Shown: positions 1 to 57,815 of the stretch, in pieces
How positions within the stretch are numbered: the first letter of the stretch is position 1
Layout of the letters: each line of letters starts with the position of its first letter
The notes under the pieces: model-generated
Databases searched by the model: none
The model's input: only the letters and a program-made list of their open reading frames with translations
What the model was told of the DNA's origin: nothing
Made by a program: the position numbers and the translations under genes
From: Myxococcales bacterium
Lineage (GTDB): Bacteria > Myxococcota_A > Polyangia > Nannocystales > Nannocystaceae
Direction: 5' to 3'
NCBI GenBank assembly: GCA_014240065.1
Contig: JAAZXR010000028.1
Location: 1-57,815, forward strand
Length of the DNA stretch: 57,815 nucleotides

Positions 1-263
1 TAGCCGGCGTGTCCCGGGCAGTCCACGTGCGCGTAGTGACGCGCCTCGGAGCTGTACTCCACGTGCGCCGTCGAGATCGTGATGCCGCGCTAGCGCTCCT
101 CGGGTGCCTTGTCGATGTCCTCGAAGTTCACCTTCTCGGCCCAGCCGCGGTTCCCCAAGGTCTTGGTGATCGCTGCGGTGAGCGTGGTCTTTCCGTGATC
201 CACGTGTCCGATCGTTCCGATGTTTACGTGGGGCTTGTCGCGTACAAACTTTTCCTTGGACAT
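1..263 (-). CDS. tuf: Elongation factor Tu, N-terminal part, with in-frame stop
   Basis: The first 88 codons of EF-Tu read from the ATG at 263 and run off the window. EF-Tu carries aminoacyl-tRNA to the ribosome as a GTPase. The P-loop GHVDHGKT, the switch region RGITI and the G3 motif DCPGH are all present. The start is preceded by GGAGAAAACATC, a good ribosome-binding site. The gene follows four tRNA genes, as in E. coli tufB. Two positions are wrong for the family: codon 58 (90-92), normally Glu or another residue between EER and RGITI, is TAG, and codon 87 (3-5) is Gly where HADY is expected. Both lie close to the window edge. A sequence error, a collapsed mix of two tuf copies, or a decayed copy could explain this. 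The family call is certain; whether the gene is intact is not. Confidence 0.9.
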
Positions 264-324
264 GATGTTTTCTCCGGTGTTGTTGCCTGTGGGCTGTCTA
301 GCGTTGAATTTAGGTGACGAGGGG

Positions 325-397
<73 letters not shown>

Positions 398-437
398 GGG
401 TTTGTGGGGGTGGGGTTCATGGACCTGGCGACGTTGG

Positions 438-510
438 AGCGGGAGACGAGGTTCGAACTCGCGACATTCAGCTTGGAAGGCTGACGCTCTACCAACTGAG
501 CTACTCCCGC
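438..510 (-). tRNA. tRNA-Gly (anticodon TCC)
   Basis: A 73-nt cloverleaf with acceptor stem GCGGGAG/CTCCCGC, anticodon loop CTTCCAA giving TCC, and T-arm GAGTTCGAACCTC. CCA is not encoded. It occupies the glyT position of the thrU-tyrU-glyT-thrT-tufB arrangement. Confidence 0.96.
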
Positions 511-536
511 GGGAAGTCGAGCATCCTCGACTTCGG

Positions 537-619
537 TGGATGGGGAAGGATTCGAACCTTCGTAGCGAAAACGCGGCGGATTTACAGTCCGCTCCCTTTA
601 ACCACTCGGGCACCCATCC
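537..619 (-). tRNA. tRNA-Tyr (anticodon GTA)
   Basis: An 83-nt class II tRNA with a long variable arm, acceptor stem GGATGGG/CCCATCC, discriminator A, anticodon loop CTGTAAA giving GTA, and T-loop TTCGAAT. CCA is not encoded. It occupies the tyrU position in the operon. Confidence 0.96.
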
Positions 620-695
620 GTGGTGTTGTGTTGCTAATTTAAGTGGTGTCTGGAGAGTCCGGTCCGGTCGAGGAGGCCGCCTCTCCACTCGATGG

Positions 696-768
696 AGCTG
701 GCGAAGGGAGTTGAACCCATAACCCCCTGATTACAAATCAGGTGCTCTGCCAATTGAGCTACGCCAGC
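696..768 (-). tRNA. tRNA-Thr (anticodon TGT)
   Basis: A 73-nt cloverleaf with acceptor stem GCTGGCG/CGCCAGC, anticodon loop TTTGTAA giving TGT, and T-loop TTCAACT. It is the first tRNA of the operon (thrU position), about 115 nt downstream of the predicted transcription start. Confidence 0.96.
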
Positions 769-893
769 GAATGGTCGGGAAGTCCTTTGTACGTGATCGA
801 GAAGAGTGTCCTAGTTGAGCGCCGCACTCGTCGGCGTCGTGGGAGAGAATCAGAGCGGGGCGACACCCACCGTGCGTGCGTGACGCGGGCCGC

Positions 894-923
894 TGTATAT
901 CTCCCACGGCTCGCCTCAGTCAA
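894..923 (-). promoter_or_regulatory. Promoter of the tRNA-tuf operon
   Basis: On the minus strand TTGACT (918-923) and TATACA (894-899) are separated by 18 nt, close to the sigma-70 consensus. A GC-rich discriminator (GCGGCCCGC) follows, as is usual at stable-RNA promoters under stringent control. It is the only strong promoter seen between the tRNAs and the upstream gene. The rest of 769-1065 holds no gene. Confidence 0.7.
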
Positions 924-1044
924 TAGGTTTAGGCGGGCAAAAGTCGCGGAGTCCCGATGAAAACGAGCCGCGAGCGGCCGCCGCCATTTTCGACCGCCCG
1001 TGAAAACGCGCAAAAAACGCCGCCACCCACCTCCCCAGGACCGC

Positions 1045-1079
1045 AAAAAACCCCGGGAATGAGCCCTACAGAGGGGTTT
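1045..1079 (-). terminator. Probable Rho-independent terminator after the TPR lipoprotein
   Basis: On the minus strand AAACCCC (1073-1079) pairs with GGGGTTT (1048-1054), enclosing a small AGGG/CCC-type hairpin, and six T residues end the structure. The 5' arm overlaps the last codons of the gene at 1066-2352. It would separate that gene from the tRNA-tuf promoter downstream. Confidence 0.5.
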
Positions 1080-2352
1080 GGACCGGGAGGAAGCGCTGGC
1101 GAGCGTCTGAATCGGCACGAGAACGCCCCCACGGACCCGCCGGTTCGATCGCAGCGCGATCTCCGGCGAGATCGGACAGTGGCGCGGTCGGCTTGCCGAT
1201 CGCGGTGTCCCCCGACAACAACACCCCCTGAAGTCGCGCCAGTTTCTCCTCCGTCTCCTCCACGAAGCGATTGTCGTAGCCGAGCCGGGTCGCGGTCTCC
1301 AGATTCTTCTCGAACACCCAAATGGCCTTATTCACCACCGGCCGCAGCTGCAGCTTGAGGGTCTCGTAATACTCCTTTCGCTGCCCGTCATTGAGCCACT
1401 CCGGCACCGGCGCGACCATGAGCGCGTCGTAGAACTCCTCAAATAAGGAGCCAAGCTGCAAGCCAGCCGCGGACACCCAGTACACGTGCTTCGCGCGAAT
1501 CGTGTCGTTGTAGGCCTCTTGGGCCGAGATCAGCAGCGCCAATTTCTTCTCAAAATCGTCCGCCATCCTGGTCTCAGGGAGGCGGATCGGCGCCGCACGA
1601 AATCGGCGGTGGATCACCGCGGCCCGGTAAAAACGAGCCATCCCCACGAAGAAATAGTCGGGCAGACGTTCCTCGTGCTGGGCGCGCTCCAGCATCGGCT
1701 CGGCCTCCTTGAGGATCTGTTCGGCCTGCTCCAACGCGTCGAGTTGATAGTGGGCGTAGGCGCGGCGCACCTCCGCTTCGATTCGCTGCGCGAGCCTCCC
1801 CCCAGAGATCTTTGCGGCGCGATGATACAGCGCCGCCGATTCCTCCCACGCCTCAAGCTCGGCGTGGCACGCCCCCGCCCGCATCCACGCCTCGCGACGA
1901 TACTGCCTCGCCGACGCATCCTCGAGGCGGCCCGCGAATTTTGCCAGCCTCGACCAGGACTCGGACGCTGCCGCGAAGTCCCCAAGTTTCTCATGAGACT
2001 CGGCCACCCCACGGAGCGCCTGAATCCGATCGACTGGGGGGAGGTCGACGCGCCGCAGCACTGACGAGAACTGCACGAGCGCGGCGGGATACTCCCGCGC
2101 GTCGAACGCCCGCGCCCCATCGGCGAGGGTGAAGACGTCCGCCTCCTCCATCGATGGGCCGCTACCACCGGCGCGTCCTGCGGTGGCGGCAGTTGGAGAC
2201 GGAGGCCCGCTTTCGTCGGGCGATCTCTCGCTGCCCTCGGCGCGGGGCGGCGCGGTCGCGCAACCGCCGAGCGCCGCCGCGAACGCGAGCGCACCAGCTC
2301 CTGCCCAGACCGAGCCCCCCCTTCTTCTTAAGCCTCGGTCGACGCGGACCAC
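1066..2352 (-). CDS. TPR-like lipoprotein of unknown function
   Basis: A 428-aa protein starting with GTG. Residues 1-31 form a lipoprotein signal with an Arg-rich n-region, an Ala-rich core and lipobox LGGC (Cys31). A Pro/Ser/Gly-rich linker follows to about residue 65. Residues 75-330 are helical with alternating Ala, Leu and Tyr/Phe, in the style of tetratricopeptide repeats (for example the stretch YPAALVQFSSVLRRVDLPP). The C-terminal 45 residues look disordered. TPR lipoproteins usually bind partners in the periplasm, but no specific partner is suggested here. The downstream neighbour is the tRNA-tuf operon and the upstream one is the HEAT lipoprotein on the same strand, 67 nt away. Confidence 0.75.
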   Translation of the reverse strand: MVRVDRGLRRRGGSVWAGAGALAFAAALGGCATAPPRAEGSERSPDESGPPSPTAATAGRAGGSGPSMEEADVFTLADGARAFDAREYPAALVQFSSVLRRVDLPPVDRIQALRGVAESHEKLGDFAAASESWSRLAKFAGRLEDASARQYRREAWMRAGACHAELEAWEESAALYHRAAKISGGRLAQRIEAEVRRAYAHYQLDALEQAEQILKEAEPMLERAQHEERLPDYFFVGMARFYRAAVIHRRFRAAPIRLPETRMADDFEKKLALLISAQEAYNDTIRAKHVYWVSAAGLQLGSLFEEFYDALMVAPVPEWLNDGQRKEYYETLKLQLRPVVNKAIWVFEKNLETATRLGYDNRFVEETEEKLARLQGVLLSGDTAIGKPTAPLSDLAGDRAAIEPAGPWGRSRADSDARQRFLPVQTPL

Positions 2353-2419
2353 CTCCCCGAGTGTGGCACGTCTCCAGCGTCCGCGCAGGCCGGGAGGACC
2401 GCCCGCGTCTCTTGAGCGG

Positions 2420-4084
2420 CTATCGACCCAGGGTCGCCAACGCGTGGCGCACCTTGATCACTGAGAGCTGGTATTTGGCATTCATCGAGCCCTTCTCGGC
2501 GTCGAGTACCGCCTGCAGATCGTCAGCGCACGACGCACATTCGGCGTGGCGAGCCATGCGTTGGGCGAGCAAGGCCACCGTCGCGCGACCGTCCGGGTTG
2601 TGGACTTTAAATGCCTTCGAGATGGCCGCGGCGGCCTCTCCATCCTCCGGTGCGAGGCGGCTCAACTGCATCGCGGCGACCTCTCGGTTGAACCAGTCAG
2701 CCGAGGCGTCCGTCGCGACCGTCGCGTAGCAGGCGGTGTCTTTCTTGCACTTTTCGAGGGTGTCGATCCCCTTCGCCCAGCCGGATTTTTCCAGGCCCGC
2801 TTTCACGTCTTCGTTCTTGCTCGCCTCCACGAAGGTGGCGCGCAGCATGGGGGCGTCGTCGGAGTTCGCGGCGAGCACGAAGAATCGCGCCCCCTCCCAT
2901 CGCAGCTCGTACTTGTACTCAGGCTTCACGATGGCGTCGTCGCTGTACTCCGCCTTGGTGACCACGTTCGCTAGACACTCCACGGCCTCTTTACCCCCGA
3001 TGTAGCCGAGGGCTTCGGTGATGAAGTCCATGTCGCCCGGGTTTTGTGAAGACAGCGAACACTCGCACAGTGGCGCGACCGCGCTCTCGTCGCCGATGAA
3101 TCCAAGCTGCCGGGCGATGCTCCCACGGAGCGCCCCCGCCTGTGGATCGGGATCCTCCGCCGAGCCGCAGTCGGATCGCGGCATGAACGCGATCAGCGGA
3201 CCCGCCGCGGCGGGGTCGTCGAGGGCGCCCAGGAAACGCGAGTAGATGAGCTTCACAGCGTTGTCGTCGAGCCCCTGATCCGCCGCGAGCTTCAGGGCCT
3301 TCGCGTTCTTGCCCTCGAAGACGTTGAGGACCGCGTCGACCCCCGGCTTACCGAAGCTCACGATCGCCAACATCGAGCGATTGAACACGTCGGTGCTCGA
3401 GGCCGCGTCCGGCAAGCGCAAGGTGGCCAGCACGACCGCGTCGAGCGCCTTCGGATCTTTGAGCTTCCCGAGGGCTCGAATGGCCTCTCGGTGGATGGCG
3501 CGCGGCTGCTCCGCCGCGGGCACCTCGAGCGCCTTGATCAGCACGTCCACCGCCTGCTTGTCCCCCAACTCACCGAGGGTGCGCACGTAGTCGCGTCGGG
3601 CTTGGCCCTCGCGCTCCCCCTTGTCCTTGGAGGGGTTGTCGATGGTCGCGTCGAGCTGCTTGACCAGCGCGGGCACTACGGAGACAGCTTTGGCCTTTCG
3701 CACCCCTTTCAACGCCAGCAGCGCCCCCTTGTAGCCCTCTCCGGTGCCGTCGAGGACGATGGCTTTCTCCCACACCGGCGACGCCGACGCCGAGCCGATG
3801 TCCAAGGCGATCTCAAGCATCTGGAGGCGAGACTCGGGCGCGGTGTCCCAGATCTCCGCGAACGCGGGCATGGCCTTCGCCGCGAAGTCGTCCATTCGCG
3901 CCTGGTCTCCGCTCTGGTGGACCGCCTTGGCGAGCCGCGCGAGCTGACCGAGGGCCAACGCCCGAGACTGGGGCTCCGACAACTTCTCTGTGTGGGTTTC
4001 GATCGCGTTTGGATCTTTTTTGGAGCAACCGGGCGCGCTCGCGAGCGCGGCACAGACGATGGTGAGGGCGGACAGACGACGCAT
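2420..4084 (-). CDS. HEAT-repeat lipoprotein
   Basis: A 554-aa protein from the ATG at 4084. Residues 1-20 form an export signal ending APGC, a slightly non-standard lipobox (Pro at -2). The body is made of repeated helical pairs typical of HEAT/PBS-lyase-like repeats: segments such as VPALVKQLD, DVLIKALEVP, AIRALGKLKDPKALDAVV and PLIAFMP recur. Such proteins act as protein-binding scaffolds; no enzyme motif is visible. The in-frame extension to 4261 lacks a signal and is rejected as the start. The ATG has no Shine-Dalgarno sequence but has TACCAT exactly 6 nt upstream, which suggests a leaderless mRNA. Confidence 0.78.
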   Translation of the reverse strand: MRRLSALTIVCAALASAPGCSKKDPNAIETHTEKLSEPQSRALALGQLARLAKAVHQSGDQARMDDFAAKAMPAFAEIWDTAPESRLQMLEIALDIGSASASPVWEKAIVLDGTGEGYKGALLALKGVRKAKAVSVVPALVKQLDATIDNPSKDKGEREGQARRDYVRTLGELGDKQAVDVLIKALEVPAAEQPRAIHREAIRALGKLKDPKALDAVVLATLRLPDAASSTDVFNRSMLAIVSFGKPGVDAVLNVFEGKNAKALKLAADQGLDDNAVKLIYSRFLGALDDPAAAGPLIAFMPRSDCGSAEDPDPQAGALRGSIARQLGFIGDESAVAPLCECSLSSQNPGDMDFITEALGYIGGKEAVECLANVVTKAEYSDDAIVKPEYKYELRWEGARFFVLAANSDDAPMLRATFVEASKNEDVKAGLEKSGWAKGIDTLEKCKKDTACYATVATDASADWFNREVAAMQLSRLAPEDGEAAAAISKAFKVHNPDGRATVALLAQRMARHAECASCADDLQAVLDAEKGSMNAKYQLSVIKVRHALATLGR

Positions 4085-4090
4085 GCGGCC

Positions 4091-4096
4091 ATGGTA
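4091..4096 (-). promoter_or_regulatory. -10-like box for a leaderless start (HEAT lipoprotein)
   Basis: TACCAT on the minus strand, followed by GGCCGC and then the ATG at 4084. The 6-nt spacing puts the expected transcription start on the A of ATG. No -35 element is evident. Confidence 0.4.
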
Positions 4097-4339
4097 CCAG
4101 ACCTTGCGTAGGCAGCGCGTTCCATCCTTGGGCGGCCCGCGGCAAGCGCTCAGTTCGATCGCCCGGCCTCCTGGCCGCGACGCGAGCGCGCGAACCGACG
4201 AGCGCGCTCGACAAGCGGCGCGCTCAACCGGGACGTCGTTTATCGCCGACACACCGAGCAACCTCGCCGACGCGCCCTCGCAGCGCCCGACCGCGCTCGA
4301 CGGGCGCGCGCGTGTCGGTGCGGTGCCACGCCCTCCCCG

Positions 4340-4987
4340 CTAGGAGCGGCGGCTCGCCTTGCGCTTGCCGCGTGCGGGGACCTTGGCCCGGGTCCGTTTC
4401 TTGGCGGCTTTCTTCTTGGCCGCCTTCTTGGGCGCCTTCTTCGCCACCCGCCCCCGCGCAGTCTTTTGTCCCGCACGAAGATCGGAGTGGGTCACGACCA
4501 GGGTGCGCTCTTCATCGCTCGCCCCCGAAGTCGCGACCGATGATTTCGCCTTCGTCGTCGTCCGGGTGGTCGGGCGAGAGACGGACTTGGCGCGGGACGA
4601 GGTCCGCTCGCGGGACGAGCGGGCGCGGGAGACACCGGACGAGCGGGTGAACCCTTCCGACGCGGCGCTGTGCACTTGTCCGCGGACCGCCGCCCCCTCG
4701 GCCATCGACAGCACCCCCCCCTTGACGTTCCCTACCACCCGCGCAGTGGACGTGAGGATCACCGCTTCTTGCGCGGTCACGTCACCGACAACGACGCCTG
4801 AGACCTCAACGCGATGCGCCTGCACCGTCGCCTCGACGACGGCGTCCGCGCCCACGAAGAGCCCTCCTGCGAGACGGATATCCCCCTCGACGCGTCCTTC
4901 GATGTGCAGGTCCTCTTCGCCTTCGATGCGGCCGCGTACGGTCGTCCCGGCGTCGATGACTGCGATATGTTTTTGCCCTGAGCGCAT
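4340..4987 (-). CDS. Bactofilin with histone-H1-like basic tail
   Basis: A 215-aa protein. Residues 5-112 are a bactofilin (DUF583) beta-helix, seen as repeated short V/I-G-x-V-x-G strands such as GRIEGEEDLHIEGRVEGDI. Bactofilins polymerise without nucleotide into cytoskeletal filaments that position cell-wall or chromosome-segregation machinery. Residues 113-170 are a Ser/Arg/Thr-rich linker and residues 176-215 are extremely Lys/Arg/Ala-rich (KKAPKKAAKKKAAKKR), like histone H1 tails. It is the last of three bactofilin genes, 16 nt after the second. By analogy with BacNOP of Myxococcus xanthus, where one member has a basic C-terminus, the tail may bind a partner or DNA; that is inference. 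Confidence 0.9.
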   Translation of the reverse strand: MRSGQKHIAVIDAGTTVRGRIEGEEDLHIEGRVEGDIRLAGGLFVGADAVVEATVQAHRVEVSGVVVGDVTAQEAVILTSTARVVGNVKGGVLSMAEGAAVRGQVHSAASEGFTRSSGVSRARSSRERTSSRAKSVSRPTTRTTTKAKSSVATSGASDEERTLVVTHSDLRAGQKTARGRVAKKAPKKAAKKKAAKKRTRAKVPARGKRKASRRS

Positions 4988-5003
4988 CGTGTGGTTCTCG
5001 CGA

Positions 5004-5318
5004 TCAGTTCGTCATGTCCACGCTGCCACGATACGAGGCGCCCTTGGCGATCTCGACGTTCGACGCCTGGATGTCACCGGTCACGCGAGCCTCCGGCGTA
5101 AGTTCGGCCGACTCTTCCGCCTGGATGTCGCCGGTCACGCTCCCGGCCACGGCGACGCTGTTCGCCTCGACGTTGGCTTCGAGTGTCCCCTCTCGCTCCA
5201 CGGCGAGGTGGCCGTCGACGCTGACGCGCCCTTTAACAGTGCCGAGCACGACGACGTCGTCACTCCCGGTCACCTCTCCGTCGATGACGATACTATTGCC
5301 GATTACGGTTCCACTCAT
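5004..5318 (-). CDS. Bactofilin, short form
   Basis: A 104-aa protein consisting almost only of the bactofilin beta-helix: repeated motifs VIDGEVTGSDDVVVLGTVKG, VEANSVAVAGSVTGDI and VTGDIQASNVEI. The start at 5318 is chosen because AAGGAGA lies 5 nt before this ATG and because the protein then begins, as its family does, with the first beta-strand. The longer in-frame reading from 5417 overlaps the preceding gene and adds nothing homologous. It sits 73 nt after the first bactofilin and is probably co-transcribed and co-polymerised with its neighbours. Confidence 0.9.
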   Translation of the reverse strand: MSGTVIGNSIVIDGEVTGSDDVVVLGTVKGRVSVDGHLAVEREGTLEANVEANSVAVAGSVTGDIQAEESAELTPEARVTGDIQASNVEIAKGASYRGSVDMTN

Positions 5319-5391
5319 GATGTCTCCTTGAAATGCGTTGGTGCTCCAAAAATCTGTTGCGTCGCCCGCGAGAGATGCCTCGGACTCCCCA

Positions 5392-5760
5392 CTACCGCAG
5401 CCGCCCTCGACCGACATCCGCCGGGAGAGGAACTTCCATGTCGATGGTCCCGTCGATGATCGCGCCGTCTCGCACGATCACTCGAGGAGCGCGGACGGTC
5501 CCAGTCACGCGCGCCCCTCGGTCCAAAACGATTCGGTCGCTGGCCACGAGGACTCCGGCGACCGTGCCTGCGACCTCGGCGCTCGTCACATGAGCTTCGG
5601 CGTCGAGCAGCGCGCCGTCGGTGACGGTCAGATGCCCCGTCAACGCGAGCTGTCCCTCGAGCTTCCCTTCGACCGTGAGGTCTTCATTTCCGCTCAGATG
5701 ACCGCGGACCTCTGTGTGACTTGCGAGGACCGTTGGGAGTGTGCGTGAGGAGCCGGGCAT
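5392..5760 (-). CDS. Bactofilin, first gene of the triplet
   Basis: A 122-aa protein with a single DUF583 beta-helix (residues 10-112; repeats such as VRGHLSGNEDLTVEGKLEG and VAGTVAGVLVASDRIVLDRG). It has short flanks and no membrane segment, so it should be cytoplasmic and filament-forming. It ends 73 nt before the second bactofilin. An intrinsic-terminator-like hairpin stands just 17 nt upstream of the ATG, so expression may be attenuated or the gene may follow an unannotated RNA. No clear Shine-Dalgarno sequence is seen before this ATG. Confidence 0.9.
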   Translation of the reverse strand: MPGSSRTLPTVLASHTEVRGHLSGNEDLTVEGKLEGQLALTGHLTVTDGALLDAEAHVTSAEVAGTVAGVLVASDRIVLDRGARVTGTVRAPRVIVRDGAIIDGTIDMEVPLPADVGRGRLR

Positions 5761-5773
5761 GAACGTGCGCTTT

Positions 5774-5801
5774 CAAAAAAGCGGGCACCGAGGCGCCCGC
5801 C
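5774..5801 (-). terminator. Intrinsic terminator or attenuator before the bactofilin genes
   Basis: On the minus strand GCGGGC, an 8-nt loop (GCCTCGGT) and GCCCGC are followed by TTTTTT. It has the form of a Rho-independent terminator. The ATG of the first bactofilin follows 13 nt after the T-run. There is no recognised minus-strand gene upstream. Confidence 0.6.
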
Positions 5802-6247
5802 AACTTGCATGGGCAGGCTAACAACGCGGCTACAGACCGGTCAAGACGCATCGACACCCGACGAACCTGTCCACAGGCGGTGCGCCGGCACACGCCACCA
5901 CCCTCGTCCGGCCTCGCCGCTTCGAGCACTGCCGGACAGACGGACGCCCACGCCTGAACTGCCCCACATCGGCGCCCGTGCGACGATCCGGCCGGGACCC
6001 GCCGCGCCGAACCCCGCCGGTCGTGGCGGCGATCCCGGTGAGGTGACGACGCGCACTGACACCGGCCTATCGAACGGGACCGTCGCCGCTCATCGCCCCG
6101 TTTGGGCCGTTTGCGCCCTCCTGCGGGCGCGGCGAGCCCGCGGGCGTAGGCGGCCGTCCCATGACTCTAGGCCCAAGCTGCCCTCAAAGAATGTCGATTT
6201 TCGGTTTTTGGATGCTAAGACCCCATCGACGCCGAGCGCTTAACGCC
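5802..6247. other. Intergenic region without recognised gene
   Basis: About 450 nt between divergent genes: the bactofilins to the left and glutamate-cysteine ligase to the right. It must hold both promoters. Reading frames here have no family signature. The minus strand was checked by eye for RNase P, SRP, tmRNA and 6S hallmarks and none was found. The terminator at 5774-5801 leaves room for a small RNA on the minus strand. Confidence 0.4.
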
Positions 6248-7669
6248 GTGAACCGAGTCACCAAACCCCCTGGCGGAGGCCCCTCTCCCCTCAAACCCAA
6301 CCAACTCGTGGAGTGGTTCGAGGACGCCTGCAACGAGGGTCCTCAGCTCATTGGGACCGAGCACGAGAAGTTTGGAGTCGCGTTTGACGCGGATCGCGGC
6401 GCCTTCACGCCGATCGATTATGAGCACCACGTGCGACCAATGCTCGCCGACCTCGTCGCACGGCACGGTTGGGCCGTGGGAGCGGACCGGGGGACCGCGG
6501 GCGAGATCGTGGCGCTCTCGCGGGACAACGCCTCGGTCACGCTCGAGCCCGGCGGGCAGCTCGAACTGTCTGGGGCGCCGTTTCGAACGATCCACGAGAC
6601 CTGCGCCGAGTTCTCCGCGCACCAAGGGGAGCTCGACGATGTCGCCCGGCGCCATGGCGTCACGCTCATCGCCTCCGGGTTTCATCCGTTCGCGACCCGA
6701 GAAGAGATCCACTGGATGCCCAAGGGGCGCTACGGGGTGATGCGCGAGTATCTCCCCACCCGAGGCGCCCGAGCGCTCGACATGATGACCCGCACCGCGA
6801 CGGTGCAAGCCAACTTTGACTACAAGAACGAGCTCGACTGTGGCCGACGTCTGCGGCTCGCGGCCTCACTCACCCCCGCCCTCGTGGCGATGTTCGCAAA
6901 CTCCCCTTACCGTGACGGCCTGCACCACGGCGTGCGCTCAGAGCGTTCGGCCGTGTGGGAGGAGGTCGATCCAGACCGCTGCGGGCTGCTCGATATCCTC
7001 TTCGATGAGGACTTTTCCTTCGGCAAGTACGCGCTGTGGGCCCTCGAAATTCCGATGTTTTTCGTGAAGAGATCCGGCCGCTATCTCCCTTACCACGGCA
7101 CCTTCTCCCGCTTCATTGAGGACGGTATGATCCTCGAGGACGGCTCCACCACCCGGCCCACGGAGGCGGATTGGCGGCTCCACCTCAACACCTTGTTCCC
7201 GGAGGCTCGCCTCAACCCCTTCATCGAGCTGCGGACCCCTGACTCCGTCGACCGAGACCTCATCTGCGCGCTCCCGGCGTTCGCGAAGGGGCTGTTGTAC
7301 GACGACGACGCGTTGAGCGAGGCGCTCGAGCTGACCCGTGGACGAACGCTTGAACAGCGTCGCGAGGCGTGGCGGACCGCGCGAACCGCCGGCCTCGGCG
7401 CGCCCGATTTGCTGGCCGAATGCCTCAAGCTGCTAGAGATCTCCGAGCGAGGGCTCACGCGCATCGCCGCCCGCGACAACTTGGCAGAAGATGAGACGAA
7501 GTTCATGGCCCCGTTGCGCGCCCGCGTCGACGCCGGGCGCAGCCCCGCCGACGAGGCGCTCGAGACGCTCGGAACTTCGCCGGCGCCGGGGGGCCGCGCG
7601 AGCGGCGTCGCCAAGCTCACGCGCCACTACTACTACGCCGGCGCCTACCCCAACGAAGCGCTCTCTTGA
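6248..7669 (+). CDS. gshA: Glutamate-cysteine ligase, plant/alphaproteobacterial type
   Basis: A 473-aa member of the GCS2 family, which joins glutamate to cysteine with ATP in the first step of glutathione synthesis. Diagnostic segments are IGTEHEKFG, LEPGGQLELSG, the ATVQANFDY block, SPYRDG, and the C-terminal LNPFIELRTPDS. The protein ends YYYAGAYPNEA. The GTG at 6248 is preferred because homologues begin about 15 residues before the LVEWF segment, but Met codons at 6161, 6191 and 6212 are in frame and no Shine-Dalgarno sequence decides. No gshB is in the window, so the product could serve glutathione or another gamma-glutamyl thiol. Confidence 0.92.
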   Translation: MNRVTKPPGGGPSPLKPNQLVEWFEDACNEGPQLIGTEHEKFGVAFDADRGAFTPIDYEHHVRPMLADLVARHGWAVGADRGTAGEIVALSRDNASVTLEPGGQLELSGAPFRTIHETCAEFSAHQGELDDVARRHGVTLIASGFHPFATREEIHWMPKGRYGVMREYLPTRGARALDMMTRTATVQANFDYKNELDCGRRLRLAASLTPALVAMFANSPYRDGLHHGVRSERSAVWEEVDPDRCGLLDILFDEDFSFGKYALWALEIPMFFVKRSGRYLPYHGTFSRFIEDGMILEDGSTTRPTEADWRLHLNTLFPEARLNPFIELRTPDSVDRDLICALPAFAKGLLYDDDALSEALELTRGRTLEQRREAWRTARTAGLGAPDLLAECLKLLEISERGLTRIAARDNLAEDETKFMAPLRARVDAGRSPADEALETLGTSPAPGGRASGVAKLTRHYYYAGAYPNEALS

Positions 7670-7694
7670 GGCTCGTCGAATTCGCGACCACGAG

Positions 7695-8483
7695 TCAAAG
7701 ATCGAGATCGAGGTCGAGCTCGTCGAGGTCGCTGAGATCGTCACGCCGTTTCTCGGCCACCTCCGATTCACTCTCTCGCACCGTGACAGGATCCGCGCCT
7801 CGCTCGCTCCGCTCCCGCTTCGCCTCACGCTCGCTGCGAACCTCGGTCCCCGCCGCCTCGATCATCTCGTCGAGTTCTTGATCGAGCTCTTGGTCGAGTC
7901 CGCTGAGATCTTCGAAGTCTTCGAAATCCTCGAGCCCTCCGAGGTCCTCATCGACAGACGCCGCGGCTTCATCTGACTCGACCTCCGCGGCTTCATCTGA
8001 TTCGGGAGCGGGAGCGGCCGCCTCTCCCTCGCTGGCCTCGTCGTCGATCTCTTCGATCTCTTCGATCTCTTCGATCTCCTCGATCTCCTCGATCTCCTCG
8101 ACCTCCTCGATCTCCAAGTCCACCTCAATGGACTCGTCATCATCGATCGCGGAAGGAGCCCCGCGCTCCGCCGCTACCTCCGGCTGGCTGCTCGCCCGCG
8201 CCTTTTCTCGCGCCTTCTTGCGCGCCTCGATGCGGGCTCGCTCCTCCTCCACCGCGGCGTCCTGCCCTTCTCTCCGCCGACGTCTGCGAGCGTCTCGACG
8301 CTCGCTGTCCGAGGAGCGCTTCCCGCCCGACCTGGAGGACGTCGACAGCCTCACCGAGGACAAGCCCTCTCCTTTGAGTAACCCGAGAAGCTGCGGATCG
8401 TCGATGTCGGCCGCGATCTCGTCCGCGTGGTCCCTGGCCCAACTTAGTAGCGCTTCGGTGCTCATTTCCTGGGAGTCAGACAC
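7695..8483 (-). CDS. Acidic low-complexity protein with Glu-Glu-Ile repeats
   Basis: A 262-aa protein of unknown function. The N-terminal 40 residues look like a small helical domain (STEALLSWARDHADEIAAD). Residues 50-105 are strongly basic (Arg/Lys/Ser), residues 112-215 strongly acidic with an (EEI)n run, and the end is DLDELDLDLDL. The result is a polyampholyte, probably disordered. The GTG start has GAGAGG 8 nt upstream. The acidic run is encoded by a 9-bp tandem repeat (8044-8115), so copy number may vary between strains. It lies downstream of alaS on the same strand and converges on gshA. Confidence 0.7.
   Translation of the reverse strand: MSDSQEMSTEALLSWARDHADEIAADIDDPQLLGLLKGEGLSSVRLSTSSRSGGKRSSDSERRDARRRRRREGQDAAVEEERARIEARKKAREKARASSQPEVAAERGAPSAIDDDESIEVDLEIEEVEEIEEIEEIEEIEEIEEIDDEASEGEAAAPAPESDEAAEVESDEAAASVDEDLGGLEDFEDFEDLSGLDQELDQELDEMIEAAGTEVRSEREAKRERSERGADPVTVRESESEVAEKRRDDLSDLDELDLDLDL
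8044..8115. repeat. Eight tandem copies of a 9-bp unit
   Basis: Units TCGATCTCT (x3) and TCGATCTCC (x5, one with T to C) run head to tail without interruption inside the acidic protein gene, encoding Glu-Glu-Ile on the minus strand. Such units can gain or lose copies without a frameshift. Confidence 0.9.
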
Positions 8484-8501
8484 GAAAATACCTCTCGGCG
8501 C

Positions 8502-8507
8502 AGCATA
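8502..8507 (-). promoter_or_regulatory. Possible -10 box for the acidic protein gene
   Basis: TATGCT on the minus strand, 18 nt before the GTG at 8483, leaving a leader of about 10 nt that just contains the GAGAGG ribosome-binding site. Confidence 0.35.
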
Positions 8508-8522
8508 GCCTAAGTGCTCATC

Positions 8523-11198
8523 TTATTGCGCGAGTTGGTCGCGAACCGCTCCAGCGGCGGCTTCGAGGGCCGCTGGGATGCCCGCGACATTTGGACCGCC
8601 CGCCTGGGCGAGGTCCGGTCGGCCCCCTCCGCGACCGTCGACATGCGCGGCGAGGGTGCCCACGAGTTTCCCCGCGTGCAGCCTCCCCTTGAGGTCCGCG
8701 GTGACGGCCACCAACAACATGGCTTTGTCGTCGCGCTCGCCGGCCAACACGACCACGCCGGTCTTGAGGCGATCACGCAGGGTGTCCGCCGCGTCGCGCA
8801 AGGACTTCGCGTCGGCCCCTGGCACCGCCCGCGCGAGAATTTTTACGCCTTCGACCTCGACCACCGCCTCCTCTCCCCCACCGCCGGTCGCGAGCTTCCG
8901 TTGGAGCGCCGCGATCTCCTGGTCTTTTCCCTTGAGGTCTTGCAGCAGCTTCTCAAGCCGATCCACGACCTCGGCTCCTCCCGCGGCGTGCACCATGACA
9001 CCCGCCTCTTCGATGTGGGTCGTCAGCGATTGCACGTGCTGGAGCGCCCCCTCGCCTGTGACTGCCTCGATTCGCCGCACCCCTTGGGCGATCCCGGTCT
9101 CCGAGATCACACACAGCATCCCGATCTCTCCGACGTGCCGGACGTGGGTACCACCGCACAGCTCCACGGAGGAACGACCGATGGACACCACCCGGACCTC
9201 CTCCCCATATTTCTCTCCGAACAAGCCGATCGCCCCCGCCTCCTTCGCGGCGTCGAGGCTCATCTCCTCCGTGTGGGACGGCGCGTTCGCCCAGATCTCA
9301 GCGTTGACGAGCGCCTCGACAGCGCGCCGCTCCTGGGCCGTCACGGGGCGGCTGTGGCTAAAGTCAAACCGCAGGCGATCTTCGGTGACGAGCGAACCTT
9401 TTTGAATCACATGCGGACCGAGCACCTCTCGCAGCGCGTGGTGCAACAGGTGGGTCGCCGAGTGGTTGCGGCGGATCGCATCACGCCGCGCCCCCTCCAC
9501 GCGCACAGACACCACCGCCCCCACTTTGAGCCGCCCCGAGCGCACAGCGCCGCGATGGACATGCAGCGCGCTCGCTGGCTTGACGCAGTCCAAAATCGCG
9601 AGCGCCCCGCCGCCATCCCACGAGAGGGCCCCCTCGTCGCCGATCTGGCCGCCGCTCTCTGCGTACAATGGCGTCCGGTCCAAAACGACCTCCACGTCGT
9701 CCCCGTCCGTCACTTCGTCCACCTCGGCGCCCTCGACGAGCAACGCGGTCACCTTGGCCTCGCACTCGAGCTGTTCGTAGCCGACGAACGATTGCTCGAG
9801 GCGCTGCTCGAGCGCGAAGTAGACGTCGGAGACCTTCTCATCCCCGCCCCCGAGGCGCTGCTCTCCACCCGCCTGGCGCTCCGTGACCTCCGCCCCCACC
9901 GCGGCCTCGTCGAGCGAGAGCCCGCGCTCTTTGGCGATCACCCCCGTCAGATCGACGGGGAATCCGTAGGTGTCATACAGCTCCGCGGCGACCGGCACCG
10001 GGAACGCCTTTGTGGAGGAATCGAGCCCCTCCAGCGCGCCCTCAAGCCGCTTGATCCCCCGACTCAAGGTGCGGCGGAAGGAGTCCTCCTCGGCCCGAGC
10101 GACCTCCTCGATCGTCGCGCGCGCCGCCTTCAATTCCGGGTAGGCGTCGGAGAACAAGTCGGCCACCTCCGTGCAAACGCGGGGGAAGAAGGTGTCGTCC
10201 AAGCCGACACGGGTGCCGTACCGAATCGCCCGCCGCATGATCCGGCGGAGCACGTAGGCGCGCCCGTCGCGATCCGGAAACACGCCATCCGCGATGAGGA
10301 ACGCGGTCGCCCTGGCGTGATCGGCGATCACCTGAAACGCTGCTTCGTGGTCCCCTTGGGGACCAGAGACCCCCGCGAGCGACTTGCCCAAGCGCACCAG
10401 GGGGGCGAGCAGCTCGGTCTCGTAGTTGCTCGGCGCGCCCGCGACGGTCGCGGCCAAGCGCTCGAGTCCTGCGCCGGTGTCGATGCTCGGTTTCGGGAGA
10501 TCGGTGAGCCCCCCCCCCGCGAGCTTCTCGTATTGCATGAAGACCAGGTTCCACAGCTCCAGGTACTTGCTGTCTTCAAAGGCCGGCCCCTTACCGGGCG
10601 TACCGGCGTCCGGCGGCGCCGCGCCCTCGACCGCGATGTGGATCTCGCTGCACGGACCGCAAGGTCCGGTGTCTCCCATCTGCCAGAAATTCTCCTTCGC
10701 GTTGAAGGCATAGATCCGCTCCTTGGGGACGAGGGGGCGCCACAGCTCGTAGGCCTCTTGGTCGAAGGGCGCCTCCTCACCCTCGCCGTTGAAGACCGAG
10801 ACGCAGAGCCGCTCCTCGGGGATCGCCAGCACCTTCGTGAGGAACTCCCACGCGTACTGTATGGCGTCTTGTTTGAAGTAGTCTCCGAATGAGAAGTTAC
10901 CGAGCATCTCGAACAGCGTGTGATGCCGAGGCGTGAACCCGACGTTGTCGAGATCGTTGTGCTTGCCGCCCGCGCGGAGACACCGCTGCACGCTCGTCGC
11001 CCGCGTATACGGCCGCTGCTCCCGGCCGGTGAAGACGTCCTTGAACTGCACCATCCCCGCGTTGACGAACAAAAGGGTCGGATCGTTTTGAGGGACGAGG
11101 GGCGAACTTCGCACCACCTCGTGCCCCCGCGCGCGGAAGTAATCGAGGAAGCTCGCACGGATGGCGTGCGCGTCGACATGCGTGGAGTTCGTTGCCAT
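8523..11198 (-). CDS. alaS: Alanyl-tRNA synthetase
   Basis: An 891-aa class II synthetase charging tRNA-Ala. Seen in order are the catalytic core (GMVQFKDVFTG, TPRHHTLFEMLGNFSFGDYF), the tRNA-binding domain, the editing domain with zinc ligands HSATH and CGGTH, and the C-terminal C-Ala domain ending GGGRPDLAQAGG. Length and order are normal for the family. The ATG at 11198 gives the usual N-terminus; an in-frame start at 11231 would add 11 residues. Neither has a convincing Shine-Dalgarno sequence; TATGCT lies 9 nt before 11198. The downstream neighbour is the acidic protein gene, upstream is pilT. Confidence 0.97.
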   Translation of the reverse strand: MATNSTHVDAHAIRASFLDYFRARGHEVVRSSPLVPQNDPTLLFVNAGMVQFKDVFTGREQRPYTRATSVQRCLRAGGKHNDLDNVGFTPRHHTLFEMLGNFSFGDYFKQDAIQYAWEFLTKVLAIPEERLCVSVFNGEGEEAPFDQEAYELWRPLVPKERIYAFNAKENFWQMGDTGPCGPCSEIHIAVEGAAPPDAGTPGKGPAFEDSKYLELWNLVFMQYEKLAGGGLTDLPKPSIDTGAGLERLAATVAGAPSNYETELLAPLVRLGKSLAGVSGPQGDHEAAFQVIADHARATAFLIADGVFPDRDGRAYVLRRIMRRAIRYGTRVGLDDTFFPRVCTEVADLFSDAYPELKAARATIEEVARAEEDSFRRTLSRGIKRLEGALEGLDSSTKAFPVPVAAELYDTYGFPVDLTGVIAKERGLSLDEAAVGAEVTERQAGGEQRLGGGDEKVSDVYFALEQRLEQSFVGYEQLECEAKVTALLVEGAEVDEVTDGDDVEVVLDRTPLYAESGGQIGDEGALSWDGGGALAILDCVKPASALHVHRGAVRSGRLKVGAVVSVRVEGARRDAIRRNHSATHLLHHALREVLGPHVIQKGSLVTEDRLRFDFSHSRPVTAQERRAVEALVNAEIWANAPSHTEEMSLDAAKEAGAIGLFGEKYGEEVRVVSIGRSSVELCGGTHVRHVGEIGMLCVISETGIAQGVRRIEAVTGEGALQHVQSLTTHIEEAGVMVHAAGGAEVVDRLEKLLQDLKGKDQEIAALQRKLATGGGGEEAVVEVEGVKILARAVPGADAKSLRDAADTLRDRLKTGVVVLAGERDDKAMLLVAVTADLKGRLHAGKLVGTLAAHVDGRGGGRPDLAQAGGPNVAGIPAALEAAAGAVRDQLAQ

Positions 11199-11330
11199 GA
11201 CCGCGAGAGCATAGTCGGTCTGGCGGCGCATCTCACCCTCGGACCACGATTAATCGCGCGATGGCCGTTGGAGCGACTCCATCGCCCCCCAGGTGCCCGC
11301 GGCGCCCTCGAGGAGCCCCCGCGCGCCACG

Positions 11331-12407
11331 CTACTCGACGCCGCGGAAGAACAGCGCGAAATCGTCGGGATTCGTAGATGCCGACAGCGCGGTCTCGTAG
11401 GTGATCAAGTTGCGCTTCACCAGATTCGTGAGCGACTGATCGAAGGAGAGCATGCCGTAGGGGTGGGCCCCCTCCTTGACCGCGTCCGTAATCTCGCTGG
11501 TCCGCATGGGGTCGATGATCATGTCCTTGATGCGCGGCGTGTTGATGAGCACCTCGCACGCCGGGATCATGCCCTTGCCGTCCGACCGCGGGAGCAGGCG
11601 CTGCGAGACGATGGCTTGCAAAATCTCCGCGAGCTGCAAGCGCACGGCGTTTTGCTCATGGGGAGGGAACATCTGAACGATGCGGTTGATGGTCTCCTTC
11701 GCGTCGAGCGTGTGGAGCGTGGAGAAGACGAGGTGCCCGGTCTCCGCGGCGAGGAGCGCGGTGCGGATGGTCTCATAATCCCGCATCTCGCCAACGAGGA
11801 TGACGTCCGGGTCCTGGCGCAGCGCCGCCCTCAGCGCGTTCTCAAAGGACTGGGTGTCAAACCCGAGCTCACGCTGGTTGACGACCGACTTGCGATCTTG
11901 AAAGACGTACTCGATGGGGTCCTCCACCGTCACGATGTGGCACGCACGCTCGTGATTGACGAGGTCGATGAGCGAGGCGAGCGTGGTGGACTTGCCTGAG
12001 CCCGTGACCCCCGTCACCAGTATGAGGCCGCGGTGCTCTTTGGAGAGGTCGCGGACGCGCTTGGGCACGTTGAGGTTGTCAAACGCGGGAATCTTCGCCG
12101 GGATGATCCGGAGCACCATGCCGGTCTCCCCGCGCTGCTTGAACAGATTCACGCGATAGCGCGACCCGTCGGGCGTGCCGTAGGCCAGATCCGCCTCACC
12201 ATTCTTTGTGAACTTGTCTTGCTGAAGCTCGCTCATCATGTTGAGCGCGAAGGTCATCACGACGTCACTGGTCATGGGCGGCACGTCTTTGAGGGTGCGC
12301 AGCGACCCCTTGATACGGAAAATCGGCGGCAACCCCACCTTCAAGTGAACATCAGAGGCCCCTAGTTTGCGGGCGGCTTGGAGCACGCGATCGAAAATTT
12401 CGTTCAT
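11331..12407 (-). CDS. pilT: Type IV pilus retraction ATPase PilT (first copy)
   Basis: A 358-aa hexameric secretion ATPase. Walker A GVTGSGKST is at 133-141, the Asp box is VEDPIEYVF, Walker B is RQDPDVILVGEMRD, and the His box is GHLVFSTLHT. The C-terminal region retains a PilT-like layout (MIPACEVLINTPRIKDMI), though the usual AIRNLIRE-like element is changed. PilT powers pilus disassembly at the inner membrane. A second copy lies at 22668. This one stands alone on the minus strand between alaS and rlmI rather than beside pilC, which suggests a PilU-like or otherwise specialised role. Confidence 0.93.
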   Translation of the reverse strand: MNEIFDRVLQAARKLGASDVHLKVGLPPIFRIKGSLRTLKDVPPMTSDVVMTFALNMMSELQQDKFTKNGEADLAYGTPDGSRYRVNLFKQRGETGMVLRIIPAKIPAFDNLNVPKRVRDLSKEHRGLILVTGVTGSGKSTTLASLIDLVNHERACHIVTVEDPIEYVFQDRKSVVNQRELGFDTQSFENALRAALRQDPDVILVGEMRDYETIRTALLAAETGHLVFSTLHTLDAKETINRIVQMFPPHEQNAVRLQLAEILQAIVSQRLLPRSDGKGMIPACEVLINTPRIKDMIIDPMRTSEITDAVKEGAHPYGMLSFDQSLTNLVKRNLITYETALSASTNPDDFALFFRGVE

Positions 12408-12591
12408 GGTGTTGCCCAGAGACTAGCGGACCCCGGCGCGATGCAAAAGGGCCGCCCCACCGAGCTCGCTGCGCCCATGGAGGGCTCGCTCCGACCGCCA
12501 CCCACGCCGCGCGACGCCCGATATCGCCCCGCGAACGCCCGCCCGGCCAAGGTCCACCTCCACCACAGCCCCCGGGCGTTCACGCCATCGG

Positions 12592-13935
12592 CTACTCAAA
12601 CTCGAGGAGCTTGACCTTAAGGTATCGACCCTCAGGGAACGCGGGCAGCACGGGGAAGTCGCCCGGCAAGCCACACTCACCCACCAACCGCACCTCGCGG
12701 GAGGCGCGACGTCCCCCCTCGCCCACCGCCTCGAGGAGCTCTCCGTCGGTCAGCCGAGCGGCGTTGCACACCGCCATCACCCGCCCACCGGGTGCAACGA
12801 CGGACGCGATCCCCTCGATGAGTCCGCCCCAATCGCGGAGGGCAGAAAACACCGAGCCCTTCACGTTCGAAAACGGCGGTGGGTCCACGACCACGAGCTC
12901 GAATTGCTCCTTCCTTGTGGCGAATCGGTCGAGATATTTAAAGACGTCCCCCGTGAGGGCTTCGCATCCCTCCGGGTCGAGCCCAGAGGCGGCGAGATTT
13001 TGCCTGCACTTCGCGTGGGAACGCGCCGCGGCGTCCACGTTGGTCACGTTCGCCGCGCCTGCGCGTACCGCTCGCACCGCGAACGCGCCCGTGAAGCTGA
13101 ACAAGTTGAGCACGTCGCGACCCTTGGCGAGCGTCTCAAACCAACGCCGGCCCTCGCGGAGATCGAGGAACAGGCCCGGGGAGGTCGGCGCGGAGATGTC
13201 GACCTGGAAGCTCAGCCCGTCTTCTTCCACCGCGAACTCCGCCGGCGCTGGCTGGCCAGCGAGCAGTCGCGACGGCTGCCGCCGCTCGTCCGGCGTCACG
13301 GGTCGAGTCCGCTCTTGCAGATAGATTCCCTTGGCGTCCGAGACCGCCTCGGACAACGCTTGGGTCAGCATGCCGAGGACGCGGTCGGCACATCGGGCGT
13401 ATTGGTAGATCAAAAGATGATCGCCGAGCCGATCCACGGACAAGCCGGGGAAGCCGTCTGCCTCCGCGTGGATCAACCGGCGCGCGCGCTCGCAGCCCGC
13501 GGCGTGTCCCTCGCGCACCTTGAGCGCCCGCTCCACGCGGCGCGACACCTCCCGCTCGGACCATTGGAAGTCTGGATCCCGCGAGACCATGCGGAGCGCG
13601 ACGCCGCCCTCCGTGTCGAACAAGCCTGCGCCCACGGGGTACCCCTCCACGTCGACCACGGGCACGATGTCGCCGGTGGTCCACTCTTCGGTCACTCGAC
13701 CGAGGGCTTCGCGGTACAACCACGGATGGCCCGCGCGAATACGCCGCGCGATCGGATGCTCAAGGCGGACCGAACCGCTGCGTATTTTCGGTCCCGAATT
13801 CCGCGCCCGTCGGTGCGGCTTGTCGGCGGCGCGCGCCGGGCGATGTCGTCCGCGAGTGTCGGTCGCCTTGTCCGTGGCGCGCGAATCCTCTTCGCGCGGT
13901 TTGCGCACTTTGTTTTTGTCGCGGCCTTCGGTCAT
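12592..13935 (-). CDS. RlmI-type 23S rRNA (cytosine-C5)-methyltransferase family protein
   Basis: A 447-aa class I SAM-dependent methyltransferase of the RlmI/YccW group. Residues 1-60 are a Lys/Arg-rich, probably disordered extension. A PUA domain follows (HPWLYREALG through the WTTGDIVPVVD region), then the central EEHD-like domain. The methyltransferase core has SPGLFLDLREGRRWF, the SAM loop VLNLFSFTGAFAVRA and the catalytic-region motif VVVDPPPFSN. The ATG at 13935 is preferred; the upstream in-frame sequence to 14139 runs into pilB and has no homology-like features. E. coli RlmI modifies 23S rRNA C1962; the exact target here is inferred. Confidence 0.85.
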   Translation of the reverse strand: MTEGRDKNKVRKPREEDSRATDKATDTRGRHRPARAADKPHRRARNSGPKIRSGSVRLEHPIARRIRAGHPWLYREALGRVTEEWTTGDIVPVVDVEGYPVGAGLFDTEGGVALRMVSRDPDFQWSEREVSRRVERALKVREGHAAGCERARRLIHAEADGFPGLSVDRLGDHLLIYQYARCADRVLGMLTQALSEAVSDAKGIYLQERTRPVTPDERRQPSRLLAGQPAPAEFAVEEDGLSFQVDISAPTSPGLFLDLREGRRWFETLAKGRDVLNLFSFTGAFAVRAVRAGAANVTNVDAAARSHAKCRQNLAASGLDPEGCEALTGDVFKYLDRFATRKEQFELVVVDPPPFSNVKGSVFSALRDWGGLIEGIASVVAPGGRVMAVCNAARLTDGELLEAVGEGGRRASREVRLVGECGLPGDFPVLPAFPEGRYLKVKLLEFE

Positions 13936-13989
13936 GACGGGTGGCGGACATATAGCCCAGACCCGGCCCCGCCCCAAGTAGCGGTCTGC

Positions 13990-14003
13990 ACCCCGTACGG
14001 GGT
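13990..14003. promoter_or_regulatory. 14-bp perfect palindrome between rlmI-like gene and pilB
   Basis: ACCCCGTACGGGGT is a perfect inverted repeat, 41 bp upstream of the pilB ATG and 54 bp from the divergent start. Its position suits an operator for either gene, but no known regulator site is recognised. Confidence 0.35.
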
Positions 14004-14044
14004 AGGCTCCCCCCAGCGGGCGAGTTTTTGCCCCTTGGAACACC

Positions 14045-15754
14045 ATGAGCGACCGTATCGGAGAACTGCTTGTCAGAGAGAACCTTATTTCGACCGAGCA
14101 GCTTCGCGAGGCCCAGTCGGACCAGCGAAGCTCGGGCAAGCGACTCGCCTACAGCCTGACCAAGCTGGGCATCCTGGCGGAGCGCGAGCTCAGCGACTTT
14201 TTGTCCCGCCAGTATGGCGTCCCCCCCATCAGCCTGGACGAGTACGAGATCGACGAAGAGACCCTCGCCCTAGTCCCCAAGGAGGTCGCGCTCAAGCACC
14301 TTTGCATCCCGGTGCAAAAGGCGGGCGGATCGCTGATTGTCGCGATGAGCGACCCCACCAATATCTACGCCATCGACGACCTGAAGTTCTTGACCGGACT
14401 CAACATTGAACCCGTCGTCAGCACGGACACCGCGATCGAGGCGGCCATCGAGCGCTCCTACGAGGAGGTGGAACAGGTCCGTGATTACTCTGAGGTGCTC
14501 GGGAATATGGAGCTCGACGAGATCGACGTGGCCGATGCCGGTGGCGACGACTTCGACGCGGTCGACAGCGAGAATGAGGCCGGTCAAGCACCGGTCGTCA
14601 AACTCTGCAACTTGATCTTGATCAACGCGATCAACAAGGGCGCCTCGGACATCCACGTGGAGCCCTACGAGAAGGGGTATCGGGTCCGCTATCGGGTCGA
14701 CGGCGTGCTGCAGCACGAGATGAACCCGCCGCTCAAGCTGCGCAACGCCATCACGAGTCGCTTCAAGATCATGGCGAACCTCGACATCGCGGAGCGCCGC
14801 CTCCCCCAGGACGGCCGCATCAAGATTCGCATGAGCGGAGGCCGCGAGATGGACTTTCGTGTCTCCACACTCCCGTGCTTGTTCGGTGAGAAAATCGTCC
14901 TCCGACTCCTCGACAAGGAGAACCTCCAGCTCGACATGACCAAGCTCGGCTTTGAGGGCAAGCCCCTCGCCGACTTCAAGTCGTCGATCCACAAACCTTA
15001 CGGGATGTGCTTGGTCACGGGCCCCACCGGTTCCGGCAAGACCACCACCTTGTATTCGGCGCTCTCCGAGCTCAACAACGACGACGTCAACATCTCCACC
15101 GCGGAGGACCCCGTCGAGTTCAACCTCGAGGGGATCAACCAGTGCCAGATGCACGATGACATCGGGCTCAACTTCGCTGCGGCGCTCCGCTCCTTCCTCC
15201 GCCAGGATCCCGACATCATCATGGTCGGCGAGATTCGTGACTTCGAGACCGCCGAGATCTCCGTGAAAGCGGCGCTCACCGGCCACTTGGTGCTGTCTAC
15301 CCTGCACACCAACGACGCGCCCTCAACCGTCAATCGCCTCCTCAACATGGGCGTGGAGCCGTTCCTCGTGACCGCCTCCGTGAACATGATCGTCGCGCAG
15401 CGTCTCGCGCGTAAGATCTGCGGCGACTGTAAGGTGGAAGATCCCGAGAAAATAGTCGAGACCCTCGTGGACGCCGGCATGAACCAAAAAGAGGCCAAGG
15501 CCTGCAAGGTGATGAAAGGCAAGGGCTGCAACACCTGCGCGGACACCGGCCACAAGGGACGCGTCGCGCTCTACGAGGTCATGGTCTTGACCCCGAGCCT
15601 CAAGGATTTGATCTTGCAAGGGGCCTCCACCACGGAGATCAAGGAGGAGGCCATCCGTGGAGGCATGGCGACCCTTCGACGGGCGGGGCTCAATAAAATT
15701 GGTGAGGGCGTCACGACCCTCAAAGAGGTCACCCGCGTCACCGCGGCGGACTGA
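14045..15754 (+). CDS. pilB: Type IV pilus assembly ATPase PilB
   Basis: A 569-aa GspE/PilB-type hexameric ATPase that drives pilin polymerisation at the inner membrane. Residues 1-140 form the N-terminal GspE domain (MSDRIGELLVRENLIS). The core has the SDIHVEPYEKG box, Walker A GPTGSGKT at 326-333, Asp box AEDPVEFNLEG, Walker B RQDPDIIMVGEIRD, and the His box GHLVLSTLHT. A zinc-binding tetracysteine pair (CGDC, CNTC) is present in the C-terminal part. Divergent from the rlmI-like gene. Unlike Myxococcus, where pilB is directly followed by pilT and pilC, the rest of this cluster resumes 6.9 kb away. Confidence 0.96.
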   Translation: MSDRIGELLVRENLISTEQLREAQSDQRSSGKRLAYSLTKLGILAERELSDFLSRQYGVPPISLDEYEIDEETLALVPKEVALKHLCIPVQKAGGSLIVAMSDPTNIYAIDDLKFLTGLNIEPVVSTDTAIEAAIERSYEEVEQVRDYSEVLGNMELDEIDVADAGGDDFDAVDSENEAGQAPVVKLCNLILINAINKGASDIHVEPYEKGYRVRYRVDGVLQHEMNPPLKLRNAITSRFKIMANLDIAERRLPQDGRIKIRMSGGREMDFRVSTLPCLFGEKIVLRLLDKENLQLDMTKLGFEGKPLADFKSSIHKPYGMCLVTGPTGSGKTTTLYSALSELNNDDVNISTAEDPVEFNLEGINQCQMHDDIGLNFAAALRSFLRQDPDIIMVGEIRDFETAEISVKAALTGHLVLSTLHTNDAPSTVNRLLNMGVEPFLVTASVNMIVAQRLARKICGDCKVEDPEKIVETLVDAGMNQKEAKACKVMKGKGCNTCADTGHKGRVALYEVMVLTPSLKDLILQGASTTEIKEEAIRGGMATLRRAGLNKIGEGVTTLKEVTRVTAAD

Positions 15755-15766
15755 CGCTCGTGCTCG

Positions 15767-17899
15767 CTACGGCACCGCACGCAGGTCAGGCCGGTCTTCG
15801 CCCAAGGAGAACACCGGCGGGCTCCCGATGGGAGCGTCGATCGTGAGCGTCACGCCACCCTCGTAGTTGTCGCCGGTCCACACGTGGTACCAGGTTCCCG
15901 GAGGTAGGTAGAGCGAGCGGGTGGTCGCCCCCTCCTCCACTACGGGCGCGACGAGGAGCGAGTCTCCCAGCATGAATTGATCGTGCACGGCTCGCGACGC
16001 GACGTCGTTGGGGAACTCGATCATCAAGTGGCGCACCATGGGCATGGAGCTCGCGTCGGCCTCGGCGGCCATCGCCTCCAGCTCCGGCACCAGCAGCTCG
16101 TGGATATTCGCGAAGCGCCGGAAGTGCGCGGTGGTCTCCGTGTCCGAATCCCACGACCAGTTCTCTAACTTCTTGTTGCCGTCGTGGGTGCGCATGATCG
16201 GCGTGAACGCGCCGAGCTCGGTCCAGCGCAAGAACAGCTCCTTGCCCGAGGGCCCGCCGCTGAACCCCGCGATGTCGTGGGTCACGTAGGGCTGGCCGGA
16301 GAGCCCCAGATTGAGCATGGCGGGCACCACCGTGGGCAGGCCGTCGTGCTCCGACCATGTGCACTCTTGATCGCCCACCCAGTGAATCATCGCGACGCCG
16401 TGGACGCCGCGCCAGCCCGAGCGCGCGAAGCTCACCCAGTCGCCGTCGGGCCGCACCTCGTCCATCACCTCGCGGGTCAGCCGCTGCCACGCCTCAGGGT
16501 AGCGGTTGTGATAGGCGCGGGGATCGCTGCCATTCGACAACTCCGCACTGAGCGGCAACCACTCGGCAAAATCGACCATCCAGCCGTCCATGCCGTAGGT
16601 CTCCACCATGTCGCGCAAGAATGATTTGACGTACTCGCGGGACGCCTCGTTGGTGAGGTCCGGATGCGTGGAGATCAGATTGGGCGCCGCGTGGTCGTAC
16701 ACCTCCCCGTTCTGCTTGATGGTCAGCCCTTGGGCGACCATCTCCGGGTAGTGCTCCAGGGTCGGTGTCTTCGACACGAAGGGGTTCGCGTAGGTGAGGA
16801 ACTTCTTACCGTCCGCGTGGAATTCGGCGATGAGCTCGGCGAGGTCCGGATAGAGCTCAAGATCCGGAAGCCACCGGTACTGCACGCCAAACCCCCCGTC
16901 GAGGTTCATGCGGATGCCCGTCCAGTCCTGCACCCAGATCGCCGAGTAGGGGATCTGGGCCGCCTCCAACGCGAGCTTTTCGGCGCGCACGGAATCGGAG
17001 CCACCTTGCGCCGCCATCCACGGCGACCACGCCCACGTCGGCGGTCGCTTGGGACGGGAGACTCGGTCCGAGAGCTGCCGGATCACGTCGGCGGGCGTCG
17101 GTCCACGGAGCACCCACAGCTCGTGCTCTGGCTCCAACGTCTCGAACCACGCCACCTGTGAGTCGGTGGCGCACAAATCGACGTGCATGCGGTAGTCGGT
17201 GTCCCACACCGCCCCCGCGCCGTCCGCATCCACATAGTAGGGCATGGGGAAGTAGGCGGTGTGCTCCGATCCGTTGATCGGCTGGGATGGCTCCGTCGGC
17301 TCTCGACCGATCCCCTGCTCGCTCACGAACAGGTCAAAGGACTTCCCGCGCTGATCGGTCGTCTCGTACTGCCCCCCGAACCCATGAAAGGTGCCGGTCT
17401 CCGTGCATCGAACGGGGAGGGCGACGGACGTGGTCGTCTGCCCTGTCGGAAGCTGGATCGTGACGCGGCTGAAATCCGAATCCCTAAACTCGTCCCCAAG
17501 GTACACCCGAACCTCTTCTTCACTCCCCTCCCGGCCAAAGACAGCCCACGTCTCATCCGCGATCCCCTCCGGCTCAGATCCACCTCCCTGCTCGACGCCC
17601 CTAAGGAGCGGATACTCCACCGTCTCCTCGTTGGTGCGCGTGAACTCCCAGATGGCGGTGTCGCCAGACCAGCCGATATTGAAGGTGGACACGCGCGGTC
17701 CGTGTCCGGGCGCGAGCCCCCAAATTCGGCGTCCGTCATCCACGAGTGAGAGCCCCCCGTCATCTTCCACGACGACCTCAATGCCGTTGGTGAGGAAGAT
17801 CCGGCCGTCGTCATCCCCCGCGTCTGCAGAGGACGCCCCCTGCTTTCCGCACGAGCCCAGAGTCAACACCAATGACAAAGGAATCCAACCGCGTCGCAT
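15767..17899 (-). CDS. Exported glycoside hydrolase family 31 lipoprotein
   Basis: A 710-aa enzyme with lipobox LGSC (Cys17), so probably anchored in the outer membrane or periplasm. The GH31 beta-sandwich is followed by the TIM barrel; the nucleophile is Asp443 in WMVDFAEWLP and the likely acid Asp510 in WVGDQ. IWVQDWTGIRM closely resembles the E. coli sulfoquinovosidase YihQ. From memory, YihQ also uses an Arg and a Trp about 13-16 residues after that Gln to hold the sulfonate; here the segment reads GGFGVQYRW and neither is conserved. An alpha-glycosidase is therefore a safer call than a sulfoquinovosidase. It has no SD; TACTCT lies 7 nt before the ATG. Confidence 0.88.
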   Translation of the reverse strand: MRRGWIPLSLVLTLGSCGKQGASSADAGDDDGRIFLTNGIEVVVEDDGGLSLVDDGRRIWGLAPGHGPRVSTFNIGWSGDTAIWEFTRTNEETVEYPLLRGVEQGGGSEPEGIADETWAVFGREGSEEEVRVYLGDEFRDSDFSRVTIQLPTGQTTTSVALPVRCTETGTFHGFGGQYETTDQRGKSFDLFVSEQGIGREPTEPSQPINGSEHTAYFPMPYYVDADGAGAVWDTDYRMHVDLCATDSQVAWFETLEPEHELWVLRGPTPADVIRQLSDRVSRPKRPPTWAWSPWMAAQGGSDSVRAEKLALEAAQIPYSAIWVQDWTGIRMNLDGGFGVQYRWLPDLELYPDLAELIAEFHADGKKFLTYANPFVSKTPTLEHYPEMVAQGLTIKQNGEVYDHAAPNLISTHPDLTNEASREYVKSFLRDMVETYGMDGWMVDFAEWLPLSAELSNGSDPRAYHNRYPEAWQRLTREVMDEVRPDGDWVSFARSGWRGVHGVAMIHWVGDQECTWSEHDGLPTVVPAMLNLGLSGQPYVTHDIAGFSGGPSGKELFLRWTELGAFTPIMRTHDGNKKLENWSWDSDTETTAHFRRFANIHELLVPELEAMAAEADASSMPMVRHLMIEFPNDVASRAVHDQFMLGDSLLVAPVVEEGATTRSLYLPPGTWYHVWTGDNYEGGVTLTIDAPIGSPPVFSLGEDRPDLRAVP

Positions 17900-17906
17900 G
17901 GGAGCC

Positions 17907-17912
17907 AGAGTA
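17907..17912 (-). promoter_or_regulatory. -10-like box for a leaderless start (GH31 gene)
   Basis: TACTCT on the minus strand, 7 nt before the ATG at 17899. A TTGAGT lies 19 nt further upstream and may serve as a weak -35. Confidence 0.4.
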
Positions 17913-17965
17913 TCCCACCCCCGACCCGTGAACTCAATCGATCCCGGGATCCGTGCGCGCGCGCC

Positions 17966-19348
17966 TCATGGAGCGCCGGGCGTCTCCGTGAGCGTCTTGA
18001 TGTGCGCGAGCACCCGATCGTGAATCGCACCGATGAGCGCCTGCGAGAAGACGCCCCAGTACGCCACCGGAAACACCTCCAGCTCGTACCACGTGCGCCC
18101 CTCCAGACGCGTGCGACCGCCGGGCAGCGCCACCAGCTTGAACTCTCCCCTGCGGCTCCGTAGGTAGCCGTCGAGGTGTGGCGGGTGCACGTGGCGGTAG
18201 GGGCTCAACTCGGTCATGGGCGGCGGCTGCGAGGCGACGTCAAAGCCCAGACGATGCGGCGCCTCCCACACGGTGATCGGCTCGACAAACGGCCCGGTAG
18301 AGAACTCGCAGGACCGCACCGCCCCCACGCCGGCGCCCTCGATGCGGGCGCGCTGCGGGTAGGCGACGCCGAGCTCGAAGAACCATCGACCGGGCTCTGG
18401 CAGCTCCGTGAACCCCACCACGTTCGGCCACACCGCGTCGGGCGGCGCGTCGATGATGATCTCGCTCTTGGCCATCAGGAGTGGGACGCCGCGGGCGCTG
18501 GGCTCCATGAAGCCCAGCAGCGGCAGCGCCGCGACGGCCAGCGCCACCTGCCGCGCTGTCCCCCCGCCGCGCAGCGCCAACGCGCGGCCCACCACGGCGC
18601 CGAACCCCGCCATGATCACCGCCAAGGGCAAGGCCATCGCCAGACAAATGACCCCCTCCACCGCGATCAACAGCAACACACCACCGACCATCAGTACAGA
18701 GAGCCAGCCCACGAGCAGAGAAGACGCCAAGGTCCGGGGGCGCCGGCGGTTGTGAACGAACGAGCCCGCCGCGCCCATCATCACCGGCGTGAGGACAAAG
18801 AGCGAAGAGCCGTACTCGCCGAGGACCACCGTGGACACCAGGGTCATGGCCACGCCGATGCCCAGGCCGATCCCCGTGCCGAGCATGGCGGTCTTCAAGC
18901 GATCTGTCGAAACAGGGGACGCGGGGGGGTCGTGCCCGCGCTCGTCCGACCCTGGCGAACGCGAGGGCAACACCGAGAGCAAGGCCATCAACAAGTAATT
19001 GAGGCCCGGGAGGAAGAACGCGAGACTCACCATCCCCGGGAGCCCCGCGTCCAGCGCTCGCCGCAGGCTCATGGAGAGCCCCACCCACGCGAAGGGCAAG
19101 GCCCAGACCACCATCCACAGCCCGATCACCTCGTCGCTGCCCCCCTCGAACATCGCCTCGCGGTGGGCAAGCACAGGGCTCAGGTACGCCCACAGGCCGA
19201 TGCTCGCGCCGGTGAGCCAGCGAACCAGCGCGGCGTCCACCGCGATCTTGAGCGCCATCAATCCGACCCCACTCCAAAGATATGCGCGACGATCGACCGG
19301 CTCGCTCAACCCAAACCACAAGCGCAATAGTCTCTTGAACTCACTCAC
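17966..19348 (-). CDS. Membrane protein fused to an SRPBCC (polyketide-cyclase/START-like) domain
   Basis: A 460-aa protein from the GTG at 19348, chosen because GGGAGG lies 8 nt upstream. Residues 1-290 contain about seven to eight hydrophobic segments; the first part (FGLSEPVDRRAYLWSGVGLM) recalls DUF805-type membrane proteins. Residues 305-455 form a soluble SRPBCC/START-like domain (SEIIIDAPPDAVWPNVVGF at its start), a fold that binds hydrophobic ligands. The combination suggests handling of a lipid or quinone at the membrane, but that is inference. It is followed by the GH31 gene and preceded by the protease gene, both on the same strand. Confidence 0.7.
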   Translation of the reverse strand: MSEFKRLLRLWFGLSEPVDRRAYLWSGVGLMALKIAVDAALVRWLTGASIGLWAYLSPVLAHREAMFEGGSDEVIGLWMVVWALPFAWVGLSMSLRRALDAGLPGMVSLAFFLPGLNYLLMALLSVLPSRSPGSDERGHDPPASPVSTDRLKTAMLGTGIGLGIGVAMTLVSTVVLGEYGSSLFVLTPVMMGAAGSFVHNRRRPRTLASSLLVGWLSVLMVGGVLLLIAVEGVICLAMALPLAVIMAGFGAVVGRALALRGGGTARQVALAVAALPLLGFMEPSARGVPLLMAKSEIIIDAPPDAVWPNVVGFTELPEPGRWFFELGVAYPQRARIEGAGVGAVRSCEFSTGPFVEPITVWEAPHRLGFDVASQPPPMTELSPYRHVHPPHLDGYLRSRRGEFKLVALPGGRTRLEGRTWYELEVFPVAYWGVFSQALIGAIHDRVLAHIKTLTETPGAP

Positions 19349-19453
19349 AGCATCGACCTCCCCACGCCGTGATCCTATCACCCGCGTGATGGAAGTCCCA
19401 GCAGCCCGAGCGCGCGCGCGCGAATCCTCCCGCCGGACGCCACGACCCGAGCG

Positions 19454-20917
19454 TCAGCGGCGACGACGACGGAACCCGAGGACACCGAACGGCAAAAGCA
19501 AGCCTAGCGCACCCAGCGGGCTCTGCTCACGGGCGACATCACAGGCGCAACCCTCATCACCACGGTCGTTGAGGCCGGAATCTCCTCCGCCAGTCTCGCC
19601 GATACCGGAGTCACCCGAGTCGTCGCCGGAGTCTCCACCGGAGTCTCCACCGGAGTCTCCGGGTTGTGGATCAGGTGGAGGGTTCGGCGCGTCATCCCCG
19701 ACGGCCACGTTCACCTGGGCGTACCCAATCACCCCGCCCCAGTCCTCGGCTTCGATGCGGATGTCGTAGGTGCCCTCTGGGAAGTTGCCCGACAGCCCCT
19801 CAAACGTGGGCGCTGGCGGCCATTGGTAAAACGCCGCCCCCTGGACCGGATCGTACCCGCCCACGTCACCGTTGATCACGAAGCGGACCTCACGAATTGG
19901 CCACTCGTGTTGCACGTCGTAGGCGATGTCAATGCTGGCGGTCCCGTCGACGGGGTCGAAGACCTCTTGGTCCAGCGGGGCGTTGATCGTCACAGTCGGT
20001 GTGGGATGCGCTTGGCCGTACGCCGGCCCGCAGGTGTCGAGGTAGCCGCTGCGCTGATGATCGCATCCGTCGCCCCAGCTACCCACGGCCATGGGGTCCA
20101 TGGAGAACTGCCCGCACTCTGCGGTCGGGTTCCAAGTCCCGTCCGCGTCGGTACACGGGGTGAAGTCGACACCGGTCGCCTCCTCGGCCCAAGGCACGTG
20201 AAAGGGTGTGAACACGTAGGTGCCCCCACCGGTGCCGCATCCCTCTGGACCACCAGAGGTGATGCCGAAGGTGCGAAACACCCCGTCGTCAAGTTGGGCG
20301 TAGGCGGGCCCCCCCGAGTCTCCCGAGCAAGAGTCCTTGTTCGTCGTCCCCACGAAGACCGCGTTGGTGCCGTCGCCGTAGGTGAATAAATCTTGGCGAA
20401 TAATCGTGTCTGTGTAGCGCTTGGTGCCAAAGCCACCGCTGTCCGAATTGTTCCCGAAGCCGGCGATGTACACGCCGGCGGAGTCCTTGCCGATCTGATT
20501 CACCTCGCAACCCATGGCGATGGGCGCGATGGGCACGTTCGTCACCGCGGAGTCGAGCACGCAGAACTTGGCGTCCCATCCGCCGACCCCGTTGTTGTCG
20601 CCCGGGTTCCACTCGGGTCGCTGGACGCAATAGTCTACCGACACGTTGCCTACGATCTTGTTGGTCGCCTCGCCGAAGCGCACGGTGGAAGGCGACGGAC
20701 AGTGGGCCGCCGTCGTCACGACCCGAGGGTGCACGAGCGTGGCGGTGCACCCGTTGATCAGGAGCGTCGTCGGCCATTGGCACGTCGAGGCCGGGGTGCC
20801 CATCGAGATTTCCGGCAGCTGCTCGACCACCGGGCCATCCACGTGGTCCTCCGCGGCCCACGCTTCCGTCGAAACTAATAAAGCTGTCAGGGGAAGGATC
20901 GTCCATGCACGCGTCAT
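19454..20917 (-). CDS. Exported trypsin-like serine protease with MYXO-CTERM-type tail
   Basis: A 487-aa S1-family protease. Residues 1-21 are a signal peptide. The triad is visible as TAAHC, the Asp in WDAKFCVLD and Ser in GDSGGP. A beta-sandwich-like region (PTPTVTINAPLDQEVF onward) and a Gly/Asp/Ser-rich linker follow. The C-terminus has GCACD, a hydrophobic stretch and five Arg residues, the layout of the MYXO-CTERM sorting signal that puts proteins on the cell surface of myxobacteria. ATG 20917 is preferred to the TTG 14 codons upstream. Conserved Cys pairs suggest disulfides outside the cytoplasm. Confidence 0.9.
   Translation of the reverse strand: MTRAWTILPLTALLVSTEAWAAEDHVDGPVVEQLPEISMGTPASTCQWPTTLLINGCTATLVHPRVVTTAAHCPSPSTVRFGEATNKIVGNVSVDYCVQRPEWNPGDNNGVGGWDAKFCVLDSAVTNVPIAPIAMGCEVNQIGKDSAGVYIAGFGNNSDSGGFGTKRYTDTIIRQDLFTYGDGTNAVFVGTTNKDSCSGDSGGPAYAQLDDGVFRTFGITSGGPEGCGTGGGTYVFTPFHVPWAEEATGVDFTPCTDADGTWNPTAECGQFSMDPMAVGSWGDGCDHQRSGYLDTCGPAYGQAHPTPTVTINAPLDQEVFDPVDGTASIDIAYDVQHEWPIREVRFVINGDVGGYDPVQGAAFYQWPPAPTFEGLSGNFPEGTYDIRIEAEDWGGVIGYAQVNVAVGDDAPNPPPDPQPGDSGGDSGGDSGDDSGDSGIGETGGGDSGLNDRGDEGCACDVAREQSPLGALGLLLPFGVLGFRRRRR
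19626..19660. repeat. 12-bp repeat, almost three copies, in the protease linker
   Basis: CCGGAGTCTCCA is repeated head to tail and encodes the Gly-Asp-Ser-Gly linker just before the MYXO-CTERM tail. It is a normal feature of such linkers and could vary in length. Confidence 0.8.
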
Positions 20918-21202
20918 CACGGGGAGAAAAGGACGACTTGGGAGGTTTGGCAAGGGCAAAATTCGCGCGGGGCTTTGCTTCGCCTCTCACCTCGCGTCAT
21001 GACACTATTGTCTCTTCAAATAACTGAAAGACAGAACACTTTTTATCTCGTCATGTTTGGCCAACCCACCACGGGTGACCGCGAACGCCGCGTTCCTGGC
21101 GTCACCACTGCGACGCAGCTGCCTGCTTTCGAATCGCGTGTTTTGCGCAACGGCCGAGTAAAACGGGCTCCGCGTCGGTGCAGCGGCGTGGATGCGTCGG
21201 CA

Positions 21203-22498
21203 TCAAAGACCGAGGCGCAGACCCCGAGCACCGTGGAGGGCATCGCCGACGAGATCTCTGTCCGCCTGCGACCACCGCTCCGTGGCGCCGGTCAGTCCGG
21301 CGAAGGCGCCGCGCTCCTCGAGCACCGCGAGGGTCGCGATGACCTCCGATTCCACCTTCGCCAATCGAGCCTCGTAGCGCGCCCGGTCGTCGATCAATCG
21401 GCTCGACTCGACCACCCGAAGCGTCTCCAAGAAATGCCCCGTGAGCTTGAGACGCTGCCCGAGCAGCGCGCGCCGATCCGCCGAAGGGACCACGAGCAAA
21501 GCGTCGATGGACTCGAGCTCTCGGTCGTAGCGCCACTGCGCGAGCGACCAAAGGTGCGACAGCTTCCGGCGCTCTAGACGCTCACCCCCCGCGGCGTCAT
21601 ACGCCGCGAATACCGCCTGCAACAGATGTGCGCCGCCGCAGGTCAGCGCAAACACCCCTCGGCCATCTCGCCGCAGCGCGGCCCCTGAGCTGCGCGCCTG
21701 CTCAATCGGTCTGTAGAGCGCGTAAAGGCCGCTCAGCGCCCCTTCGGCGAGCGCGCCCCGAAGTTCGGTGTTGGCGGCGCCTCCCCAACGCGCGGAGACT
21801 TCAAGAACCCAAGCGACATCATCGAGTCGCCCGGGCACGCCGGGCAACAGCGACGGCGCGGCCGCGCTTAAATCGCGAGGTGTCGGCCAGCCCGTCGGCG
21901 ACAACGCCACCTGACCGACGCGAGCCTCCACCCCGTTTGAGGCTCGGACCACGCTCGCCGGATCGACGCCGGCGGACGCGAAGGTCTTCGCGACGAGACC
22001 GAGATGAGGCTCGATCGGCACGCCCGTCGGCGCCTCTCGAAAGGTGATTCGTCCCGTCACCTCGTCAACCTTCCCGTGCTCGCTCACGAGGATGCGCCAG
22101 GCCTCGTGCTCGCCGACGCGAAAGTCGCTCCCAAACCCGAGCACCGCGTGCGCGAGGACCCAGCCGTCCGACCCATCGATCCCCGGCGACAGCATTTCTT
22201 GGGCGCGCGCGAGCACGGATGCGCGCAGCCGTCGTTGGTCCGAGGCGACCAACGCGCGCGCCCCCGCTTCGAGATCTTGCGCGGACCGCTCCGAGATGAC
22301 GCTCGACGAGGGCTGAGACCGCCCGCCCTTCGGAGCGCCGGCGTCCGATTCCCGCTCCTCGACCCCTGCTCCATGGATTCCGCCCGTCGCCGTCGACGAG
22401 CCCCCCATTTCCCGGCACTGACAGCCGCCAACCGCGAACAGCATGCCGAACACGGCGACAGACTTGAATCGACCTCCATGGAGCGCGCGCCGCCACAC
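21203..22498 (-). CDS. Lipoprotein of unknown function
   Basis: A 431-aa protein with a GTG start. Residues 1-26 form an export signal with lipobox VGGC (Cys26), then a Ser/Gly/Ala-rich linker to residue 70. The remainder is mostly helical and Ala/Leu/Arg-rich (for example LRASVLARAQEML, WVLEVSARWGG). No known domain is recognised. The start lacks an SD but has TATGGT exactly 6 nt upstream. It is divergent from pilT2 and heads the minus-strand block that splits the pil genes. Confidence 0.7.
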   Translation of the reverse strand: MWRRALHGGRFKSVAVFGMLFAVGGCQCREMGGSSTATGGIHGAGVEERESDAGAPKGGRSQPSSSVISERSAQDLEAGARALVASDQRRLRASVLARAQEMLSPGIDGSDGWVLAHAVLGFGSDFRVGEHEAWRILVSEHGKVDEVTGRITFREAPTGVPIEPHLGLVAKTFASAGVDPASVVRASNGVEARVGQVALSPTGWPTPRDLSAAAPSLLPGVPGRLDDVAWVLEVSARWGGAANTELRGALAEGALSGLYALYRPIEQARSSGAALRRDGRGVFALTCGGAHLLQAVFAAYDAAGGERLERRKLSHLWSLAQWRYDRELESIDALLVVPSADRRALLGQRLKLTGHFLETLRVVESSRLIDDRARYEARLAKVESEVIATLAVLEERGAFAGLTGATERWSQADRDLVGDALHGARGLRLGL

Positions 22499-22504
22499 AG
22501 CGAC

Positions 22505-22510
22505 ACCATA
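22505..22510 (-). promoter_or_regulatory. -10-like box for a leaderless start (lipoprotein 21203-22498)
   Basis: TATGGT on the minus strand, then GTCGCT and the GTG start. Spacing is 6 nt, as at several other genes in the window. No -35 element is evident. Confidence 0.42.
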
Positions 22511-22580
22511 GCCCGCCGGCGCCGCTCCGCGATACGGCCGGGGCCGCTTTTGGTCGCGAAAGGCTGCACTTCTGCCGAAT

Positions 22581-22610
22581 TTGGCGCACTAGCGGATGCT
22601 TGGGTACAAT
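22581..22610 (+). promoter_or_regulatory. Promoter of pilT2-pilC-pilS
   Basis: TTGGCG (22581-22586) and TACAAT (22605-22610) separated by 18 nt on the plus strand, giving a leader of about 50 nt to the pilT2 ATG. The -10 is close to consensus, the -35 moderate. Confidence 0.5.
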
Positions 22611-22667
22611 CCATAGTCGAAAGCAACGGTGGCCCACCCGCGGCGCCCCCTACCCGGTTAACGTTTC

Positions 22668-23774
22668 ATGGCATCCATCAATCTCCATCAACTCCTCAAG
22701 GCCATGCTGGACGCGGGGGGGACCGACCTTCACATCAGCACTGGGACGCCTCCCGTCGTCCGCCTCGATGGCAAAATTGTCCCGCTGAAGACGCCCGCGC
22801 TCGGCCCGGTCGAGAGCAAGCAGCTTTGCTACTCCGTCCTCACCGAGGCTCAAAAGCATCGGTTCGAGGAGAATCGAGAGCTCGACTTCTCCTTCGGAGT
22901 GAAAGGGCTGGCTCGCTTCCGTGGGAATGTGTACCTCCAAAAAGGCAACGTCGCAGGCGCTTTTCGCCTGATCCCCTTTAAGCTCCCCGAGTTCGAGGAT
23001 CTGGGGCTCCCTGAGGTGATCCGGAGGCTCTCGCAGAAGCCACGCGGGCTCATCTTGGTGACCGGCCCGACGGGCTCCGGCAAGTCGACCTCGCTGGCCT
23101 CCATGATCAACATGATCAATCGAGACCGTCGAGAGCACATCATCACCATCGAAGATCCCATCGAGTATCTCCACCCGCACCGAGGGTGCATCGTGAACCA
23201 GCGCGAGGTGGGCGAAGATACCAACAGCTTCACCCGCGCTCTTAAGTCGATCCTGCGCCAGGACCCCGACGTCGTGCTGGTGGGCGAGCTTCGCGACAAG
23301 GAGACCATCGAGGCGGCCATGACGATCGCGGAGACTGGTCACCTCACCTTCGCCACCTTGCACACCAACAGCGCGGTGCAGTCCATCAACCGCATCATCG
23401 ATGTGTTTGAGCCTCACCAGCAGAGCCAAATTCGTACGCAGCTGAGCTTTGTGCTGGAGGGCGTACTCACCCAAGCCCTGCTGCCCAAACCCTCGGGGGG
23501 CAGAGCGCTCGCTGTAGAGGTCATGGTGCCCAACGACGCGATTCGAGCGCTCATCCGCGACAACAAGGTCCATCAGATCTACTCACAGATGCAGCTTGGG
23601 CAGGGCGCCCACGGAATGCAGACCTTCAACCAGTCCCTCTCGGACCTCATCCAGCGCGGTGTGATCAGCCGAGAGCTCGGACTGAGTCGATCGAGTAACG
23701 AGGACGAGCTAGAGATGATGCTCCTTGAGGGTAAAGGCCTCGCGCAAGTCACTCACCAGCAGCGGAATCGATGA
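22668..23774 (+). CDS. pilT: Type IV pilus retraction ATPase PilT (second copy, pil operon)
   Basis: A 368-aa PilT-family ATPase. Walker A GPTGSGKS is at 133-140, the Asp box is IEDPIEYLH, Walker B RQDPDVVLVGELRD, and the His box GHLTFATLHT. The C-terminal AIRALIRDNKVHQIYSQMQ is the element needed for retraction in canonical PilT. With pilC 35 nt downstream and pilS after it, the order pilT-pilC-pilS equals that of Myxococcus. This copy is therefore the better candidate for the main retraction motor than the one at 11331. Confidence 0.95.
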   Translation: MASINLHQLLKAMLDAGGTDLHISTGTPPVVRLDGKIVPLKTPALGPVESKQLCYSVLTEAQKHRFEENRELDFSFGVKGLARFRGNVYLQKGNVAGAFRLIPFKLPEFEDLGLPEVIRRLSQKPRGLILVTGPTGSGKSTSLASMINMINRDRREHIITIEDPIEYLHPHRGCIVNQREVGEDTNSFTRALKSILRQDPDVVLVGELRDKETIEAAMTIAETGHLTFATLHTNSAVQSINRIIDVFEPHQQSQIRTQLSFVLEGVLTQALLPKPSGGRALAVEVMVPNDAIRALIRDNKVHQIYSQMQLGQGAHGMQTFNQSLSDLIQRGVISRELGLSRSSNEDELEMMLLEGKGLAQVTHQQRNR

Positions 23775-23809
23775 GAACCTCAACCCCTTGAGTCAAAAGA
23801 GCTAAAAAG

Positions 23810-25018
23810 ATGCCTACATTTCTATGGGAAGCGACAACGAAGGGCGGCGACCACCGCGAGGGCGAAATCAAAGCGGACACGGAGGAGGAGCTTCGGCAGC
23901 GGCTGACGACACAAGGCCTGCAGGTTTCCAAGATCAAGCGCAAGCCGCTTGATATCCAGCTCCCGACCATCGGCACCGGGGTATCGCTCAAGGACATGGT
24001 CGTCTTTAGCCGAACTTTCTCAACCATGATCGACGCCGGTCTCCCGGTGGTGCAGTGCCTCGATATGCTCGGTAGCCAATCCGAGAACCCGAACTTTGGA
24101 AAAATCCTCATGGGCGTCAAAACAGAGGTGGAGACCGGTAAGTCGTTGAGCGAAGGCCTCTCCAAATACCCCCGGGTCTTTGACGAGCTCTTCGTGAACC
24201 TCGTCGCAGCAGGCGAGGCCGGCGGTATCCTCGACCTCATCTTCCGGCGCCTCGCCGCCTATCTTGAGAAGGCCGAGAAACTCCGCCGTCAGGTGCGCGG
24301 CGCCATGGTCTATCCCGCCGGTATTATCGCTGTCGGTTTCGGTGTCATGACCCTCATGCTCACGTTCGTGCTGCCGACCTTCGAGAAAATGTTCGCGGAC
24401 CTCGGCGCGGGACAGCTGCCCGCCCCCACGCGCGTCGTCATCGCCCTCAGCCACTTTTTCGTCGACTACTGGTACATCATCTTCGGGACCATCGGCCTCA
24501 CGATCTTTGGCACGGTCTCCGCGTATCGCACGCCCAAGGGACGCATCATCTTCGACAACATCATCCTTCGCTCCCCGGTGATCGGAAACATCATCCGCAA
24601 AGGCGCGGTCGCGCGCTTCACGCGGACCATGGGCACCCTGCTCTCTTCCGGGGTGAACCTCCTCGAGGCGCTCGACATCGTCGCGCGCACCTCGGGCAAC
24701 GAGGTCGTCAAGCAGGCGATCCTCCACACCCGCGAGAAGGTGTCGCAAGGATCTGACATCGCCTCCCCTCTGATCGAGACCCGCGTGTTCCCACCCATGG
24801 TTTGTCAGATGATCGGCGTGGGTGAGCAGACCGGCGCGATGGACGAGATGCTCCAGAAAATCGCAGATTTTTACGAGGACGAAGTAGACGCTGCGGTCTC
24901 CGCGATGACCGCGCTCATCGAGCCACTCATTCTCGTCGGCCTCGGCGTCGGGGTTGGTGGACTGCTGATCGCGATGTATCTCCCGATCTTCAACATCGCT
25001 GGCTCCATCCAAACCTAG
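23810..25018 (+). CDS. pilC: Type IV pilus inner-membrane platform protein PilC
   Basis: A 402-aa GspF/PilC-family protein that couples the PilB and PilT motors to the pilin pool. It has two T2SSF domains (residues about 65-190 and 270-390, with FSRTFSTMIDAGLPVVQ and FTRTMGTLLSSGVNLLEA) and three membrane segments near 170-190, 215-240 and 370-395. Length is normal. The gene stops 6 nt before pilS, suggesting translational coupling. TAG is the stop codon, so UAG is a normal terminator in this genome. Confidence 0.96.
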   Translation: MPTFLWEATTKGGDHREGEIKADTEEELRQRLTTQGLQVSKIKRKPLDIQLPTIGTGVSLKDMVVFSRTFSTMIDAGLPVVQCLDMLGSQSENPNFGKILMGVKTEVETGKSLSEGLSKYPRVFDELFVNLVAAGEAGGILDLIFRRLAAYLEKAEKLRRQVRGAMVYPAGIIAVGFGVMTLMLTFVLPTFEKMFADLGAGQLPAPTRVVIALSHFFVDYWYIIFGTIGLTIFGTVSAYRTPKGRIIFDNIILRSPVIGNIIRKGAVARFTRTMGTLLSSGVNLLEALDIVARTSGNEVVKQAILHTREKVSQGSDIASPLIETRVFPPMVCQMIGVGEQTGAMDEMLQKIADFYEDEVDAAVSAMTALIEPLILVGLGVGVGGLLIAMYLPIFNIAGSIQT

Positions 25019-25024
25019 GGGTCG

Positions 25025-26788
25025 ATGGAGAAGCGGCCTGGTCTCGAGTTCGGTCAAGCGACGGCGCGACACCGGCGCTCGCGCGCCTCGGATGCGGGCG
25101 TCCCGGATGACCTGGAAGTAGGCGAGAGTTCCACCGCCATTCTTCGCGACGCGGACCTCACCGCGGGCAGCGGATCCAACCAAGAGCTGCGGGCCTCCCG
25201 TGAGAGCCGCATCTCGTATTTCATGTACTTCCGAATCATCGCCATCGGAATTACGACCGCGCTCGTGGTCGCTTTTCAGCAAGGGGGCTCGACCAACACC
25301 TTTGGGAGACTCTACGACCAGTTGACGTGGTCCGCGCTCTTCCTCGCCTACGTCCTCAACATCATCTTGGCGTGGCGACTCCCACGCACGCAGAACCTCT
25401 CAATGTTCGCGTGGGTGCAGACCATGTTCGACATCGTGCTCGCCTCGATCATCGTGCAGCTATCCGGCGGCACCAGCTCTGGCGCGGTCTTCCTCTTCCC
25501 CGTGGCGGTCGTGGGATCCGCGATCATGGGCGACAGAGAACAGACGCTCGCCGCGACGGGCGGCTGCGTGCTCATTTTTACCTCGACGACGCTCCTCCAC
25601 CTGTTCGGGCTCGCCATCCCGCTCACGGTCGCGGGTGAGGTCGAGATGCCAGCCCCGGTCGACTTTTGGACCTCCTACCTGCTCACGATCGCGGCCACCG
25701 TGAGCGTGGGCATCTTGTCAATCTACCTCAACAAACAGCTGGTTCAATTCGAGCGTCAAGTCTCACGCCTCGGGGCGCTCACCGATGACATGGTCCGGTC
25801 TCTCACCTCTGGCCTGATCACCGTGGACACGGAGGGCCGAGTCGTCTTCGCCAACGCAGTGGCGCTGTCCTACGCGGGCGTGCATTCGCTGATAGGCGAG
25901 CGGATTCAAGACCGCTTCCCCTCGCTGAGCCGCGGGCTTCGGCCCAGCCGCGGCGGGCTCCGCGTGACCACGCAGATCGTGCAAGCTCCCCCCGAACCAC
26001 CGGTTCAGATCGAGGGGATCTGTTGCACGCTCCGGGACGCCGATCACCACTTGCTAGGATACGTGCTGTCGCTCGATGACGTCACAGAGCTCGTGAGAAT
26101 GCGGACCGCGCTCGAGCGCTCGCAGCGGCTCGCAGCCGTCGGAAGCCTCGCCGCGTCGGTGGCCCACGAGGTTCGAAACCCGCTTGCCGCGATCTCTGGG
26201 AGCGCCGAGCTCCTTGGAGCTTCCGTCGGAGACGAGCGCGAGAAACTGACCAACCTCATCCTGCGAGAATCGAGCAGGCTCGCGAGCACTGTGGACAACT
26301 TATTGAGCTACACGAGGACCCACGCCCCGGAGGTGCGACGCTTCAACCTCCCGCAGCTGCTCTTTGAGGTCGCAGAGGCGGTCCGGAGCCAGCCGAGCAG
26401 CCCCGACAGCGGGATCTGCATCGCGGTCTCGGGCGAGAACGTGTGGACCATGTCCGATCCGGCGCAGATTTCGCAGGTCATCTGGAATCTGATGCGGAAC
26501 GCTCTTGAGGCCTCCCCGAACGATGGCAAGATTCAAGTCCGCGCCTACGCAGAAACCGGCTACGCGAGCTTCGAAATCCAAGACGGCGGCGAAGGTATCG
26601 ACGAGGAGCAAATCCCGCTCTTGTTTGAGCCCTTCTTCTCGACCAAGCCAAAAGGCTCGGGCTTCGGGCTCGCCATCGTGCAGCGGATCGTGGACGAGCA
26701 CGGGGGCCTCGTCTCCGTCATCAGTGAACGCGGACAGGGGACGACGTTCAAGATCCAACTTCCGCTCGCGGATCCTGTCAGCGAGTAG
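25025..26788 (+). CDS. pilS: Sensor histidine kinase PilS
   Basis: A 587-aa membrane kinase. Residues 1-60 are a soluble extension. Six hydrophobic segments lie between about 66 and 235, followed by a PAS-like domain (250-355), the phospho-acceptor His381 in SVAHEVRNPL, and the ATPase part with N-box NLMRNALEAS and G-box GSGFGLAIV. PilS normally phosphorylates PilR, a sigma-54 activator of pilA, in response to membrane pilin. It is co-transcribed with pilC, but pilR does not follow; the next gene is convergent. The partner must be encoded elsewhere. Confidence 0.9.
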   Translation: MEKRPGLEFGQATARHRRSRASDAGVPDDLEVGESSTAILRDADLTAGSGSNQELRASRESRISYFMYFRIIAIGITTALVVAFQQGGSTNTFGRLYDQLTWSALFLAYVLNIILAWRLPRTQNLSMFAWVQTMFDIVLASIIVQLSGGTSSGAVFLFPVAVVGSAIMGDREQTLAATGGCVLIFTSTTLLHLFGLAIPLTVAGEVEMPAPVDFWTSYLLTIAATVSVGILSIYLNKQLVQFERQVSRLGALTDDMVRSLTSGLITVDTEGRVVFANAVALSYAGVHSLIGERIQDRFPSLSRGLRPSRGGLRVTTQIVQAPPEPPVQIEGICCTLRDADHHLLGYVLSLDDVTELVRMRTALERSQRLAAVGSLAASVAHEVRNPLAAISGSAELLGASVGDEREKLTNLILRESSRLASTVDNLLSYTRTHAPEVRRFNLPQLLFEVAEAVRSQPSSPDSGICIAVSGENVWTMSDPAQISQVIWNLMRNALEASPNDGKIQVRAYAETGYASFEIQDGGEGIDEEQIPLLFEPFFSTKPKGSGFGLAIVQRIVDEHGGLVSVISERGQGTTFKIQLPLADPVSE

Positions 26789-26855
26789 CTCCTCCCCGCG
26801 CGCGGCCTCTCTCGCCGCCACGCCCCGTGTGTCTAGATGCGCCGGACGACGGGGG

Positions 26856-28748
26856 CTAGAAAGTCACCGCCGGGCCCACGTTGAGATCCACGAGGAAGCT
26901 CGAATTTTGTGGGAACCATCCGCCCACTTGGATCTCACCGAAGATCGCGAAGTTTTTCATGATTTGATAATTGAACCCGAACATGCCGCCGAGGAAGCCC
27001 TGCCCGATGGCCACCGTGTCGTAGCGGGTGCCGCTGCTGTTCGAGTTGGCGAACTGCTGGGCGATGGTTTTAGACTCTACAGATGCGCCCGCGCTGCCGC
27101 CGACCTCCGGTAGGTTCGCGCAGGCGTCGCGGTAGGGGAAGATGGGGAAGCACGTGGACGGGTCGCTTGGGTTGAGCGCGAAGTACCCGTTGGTGTCTTC
27201 TCGGTCGTCGGGGATGCTGTTCCCGTTGGTGTCGTTCGCGAACCCCATATTCACGCGTAACCGGCTTTGACCATATCCGCCAAAGCCCCCCGCGAAGAGG
27301 CGAATCTTGCTCGTGTCCTTCAAGAAGTAGTAGCGGATCTTGGAACCGACCGCCCATGTGAACGGCGGCCGATCACGATACTGCGACGCTGGATCTGTCG
27401 TGTAGACGTCGTCGCACCAGCTTGTGCCGTTCGCGCCGGTCGACTCGATTCCAGTGTCGCCGCACAGGTCGGGCCTCCCGAGATCCTTGTTCGGATCGTC
27501 GCGGATGACGTTCGATCCTGACACCACCTGCAGCCGCCCATACAGGCTCACCGTCAAGCGGTCCATCACCTTCACCTGCACCTCGGGCTCGATGAAGAAT
27601 GGCGATGCGGCGAGTCCGTTGGTGACCGGGTGACGGGCCCCGCATTTCTCGGGATCGTAGGCGTTCGCCACCTGGGCTCTCTGCGCCGGGACCGTGGGGC
27701 CGTACTTGCCGACGAAGCTCCCCATGCTCGGATCGGCCGGGTCTGCCCCATAGAACTCGATTGGATCGGGGAGCGGCTGACCGACGCCACCCGCCGCCCA
27801 CCTCGCGAGCGCGCACGCGTAGGACTCCGCCGTATACTGGGAGCCCGGAGAATTGGGGAAGTACTGGTAGTAGGTCTTCTCGGCGCGGCCTTTCGCGAGA
27901 CCGAATCCCGTCCCCAAGCCCAGGTTGATCCAGACCCGCGGCAGAGGCACCACCTCCTTCGGGGGCCCCTCGTCGGCCGTCCCACCCGAGCCAGCGCCGG
28001 CGGGCACCGGATCTTCGACCTTACAGCCCAACCGCAGCACGATGGGCTGGTCCGCGGTCCCTTTGTTGTAGGCGGCCTGCCCGTTGGCGTCGAAGGAGTA
28101 GATCGCGTACTCGACGTCGAAATCGCCGTGCTCGGGGGCGGAGACGGTGGTCTCCGCGACGTTGGAGAACACCTCCATCTCCACCTCTTGGAAGGTCTCC
28201 GCGCTCGCGCGCTTCCAGTAGAGCACCGCGGTCCCGCCGTCGGGGACCCCCAAGAGCGCCTCGAATTGGATGTCCTGCTCGCACGCGACCACGGGGAGGG
28301 TGTGTTCGATCCTCGAGGGCGCCTTGCGGCCCGACATGCGGCGCGCCTCCGTCAAGAACGCCGAGAGCTCCTCCGAACGGAACTCGAGCGGCACCACGAC
28401 GTAGTAGTTCAAGGTGACCGCGCGCGTGAGGTCCTCGAGCACAGCTGCGCGCCCGTCGGCTCCCTCGAGCGAGTAGCGCAGGCCGGCCCGCAACAAGAAC
28501 AACGACGCGAGCACCGGATCGTCGCCAGATCCCGACGACGCTGCCTCCGCGATCGCTCCGTCCACCGTCTCAAGCGCCGCCTCGATCTCAAGATCGTTGA
28601 ACGCCGCCAACGCCTTCCCATACGCGGCGCGCATGTCGTTACGGGGGAGCGCAGACGCCTCCTCGGGCGTCGTCATCATCCCAGCGACCGTCAAGAGCAG
28701 CGCCGACGTGACGCTCGCCCAGCTAGAAAATGCTCGATTTCGTTGCAT
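26856..28748 (-). CDS. Outer-membrane-barrel-like exported protein
   Basis: A 630-aa protein from the ATG at 28748, chosen for its signal peptide and GAGGG 9 nt upstream. After the signal, residues 35-130 look like a small TPR-like helical region, residues 145-250 a beta-sandwich, and residues 270-630 alternating aromatic strands (FAIFGEIQVGGWFPQ, FLVDLNVGPAVTF) ending in Phe, as outer membrane beta-barrels do. It is the third gene of a unit with the DUF4398 lipoprotein and the TSP3-OmpA protein. The three together suggest an outer membrane complex linked to peptidoglycan. No specific family is recognised. Confidence 0.72.
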   Translation of the reverse strand: MQRNRAFSSWASVTSALLLTVAGMMTTPEEASALPRNDMRAAYGKALAAFNDLEIEAALETVDGAIAEAASSGSGDDPVLASLFLLRAGLRYSLEGADGRAAVLEDLTRAVTLNYYVVVPLEFRSEELSAFLTEARRMSGRKAPSRIEHTLPVVACEQDIQFEALLGVPDGGTAVLYWKRASAETFQEVEMEVFSNVAETTVSAPEHGDFDVEYAIYSFDANGQAAYNKGTADQPIVLRLGCKVEDPVPAGAGSGGTADEGPPKEVVPLPRVWINLGLGTGFGLAKGRAEKTYYQYFPNSPGSQYTAESYACALARWAAGGVGQPLPDPIEFYGADPADPSMGSFVGKYGPTVPAQRAQVANAYDPEKCGARHPVTNGLAASPFFIEPEVQVKVMDRLTVSLYGRLQVVSGSNVIRDDPNKDLGRPDLCGDTGIESTGANGTSWCDDVYTTDPASQYRDRPPFTWAVGSKIRYYFLKDTSKIRLFAGGFGGYGQSRLRVNMGFANDTNGNSIPDDREDTNGYFALNPSDPSTCFPIFPYRDACANLPEVGGSAGASVESKTIAQQFANSNSSGTRYDTVAIGQGFLGGMFGFNYQIMKNFAIFGEIQVGGWFPQNSSFLVDLNVGPAVTF

Positions 28749-28773
28749 CGTTCGACCCTCGATTTTTCTCATT

Positions 28774-28790
28774 GGGGTGTCACGCACCCC
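28774..28790. other. Hairpin between the OmpA and barrel genes
   Basis: GGGGTG, 5 nt, CACCCC is a perfect 6-bp stem within the untranslated gap between the two genes. It lacks a T-run on either side, so it is more likely an mRNA stability or processing element, or chance, than a terminator. Confidence 0.35.
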
Positions 28791-28826
28791 GAACACTCGT
28801 TGTCATGCGTGGGAGCGCGCAGCCGC

Positions 28827-29999
28827 TCACTTCCCGCACTCATTGTCCGTACGAATGAACTCGACGCGGCGATTGTTCGCCCTGCCCTCCGCCGTGCGGT
28901 TCGTGTCAATTGGCATGTCCTCACCGTATCCGACGGCGGTCATCCGCGACGGATCGATCCCCTTGTTCACGAGATAGGTTCGAACAGCCTCCACACGCTG
29001 CTGCGACAACTTCTGGTTGTATCGACCGCTCCCCTTGCTGTCCGTGTGTCCGCCAATCTCGATGGTCACAGCCTTGTTGCCGCCCTCGTTGAGGGCCAAG
29101 GACACGTCACCGAGGAGGCCGTAGCTCTTGGGATCGATCTCGTACTTGTTGAACTGGAAGTAGATCTTGTCGTCGAGCTTGAGCTCGCACCCATCCCACT
29201 TCGCGGCCAGGTCTGGGCAGCCGTCCTCGTCTTGATCCCCGTCCATATCCTCGGGGTCATTGGGGCACTGGTCTTCGGCATCGAGGATGCCGTCTTGATC
29301 GTTGTCATTCTCGGGACAACCATCTTCATCCTGGAAGCCGTCGAAGTCCTCGCCCTCGTTCGGGCACTGATCGACCTCGTCGAGGATGCCGTCTTGGTCA
29401 TTGTCTGGGTCGGGGCAGCCGTCCTCGTCTTCGAAGCCGTCTTGATCCTCCGGGTCGTTGCGGCAGTCCAGATCCCCCTTCATGTCCAGGCTGACCCATT
29501 GGCCGTTCTCAAAGGTTGAGGCGTCGAGCACCCCGTCCTTGTCGTTGTCGGTGTCAGGGCACCCGTCCTCATCCTCAAACCCGTCGAAGTCCTCCGGATC
29601 CTCGGGGCAGGTGTCGACGTCGTCGTCGTAGCCGTCTTGGTCTTTGTCATCCGCGAGGTTACCCGCGGGTCGGGCCACGAAGCCGGGCTCTCGACATCGC
29701 ACGGGATCCGTCTTCGCTACGGCGAGCTTCGTGTAGAGCTCGGCGAGCTGCGCGTGCTCCCGACCTCTGAACATCTCGCCCATCTTTAGCGCGTCCTCTG
29801 CAAACTTGATGTTCGCCTCGGCGAGGGCCGTATCTTTCGGCGCGCAACCAATCGCCTTGGAGCCGTCTCGAATCGCGCGCTGCAGCGCGGTCTGCGTCCC
29901 CATGACTTGCCCCTTCAATTGCTCGCCAGCACACGAACTCAGTGAAATCGACAAAAAGAGCGCACCGGTGTACGCGGCGGCTCGATCCAACCGATGCAT
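28827..29999 (-). CDS. OmpA-family lipoprotein with thrombospondin type 3 repeats
   Basis: A 390-aa protein from the ATG at 29999. The lipobox is LSSC (Cys23). Residues 30-105 are a helical DUF4398-like region, and residues 120-265 are Asp-rich TSP3 repeats (DxDxDGxxDxxDxCP pattern, about seven copies) that bind calcium. Residues 275-385 are an OmpA C-terminal domain with FNKYEIDPKS, the HTDSKGS loop and NRRVEF, which binds peptidoglycan. The TSP3 segment would act as a stiff spacer between outer membrane and wall. It follows the DUF4398 lipoprotein by 14 nt. Confidence 0.93.
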   Translation of the reverse strand: MHRLDRAAAYTGALFLSISLSSCAGEQLKGQVMGTQTALQRAIRDGSKAIGCAPKDTALAEANIKFAEDALKMGEMFRGREHAQLAELYTKLAVAKTDPVRCREPGFVARPAGNLADDKDQDGYDDDVDTCPEDPEDFDGFEDEDGCPDTDNDKDGVLDASTFENGQWVSLDMKGDLDCRNDPEDQDGFEDEDGCPDPDNDQDGILDEVDQCPNEGEDFDGFQDEDGCPENDNDQDGILDAEDQCPNDPEDMDGDQDEDGCPDLAAKWDGCELKLDDKIYFQFNKYEIDPKSYGLLGDVSLALNEGGNKAVTIEIGGHTDSKGSGRYNQKLSQQRVEAVRTYLVNKGIDPSRMTAVGYGEDMPIDTNRTAEGRANNRRVEFIRTDNECGK

Positions 30000-30013
30000 T
30001 CGCTTCGATCCCG

Positions 30014-30430
30014 TCACTTGCTGCCTCCGTCCTTCTTGTCGTCGGAGGAGACGTCGTCTCCAGCGACGCCGTCGGCGCTGTCCGGATCCACGTCGTCGGT
30101 CTCCGCGAGCCCGTCCGCCACCCCGAGCTCCTCGTTCCGCTTCGCCTTGCGCTCCGCCTCTCCGGCGAGCTGGAGGGCGCGGTCTCCATAGTCAAAGGAC
30201 CGCTCGTACTCGCTGTAGCCCATCATGACCTTGGATTGATCGAGGTACGCGGTCGATCCCCAGTACTCGTAGGGGGCGAGCTCTTCGGCCCCCTCGGCCT
30301 TGGCTCGCGCCACCGCCTCGGTCGCGTTCTTCGCGGTCTTCTTGATATATCCAAATGGACCACATCCCGGGACAGCTAAGAAGGTCACGCAAGCGATGGT
30401 CAGGAGTGTGGAGCGGCTGAAGCGATTCAC
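30014..30430 (-). CDS. DUF4398 lipoprotein
   Basis: A 138-aa protein from the GTG at 30430, with lipobox VPGC (Cys23). Residues 55-100 match the DUF4398 helical hairpin (STAYLDQSKVMMGYSEYERS then ALQLAGEAERKAK). The C-terminus is acidic and probably disordered. The next gene also carries a DUF4398-like segment before its TSP3/OmpA part, so the two may pair through it. First gene of the operon, with a good promoter about 80 nt upstream. Confidence 0.8.
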   Translation of the reverse strand: MNRFSRSTLLTIACVTFLAVPGCGPFGYIKKTAKNATEAVARAKAEGAEELAPYEYWGSTAYLDQSKVMMGYSEYERSFDYGDRALQLAGEAERKAKRNEELGVADGLAETDDVDPDSADGVAGDDVSSDDKKDGGSK

Positions 30431-30509
30431 CTTAGGTACCTCTCGGTAAAATATCCACGGGGTCGATGTGGACGGAGCCCAGGGGCGATTCACCCCGATA
30501 AGCGCGTAA

Positions 30510-30539
30510 AACATACCAACGACGGGAGAAAATGGTCAA
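30510..30539 (-). promoter_or_regulatory. Promoter of the DUF4398-OmpA-barrel operon
   Basis: On the minus strand TTGACC (30534-30539) and TATGTT (30510-30515) are separated by 18 nt. The predicted leader is about 70 nt, unlike the leaderless genes elsewhere in the window. The gap 30540-30775 to the next plus-strand gene shows no other feature. Confidence 0.55.
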
Positions 30540-30807
30540 TATGAAGACGCCGAACGTACGAACGGGGCCACGCCACCGAAGCCCTGGGCGGCCGCGCCGT
30601 GGCGCACTTGAGCGCCTCCTTAACCCCGCCCACCGCCTGCGATCGCGAACCGTGTCATCCACCTGGGAGGCTCCAAGTCGCGCGAGGTCCGCAGCTAACG
30701 CCTCTTTGAATGGATCGTTGCGGACGGTCGGAGGCGGGGCAACCGTCGCGCATCGGCTCTCGCCGCGCCCCGCGGTATGGTGCGCAAGAGTGCTTCGCGT
30801 GAGTTCC

Positions 30808-31716
30808 ATGGTGAACGGCCAGCTGCGGTGGCGCTGCCTGGTGGCGGCGCTCGCGACCGCCGGAGGGCTCTCGGCGGCCGGCTGCGGCGAGGTGTCAAAC
30901 GTCACCCCCGGGTTCCAGCGCGGGGATATCACCATCGTGGACACCACCCCCGCGAGAGATGCCACCCAAGTCGCCGCCGCGTCCAGCGTCGACGTCTGCT
31001 TCTCCTCTCAGCTGTATCCGACGGCGTTCAGCGGGTTTGAGGTGCTCTTGACCTCCGGAGGCTCCGCGTTTGACACCGAGGTAGAGATCTCGCTCTTTCA
31101 ATACCGGCGACCAGGCTCGAGGACCGCGCTCGCGACCTCGCGCTGGTGTGACGGCAGCGTCCTCATGGTGCGGCCAACGGACACCCTCACCCCGGGCGCC
31201 ACATATCGCCTTCGCGTCATCGCCGGCATGTATGGGTGGGAGGACGAGTTTTTGGAGACAGGACCCGAAGGCTGGACCGTCGAATCGGACGGGCGGTTGA
31301 CGTATTCGTTGCCGTTCACCGTGGCCGCGGAGGCGGTCGAGGACACGCCGCCCCCCACCCCCGCGGAGCTCACCTTGTCGAGCCTGTTCGAGGCGGGCGA
31401 GATCTTCGACCCATCGACACCCTATTGCTCATGCCACCGCGAGCCTGGCTCGCTCCCTCGCCAGCTCCTCAATCTCAGCTCGCCGACGGCGGCCTACGAA
31501 GATCTCGTGCAAGACACGACAGCTCGGTCGACCGCGTTCCCCATGGTGAGCCCCGGCGCCCCGGCCGCGAGCTACTTGATTCAAAAGCTCACGGACGCAG
31601 GAGACGGACGCGCCCTCCACGGGGTCGTCGGCGAGTTAATGCCGGCGGAAGGCTCGCTCCCCGTCGAAGTGGCCGCGCCCCTCGCCATGTGGATCGCGAC
31701 TGGCGCGGCGCTTTAA
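30808..31716 (+). CDS. Lipoprotein with Big_5-like domain and an unusual CXCH heme-like motif
   Basis: A 302-aa protein with lipobox AAGC (Cys26). Residues 40-145 look like a bacterial Ig-like (Big_5) domain (DTTPARDATQV start, TLTPGATYRLRV end). Residues 195-300 resemble the cytochrome c-like domain found in many myxobacterial lipoproteins, with a later PAASYLIQKL segment, ELMPAEG as possible Met ligand region, and the end APLAMWIATGAA. The heme site reads Cys207-Ser-Cys209-His210, one residue short of CXXCH. It may be a heme-less relic or use a non-standard attachment. GTG at 30799 is an alternative start; TATGGT at 30776 is a possible -10. Confidence 0.7.
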   Translation: MVNGQLRWRCLVAALATAGGLSAAGCGEVSNVTPGFQRGDITIVDTTPARDATQVAAASSVDVCFSSQLYPTAFSGFEVLLTSGGSAFDTEVEISLFQYRRPGSRTALATSRWCDGSVLMVRPTDTLTPGATYRLRVIAGMYGWEDEFLETGPEGWTVESDGRLTYSLPFTVAAEAVEDTPPPTPAELTLSSLFEAGEIFDPSTPYCSCHREPGSLPRQLLNLSSPTAAYEDLVQDTTARSTAFPMVSPGAPAASYLIQKLTDAGDGRALHGVVGELMPAEGSLPVEVAAPLAMWIATGAAL

Positions 31717-31739
31717 GTCTCGAACCCTCGGCTCCGCGC

Positions 31740-32225
31740 TCACGGTTGAGGGCTCGTCGGGGATGGACTCCCCGTCCCCGCAGCCTGACCCGGGGCCGGG
31801 ACGGCGCCACGCTCGGTCGCCTCCTCGCGGGTCGCGGCGGCTTGTTCTCGCTCCAGCATCGTCACGGTTCGCACCATCGACTCGAGCCGCGTGACTCGGT
31901 CGCGAGCGGCGAGCAGCGCTCGGTCGTAGGCGTCTCCCTTGAAACCGAGCGACCCCGCGCGCTCGTACTCCGCGAGCGCGACCAGGTTTTGGCGGAGACA
32001 TCGAGCCACCTCCTCGCTGGAGATCACGTGGGCGCCGCGCGAGGAATCAAAGACGAGCTTGCACGCGGAGCGCTCCGCGTCTCCCTCGAGCTGCTGCGCC
32101 CGCACGAACACGTCGTAGCTCGTCTCCGACGGACATCCAGATCCGAGCGAGAGCGCCGCCGCCACCGCGGCGCTGGGCAGGAGCCACCCCCGGGCCGCGC
32201 GTCGTCGCGTGACCACACCTCTCAC
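31740..32225 (-). CDS. Small lipoprotein with coiled-coil segment
   Basis: A 161-aa protein. The GTG at 32225 overlaps the TGA of the upstream gene (GTGA), a sign of translational coupling. The lipobox is GSGC (Cys31). Residues 35-130 are helical (FVRAQQLEG through VTRLESMVRTVTMLE), and the tail is Pro/Ser/Gly-rich. No family is recognised. It probably acts with the DUF2723 membrane protein. Confidence 0.65.
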   Translation of the reverse strand: MRGVVTRRRAARGWLLPSAAVAAALSLGSGCPSETSYDVFVRAQQLEGDAERSACKLVFDSSRGAHVISSEEVARCLRQNLVALAEYERAGSLGFKGDAYDRALLAARDRVTRLESMVRTVTMLEREQAAATREEATERGAVPAPGQAAGTGSPSPTSPQP

Positions 32226-34267
32226 AGTTCGGCCCCCAATCGCTGGAGCTGCGCGCGGGCCCGCTCCCCGCAGTCCACGTCTCCGATTTTCATGCACATC
32301 GCTCGCATCGCTCGCCAGTTGCGAGGATCCCACGGCTCGAGGCGCGCTGCAAACCTCACCGCGTCCAGAGCCTGCTCGTTCGGCCCCGCGACCTTCGAGA
32401 TGAACACCCCCAAGTTGCGATGCGCCAGCGCGTGATGTGGGCGCAGCTCCAACGCTCGCTGGCACAGATTAATCGCGCTCTCCGTCCGACCGAGTCGATC
32501 CAAAACGGAGGCGAGAGAGACCATCGCGGGCACGTTGTCGGGATCGACGCGGTCGAGCACGATCCGATACGCCGCCTCCGCGCTCGCGAGCGCCTGGGAG
32601 GAGTCCAGCTGAGCGCGCAGCAACGCCGCGACGCCGCCGTTGACTCCGCGGGCGAGTCGCTCTCGATCGCGCGAAGAATTCGTGAGCGGGAGCCATCGCG
32701 ACACCTGCGCGCGGATCGGCGCGGCGGGGGCGCGCTCTGTCCAGACCGGGATCGCGACCGGCGCGAGCGTCTCGATGCCCGCCAACGAGCCGCTCCCCGG
32801 CCGCTCCGCGCTCCGAGGGCCGCGCCAGCTCCCCCACGCCGCGGCCACCTTCGCCCGTTCGCTGCCCGGCGCGTCGGCGACCGCGCGCCACAGCGCCTCA
32901 TGCTCCGAACGCACCCGCTCGGGGGGCCCTTTGTGCAGGTGATGGCCGATGACCATCCACACGTCTGGGCGGGCCCCGTCCACCGCCTGCGCGGCGAGCA
33001 CCCCGGCGATCGTATCGTCGGACTGGGCCATCAGCAGCCCGCGCGCGCCGACCTGGGCGAGGGTCGCGCGCGCCCAGGCGTGGGGCATCCATGAGGTCGT
33101 AATCCGGTGCTCTTGCGGAGCTCGAATCGCGAGCGGAAAAATGACGGCGAGGGCGGCGAGCGGACCCAGGGCGATCATCACCCTCCCGCGCCGCCTGGAC
33201 AACCGCGTGACCTCGACGGCCGTCGCGGTGATGAGCACCAGGCACAGCACCATCCCCGTCTGGCGATCAGCGATGCCCATGGGGTTCACGCCGGCGCTGT
33301 ACACCAGCTCCACGGCCACCACCACCGCGAACAACCCCAGCGCGCCCTTGTCTTCGCGCGCCAGCGCCCACGTCAAGAACGCCATCATGGCAAAGACGAG
33401 CCCGAACGCGCCGAGATCTTCGGTGAGATTTTTGGTCGTCGCCTCCAAGCCCACCTGCCAAAGGGTGAGGCTTGACGGGAGGATGCGATCGGCATAGGCC
33501 TCGACGATCGACCGCGCCTGCAGATGGTCGATGAGCGCCCGGAGCGTCTCAGGGTTTCCCCAGTCACGGGTCGGATCGCGCACAGAGCTGAGCGGCAGCG
33601 CCAGGATCGGCAACAGCCCCGCGGTCACCACCAGCGGCGACCACCGCAGCCACCGCCGCGCTCGAGACCGCTCTTTGATCACGAGCCACACCAGCGTCAC
33701 CGCCACCAGCACCCTCAGGTCTCCGAAGCACACGCCCCCCCACACGCCGAGGAAGATCGCGATCAACCGCGGGCGCGCGTCATCCGGGGCGCGGAGCGCC
33801 CAGTCCACGGCGGAGATGAACGCGAGCCCTAGGCAGCTGGCCAAGCCGTATATCTCGGCGACCCGGGCGCTCCGCAGCACCGTCGCGCCAAGCACCACCC
33901 ACGCCGCGGTGGCGGCGCAAATCCACGCGTTGGCGCCCCTGCGCTGGATGATCGCGAGGCACGAGGCCAGCGCGAGGCTCATGCACACCGCAGACGTCAT
34001 CGCGACGCGAAAGGCCAACGTCCCGAATGGGATGGGCGCGAGCGCCCGAGCGAGGAGCGTGTAGCCGGGGGTCCCCGGAGGGTGCACGACCCCGAGCTCG
34101 GCGGTCGCGGCGACGAGCTCTCCCGAATCAAGCCAATAAATATCCGGCGAAACCCCCAGAGAGAACCAGGCGAACGAGGCCCAACACAGCGCTCGACGAA
34201 CGGTGGTGGGATTGGCCACCTTCGCAGTGTCCCAAACTCGCGGCGTCACGCCAAGCGGCCGTCGCAC
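32222..34267 (-). CDS. DUF2723-type polytopic membrane protein with TPR tail
   Basis: A 681-aa protein with about ten hydrophobic segments to residue 390. The first loop has DSGEL and HPPGTPGYTLL, the hallmarks of DUF2723 proteins, which have the layout of GT-C glycosyltransferases. A soluble region follows, ending in two to three TPRs (ASVLDRLGRTESAINLCQRALELRPHH). GT-C enzymes move sugars from polyprenyl phosphates to acceptors outside the inner membrane; activity here is inferred. Start is uncertain: GTG codons at 34267, 34249 and 34219 are possible. Divergent from ribF. Confidence 0.8.
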   Translation of the reverse strand: MRRPLGVTPRVWDTAKVANPTTVRRALCWASFAWFSLGVSPDIYWLDSGELVAATAELGVVHPPGTPGYTLLARALAPIPFGTLAFRVAMTSAVCMSLALASCLAIIQRRGANAWICAATAAWVVLGATVLRSARVAEIYGLASCLGLAFISAVDWALRAPDDARPRLIAIFLGVWGGVCFGDLRVLVAVTLVWLVIKERSRARRWLRWSPLVVTAGLLPILALPLSSVRDPTRDWGNPETLRALIDHLQARSIVEAYADRILPSSLTLWQVGLEATTKNLTEDLGAFGLVFAMMAFLTWALAREDKGALGLFAVVVAVELVYSAGVNPMGIADRQTGMVLCLVLITATAVEVTRLSRRRGRVMIALGPLAALAVIFPLAIRAPQEHRITTSWMPHAWARATLAQVGARGLLMAQSDDTIAGVLAAQAVDGARPDVWMVIGHHLHKGPPERVRSEHEALWRAVADAPGSERAKVAAAWGSWRGPRSAERPGSGSLAGIETLAPVAIPVWTERAPAAPIRAQVSRWLPLTNSSRDRERLARGVNGGVAALLRAQLDSSQALASAEAAYRIVLDRVDPDNVPAMVSLASVLDRLGRTESAINLCQRALELRPHHALAHRNLGVFISKVAGPNEQALDAVRFAARLEPWDPRNWRAMRAMCMKIGDVDCGERARAQLQRLGAEL

Positions 34268-34289
34268 GTGATAGCCTGCCAGCCATCAA

Positions 34290-35291
34290 ATGCTCGTGCT
34301 CTCCCAACCAGCCCCGCTGCCCGCGCGCTCCGCCGCATGCATCGGAGCGTTTGACGGTCTGCATCGCGGGCACCAAGAGCTGCTGAGCCGCGCGCGCGTG
34401 GCCCAGCCGCACGTCGCGCTCGTGACCTTCACGCCGCATCCGATGCGGGTGCTCGCCCCCGAGCGGGCGCCCGCCACCCTCCAAACGCCGAGGCAGCGGC
34501 GCCGAGTCGCGCGGTGGCTAGGCCTCGACGCCGTGGTCGAACTCCCATTCGACACCGAGGTCTCCCAATTGTCTCCGACGGCCTTCGTCGACCGCTACTT
34601 GCACGGAGGGCTGCAGCCCTCGACGGTCGTCGTCGGCGAGGATTTTCGGTTTGGCCACCGCCGAGCGGGGACCATCCCGCTCCTCCGCACGATGCTCGCC
34701 GCCAACTCGGTCCCGCTTGAGATCGTCTCCAAGGTCCTCGACGCGGAGGGGTCCAAGCTCGGCTCTTCGGTGATCCGCGAGCATCTGCGGCGCGGCGAGG
34801 TGGAGCCCGCCTGCGCCATCCTCGGGCGACCGCACTGCGTGGAAGGTCGCGTCGTCCCGGGCGCCCAGCGCGGCCGGCGGCTCGGCTTTCCCACGGCCAA
34901 TCTCGAGAGCGACGGCGCCATGCTCCCTGGACGGGGTGTGTACGCGGTGTGCGCCCAGATAACCAACCCAGGGCATCCGCGCTGCGGCCAGCGCTTCTCC
35001 GCGGTCGCCAACGTTGGAACCAACCCGACGTTCGCTGCCGACGCCCCGACGCACGCGCGCCTCGAGGTCCACCTGTTGGAGGCCGCCCCAGATCTCTCGC
35101 TCTACGATCAGTGGCTCGAGGTCGCCTTCGTCGCCCGGATCCGCGACGAGAAAAAGTTCGAGGGCGAGGCGGAGCTCGCGGCTCAAATTGGCCGAGACAT
35201 CTCGCGCGCGGAGTCCCTGCTCGCCTCCCTGGCGACGATCCCGTTCGCGCCACCCCACGCCGACGACGAGCAAGGAACGCCGACCGCATGA
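34290..35291 (+). CDS. ribF: Bifunctional riboflavin kinase / FAD synthetase
   Basis: A 333-aa enzyme that makes FMN and FAD from riboflavin and ATP. The N-terminal nucleotidyltransferase has IGAFDGLHRGH and SKLGSSVIREHL; the flavokinase domain has GRRLGFPTANLE, VGTNPTF and LEVHLL. Length is normal. Its stop overlaps the start of the next gene (ATGA), so it heads or belongs to a plus-strand operon. No FMN riboswitch was found in the short divergent gap upstream. Confidence 0.96.
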   Translation: MLVLSQPAPLPARSAACIGAFDGLHRGHQELLSRARVAQPHVALVTFTPHPMRVLAPERAPATLQTPRQRRRVARWLGLDAVVELPFDTEVSQLSPTAFVDRYLHGGLQPSTVVVGEDFRFGHRRAGTIPLLRTMLAANSVPLEIVSKVLDAEGSKLGSSVIREHLRRGEVEPACAILGRPHCVEGRVVPGAQRGRRLGFPTANLESDGAMLPGRGVYAVCAQITNPGHPRCGQRFSAVANVGTNPTFAADAPTHARLEVHLLEAAPDLSLYDQWLEVAFVARIRDEKKFEGEAELAAQIGRDISRAESLLASLATIPFAPPHADDEQGTPTA

Positions 35292-35716
35292 CCGCGAACA
35301 CGTTCGACCCGCTGGCGAGCCCCACCCTCGCGGCGCTGTATCTGCGACAAGGACATATCGAGCGCGCCGCGTCCGTGGTCGAGTCGCTCCTCCAACAAAA
35401 TCCCGAGGATGGTGTCGCGCTCGCCTTGGGTCATCGAATCCAGTGGCTGACAACCCTAGGCCTCGAAGCGTGGGTTCAAGACGGCGCGCTGGCCCTTCGG
35501 CTCGCGGCCCCGTACGACGGGCCGCTCACCCTGCACGTTCAGTTTTTTCCATCACAGTCTCTGGGTGTCTACGACACGCGGCGGCCTTGGACCGCCGAGC
35601 GTGGAGGTCTCCGGCTGCCGCTGCCAGGCCCCCGCGGCGCCGCCGTCGCGAAGTTAAGCGGTCCACTCCACGGGAAAACAACCACCGTCGCCATCAGCCG
35701 AGTCGTCTCGTGGTGA
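35288..35716 (+). CDS. Small protein of unknown function, TPR-like start
   Basis: A 142-aa protein whose ATG overlaps the ribF stop codon. Residues 10-45 resemble one TPR (LAALYLRQGHIERAASVVESLLQQNPED). Residues 60-142 are predicted beta-rich (ALALRLAAPYDGPLTLHVQFF). There is no signal peptide. It may be a conserved myxobacterial protein, but no family is recognised. Confidence 0.65.
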   Translation: MTANTFDPLASPTLAALYLRQGHIERAASVVESLLQQNPEDGVALALGHRIQWLTTLGLEAWVQDGALALRLAAPYDGPLTLHVQFFPSQSLGVYDTRRPWTAERGGLRLPLPGPRGAAVAKLSGPLHGKTTTVAISRVVSW

Positions 35717-35764
35717 GTCATGGTACGCTGGCGTCTGCTGGGCGAGCGCCCAGGACGACACGCC

Positions 35765-36631
35765 ATGTTCCGTGGAGCACTCACCGCCCTCATCACCCCG
35801 TTTGACGGCTCGCAGATTGACTTCGAGGCGCTCGATCGCCTCGTGCAGCGCCAACTCGACCAGGGCGTCCAAGGGCTCGTCCCCTGCGGGACCACTGGGG
35901 AGGCCGCCACGCTGCGTCGCGAAGAGCACCTGCAGGTTGTGGAGCGCGTCGTCAAACTTGCGGGCGGCCGAGTGCCTGTCATCGCGGGCGCTGGATCCAA
36001 CGACACGCGCGACGCCATCGAGCTGGCGAAGCTCTGCGAGGCGGCTGGAGCCGACGGCACGCTGCAGGTCACCCCGTACTACAATCGCCCGCCCCAAGAA
36101 GGCCTCCTCGCGCACTTTGAGGCGATCGCGGAGGCGTGCGAGAAGCCGATCATTTTGTACAACGTACCGAGCCGCACCGGATGCGACATGCTCACCGACA
36201 CCGTCGCCGCGCTCTCGAAGCACGAGCGGATCGTCGGGATCAAAGAGGCGACCGGGGACCTCTCCCGCGCCTCTGCCATCCGCCGGAGCTGCGGTGAGGC
36301 GTTCACTCTATTGAGCGGCGACGACTTCACGATTCTGCCCTTCATGAGCGCCGGGGGGCACGGCGTGATCAGCGTGGTGTCCAACGTCATCCCAAAGGTG
36401 ATCGCGGAGCTCGTCGGCGGCGCCGCCGACAGCCTCGCGCTGCACGACTTCCAGCTCAGGATCACCGAGGCCTTGTTCGCCGCCCCCAACCCGATCCCCG
36501 TGAAGGCGGCGCTGAAGATCTTTGGGCTGTGCTCCGAGCATGTCCGCTCGCCGCTCGTCCCCCTCGCCCCCGAATCCCCCCTCTACCGCCGCCTTCAGGC
36601 GCTCGCACAGGAGATCCGTCATGACCAATGA
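35765..36631 (+). CDS. dapA: 4-hydroxy-tetrahydrodipicolinate synthase
   Basis: A 288-aa TIM-barrel enzyme condensing pyruvate with aspartate semialdehyde, the first committed step to diaminopimelate and lysine. VPCGTTGEAATL, the catalytic Tyr in TPYYNRP and the Schiff-base Lys in GIKEATGD are present. The ATG at 35765 gives the standard N-terminus (MFRGALTALITPF); the in-frame extension to 35720 is not family-like. It overlaps dapB by 11 nt. Confidence 0.96.
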   Translation: MFRGALTALITPFDGSQIDFEALDRLVQRQLDQGVQGLVPCGTTGEAATLRREEHLQVVERVVKLAGGRVPVIAGAGSNDTRDAIELAKLCEAAGADGTLQVTPYYNRPPQEGLLAHFEAIAEACEKPIILYNVPSRTGCDMLTDTVAALSKHERIVGIKEATGDLSRASAIRRSCGEAFTLLSGDDFTILPFMSAGGHGVISVVSNVIPKVIAELVGGAADSLALHDFQLRITEALFAAPNPIPVKAALKIFGLCSEHVRSPLVPLAPESPLYRRLQALAQEIRHDQ

Positions 36632-37442
36632 ACCTCACCTTGTCCCCATCCATGTCGTCGGCGCCCGTGGCCGCATGGGCACCTCCATCATCCGCGAGGT
36701 CGTCCAGAGCGAGAATTTTATCCTGGAAGGCGCGGTTGATCGCACCGGCGGACCAGGGCTTGGGCACGACGCGGGCCGCTTGGTCGGGCTGACGGAGGTG
36801 GGTGTGAAGGTCGGGGAGCTGTTGGAGCCTCGCCCGGGCACCGTCGTCCTCGATTTTTCGCTCCCCGAGGCCACCCCGAAGAACCTCGCCCGCTGCGTCG
36901 AGCATCACGTGCCGCTGGTGTGCGGAACCACCGGTGGTGGGGAGGTCGTGGAGCAGCTCATTCGAGAGGCCTCCGCCAACATCCCCATCGTCTACGCGGC
37001 GAACTTCAGCGCCGGGGTCACGATGCTCATCGCGCTCGCCGGGATCGCCGCGCGCTCACTGGGGCCCAAATGGGAGGCGGAGATCGTCGAGTTGCACCAC
37101 AGACATAAGAAGGACGCCCCCTCCGGCACCGCCCTACGGATCGCCCATGAGGTGGCGTCCTCTCGCGAGCAGACGCTCTCTGAGATCTTCGTGGCCGACC
37201 GCTCGACCCGCCATCAAGCGCGCTCCGCAGACGAGGTTGGCATCTTCGGGATGCGCGGCGGTGACTCCGTCGGTGAGCACACCTTGATGCTGCTGTCCGA
37301 CGGTGAGCGCGTCGAACTCACCCACCGCGCGACCGATCGCCGGATCTTCGCGCGCGGGGCGCTCCGCGCGGCGCGATGGGTGGTGGACAAACCACCCGGC
37401 GTCTACGACATGCGCGACGTCCTCGGCATCGACCCCGTCTAG
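36621..37442 (+). CDS. dapB: 4-hydroxy-tetrahydrodipicolinate reductase
   Basis: A 273-aa NAD(P)H-dependent reductase acting directly after DapA. It has VVGARGRMG (nucleotide binding), CGTTGG, the catalytic HHRHKKDAPSGTA and ANFSAGVTML. The start at 36621 has AGGAG 8 nt upstream and lies inside the dapA end. Pairing of dapA and dapB supports a role in wall and lysine synthesis. Confidence 0.96.
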   Translation: MTNEPHLVPIHVVGARGRMGTSIIREVVQSENFILEGAVDRTGGPGLGHDAGRLVGLTEVGVKVGELLEPRPGTVVLDFSLPEATPKNLARCVEHHVPLVCGTTGGGEVVEQLIREASANIPIVYAANFSAGVTMLIALAGIAARSLGPKWEAEIVELHHRHKKDAPSGTALRIAHEVASSREQTLSEIFVADRSTRHQARSADEVGIFGMRGGDSVGEHTLMLLSDGERVELTHRATDRRIFARGALRAARWVVDKPPGVYDMRDVLGIDPV

Positions 37443-37530
37443 CGTTCGCGAGGAGCGCCGCTCCGCCGACGGTGCTACTCCAGGCGCACGCCGGCGGGAA
37501 GCCAAGCCCAAATTGTGCCAACATGCGCGC

Positions 37531-38712
37531 ATGGCCGCCTCGTCTCCCTCCCCCCTCGCGACACGGCTCCGGCCCTTCGGCACGACGATTTTCGCCGAGA
37601 TGACCCAGCTCGCCATCGCGAACGAGGCTGTCAATCTAGGTCAAGGATTCCCGAACTTCGAGGGGCCCGCACAAATCAAGCAGATCGCGGTGGAGACGCT
37701 TCAAAGCGGCAACAACCAATACGCTCGCCCCTGGGGCGACCTCTCCCTTGTCCACGCGATCAGCGAGCACCAAGAGCGGTTCTATCAACTCACCTACGAC
37801 CCGCTCGACGAGGTCACCGTCTACAACGGCGCGACGGAGGCTATCTTCGCCTCCTTGATCGCGATCCTCAACCCCGACGATGAGGTCGTGATCTTTGAGC
37901 CCTACTACGACTCGTATCGCGCCAGCATCGCCATGGCTGGGGGACGCGAGCGAATCGTGACGCTCCGCGCGCCAGACTTTTCGTACCGCCCCGCGGAGCT
38001 TGAGGCGGCGATCAACGAGCGCACCCGCTGCATCCTCCTCAACACACCGCACAACCCCTCCGGCAAGGTGTTCTCACGCGCGGAGCTTGAACACATCGCC
38101 GAGATCGCGCGGCGGCACGACCTGCTCGTCATCTCCGACGAGGTCTACGAGCATCTCGTCTTTGAGGGGCGTCACATCCCCATCGCGACGCTCCCCGGGA
38201 TGCGCGAACGCACCGTCACGATCTCCTCCGCCGGGAAGTCCTTCTCGTTCACCGGGTGGAAGGTCGGTCACACGTGCGCACCTGCGGAGATCACGAGCGC
38301 GCTGCGAACCTCCCACCAGTTCATCACCTTTTGCAACAGCGGGCCACTCCAACCTGCGGTCGCCGCGGCCTACCGCCTCAACGATGAGTACTTCGAGACC
38401 TTCATCGCCGAGTACCGAGCGCGAAGAGACGCCCTCTGCGCGGGCCTCGAGTCACTCGGGCTGGGCGTCCTCGTCCCCGCAGGGACCTACTTCGTCACCA
38501 CCGACATCCGACCGCTCGGCTACCACGACGACCTGGAATTTTGCCGCATGCTCCCCAGCCAAGTCGGGGTGGCGGCGATCCCCAATTCTGCGTTCTATGA
38601 GAACAAGGATGAAGGGAGGCACCTCGTCCGCTGGGCATTTTGCAAGACCATGCCGATGCTTGAAGCGGCCGTCGAGCGCCTCAAGACGCTCCAGCCAAAG
38701 GAGCGAGCGTGA
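37531..38712 (+). CDS. PLP-dependent class I aminotransferase (glutamine transaminase K / YbdL-like)
   Basis: A 393-aa fold-type I aminotransferase. The N-terminal FGTTIFAEMTQLA and VNLGQGFPNFEGP are typical of kynurenine/glutamine transaminase K and E. coli methionine aminotransferase YbdL. NTPHNPSGKVF, ISDEVYEHLVF and the PLP Lys236 in SSAGKSFSFTGWKVG are present. Its stop overlaps the start of an omega-amidase gene (GTGA). Together they form the glutamine transaminase-omega-amidase route: the transaminase makes a 2-oxo acid amide (from Gln) and the amidase hydrolyses it, pulling methionine salvage forward. Substrate is inferred from this pairing. Confidence 0.9.
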   Translation: MAASSPSPLATRLRPFGTTIFAEMTQLAIANEAVNLGQGFPNFEGPAQIKQIAVETLQSGNNQYARPWGDLSLVHAISEHQERFYQLTYDPLDEVTVYNGATEAIFASLIAILNPDDEVVIFEPYYDSYRASIAMAGGRERIVTLRAPDFSYRPAELEAAINERTRCILLNTPHNPSGKVFSRAELEHIAEIARRHDLLVISDEVYEHLVFEGRHIPIATLPGMRERTVTISSAGKSFSFTGWKVGHTCAPAEITSALRTSHQFITFCNSGPLQPAVAAAYRLNDEYFETFIAEYRARRDALCAGLESLGLGVLVPAGTYFVTTDIRPLGYHDDLEFCRMLPSQVGVAAIPNSAFYENKDEGRHLVRWAFCKTMPMLEAAVERLKTLQPKERA

Positions 38713-39467
38713 AGATCGCCGCAATCCAACACGCCATCAGCTGGGAAGACCCTGCGGAAAATTTCGCTCGCCTCGCGCCCACGCTCGCCTCGGCGCGGGG
38801 AGACGGCGCAGATCTGATCGTGCTCCCGGAGATGTTCGCGTGCGGCTTCTCCATGAACACCGAAGCGATCGCGGAGCGTGAAGACGGCCCCACCCTCGCG
38901 TTCCTCCGCGAGCGCGCCGCCGCGCTCCGCTGCTGGATCGCCGGCTCCATGCCAATTCGAACACGCGCAGCGCAGGCGCGCCCCACCAACAGCCTGTTTT
39001 TCTGCGGTCCCGACGGCGAACAGCACCGCTACGACAAGATCCACCCGTTCTCCTACGCCGGCGAGCACGAGCGCTACGAGGCCGGAACCACGCGCATGAC
39101 GTTTGAGATTCATGGCGTACGCATCACGCCCTTCGTGTGCTACGACCTCCGATTCGCCAACGAGTTCTGGGAGCGCGCGGAGGAGACAGACTGCTACGTC
39201 GTGGTCGCTAACTGGCCAGACAAGCGCGCGCACCACTGGTCTGCGCTGCTTCGAGCGCGAGCCATCGAGAACCTCGCGTGGGTCGTCGGGGTCAATCGCG
39301 TCGGCGACGGCGGCGGGCTCACATACAACGGGGAGAGCGCGATCATTGACCCGACCGGTGAGGTCGTCGCGCGAAATCGAGGGGGTGAGACGACGCTCTT
39401 CGCGGAGGTCACACGCGCGCGCGTCATGGAGACGCGCACGCGCTTCCCATTTCTGCAAGACCGCTGA
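38709..39467 (+). CDS. Nitrilase-superfamily omega-amidase (YafV-like)
   Basis: A 252-aa cytoplasmic amidase. The catalytic triad is Glu41 (VLPEMF), Lys110 (YDKIHPF) and Cys144 (FVCYDLRF). CYDLRF, VANWPDKRAHHW and LLRARAIEN closely follow E. coli YafV and eukaryotic Nit2, which hydrolyse 2-oxoglutaramate and 2-oxosuccinamate. The GTG start overlaps the aminotransferase stop. It ends the ribF-dap unit, with a 285-nt gap after it. Confidence 0.92.
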   Translation: MKIAAIQHAISWEDPAENFARLAPTLASARGDGADLIVLPEMFACGFSMNTEAIAEREDGPTLAFLRERAAALRCWIAGSMPIRTRAAQARPTNSLFFCGPDGEQHRYDKIHPFSYAGEHERYEAGTTRMTFEIHGVRITPFVCYDLRFANEFWERAEETDCYVVVANWPDKRAHHWSALLRARAIENLAWVVGVNRVGDGGGLTYNGESAIIDPTGEVVARNRGGETTLFAEVTRARVMETRTRFPFLQDR

Positions 39468-39717
39468 CCCCTGGCTCAAATCTCTTGGGTGCCAGCGCGC
39501 TCACCGACCGACGCGTCGCGCCCCGCCCCGCTCGCCTCGCCCTCCGATGAACAGATGCCCCGCCCGCCGGCGGCCGCCACATCCCTCGCAAGATCTCATC
39601 GCTTTTCTCTTCGCGAGGCCACCAAGATCTCACCGAAGCAAGATCTCCCGCCCGCGGTGCTCTTTGAATCGGGCGCAGAACCCCTCGCTCACCTAATTTG
39701 ATCGTTGATCGCGAACA

Positions 39718-39746
39718 TTGACTCCACTGGATCGTGACGTTACTCA
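39718..39746 (+). promoter_or_regulatory. Promoter for a leaderless start (DUF2203 gene)
   Basis: TTGACT (39718-39723) and TACTCA (39741-39746) are 17 nt apart. The -10 ends 6 nt before the GTG at 39753, so transcription would start at the initiation codon. The -10 deviates in its last base. The gap 39468-39717 holds nothing else recognisable. Confidence 0.45.
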
Positions 39747-39752
39747 AGTACT

Positions 39753-40220
39753 GTGCCGCGCTACTTCAATCTCACCGAAGCTCAGTCTCTTGTACCGCGC
39801 CTCTCCACCCTCATGAGCGAGGCGCTCGCGCTCCACATCACGCTTCAACGGCAGTCGACCCGCCTCGATTTCCTCGGCGTCGAGCTCTCCTGGGACCTCC
39901 TGCGAGGAGATTTTGACTGCGACGACGAGATCGACGAACAAGAACGCGCTGGCGTCGCTCGCGTCCGCTTGACCTACGAGCTGCTCCACGAACGAATTGA
40001 GGCCATGGAATCGATGGGAGTGGAGGTGCGCGAGGTGATCGAAGGGCGCGTCGACTTTCGAACCTGGCTCGACGGCCGCACCGAAGCGGCGCTGTCCTGG
40101 AAGCTCGGAGAATCCACCGTCGCGTGGTTTCACGACGTGGATGAAGATGACGCCCGTCACTCGGTCTTCGGTCATCGTTTTTGTGCGGAACGCGAAGTGA
40201 TCGTGTCTCAGCGACAGTAG
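39753..40220 (+). CDS. DUF2203 family protein
   Basis: A 155-aa protein with the DUF2203 layout: a start of YFNLTEAQSLVPRL, a helical middle and a beta end with LSWKLGESTVAWFHDVDED, close to the family's CWxxGEPxIxxWHD block (the Cys is replaced). Function is unknown. It converges on and overlaps the Sel1 gene by 13 nt. The GTG start has no SD. Confidence 0.85.
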   Translation: MPRYFNLTEAQSLVPRLSTLMSEALALHITLQRQSTRLDFLGVELSWDLLRGDFDCDDEIDEQERAGVARVRLTYELLHERIEAMESMGVEVREVIEGRVDFRTWLDGRTEAALSWKLGESTVAWFHDVDEDDARHSVFGHRFCAEREVIVSQRQ

Positions 40221-42193
40221 CGGGACTCTCCGGCCGCGCACGCCTTGTCATAATACTCTCGCGCTTTCTCGCCGCTGCGAGGGCGGCCGTCGCCGTGCTC
40301 GTAGACGTTGCCCATGCCGACGCAGCCGAAGCCGCTGCCCGCCGCGCACGTTCGCTCGTAGATCTCCACAGCGCGCTCGATGTCTTTCTCTGCGCCGTCT
40401 CCTAGGTGATACGAGAGCCCCTCCCACGCGCAGGCGTCGTTGTTTCCTAGCTCGCAACCTCGGCGGAAGAACACGCTCGCGCGATCACGTGACACCTCAA
40501 CCCCTGAGCCCGTCGCCAGGAGCTGCCCCGCATACAAACACCCGTCGGCTTGTCCAGACTCGCACCCGTCTGCGTAAAAGAGGGCCGCCGTGTCTATCGC
40601 CACCTCTCCCCCGAGTCCTCGGTGAAGATACACCCCAACGGTGACGCAGTCCGAGGCGCTCCCTTCGCGGCACGCTCGCCCGCGCAGCGTCTTCCCCACC
40701 ACCCAAAACTCTGCCGCGAGTTTGCCCTCCACGCGCCGCGCCAGCGCTTCGCACCCCTCCGCAGAGCGATAGGCGCACGCGCGGTGAAAGAAGCTCTTCG
40801 CGAGCTGTGGATCGATTCGGGTCCCTACCCCCGACTCATGTAGTTTACCGGCGAGCATGCACCCGCCTCCGCTGCGCGATTGACACGCGTAGGTGGCCAG
40901 TTCGAGCGCGCGCGCTCCTCCTGTCTCCGGTCCTTGCCCATCGAGCAGCCACACGGCGAGCGCCGTGCAGCCGTCGGCCTCGTTCAGGCGGCATGCCCGC
41001 TCGGTCAACGTCGTCGCCCGCTCCTTGTCCCCCGCGAGGAACAAGACCTGGCCAGAGCGATAACAACTCTCTCCATCCCCGCGCGCGCACGCGGTCTGCA
41101 GGCGCGCCAGCCCTCGCTCTGGATCGCCCGCGTCGACCAGACCCTGCGCCTCCATCCACGCGGCGTTCATGCACGCCTCCTCTTCACCCAGCTGACACCC
41201 TGTACGATAGACCTCATGCGCGAGATCAATGTTTCGCGCCCCCCCCAGCCCCGCGCCGATCATGATCCCGAAGGAGTTACAGGCGCTGCCATTCTTCAAG
41301 GTGCACGCGCGCTCATAGAGATCGCGGGATTCACCGTACGCGCCGCGATCCGCTTCGCCGTCGAGAAAACGCAATTTGGCGAGCACCGCGCACGCGTCCG
41401 CCTCTCCGATTTCACACAGAGCAGAGAGGCGGGAGCGGACATCCTCGCCGATCGGTCCGCGCTGCGTCTCCAGTTGGCGCGTCCAGTGCTCAGTGCACGC
41501 GCGCAGCAACCCGAGCCCGCACGCCGCGTGGAAATACTCGTCCGAGCTGCGGGACGCCACCCTCTCGACATCGGGGTGCCTCTCCTCGAGGAGCTCGGCG
41601 ACACGAACACACGCGTGCGGGTCACCACCCTCGCAGCTGCGAACATACGCAGCCGCTGCGACCTCGAGATCCGCGCTCCCGAGGGCGCCCGAAAACGCGA
41701 GGTTCGCCAGGATGGTACAGGAGGGGTCATCGGCGAGCTCCCCGCACTTTCGCCTCAAGATCGCCACGCCTCTCGAGATCAAGGCCGGCCCCGCGTCCGC
41801 GCCCAGGAGGCCCGCCCGAAGGCAGCCCTCACCATACCCCGCGTCGCACGCCGTCCTCCCCAACGCGGCGGCCTTCGCCCGCCGTGTGTCCTCTTCCGAC
41901 GTTGACAACAACCTCATCCACCCGAGACAGGCCGCTTGAAACCCAGCGCCGCAGCTCTCCTCGTACAGGGCCTCGGCGCGCTGTAAATCTTGGGCGGTCT
42001 CCACGCCTCCCTCAAAACGATATCCCGCGAGGAAGCAGCCCTCCGCCGATCCCGCGCGGCACTCGAGCGTGCAGCTCGCGATGTTCGAGCACGGCGGCTG
42101 CGCGACGGGCGGCGGACTCGCGCAGCCACCGAGCAGCGACATCAGCGCTGCGCCTTGGAATACGAGGACGCGAGGGTGGAGCATCCGAAGCAC
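40208..42193 (-). CDS. Cysteine-rich Sel1-repeat lipoprotein
   Basis: A 661-aa protein with lipobox LGGC (Cys24). The rest is a run of about eighteen Sel1-like repeats of roughly 34-38 residues, almost every one containing a Cys-x7-Cys pair (CGAGFQAAC, CDAGYGEGC, CELGNNDAC). The pattern is that of Helicobacter Hcp proteins, in which each pair forms a disulfide bridging the two helices. The protein should therefore be an elongated periplasmic or surface solenoid. The GTG start at 42193 has TATGAT 5 nt upstream; ATG 42184 is an alternative. Confidence 0.88.
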   Translation of the reverse strand: MLRMLHPRVLVFQGAALMSLLGGCASPPPVAQPPCSNIASCTLECRAGSAEGCFLAGYRFEGGVETAQDLQRAEALYEESCGAGFQAACLGWMRLLSTSEEDTRRAKAAALGRTACDAGYGEGCLRAGLLGADAGPALISRGVAILRRKCGELADDPSCTILANLAFSGALGSADLEVAAAAYVRSCEGGDPHACVRVAELLEERHPDVERVASRSSDEYFHAACGLGLLRACTEHWTRQLETQRGPIGEDVRSRLSALCEIGEADACAVLAKLRFLDGEADRGAYGESRDLYERACTLKNGSACNSFGIMIGAGLGGARNIDLAHEVYRTGCQLGEEEACMNAAWMEAQGLVDAGDPERGLARLQTACARGDGESCYRSGQVLFLAGDKERATTLTERACRLNEADGCTALAVWLLDGQGPETGGARALELATYACQSRSGGGCMLAGKLHESGVGTRIDPQLAKSFFHRACAYRSAEGCEALARRVEGKLAAEFWVVGKTLRGRACREGSASDCVTVGVYLHRGLGGEVAIDTAALFYADGCESGQADGCLYAGQLLATGSGVEVSRDRASVFFRRGCELGNNDACAWEGLSYHLGDGAEKDIERAVEIYERTCAAGSGFGCVGMGNVYEHGDGRPRSGEKAREYYDKACAAGESRYCR

Positions 42194-42198
42194 AACAC

Positions 42199-42204
42199 AT
42201 CATA
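42199..42204 (-). promoter_or_regulatory. -10-like box for a leaderless start (Sel1 gene)
   Basis: TATGAT on the minus strand, then GTGTT and the GTG at 42193. The box differs from the consensus TATAAT at one position. No clear -35 is present. Confidence 0.45.
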
Positions 42205-42255
42205 CATTAGGAACCCACCGCGATGCTCGGTTCGCGCGATACACCTCACTGGAGG

Positions 42256-42687
42256 TCATCCGAACGCGCGTCGCGAGAGCGTCACGCCCGTCGATTCCAC
42301 CGTCACCTCGAAGAGATCACCGTAGCTCGTCACAAATCCCACGTTTGTCTCGGTGACACCCAGCTCCCGGATGATCGCGGGGACGGTGTCGCAGTGCCCC
42401 ACGATCAAGCTCGACTGCGCTCGCCGCTGAAGCGCGCGCCGAGCCACTCCCCGGGCGTCGTTGGCCGCGTACTCCTCTGCGGCCAACCCGAGCGACTCCA
42501 ACAGGGGTTCCGCCGTGCGATGTGTCCGCAGGTAGGGGGTGACGAACACCCCCGACACCTGCGCCACGCCGAGGTCTGTGGCGAGCGCGCGGGCCCGAGC
42601 GAACCCTCGCGGGGTCAAGTCCACATCCTCAAGTCCGCGACCATGCATCTTCTCGGCGTGGCGGACCACGAAGACACGAGTCAGCAC
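42256..42687 (-). CDS. Histidine phosphatase (SixA/phosphoglycerate-mutase-like)
   Basis: A 143-aa protein from the GTG at 42687, chosen because GAGGGA precedes it and the protein then begins as the family does. The catalytic RHG-type motif is RHAEK (Arg9-His10), and the second His is in LIVGHCD. Short length and the VVRHAEK form fit SixA-like or MutT-associated phosphatases. It overlaps the end of ttcA by 7 nt, so the two are translationally coupled; a functional link is not known. Confidence 0.85.
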   Translation of the reverse strand: MLTRVFVVRHAEKMHGRGLEDVDLTPRGFARARALATDLGVAQVSGVFVTPYLRTHRTAEPLLESLGLAAEEYAANDARGVARRALQRRAQSSLIVGHCDTVPAIIRELGVTETNVGFVTSYGDLFEVTVESTGVTLSRRAFG

Positions 42688-43598
42688 GATTCGTCCCTCG
42701 CGGGGGTGGTCCGAAGGCGGACCAAACCAGCGTGCGCGGGAGGGCTGCTGGATCTCGCTGCTCGGGGCTCGACGTCTGCGCTCTCCCCACCGCGCGCGAC
42801 GGTCCCGAGCTCCTCGTCCCACAGGTGACTGGGCTTAATATTCCCCAACGCGGCGAACATATTGCTCGGGATCCGTGAATCCTCCAATTCGAACTCGGAG
42901 ATCAACGCCTTCATTTTCTTTCGTCGAAGATTCTCCTGGCTGCCGCAAAGATCGCACGGGACGATGGGGTAGCCGCGCGCGGTCGCCAGCGCCGCGAGGT
43001 CCGCCTCCGCGCAGGTGGCGAGGGGTCGAATGACGGTGTGCTCCCCTGAGTCGCTCCGCAGCTTGCAGGGCATCGCCTTGAGCTGTCCGGCGTAGACGAA
43101 GTTGAGCAAAAATGTCTCGAGCACGTCCTCGCGATGATGTCCGAGCGCAATTTTGGTCGCCCCGAGGTCCGTCGCCGTGCGGTAGAGGATGCCCCTGCGA
43201 AGCCGCGAACACAGCGAGCAGAACGCCTTGCCCTCCGGCGTGTGCTCCTTGACGACGCGGTGCGTGTCGACCGTGACGAGGTGATGTTCGAAGCCCTGTT
43301 GTACGAGGTGGTCGCGAATCGTCGACACCGGGAAGCCGGGATGTCCCTGATCGAGGTTCACCGCCACCATCGAGAACTCAAAGGGGAGCTTGCGCTGATA
43401 TGCGCGGAGCAGATGCAGCATGCCCCACGAATCTTTCCCGCCGGAGATCGCCACCATCACCTTGTCGCCTGGTTCAATCAACCCGCGCTGCTTGTTGAGG
43501 CGCGAAATTTGTCGCAAGAGTCGCCGCTCGATCCGATCGGCCGAGCCGGCTTGTGCGTCCTCCACTGCGGCCGCCCCACCTGAAACATCGCGAAGCAT
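42681..43598 (-). CDS. ttcA: tRNA 2-thiocytidine(32) synthetase TtcA
   Basis: A 305-aa PP-loop ATPase. The PP-loop SGGKDS is at 52-57 and two Cys pairs (CSLC and CDLC) would hold the [4Fe-4S] cluster; IALGHHREDVLETF is also typical. TtcA thiolates C32 of several tRNAs. The C-terminal 45 residues are a Ser/Arg/Pro-rich extension. The ATG at 43598 is preferred; TATGGG lies 6 nt upstream and no SD is seen. Divergent from the AarF-like gene. Confidence 0.92.
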   Translation of the reverse strand: MLRDVSGGAAAVEDAQAGSADRIERRLLRQISRLNKQRGLIEPGDKVMVAISGGKDSWGMLHLLRAYQRKLPFEFSMVAVNLDQGHPGFPVSTIRDHLVQQGFEHHLVTVDTHRVVKEHTPEGKAFCSLCSRLRRGILYRTATDLGATKIALGHHREDVLETFLLNFVYAGQLKAMPCKLRSDSGEHTVIRPLATCAEADLAALATARGYPIVPCDLCGSQENLRRKKMKALISEFELEDSRIPSNMFAALGNIKPSHLWDEELGTVARGGESADVEPRAARSSSPPAHAGLVRLRTTPARDESC

Positions 43599-43604
43599 CC
43601 ACAA

Positions 43605-43610
43605 CCCATA
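43605..43610 (-). promoter_or_regulatory. Weak -10-like box before ttcA
   Basis: TATGGG on the minus strand, then TTGTGG and the ATG. The spacing of 6 nt matches the other leaderless candidates, but the last base of the hexamer is G. Confidence 0.3.
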
Positions 43611-43710
43611 CCACGAGGCACAGCGAGGCGCAGCGAGCCCCACCGTGCGCCTCGGCGCCACACCAGCCGGTCCCACGGGAGAGACGCCCCAGCTTCCTCG
43701 GGCGCCGCTC

Positions 43711-43739
43711 TTACCTGCTCCTCGGTTCCTCGTTATACT
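43711..43739 (+). promoter_or_regulatory. Promoter for a leaderless start (AarF-like gene)
   Basis: TTACCT (43711-43716), 17 nt, TATACT (43734-43739), then 6 nt and the GTG at 43746. The -10 is near consensus; transcription would begin at the start codon. Confidence 0.5.
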
Positions 43740-43745
43740 CTCACG

Positions 43746-45446
43746 GTGTCAGTCATTCGGACCCTCGTGCACTCTTCACGTGCGCTCGTCACGACGGCCA
43801 AGGATGTCGCGCGCACCAGAGAAATCGCCGGCGTTTTCTGGAAGCACGGCTTCGGATGGGTCATCCGGCGCCTAAAGCTCCGCAAGGAGCTGCAAATCGA
43901 TGGGGAGTCGACTGGCTCGATGGGGCGCCCCGCCCCGCTCGAAGACCCCGACACCGGGGAGCGACTCGTCGCGGCCCTCACCGATCTCGGACCCACGTGG
44001 GTCAAGTTCGGGCAGATCATGTCCACGCGCCCCGACGTCCTCCCGGCCGCGTTGATCGAGCGGCTCGCCTCGCTCCAGGATCAGGTCGCGCCGATGTCGG
44101 AGACGGACATGACCACGCAGATGAGCGCGCAGTTCGGGCCGGGTTGGCGCGGACTTTTCTCAGAGTTCGACAACGCCCCCATGGCCTCCGCGAGCATCGG
44201 GCAGGTCCACGCCGCGCGCCTCAAGACCGGAGAAGAGGTGGTGCTCAAGATCCAGCGGCTGGACATCCAACCGAAGATCACGAGCGACCTGCACATCCTG
44301 CACGTCATCGCGACGTGGATGGAAGACGCCTTCGAAGCCGCGCACGCCATGGACCTCACGGGGATGGTGCGTGACTTCGCGAAATCACTGGAGCAAGAGC
44401 TCGACTACCGGGCGGAGGCGAGCAACATCGAGATGTTCCGCCAAAACTTCCGCGAGGTGCCCAACATCCATCTCCCTGAGGTCTACCGCGACCTCTCCAC
44501 ACGCTATGTGCTGTGCATGGAGCGAATCGAGGGGAAGAAGATGACCGAGATCCTCGACGAGGGCGGCGAGACCAATGACCTGGTCACGCTGTATTTCAAC
44601 ATGGCCTACCAGATGCTGTTCGTGGACGGGTTCTTCCACGGTGACTTACATCCAGGGAACGTGTTGATCCAGAGCGACGGGTCCCTCGCGGTCATCGACT
44701 GCGGCATGGTGGGCCGGCTGGCCCCGACCCGGAAGGACCGAATTGTCGACATCATCTGGGCGGTCCTCAACGAGGACCTAGAGGCGGTCGCCCGCCACAT
44801 CTACGACTTGGCCATCCCGAGCGGCGTCGTCGACTACCCCTCCTTCGAAGCCGACGCCATCGCCATCGCCGAGCGCTACATCGTCGGCGTGCCGCTGTCC
44901 CACATTCAGATGGGCGCGCTGTTTGCCGACCTCGTGCAAGGCGCCACGCGCCATCAGGTGCGCATGCCCACGGACTTCACGATGATGTTCAAGGCCATCA
45001 TGACCACCGAGGGGCTCGCGAAGGCCATCGCGCCAGACATCAACCCCATCGATCTCGCCTACCCCTACGTGTCGCGGATGGTCACGGAGCGCTATTCACC
45101 GGAGCGGGTGAAGCAGGTGCTCTTGTCCGACGTCCAGCAGCTCTCGTCCATGTTGCGAGGGATGCCGCGCGCGCTCCCGAGGACCCTCGACAATCTCAAC
45201 CGCGGCGCGCTCACCTTCGGCATCAACGACGCGAGCCTCGCGACCCTCGACCAGGCGCAGAGCCGGCGGACCGGGCGGACCATCCGCGCCGCGTTTACCA
45301 TGACCACGCTCGTCTGCGGTGCGATGACGCTGGGCGTCGAACAGCTGCCACCGGCGCTGTGGGGGATCAACGGGGTCTCGCTCGCCTTCTGGTTCTTGTC
45401 TGCCACCGGCGCCGTGACGCTCCTTCGCCGCGGTGGGCTCTTGTAG
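43746..45446 (+). CDS. ABC1/AarF/UbiB-family atypical kinase
   Basis: A 566-aa protein. The KxGQ region reads WVKFGQIMSTRPDVLP, the Ala-rich loop MASASIGQVHAA, the conserved Lys is in VVLKIQR, the catalytic loop is HGDLHPGNVL, and the metal site is IDCG (318-320) where most family members have DFG. Two hydrophobic segments end the protein (about 507-525 and 535-555). Relatives support ubiquinone synthesis or lipid homeostasis at the membrane as ATPases rather than protein kinases. The substrate is not known. Confidence 0.9.
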   Translation: MSVIRTLVHSSRALVTTAKDVARTREIAGVFWKHGFGWVIRRLKLRKELQIDGESTGSMGRPAPLEDPDTGERLVAALTDLGPTWVKFGQIMSTRPDVLPAALIERLASLQDQVAPMSETDMTTQMSAQFGPGWRGLFSEFDNAPMASASIGQVHAARLKTGEEVVLKIQRLDIQPKITSDLHILHVIATWMEDAFEAAHAMDLTGMVRDFAKSLEQELDYRAEASNIEMFRQNFREVPNIHLPEVYRDLSTRYVLCMERIEGKKMTEILDEGGETNDLVTLYFNMAYQMLFVDGFFHGDLHPGNVLIQSDGSLAVIDCGMVGRLAPTRKDRIVDIIWAVLNEDLEAVARHIYDLAIPSGVVDYPSFEADAIAIAERYIVGVPLSHIQMGALFADLVQGATRHQVRMPTDFTMMFKAIMTTEGLAKAIAPDINPIDLAYPYVSRMVTERYSPERVKQVLLSDVQQLSSMLRGMPRALPRTLDNLNRGALTFGINDASLATLDQAQSRRTGRTIRAAFTMTTLVCGAMTLGVEQLPPALWGINGVSLAFWFLSATGAVTLLRRGGLL

Positions 45447-45484
45447 CGGCGTCGATCAAGCCCCCCCTTCGTCGCGGCGCTGCT

Positions 45485-46549
45485 ATGGTTCGTCCTCCGA
45501 TGTCACCTTCGCTCCCGCTCCGATCGCTACAGTGGCTCACGCCGAAGATTCTCGCGCGCGTACCGGGTGGCCCCCCCGACCGCCCAGGTCGCTCCCCCCT
45601 CGATCCGGTGCTGCGCGGGCTCCTCTCTCTTGAGGACAGGACGCCGCTCGGCTTCGACACCAGTCGTGGTCCGGCGCACGCGCGGAAGAATATGCGCACC
45701 CTCTCGACGTTTCTGGGGCCCACCACTGCTCACGCTTTGCAGATCCGTGACGGCCATATGGACCTCGGTGATCGGCGCCTCGCGTTCCGCCATTACCGCG
45801 CGCCCGCGGTCCAACAGCCCCGGCCCACCCTCGTCTATTTTCACGGCGGCGGCTTCGTCATCGGGGACATCCCCAGCTACGACGGCGCGTGCCGAGTGCT
45901 CGCCGCCAGCAGCGGCTTGGACGTCGTGAGCGTCGACTATCGCCTCGCGCCAGAGCACCGCTTCCCCGCCGCGCACGACGACGCCGCCGCCGCCTTCGAG
46001 TGGGTGACCGCGCGGGCCCATGAATTCGGCGGTGATGACAGCGAGGTCGCGGTGGGCGGAGACAGCGCCGGTGGAAACTTGGCGGTGTTTGTCTCCAGGG
46101 CGCGCGCCGATCGGGGGCTGCCCCTTCCCGCGGCACAGCTGCTGATCTACCCGAGCCTGGATTTGACACGAAGCTGCCCCTCCCACGAGACCCTCGGTCA
46201 CGGATATCTGCTCGACCAGGAGATGCTGGACTTCTTCGTCAACCACTACCTCTCGAGCGAAGAAGAGGCCCGCGACCCCCGGGTCTCTCCGCTGTTGCAC
46301 CCGATGGTTTCGCTGCCTCCGTCGCTGTTCATCCTCGCCGGATACGACCCCCTCATCGACGAGGGGCGCGGGTACAGCGAGCTTATGGCGGCGGAGGGGA
46401 CCCACGTGGAGGCCGTCGAACACAGCAGCCTGATCCATGGATTCGTTAATCTAGGGGGCATCTGCCACGCCGCCCACGACGCCGTCGTGGACGCGGGGGA
46501 GCGCCTCGCGGCGTTGCTCGCCCGAGACAGCGCCGGCGCTCAGGGCTGA
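45485..46549 (+). CDS. Alpha/beta-hydrolase esterase, hormone-sensitive-lipase family
   Basis: A 354-aa enzyme with the oxyanion motif HGGGF (120-124), the nucleophile Ser194 in GGDSAGGN, the Asp in GYDPLIDEG and the His in SLIHGF. It hydrolyses short-chain esters. There is no signal peptide, though the N-terminal 80 residues are an extra cap region. ATG 45500 is an alternative start; TATGGT precedes it by 10 nt. It overlaps the convergent transporter gene by 10 nt. Confidence 0.9.
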   Translation: MVRPPMSPSLPLRSLQWLTPKILARVPGGPPDRPGRSPLDPVLRGLLSLEDRTPLGFDTSRGPAHARKNMRTLSTFLGPTTAHALQIRDGHMDLGDRRLAFRHYRAPAVQQPRPTLVYFHGGGFVIGDIPSYDGACRVLAASSGLDVVSVDYRLAPEHRFPAAHDDAAAAFEWVTARAHEFGGDDSEVAVGGDSAGGNLAVFVSRARADRGLPLPAAQLLIYPSLDLTRSCPSHETLGHGYLLDQEMLDFFVNHYLSSEEEARDPRVSPLLHPMVSLPPSLFILAGYDPLIDEGRGYSELMAAEGTHVEAVEHSSLIHGFVNLGGICHAAHDAVVDAGERLAALLARDSAGAQG

Positions 46550-47715
46550 TCCGGCGGCGGCACCGGCTGCGCCTCGTCTCCAGAGAGGAGCGGCGTCAAC
46601 ACCCGTCGCTTGAGCAAGCGCCAGGCCACCACGCCGAACGCCGTCAGAGGAATCGCGAAGACCATCCCAAGGATCCCTCCAAGCGCGCTCCCCCAAAAGA
46701 AGATCGCGATGATAATGACGAGCGGATGAAGCCCGGTCGCCTCCCCCATGATTCGCGGCGTCAACACATAGCCTTCGATCACCTGCACAGCGACGAAGAC
46801 CCCGAGGATGCCGCCCACCAAGGGGAGCCCCCCTCCGGTTTGAAACATCGCCACCGGCAGCACCACAGAGAGGCCGAGCATCGTGCCGAGGTAGGGGATG
46901 ATGTTGAGGATCCCAATGGCGAATCCGAACACGAGCCCAAAATTGAGCCCGCAGAGCATGAACCCGACGGAGAGCATGACCCCCATCAGCACGCCGATGA
47001 GGATCTGACCGCGGAAGAACACCACCATGCAATCGACAAACTCACGCACCAAAAACGTCACGTCCTCCCGGGCCCGCGCGCTCATGAAGCTCAGGTGAGA
47101 CTCAAGCACCTCGACGGGGTGCGCGGTCCCGAGCATAAAGAAGTAGAGATACACGGGGATGATGGCGACGCCCGTGAGCGTCGCCGCCACGCCGCCCAGA
47201 CTCGACTGAAGCCGCTCGAGCGCGGGCGCGGACACAGACAGCCACCGCATCGAGGTCAAGACCTCGACGAGCTCGCCCCCCAAACGCCGCAGGTCCACCA
47301 CCCCGGCGAGCCGATCCATCAGCCCCGGATAGCGCGTCGCCAACGTATCGTGCAGCGACGCGAAGAACTGCGGCGCGGCGTCGACGAGATTGAGGGTCTC
47401 CCGCAACAGCGTCGGCACCCCCCACACCAAGATCCCGACCCCAGCGGACCCGCTCACCGCGAAGATGATCACGACCGCGAGCCACCGGCGCCCTCCTCCG
47501 AGGCGAACGTCGAGTTTATTGACCCAAGGTCGCAGCAACAGCGCCGCGATCCCCGCCACGGCCAGCGGCCAGATCACGTGCGCGAAGGCGGCGAGGACCT
47601 GACGGAGCAGGACGAAGACACCGAAACAGAACACCCCGACGATCGCCGTCGCGACGCAGGCGACGCTGATCTTCACCATGCGTTGTTGAAATGGTGAGAG
47701 CTCCAGCGACGCCAT
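46540..47715 (-). CDS. AI-2E family transporter
   Basis: A 391-aa inner membrane protein with about eight hydrophobic segments. The layout fits the AI-2E exporter family (formerly PerM/TqsA): a first pair of segments, a large soluble loop (residues 85-160), and the conserved GLNFGLVFGFAIGILNIIPYLG and YVLTPRIMG blocks. Members include the autoinducer-2 exporter TqsA and Na+/H+ antiporters; the substrate here is unknown. Confidence 0.9.
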   Translation of the reverse strand: MASLELSPFQQRMVKISVACVATAIVGVFCFGVFVLLRQVLAAFAHVIWPLAVAGIAALLLRPWVNKLDVRLGGGRRWLAVVIIFAVSGSAGVGILVWGVPTLLRETLNLVDAAPQFFASLHDTLATRYPGLMDRLAGVVDLRRLGGELVEVLTSMRWLSVSAPALERLQSSLGGVAATLTGVAIIPVYLYFFMLGTAHPVEVLESHLSFMSARAREDVTFLVREFVDCMVVFFRGQILIGVLMGVMLSVGFMLCGLNFGLVFGFAIGILNIIPYLGTMLGLSVVLPVAMFQTGGGLPLVGGILGVFVAVQVIEGYVLTPRIMGEATGLHPLVIIIAIFFWGSALGGILGMVFAIPLTAFGVVAWRLLKRRVLTPLLSGDEAQPVPPPDQP

Positions 47716-47813
47716 GGGTCATCGTTGCAACCCGCATTGCCCGGGTCAAGTCACCGACGCAGGGCGTCGCGCCGGTCAAGGGCGCTCCCACCGGCCCGCC
47801 CGCCCGACGCCCA

Positions 47814-47846
47814 AGAAAACAAAGGCCCCCGCGACTGCGGAGGCCC
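47814..47846 (-). terminator. Rho-independent terminator of groESL
   Basis: On the minus strand GGCCTCCGC, loop AGTC, GCGGGGGCC form a 9-bp stem with one G-T pair, followed by TTTGTTTTC. It begins about 24 nt after the groEL stop codon. Confidence 0.75.
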
Positions 47847-47869
47847 CTGTCAGACGTGAGACGTCGGGC

Positions 47870-49549
<1,680 letters not shown>

Positions 49550-49840
49550 TTAGCCCTCGATCACAGCGAGGATTTCTTCTTCTTTGAGGATGATGAGGTC
49601 GTCGCCCTCGAGCTTGATCTCGGTGCCGGAATATTTGCCGAAGAGGACTTCGTCGCCCTTTTTGACGTCGAGTGGACGTCGGTCTCCGTTGTCATCGGAG
49701 CGGCCATTTCCTACCGCGATGACCTTTCCGCGGGCTTGCTTCTCTTTTGCTGCCTCGGGGATGATCAGACCACCGGAGGTGGTTTCTTTATCGGCGACGC
49801 GCTTGATGAGGACTCTGTCGTTGAGTGGACGGACTTTCAT
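49550..49840 (-). CDS. groES: Co-chaperonin GroES
   Basis: A 96-aa Hsp10 lid subunit: [15 protein letters not shown], the mobile loop [15 protein letters not shown], and [14 protein letters not shown]. It is the first gene of the groESL operon. Upstream no CIRCE inverted repeat (TTAGCACTC-N9-GAGTGCTAA) is present, so HrcA control is not indicated. Confidence 0.98.
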
Positions 49841-49871
49841 GATTTCTTGGATCTCCAGTTTGGACGTGGGT

Positions 49872-49889
49872 GCCTCGTCGTCGCGAGGC
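49872..49889 (-). promoter_or_regulatory. Stem-loop in the groES leader
   Basis: GCCTCG, 6 nt, CGAGGC forms a 6-bp stem about 32 nt before the groES ATG. It is within the predicted 125-nt leader and might influence translation on heat shock, but no known thermometer is recognised. Confidence 0.3.
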
Positions 49890-49972
49890 TAGTTTCGTGG
49901 CGAGCGCCCAGCGCTTCGCCGACATGTCACCGCTCCGACCTTCTTCTTCTATGGCCCGGGGCAGCGCGCGCG

Positions 49973-50000
49973 AGTCTAGTGCCGCGTTCAGGTGGGTCAA
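49973..50000 (-). promoter_or_regulatory. Promoter of groESL
   Basis: CTTGACC (-35 at 49995-50000) and TAGACT (49973-49978) are 16 nt apart on the minus strand. The form is sigma-70-like; the CTTGA start is also shared with sigma-32 sites, but the CCCCAT -10 of that factor is absent. Confidence 0.5.
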
Positions 50001-50093
50001 GCCCCCACCCCCGAATCAAATTTTGCGGGATTTCTCACAGCAAAATGGCTCTCGGCGGCTGAGCCTGCTAGAATCAAATGTAGGTCAGACGCC

Positions 50094-50654
50094 ATGAGTA
50101 CGCGCGTGAAGGTGAATGAGACGCTCCGCTCGTTTTTTTACGAGCGAGTGGAGCACGCCGTCGAGCGCCGAAAAGCCTCGTTATCCGACGAAACTCAGGC
50201 CTACGCGGTCAACTTTCTTGCGGCATACGCGCGACGTACTGGCCTCGCGGGTCGCCGATCCCGGGCCCTCGCCCTCGATTTCATGGAGGCGGTCGACCGC
50301 GGCGCGAGCGCGCTGCGGGACGTGGGGGACCGCGCCCTGTACATCGCGGGGGTGGTGCCGCGCAGCCTCGATCGGACGCCGATGAACGTGCGCTACGTCG
50401 CGAGCATCGGGACCAACGCCTACCGCGAAGTCGGAGGCATGCTCCCGAGCCTCACCGTCTTCAACGAGCTCGCCGAGTCCTTTGAAACGGTGCGGCTGAT
50501 CGTCGGGGACGCGACCACGAGCGACGAGCACGAGCACATCAACCTGCTCGAGGTGTACGAGCGGTGGCTGGGCGCCCGCGACCAACGCGACGCCGAGCTG
50601 CTCTTGGCCGCGGGGATGCGCCTCGATGACGCCGCGACCCACGGCGTTCATTGA
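50094..50654 (+). CDS. Protein of unknown function
   Basis: A 186-aa cytoplasmic protein without recognised domain. It is helical and Arg/Ala-rich (VNETLRSFFYERVEHAVERRK; SRALALDFMEAVDRG), with a central NVRYVASIGTNAYREVGG and VFNELAESFETVRLIVGDA. The ATG at 50094 follows TAGAAT by 19 nt, a plausible -10 with short leader. It is divergent from groES and converges on an exported protein gene. Confidence 0.7.
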   Translation: MSTRVKVNETLRSFFYERVEHAVERRKASLSDETQAYAVNFLAAYARRTGLAGRRSRALALDFMEAVDRGASALRDVGDRALYIAGVVPRSLDRTPMNVRYVASIGTNAYREVGGMLPSLTVFNELAESFETVRLIVGDATTSDEHEHINLLEVYERWLGARDQRDAELLLAAGMRLDDAATHGVH

Positions 50655-50663
50655 CCGGGACCC

Positions 50664-51521
50664 TCACTCGGGGACGCACGTGCTGCGTACTTCGATCGGC
50701 AAGGTCGAGAGCGACGCTTGCACGGTCCACGCACACGAGGGGGTCCAATTGGAATACGTGCAGCTGGAGTGCGCGTGCCGCAGCTGCACGACATCATCGT
50801 CAACGACGATCCCCGGCGCCTCGGGGAGCGAACTAAAATCGATGGTGAGTCCCGGGAGCACGGCGACCGACGAGGGCCCAACCGTGGCGACGAAGAGGTC
50901 TTGCCCGTGAATTCCATCCGTCCCCATCGCGAGCGCGGCGGAGGTGTCGACCACGTTCGCCACGTGCTCACAGCGCCATCCATTCGGGACTGGGATCTCA
51001 TCCCCGTGCAGATACCAGCCGTGCAACACGCGCACAGTGGGCTCCACCGCCTCGGCGGGGAGATAGCCGTGCGAAGGTCCGTAGAGCACACCGCTGGACG
51101 GCACCCGCAACCCAATCGCGGCGAACGGGACCGCACCTAGCGGAACGGTGGCACCCAGCGAGATCCCATCCACGAGGAAGCCGATCCTCCACGACCCCGA
51201 GTGTTCGAGCACCTCCCACAGCGGCCCGGTGTTCCAAGACTGACCGTCCCCGAGAGAGAGCGAGAGCTCGCCGTCAACAACAGACACCGCCATGTGAACC
51301 TCTTCGTAGCTGAGCACCTCCCCTTGGATGGTGTCTTCAAAGATCTGGACGCTGATATCGAAGATCCCATCTACGGGCGCTCCCTCCGCATCAGAGATCG
51401 TCGCCGTATATGGGAACGAGTCCGCGAGGAGCGACGGGTTGGCGAGGGCGACGCCAGGGCTCCCCAACGAGAGCGCCAACGCGAGACAAAGACGAGCATG
51501 ACCAGAAATTTTGAACATCAC
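50664..51521 (-). CDS. Exported protein of unknown function, paralogue of 51588-52733
   Basis: A 285-aa protein with a signal peptide (residues 1-27, ending VALANP). A stretch PYTATISDAEGAPVDGIFDI, a strand-rich middle and GATVPLGAVPFA follow, which recall tail-collar-like repeats found in myxobacterial surface proteins. The C-terminal half (GDEIPVPNGWRCEHVANV, then DLFVATVGP) resembles that of the neighbour gene. Its SD is AAGGA, 10 nt before the second Met at 51518. Function unknown. Confidence 0.7.
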   Translation of the reverse strand: MMFKISGHARLCLALALSLGSPGVALANPSLLADSFPYTATISDAEGAPVDGIFDISVQIFEDTIQGEVLSYEEVHMAVSVVDGELSLSLGDGQSWNTGPLWEVLEHSGSWRIGFLVDGISLGATVPLGAVPFAAIGLRVPSSGVLYGPSHGYLPAEAVEPTVRVLHGWYLHGDEIPVPNGWRCEHVANVVDTSAALAMGTDGIHGQDLFVATVGPSSVAVLPGLTIDFSSLPEAPGIVVDDDVVQLRHAHSSCTYSNWTPSCAWTVQASLSTLPIEVRSTCVPE

Positions 51522-51587
51522 TATTTTTTCCTTGAGGGCTGAGAGAAAGGAGGGAGCGCCGCTCCCTCGGCGGGCTCAAACGGGGGT

Positions 51588-52733
51588 TCAAGCGGGGTGA
51601 CAGGTGGAGACCACGTTGACGGTGTAGTGGTCGCTCTCGAACTCGTTTGGCGCGAGTACGACGGGCGCCGTGGATTCAAAATAGGAGACCGGCAGCTGCC
51701 CGAGCGGGACCCCCGTACAAGAGAATTGCGTCCCACGATATCGGGCGATCACGCTCACCCTCCGTTCGCAGTCGTCGTCTCCGCTGGTGCAGATGATCTC
51801 GGGGTGGCCGCCGCCGACGTGCGCGTCCGCCATGACCGTGAGCGTGCTCCTTTGCAGCTCGAAGGTGGCGTCTTGTCCGCAGTGTGTGGTCGGGACCATC
51901 TTCGCCACGAGCAAGCGAGTCCCGCCGATCACCCTCGCCTCATGACTGCACGCCCACCCCGCCGGCGTTCCCGCGTCGACCAGGTCGCCGGCGTGGTACG
52001 CCCCGCGAACCACCAGCACGGGCGGAGCCGCGAACGCTTGTGTCGGGACCAGGGCACCTTCCGGGTAAATCTTCTGGGCGCTCGCGTGGAGCACGTGCCC
52101 CGCGAACGGAAGCATGCCCGCCTCCATCGCCGGCTCAAGCGCGTCTCCGTCAAAGCTCCAACGAATCCAAGAACCCCCGTCCGACATGATCATGTCGCTG
52201 AGGGGATCGGGGAGCGGCGCATGAAAGACCCCATCAAGGACCTCCACGCTGAGCTGGGCGCTCGTCAACAGCGAGGTGGCCTCCAGACCCGGCGAGTCGT
52301 AAATGCGCAGCGTCACCGCGCGATTCCCCTCGCTCCACCCGTTGCCCTCCCCGTCCAGAGATCCCACGGCACCAGCGATGGTCAGCTGCGTGTCTCCGAC
52401 CGTGCCAAACCACGGCTTCAACCACACCTCCTCGCCCTCGAGGCGCGACGCGCCTCCCACGGGGCGAGCGCCAAAAAATGCGCGCCGCACGATCGGCGCG
52501 GAGACGCCGGCCCCAACGCCAAGATGCCGCAACCGAGCGCCATCCAGGACCGACGGCGCCTCCGGTGGGACCTCCGCGCCGGGATGGACGCCCCCCGTCT
52601 CCCCCGAGACACCAAAGTCACCGCTCTCGGCAAATTCGCCCTCGGATCCCTCGACCGCCCGGGCGCATCCAAGCTGCGAGAATACGGTGGCTGCGATCGT
52701 CGAACCCATGATGATCTTCTGAATTTTGCTCAT
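51588..52733 (-). CDS. Exported lipoprotein of unknown function, paralogue of 50664-51521
   Basis: A 381-aa protein from the ATG at 52733, which has GGAGA 5 nt upstream; the in-frame extension to 53003 is rejected. The lipobox is QLGC (Cys23). The C-terminal 160 residues share the layout AGDLVDAGTPAGWACSHEAR with the downstream gene and contain several Cys. No enzymatic motif is seen. The two genes are 66 nt apart and probably arose by duplication. Confidence 0.72.
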   Translation of the reverse strand: MSKIQKIIMGSTIAATVFSQLGCARAVEGSEGEFAESGDFGVSGETGGVHPGAEVPPEAPSVLDGARLRHLGVGAGVSAPIVRRAFFGARPVGGASRLEGEEVWLKPWFGTVGDTQLTIAGAVGSLDGEGNGWSEGNRAVTLRIYDSPGLEATSLLTSAQLSVEVLDGVFHAPLPDPLSDMIMSDGGSWIRWSFDGDALEPAMEAGMLPFAGHVLHASAQKIYPEGALVPTQAFAAPPVLVVRGAYHAGDLVDAGTPAGWACSHEARVIGGTRLLVAKMVPTTHCGQDATFELQRSTLTVMADAHVGGGHPEIICTSGDDDCERRVSVIARYRGTQFSCTGVPLGQLPVSYFESTAPVVLAPNEFESDHYTVNVVSTCHPA

Positions 52734-52938
52734 TGCTGTCTCCTTGTGAGGCCGACTCCAGCGCTCCACACCACACCCCTCGCCAGTCGTCCGTCGCCGT
52801 TGCGCGGTGTTTGTGAAAAAAAAGTGCGCGTCACGCGTGAACGCGCGGACCACGGCGCGAGACCGCCTCACCTCGCGCGGTGTCTGCTCATCGCGAGTCG
52901 ACCCGCGCCCTCCATTTCGCGTGGCCGAAGAGGTCGCG

Positions 52939-52944
52939 TACGCT
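52939..52944 (+). promoter_or_regulatory. -10-like box for a leaderless start (symporter unit)
   Basis: TACGCT, then GCCCGC and the ATG at 52951. Spacing 6 nt. No -35 is evident. Confidence 0.38.
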
Positions 52945-52950
52945 GCCCGC

Positions 52951-53178
52951 ATGCATCCGCGCGAGACGCATCGTCGGCTCGGGGCGTGGTTTTGGATCGC
53001 CACGCTCTCCCTCGCCTCAGCGCACCTGCTCCGATTTCAGCACGGCGACCGCGAGCTGCTTTTGGGGTGGCTCCCCGCTGACCTCGCGTTTCGCATGGTG
53101 TGGATCGCTGCGGCGACAGTCCTCGTCTTCGCCATGACCTCCGTGTCTTGGCGCGACGACGAGGGAGCGCCTCCGTGA
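52951..53178 (+). CDS. Small membrane protein, probable symporter accessory subunit
   Basis: A 75-aa protein with two hydrophobic segments (about 14-28 and 46-66). Small two-helix proteins of the DUF3311/DUF997 type are commonly encoded just before sodium:solute symporters. Here the TGA overlaps the GTG of the symporter gene (GTGA), which supports a functional pair. The exact family is not certain. Confidence 0.72.
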   Translation: MHPRETHRRLGAWFWIATLSLASAHLLRFQHGDRELLLGWLPADLAFRMVWIAAATVLVFAMTSVSWRDDEGAPP

Positions 53179-54608
53179 ACGATCCGGGGATCATCCTCGC
53201 CGTCGTGTGCGTCTACTTCGCGGTCGTGCTGGCGATCGGCGTCGCCGCAGGCCGGCGAAACGTCACCACCGCAGAGGACTACTTCCTCGCGGGCCGCTCG
53301 GTGAAGACGCTGGTCTTGTTCATGGCGCTCGTCGGGACGAATATCAGCCCGTTTGTCTTGATGGGGATCCCGGGGCTCTCCTACCACCGCGGCATCGGCG
53401 TCTTCGGACAAAACGCCTCCATCATCGTGCTCGGCATCCCGCTGTCGATCTATCTCATCGGGCTCCCGTCGTGGCGGAGGGCCCGAGCGCTCGGCGCCGT
53501 GACCCCCGCGGAGCTCTACGCCAAACATTTCGACGCCCGCTGGTTCGGGTGGCTCGTGTTCGCGGTCTACTTCATCTTCACGGTCCCCTATATGGTCACC
53601 GCTGTGTCGGGTGTAGGGATCGCGGTCGACACTTTCTCGGACGGCGAGGTCAGCTTCGAGGTCGCGGCCGCGGGCATCCTCCTCGTGACGCTGCTGTATA
53701 CGAGCTTCGGCGGGATGCGGGGCACCATGTGGACCAACGTGTTGCAAGGGAGCATCTTCCTCGTCTTCAGCGTCGTGACGTTCTTCCTCATCGCCGACGT
53801 GCGCGGCGGCGTCGCGCCCACCATGCGAGAGGTCGCGAGCGCGCACCCTGAGCTCTTGAACGTCCCAGACGAGGGGCCGTTTCGAATCGGGCCGTGGGCG
53901 TCGTGGGGCCTGGGCATCTCGCTCTGCGTCATCGCGTTCCCGCACATGCTCGTGAGGATCTTCGCCGCGCAAGATGAGACCTCGCTGAAGAATGTCTGCC
54001 GCCTGTACCCCGCCGCCATGGTGCTGTTATGGGTGCCCTGCGTCCTGTTTGGCGTGTGGGGCACCCTCGACTTCCCCGCGCTTCAAGGCCGCGCTTCCGA
54101 CGCCATCTTCCCGCTGCTCGTGGAGCGCCACTTCGGCCCCTTCGCCCAAGGTCTCGCCCTCGCGAGCATCCTCGCCGCGGTGATGTCCACGCTCGACGCC
54201 CAGATGCTCACGCTGTCTTCCATGCTGACCCGCGACGTGTTGGGGCGCGTCCGTGGCGACCGCCAGCAGATCTTCCTCGGTCGTGGCTTCTTGGTCGTCC
54301 TCGCGGCGGTCACTTGGATCATCGCGATCCGAAAGCCGGCGTCGATCTTCAGCATCGCCGCCCTCTCCTTCTCGGGATACGTCACGTTAATTCCGACGAT
54401 GTTCTTGTCCATGCGGTGGCCATCGTTCTCGCGGATCGGCGCCACCTCCTCCATCGTCGTCGGAAATATCGCGCTCGTCGCGTCACACCTGTGGGGTCCA
54501 AAGGACGCGCTGCTCTTGCCGGTCGCGTGGGCGCTGTTGTGTGGCACCGCCGCGGCCGTCATCACGACCCTCGCGGCGGCGAGACACCCCAGCGACACCG
54601 ACGAGTGA
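53175..54608 (+). CDS. Sodium:solute symporter (SSS family)
   Basis: A 477-aa protein with about thirteen hydrophobic segments. Typical blocks are TTAEDYFLAGRSV, TNISPFVLMGIPGLSY, TSFGGMRGTMWTNVLQG and ASILAAVMSTLDAQMLTLSSMLTRDV. It imports a small solute using the Na+ gradient; the substrate cannot be told. Translation is coupled to the small upstream gene. Confidence 0.92.
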   Translation: MNDPGIILAVVCVYFAVVLAIGVAAGRRNVTTAEDYFLAGRSVKTLVLFMALVGTNISPFVLMGIPGLSYHRGIGVFGQNASIIVLGIPLSIYLIGLPSWRRARALGAVTPAELYAKHFDARWFGWLVFAVYFIFTVPYMVTAVSGVGIAVDTFSDGEVSFEVAAAGILLVTLLYTSFGGMRGTMWTNVLQGSIFLVFSVVTFFLIADVRGGVAPTMREVASAHPELLNVPDEGPFRIGPWASWGLGISLCVIAFPHMLVRIFAAQDETSLKNVCRLYPAAMVLLWVPCVLFGVWGTLDFPALQGRASDAIFPLLVERHFGPFAQGLALASILAAVMSTLDAQMLTLSSMLTRDVLGRVRGDRQQIFLGRGFLVVLAAVTWIIAIRKPASIFSIAALSFSGYVTLIPTMFLSMRWPSFSRIGATSSIVVGNIALVASHLWGPKDALLLPVAWALLCGTAAAVITTLAAARHPSDTDE

Positions 54609-55099
54609 ACCGTCTGTAACTTGGCTAGACTCTCAGGAAACCTCGCCGCCGTAATCGAAAGAGTGAGGAGAAGAAAGGGCGGAGAGGAGGAGCGTGGAGG
54701 AAGCGCGCGACTGCGAGGTCTCCGAGAGCCATCCCTATGAGATCAAATTACGATCGATGTGGCAAGTAACTCGGTGATTTTTATTTCTTGATGATCGTCG
54801 CGAGCAAATCGCGACGCCGACCAACAGGACGAATCTTGTCGCGCAAGATCTTGGCGCTGAGCGAGATCATGGCTCCATCAAAGTCGCGACGGCGGTGCTC
54901 GAGGCACACGCTCGGCGCGCCAGCCTCTCCAACAAAACGAACACTCGACCGATCATGTCCAGCCACGCCGCGCCCGTGGCTTGGCTCGCGATGAGACAAT
55001 GACGCGCGAGGAGTGCCCTGCCCCGTCGGACCGACCAGAACGATGATCTTCAGCGGGCGCGCGCTCGATGATGCGCACACCCGGCCGCGCGCCGAGAGC
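54609..55099. other. Gene-poor region with purine-rich tract and doubtful ORF
   Basis: No clear gene in 491 nt. 54657-54703 is almost all purine on the plus strand (four pyrimidines in 47). A short AT-richer segment follows (54735-54795). A 99-codon minus-strand frame (54781-55080, GTG start) encodes IIVLVGPTGQG, like a P-loop without its Lys-Ser/Thr, and a basic end; it has no SD and its composition is less biased than its neighbours'. It could be a remnant, a small gene or chance. Confidence 0.35.
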
Positions 55100-55954
55100 T
55101 CAAAACCGACCGATGGCTCTGATTCCGGCCGACGGAGCGGAGAGATCGAAGATCGATGGAAACAGCCGAATGCGAGCCACGTCGCCGCTGCTCGCGCGCG
55201 GACGATAGATGGTCATCAAGGTCGCCCCCACCGCGACGAGACCGACCCCCACGCCCATCACGGCGTATCCGATCGGCCGAGTGGTGGAGCGTTCAACACC
55301 TGCGGCGCCGCCGTCGAGCGCTTTATCGTCACGAACAGCGAGGCCGACCCCGACGCCGACCCCGATCACTCCGACACCGACTGTACTCGCCCCCACCAAA
55401 AATCTCTGCCGTGCTACGGGGGACGCAGGGCTCGGAGCTTCGCTCACCTCGCGATCCGTAGCCTCCGTCGACGTCTCTCCCGCGGCTGCCTCTTCGCCGG
55501 AGCCGCTGGCCTGCATGTCCGCGAGCTTGCTCGCTAAATGCTCGCGGACGTTGGTGATGACCTCCCCGACCCCGCACGGCGTGCAGCGGAGCTGATCGGT
55601 GGACTCCACATCCCCGGCGGTGAGCGACACGTCGATCTCGTAGCCGTACGTCACGTCACGGACCGCCGCCCGGATGACCATTCCCGGATGTGTCTGCTCC
55701 AGCGTGCTCGCGAGGGTCCCCAATTGATCGCGCAACGCCTCCGACTCCAGATCGTCTTGAACGCCCGCTGTCTCCACACGCGCCTCACCCGTGCTGGGTG
55801 GCGCCGCGCGGGCCTGTGACGCCACCGTCGTCGCCCCGAGGTACACGACGACACAGCTCAGCGCCACGCGCGCGAGCCCCCGGTGCGCTGCGGTCCCCGC
55901 AGCGATCAACGCGTCAGCGGGCACGGCTCGGCGTCCCTTTCGCGCCGTCCTCAT
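55100..55954 (-). CDS. Exported protein with two membrane segments, unknown function
   Basis: A 284-aa protein. Residues 1-50 are a long signal peptide or membrane anchor ending SQARAA. Residues 65-125 form a small domain with two Cys (LRCTPCGVGE), residues 150-180 a Thr/Glu/Ala-rich linker, and two hydrophobic hairpin segments lie at about 186-206 and 226-246. The layout resembles the proteins that often accompany myxobacterial Ser/Thr kinases, and a kinase gene lies just upstream on the same strand. No family is recognised. Confidence 0.65.
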   Translation of the reverse strand: MRTARKGRRAVPADALIAAGTAAHRGLARVALSCVVVYLGATTVASQARAAPPSTGEARVETAGVQDDLESEALRDQLGTLASTLEQTHPGMVIRAAVRDVTYGYEIDVSLTAGDVESTDQLRCTPCGVGEVITNVREHLASKLADMQASGSGEEAAAGETSTEATDREVSEAPSPASPVARQRFLVGASTVGVGVIGVGVGVGLAVRDDKALDGGAAGVERSTTRPIGYAVMGVGVGLVAVGATLMTIYRPRASSGDVARIRLFPSIFDLSAPSAGIRAIGRF

Positions 55955-56054
55955 CGGCGATGGTCACAAACGAAGCGGCGCAGATCCACCTAGGACCCCA
56001 CATGTGGGGACTCGACCACGGGCTGAACACGCCAAAAGGTACCACCACCATCAC

Positions 56055-57815
56055 TCACTTGCTGGCGCGCATTCGGCAGCGGCCGACCCATTTCTCTACG
56101 GCAGGGGCGCTGCTGCGCTTCCCTACACGGACACACTTTTCATCCTGATTGAGTTCGTAGAGTAGGCGCGCTTTGATCGCGTAATAAGAGCTGCGGTCGG
56201 CCCAACACGTGGCGTCGAGGCTCTCGTAGGCCCGCTCGTAACGCGACGCGCGGAGGTTGTCTTCCACGGCGCCTCGCACCGCGCGACACCGCGCCGTGGC
56301 GGCCGCCGGTGTCCGGGTCCTGGTGGGCGCGCTCCGTGCGGCCGAGCCGCTCTCGGTCTTCCCGGTCACAGCGCGGGAGGCCGCACCGCTGCCCGAAGGC
56401 GCGGCCGTCGCCGCGTCCGCCATGATCTCCTCGTCGCCGCGAGCCGGGCTGTCGCCCCCAGTCTCCGCCGCGCGCGCCAGATTCTTGTTCGCGATCGCGT
56501 CGCCACCATCCGAGGCGGGCGAATCGTCCGCGACGCGATCCGCGGGCGCGAGCGCAGGCACCGCGGCAGGCGTCGCCGTGAAATCCGTGGGCTGCTCGAC
56601 GCGCGACGCCACCGCCTCCTCGCTGGTTTTTTGGGGCGCGGCAGGCGACGAATCCGCCGAAAACCAGAACGCGAGCCCGGCCGCGAGCGTCGCCGCCGCC
56701 GCGCCGGCCACGAGGCGACCCCGCCGCGAGCCCGTCGTCGCGATGGAGAGCGGGCCGCTGGGCTCGCGCGGCATCCTCCGCAAGATCTCCTCAAGTCGAT
56801 CGAGGACGAGCTTGGCCGACGTCGGCCGGTGAGCAGGATCGGTCTCCAAGCAGTCTGCGATCAGCTTCGCGAGCCGCGCAGGGATGTCTTTGCGGAATTT
56901 AGACACCGAGGGCGCCGCCTCCCGGCCCTTTTGCGCCATGACCTCCACAAACGACTCGTTTTGAAAGGGTGGGTGGCCCACCAAGACCTCAAAGAAAATC
57001 ACCCCAATGGCGTAAATGTCGAACTTCTCGGTCGCGACCTCGCCACGGCACTGCTCCGGGGCCATGTACTCGGGGGTCCCGAGCGCGCTCCCAGGCATGG
57101 TGAGCCGCTCCTCGTCGGAATCTTGATCGGTGTTCGCCGAGATTCCAAAATCGAGCACCTTGATCAGGTCGGGATCGCCGTCACGTCCTCTGCGCGCGAG
57201 CATCACGTTGTCGGGCTTGAGATCGCGATGGACGACCCCAACCTCATGGGCCGCGCGAATCGCTCGGATAATGTCGCGGAGGACTCGGCACGCGCGGGCG
57301 ACCTCCATGGGCCCGTTCAAGTCGATCTCTTCGTACAAATTGCGGCCATCGAGACGCTCCATCACCAAGAACAGCCGCCCATCGGGAAGCTCTCCGGCGT
57401 CGAAGACCTCGACGATATTCGAGTGTCCGGCGGCGCTGGCCGCCCGGGCCTCCGCGCGAAAGCGCCGGGCGACGCTCGGATTCTCGCTCCATTCGCGGGT
57501 CAACACCTTCACCGCGACCTGCCGACCCACGGTCAAGTGCTCCGCGAGGTAGACCGTGCCCATGCCTCCCTTGCCGAGCCGCTCCGCGATCTCGTAGCGG
57601 TCCGCGACCACGTAGCCGTTCGGAATCTCCTCCGCACCCGCATTCAGCGCGATGTGCGGTCGAGATTCGAGCTCGTCGGTATCCAACCGTTCAAGCTGCC
57701 GACGACGGTGGAGCGGCGCGCCCGAGCGCACCCGCTCAAGGAGTCCATCGCGATACGCGCGCTCCGACTCGGCCTGGCCCTCGTACAAGGTCGCCATAAA
57801 ATCTGCGAGGCGCTC
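56055..57815 (-). CDS. Hanks-type Ser/Thr protein kinase, truncated at window edge
   Basis: At least 580 aa from the Met at 57797; the frame stays open to the window end, so the true start may lie outside. The kinase domain runs from about residue 70 to 335: GKGGMGTVYLAEH (P-loop), VAVKVL (Lys), HRDLKPDNVM, DFGIS and GTPEYMAPEQ. A membrane segment (about 357-377) follows, then a 130-residue Ala/Pro/Ser linker and a small Cys-containing helical domain (CWADRSSYYAIKARLLYELNQ). The layout of PknB-like receptor kinases of myxobacteria. The extracytoplasmic part may sense a ligand. Confidence 0.92.
   Translation of the reverse strand, partial: ERLADFMATLYEGQAESERAYRDGLLERVRSGAPLHRRRQLERLDTDELESRPHIALNAGAEEIPNGYVVADRYEIAERLGKGGMGTVYLAEHLTVGRQVAVKVLTREWSENPSVARRFRAEARAASAAGHSNIVEVFDAGELPDGRLFLVMERLDGRNLYEEIDLNGPMEVARACRVLRDIIRAIRAAHEVGVVHRDLKPDNVMLARRGRDGDPDLIKVLDFGISANTDQDSDEERLTMPGSALGTPEYMAPEQCRGEVATEKFDIYAIGVIFFEVLVGHPPFQNESFVEVMAQKGREAAPSVSKFRKDIPARLAKLIADCLETDPAHRPTSAKLVLDRLEEILRRMPREPSGPLSIATTGSRRGRLVAGAAAATLAAGLAFWFSADSSPAAPQKTSEEAVASRVEQPTDFTATPAAVPALAPADRVADDSPASDGGDAIANKNLARAAETGGDSPARGDEEIMADAATAAPSGSGAASRAVTGKTESGSAARSAPTRTRTPAAATARCRAVRGAVEDNLRASRYERAYESLDATCWADRSSYYAIKARLLYELNQDEKCVRVGKRSSAPAVEKWVGRCRMRASK

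Follow-up and report, generated by a model that had tools for sequence, protein, structure and literature searches.

What a bactofilin filament might hold with the long, strongly basic tail of one of its subunits is the question raised by this locus. The window, that is, the whole stretch of 57,815 nucleotides that was analysed, had been described in a first-pass annotation as encoding three tandem bactofilins of 122, 104 and 215 residues, and this was borne out. The three genes lie on the minus strand within positions 4340-5760: the first bactofilin is in the BacN position (122 residues; 5392..5760), which is kept in relatives, the second in the BacO position (104 residues; 5004..5318) and the third in the BacP position (215 residues; 4340..4987). 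All three proteins match the Bactofilin family PF04519 over its full domain and above the curated cut-off of 27.9 bits, with E-values of 6.3e-20, 8.6e-24 and 5e-23, respectively. For the second protein a start giving 104 residues was adopted, which matches relatives; the mechanical open reading frame (ORF) starts further upstream and has 137 residues. The spacing is tight, with 26 bases of overlap between mechanical ORFs 1 and 2 and 16 bases between ORFs 2 and 3. With the adopted start, the gap between the first and second genes turns positive.

The third protein is predicted to have the β-helix fold of a bactofilin. The β-helix core comprises about residues 8-107 of the AlphaFold2 model (block mean pLDDT of 95-98 over residues ~11-100), and the nearest solved structures, found with Foldseek, are the bactofilins 2n3d, 6rib and 6ria. 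A 366-residue ORF (4359-5459, plus strand) runs antisense to the second and third bactofilin genes and is most likely a by-product of the high GC content.

The likeness to the BacN-BacO-BacP set of Myxococcus xanthus (Lin et al. 2017, PMC5703909), to which the first-pass annotation had pointed, holds for the tandem N-O-P order and for the long disordered C-terminal extension of the third protein. It extends to a fourth bactofilin elsewhere in the genome and to the presence of ParA and ParB. The fourth bactofilin is here on another contig (G000:C44) of the 4.7 Mb genome, which is assembled in 235 contigs and is 97.67% complete. As read by eye, this gene (L080, 9443-9829) is just upstream of F-ATPase genes and not beside parAB; bacM of M. 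xanthus is described as adjoining parAB (PMC5703909). The statement that no par gene is adjacent to the triad is correct for ParB, because the only ParB-domain match of the genome (ParB_N, E 4.1e-34) is on yet another contig (G000:C110). Next to this ParB gene is an ORF whose likeness to ParA was recognised solely by inspection of its Walker sequence, and the genome has the ParA and ParB components of a BacNOP-PadC-ParABS system.

The tail of the third bactofilin (about residues 110-215; 4340..4660, minus strand) is predicted to be disordered along its ~105 residues (AlphaFold2, pLDDT about 44-61) and has a net charge of +28. It had been described as a Lys/Ala/Arg-rich tail of about 40 residues, which is right for the composition, found in the last ~45 residues, but not for the length. 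The last 45 residues have a net charge of +22, and the maximum among 43 non-overlapping ORFs of the window is +9, a set from which the third bactofilin itself is missing, since greedy selection had taken the antisense ORF in its stead. Two motifs are recognisable in the tail. The internal one, ASDEERTLVVTHSDL (4478..4522), is somewhat degenerate relative to the family consensus [DE][DE][DE]xTVVV[KR]HAxL, and the second is a terminal basic peptide, RTRAKVPARGKRKASRRS (4343..4396), which is conserved in the family. The internal motif, with acidic residues followed by T-V-V-V, resembles threonine-phosphorylation sites used in kinase/FHA docking; it might act as a switch that regulates the arm. 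The SAP domain PF02037 was found by Pfam neither in the window protein nor in 18 family members. An AT-hook or other known DNA-binding domain was rejected as a candidate, since a Pfam search of these 18 proteins at E-values up to 1 gave Bactofilin and chance-level matches (Ribosomal_S3_C at 0.039 in two proteins, AdHead_fibreRBD at 0.057 and CoV_nucleocap at 0.16).

Conservation was examined in 59 genomes, the window's own included, 28 of the others belonging to the same family. The triad is present in 25 of these 28; the three in which it was not found are 54% (G001, the only congener), 65% (G017) and 89% (G018) complete. Since the contig ends within the third gene in two of the 25 (L012 and L018), the complete third genes number 24 with that of the window (those listed among L005-L030, together with L077 and L082). 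That the tail might be missing from close relatives, a concern of the first-pass annotation, is not the case: the tail and the terminal peptide are found in all 24. The pattern for this count was written once the sequences had been seen, so that a leave-one-out profile is the fairer test; it placed the terminal peptide within 4 residues of the C-terminus in 19 of 19 tails. The motif searches were made with these 19 tails, five near-copies of L022 (L023, L024, L025, L029 and L030) having been left out. The internal motif has an LLR of 539, compared to 250 ± 6 in 20 sets of shuffled tails; by pattern, this DDxTVVVKHAxL motif is present in 15 of the 24 complete genes. The terminal peptide, with the consensus RVPARGKRKVxRR, has an LLR of 414, compared to 212 ± 5 in 20 shuffles, the internal motif having been masked first. 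The best further motif, located between the core and the internal motif, is much weaker (261 vs 230 ± 6 in shuffles). Pattern searches of all other ORFs, in the window and in 20 fetched stretches, matched neither tail motif; the patterns also miss some third bactofilins.

These scores bear on one rival view of the tail, namely that it is low-complexity drift of a GC-rich genome and has no function beyond solubility or spacing. The length of the tail does vary greatly, from 85 to 202 residues among the 19 compared. However, both motifs score many standard deviations above the shuffled sets and the position of the terminal peptide is fixed, and drift is considered very improbable. The description of the tail as 'H1-like' did not survive the comparison. 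The window's own tail contains six AKK/KKA units and in its AKKA-type basic repeats is like the tails of HupB and linker histone H1; HupB tails with PAKK/KAAK repeats are reported to stabilise DNA binding (both in passages of PMC5676037). Unlike in those proteins, the repeats are not conserved in the family: at least two units are found in 8 of the 24 members, and one or none in the other 16. Furthermore, the window's tail sits on a filament-forming core and not on a DNA-binding core.

In M. xanthus the C-terminal fragment of BacP binds PadC with a KD of 340 nM, and ParA binds this fragment only via PadC (passages of PMC5703909). For the KKKVVVKK motif in the tail of BacP, a possible role in PadC binding is mentioned in another report (PMC12448750). 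The window's genome differs from M. xanthus in having no padC, either downstream of the bacP position or elsewhere, and its third bactofilin ends in RAKVPARGKRKASRR where Myxococcus BacP has KKKVVVKK. No motif of the latter type is present in the window's tail, whose terminal sequence was read for it, and Myxococcus relatives end in such a sequence. ParB_N (PF02195) was rejected as the sole detector of PadC. True PadC proteins match it only with E-values of 8e-5 to 9e-4, below the cut-off, and a profile built from 16 PadC sequences was therefore used instead; it gave E-values of 1e-83 to 1e-114 in three control genomes. A Myxococcus PadC protein matches the solved PadC-type chain 6ryk, that of M. 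xanthus PadC, with an E-value of 1e-108. The profile had no match in the window's genome (97.67% complete, as given above). In the other 28 genomes of the family nothing convincing was found, the one match being weak and partial (4.8e-5, in G026) and distant from the triad of that genome. Matches of 3e-12 to 1.5e-4 were obtained in 8 further genomes, from other families of the class, none of these matches being on a contig with a listed triad. The PadC route implied by the comparison with Myxococcus is thus unavailable here, and, because PadC is absent, the way from the bactofilins to ParA that operates in Myxococcus is closed.

PadC was observed beside bacP only in the Myxococcus-Anaeromyxobacter lineage. 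Of the named loci of relatives of BacP, 35 in all, 26 have a recognisable PadC, among them those of Myxococcus dinghuensis, Archangium, Hyalangium and Anaeromyxobacter, and in 25 of the 26 the locus also contains a triad or pair. The phmmer search with PadC over loci L005-L120 hit these 26 loci, all of them among the named BacP loci. Of the nine named loci without PadC, seven are cut near the gene or are fragmentary (L086, L092, L099, L104, L105, L112 and L118); L119 has less than 1 kb downstream, with no PadC recognised there, and L117 has room downstream, yet no PadC. Endings of the KKKVVVKK type track PadC imperfectly. Two genomes of family f34 combine such an ending with a distant PadC-like match at another place (E 4e-15 and 9e-16), and L117 and L119 have such endings with weak PadC matches only (3.7e-6 and 8.8e-4), which are near a bactofilin and look like ParB. 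One metagenome bin placed in the window's class contains a BacP that is very like that of the Myxococcaceae (L031, the same contig as L086; best segments 62-85% identical). This BacP is cut by the contig end and the bin gave no PadC match; the contig is possibly a contaminant or the result of transfer.

The gene order around the triad is conserved. In a sample of 20 fetched stretches, 12 of which are from other family members with the triad and the rest from other groups or from the same genome, a gene for a HEAT-repeat protein (PF03130, PF13646; 2420..4084, minus strand) is found downstream in 11, and one for a protein with a weak TPR match (PF07719, E 0.0014, below the cut-off; 1066..2352, minus strand) in 8. 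A divergent glutamate-cysteine ligase family 2 gene (PF04107, E 2.7e-53; 6239..7669, plus strand) is upstream in 12. These neighbours differ from those of the triad in M. xanthus, the HEAT and TPR-like genes being downstream here. Both of the latter encode lipoprotein-like N-termini, as judged by eye, and this succession of two lipoprotein-like genes (1066-4084, minus strand) follows the triad in most of the family stretches fetched.

Because the terminal peptide has a defined sequence and because BacP works in this way in Myxococcus, the main rival to a DNA client is a specific protein client. The basic peptide would then dock ParA, ParB, a partner of SMC or an adaptor standing in for PadC, and this protein would provide the only contact with DNA. 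The PadC affinity and the KKKVVVKK motif of BacP are precedents, the internal motif is likewise of defined sequence, and genes for ParA and ParB exist in the genome. Against this, there is no candidate adaptor beside the triad, where the conserved neighbours are the two lipoprotein-like genes and housekeeping genes, and PadC itself was not found in the profile search. A protein client is a substantial possibility, somewhat less likely than DNA.

Another class of the phylum provides some clues to what such an arm can carry. The proteins of family f24 are like that of the window in being the third of three tandem bactofilins and in having a disordered linker with a nucleic-acid-type module at the C-terminal end; they differ in that a SAP domain (PF02037) occupies the place of the basic peptide. 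This domain ends the third bactofilin in 14 of the 14 genomes scanned with Pfam, above the cut-off (E 5e-9 to 6e-13), and was found in neither of two third bactofilins from other families in the same scan. The set contains 21 genomes of f24; in three of the remaining ones the third gene is cut by a contig end (G073, G088 and G145), two were not resolved (G136 and G138), one gave no match (G143) and one has the same ending by eye (G078). The SAP part is predicted to be a helix-loop-helix, with the helices around the loop. Its best Foldseek matches are the SAP domain of Tho1 and 1h1j, an entry whose title names an S/MAR DNA-binding SAP domain, with probabilities of 0.97-0.99; the E-values are 0.19 or worse, as expected at ~40 residues. 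3'hExo and Rho are also among the matches. SAP domains are binders of either DNA or RNA; those of f24 look close to neutral in charge by eye, so that a single copy may bind only weakly, and many copies would be present along a filament.

The SAP-bearing gene is regarded as an orthologue on the grounds of gene order, because the tree of the bactofilin cores does not join the f24 P sequences with the other P sequences. In this tree, built on ~107 columns, all 27 O-position sequences are on one side of a branch with support of 96/99. The N and P sequences do not form single groups, and gene position takes 4 changes compared to 38.5 in shuffles. The view that N, O and P are old, position-specific paralogues is only roughly supported by this tree.

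The explanation that we prefer, with something short of even confidence, is that the tail is a client-binding arm and that its client is most likely chromosomal DNA, which it would contact directly. By homology, the three bactofilins would co-polymerise like their Myxococcus counterparts, and the arms would stand out along the filament, so that many copies of the basic end could bind a client. If this client is the chromosome, weak polyvalent contacts would tether the filament to the nucleoid, and the internal TVVV motif would serve as a second site, for docking or for regulation. The arm of the Myxococcus lineage would instead have been fitted to the adaptor PadC, and in f24 a SAP domain would have taken the place of the basic peptide. 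DNA is judged the most likely client because the corresponding end elsewhere is a domain of nucleic-acid-binding type and because the peptide is strongly basic. The direct link between filament and nucleoid suggested in the first-pass annotation is possible, and the SAP domains at the same place in another class make it more plausible. They show what the arm can carry and not what the window's arm does, since their bearers belong to a different class.

Several observations speak against DNA as the client. Bulk positive charge is not conserved: the charge of the whole tail is nearly neutral in a subgroup, only +3 to +5 in 6 of the 24 family members (L022-L025, L029 and L030), and that of the last 45 residues is -3 in L077. 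With its defined sequence, the terminal peptide resembles a motif for docking proteins more than it does a generic coat for DNA. SAP-like folds, moreover, can bind RNA as well, as in 3'hExo and Rho, and the tree of the cores leaves the third bactofilins of f24 apart from the others.

Basic peptides bind anionic membranes, and the basic end of the tail might accordingly bind acidic phospholipids and anchor the filament to the membrane. Bactofilins are typically membrane-associated according to part of one report (PMC12448750), but the same source gives the membrane binding of BacA as dependent on an N-terminal peptide. Replacement by a SAP domain in f24 has no obvious membrane meaning either, and anchoring to the membrane is thought unlikely.

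Extended to the Myxococcota as a whole, the preferred reading of a DNA-binding arm would imply that the third bactofilin tethers the filament to the nucleoid, by a basic peptide here and by a SAP domain elsewhere, and that PadC was added later, as an adaptor in the Myxococcus lineage, to an older, PadC-free link of cytoskeletal polymer and chromosome. This generalisation is considered less likely than not. There are few systems in which it is known how the chromosome is held by bacterial polymers, and PadC is the link between bactofilins and chromosome segregation that has been worked out in Myxococcus. As PadC was not found in the family, either another link exists there or the triad does something else. 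The triad of the window is of the BacNOP type, without PadC and with its own terminal motif. The SAP-tailed bactofilin seems to be undescribed: no account of a bactofilin together with a SAP domain was found in the literature searched, largely at the level of abstracts. These proteins permit a direct experiment, since nucleic-acid binding is clearly predicted for a SAP domain and the domain can be cleanly deleted.

Two smaller features were observed near the triad. A 262-residue protein (7695-8483, minus strand), which has no Pfam match, contains a run of EEIEEIEEI repeats. A GC-rich hairpin followed by TTTTT (5780-5801, minus strand) lies shortly before the start of the first bactofilin gene and could be a leader attenuator or the end of something else.
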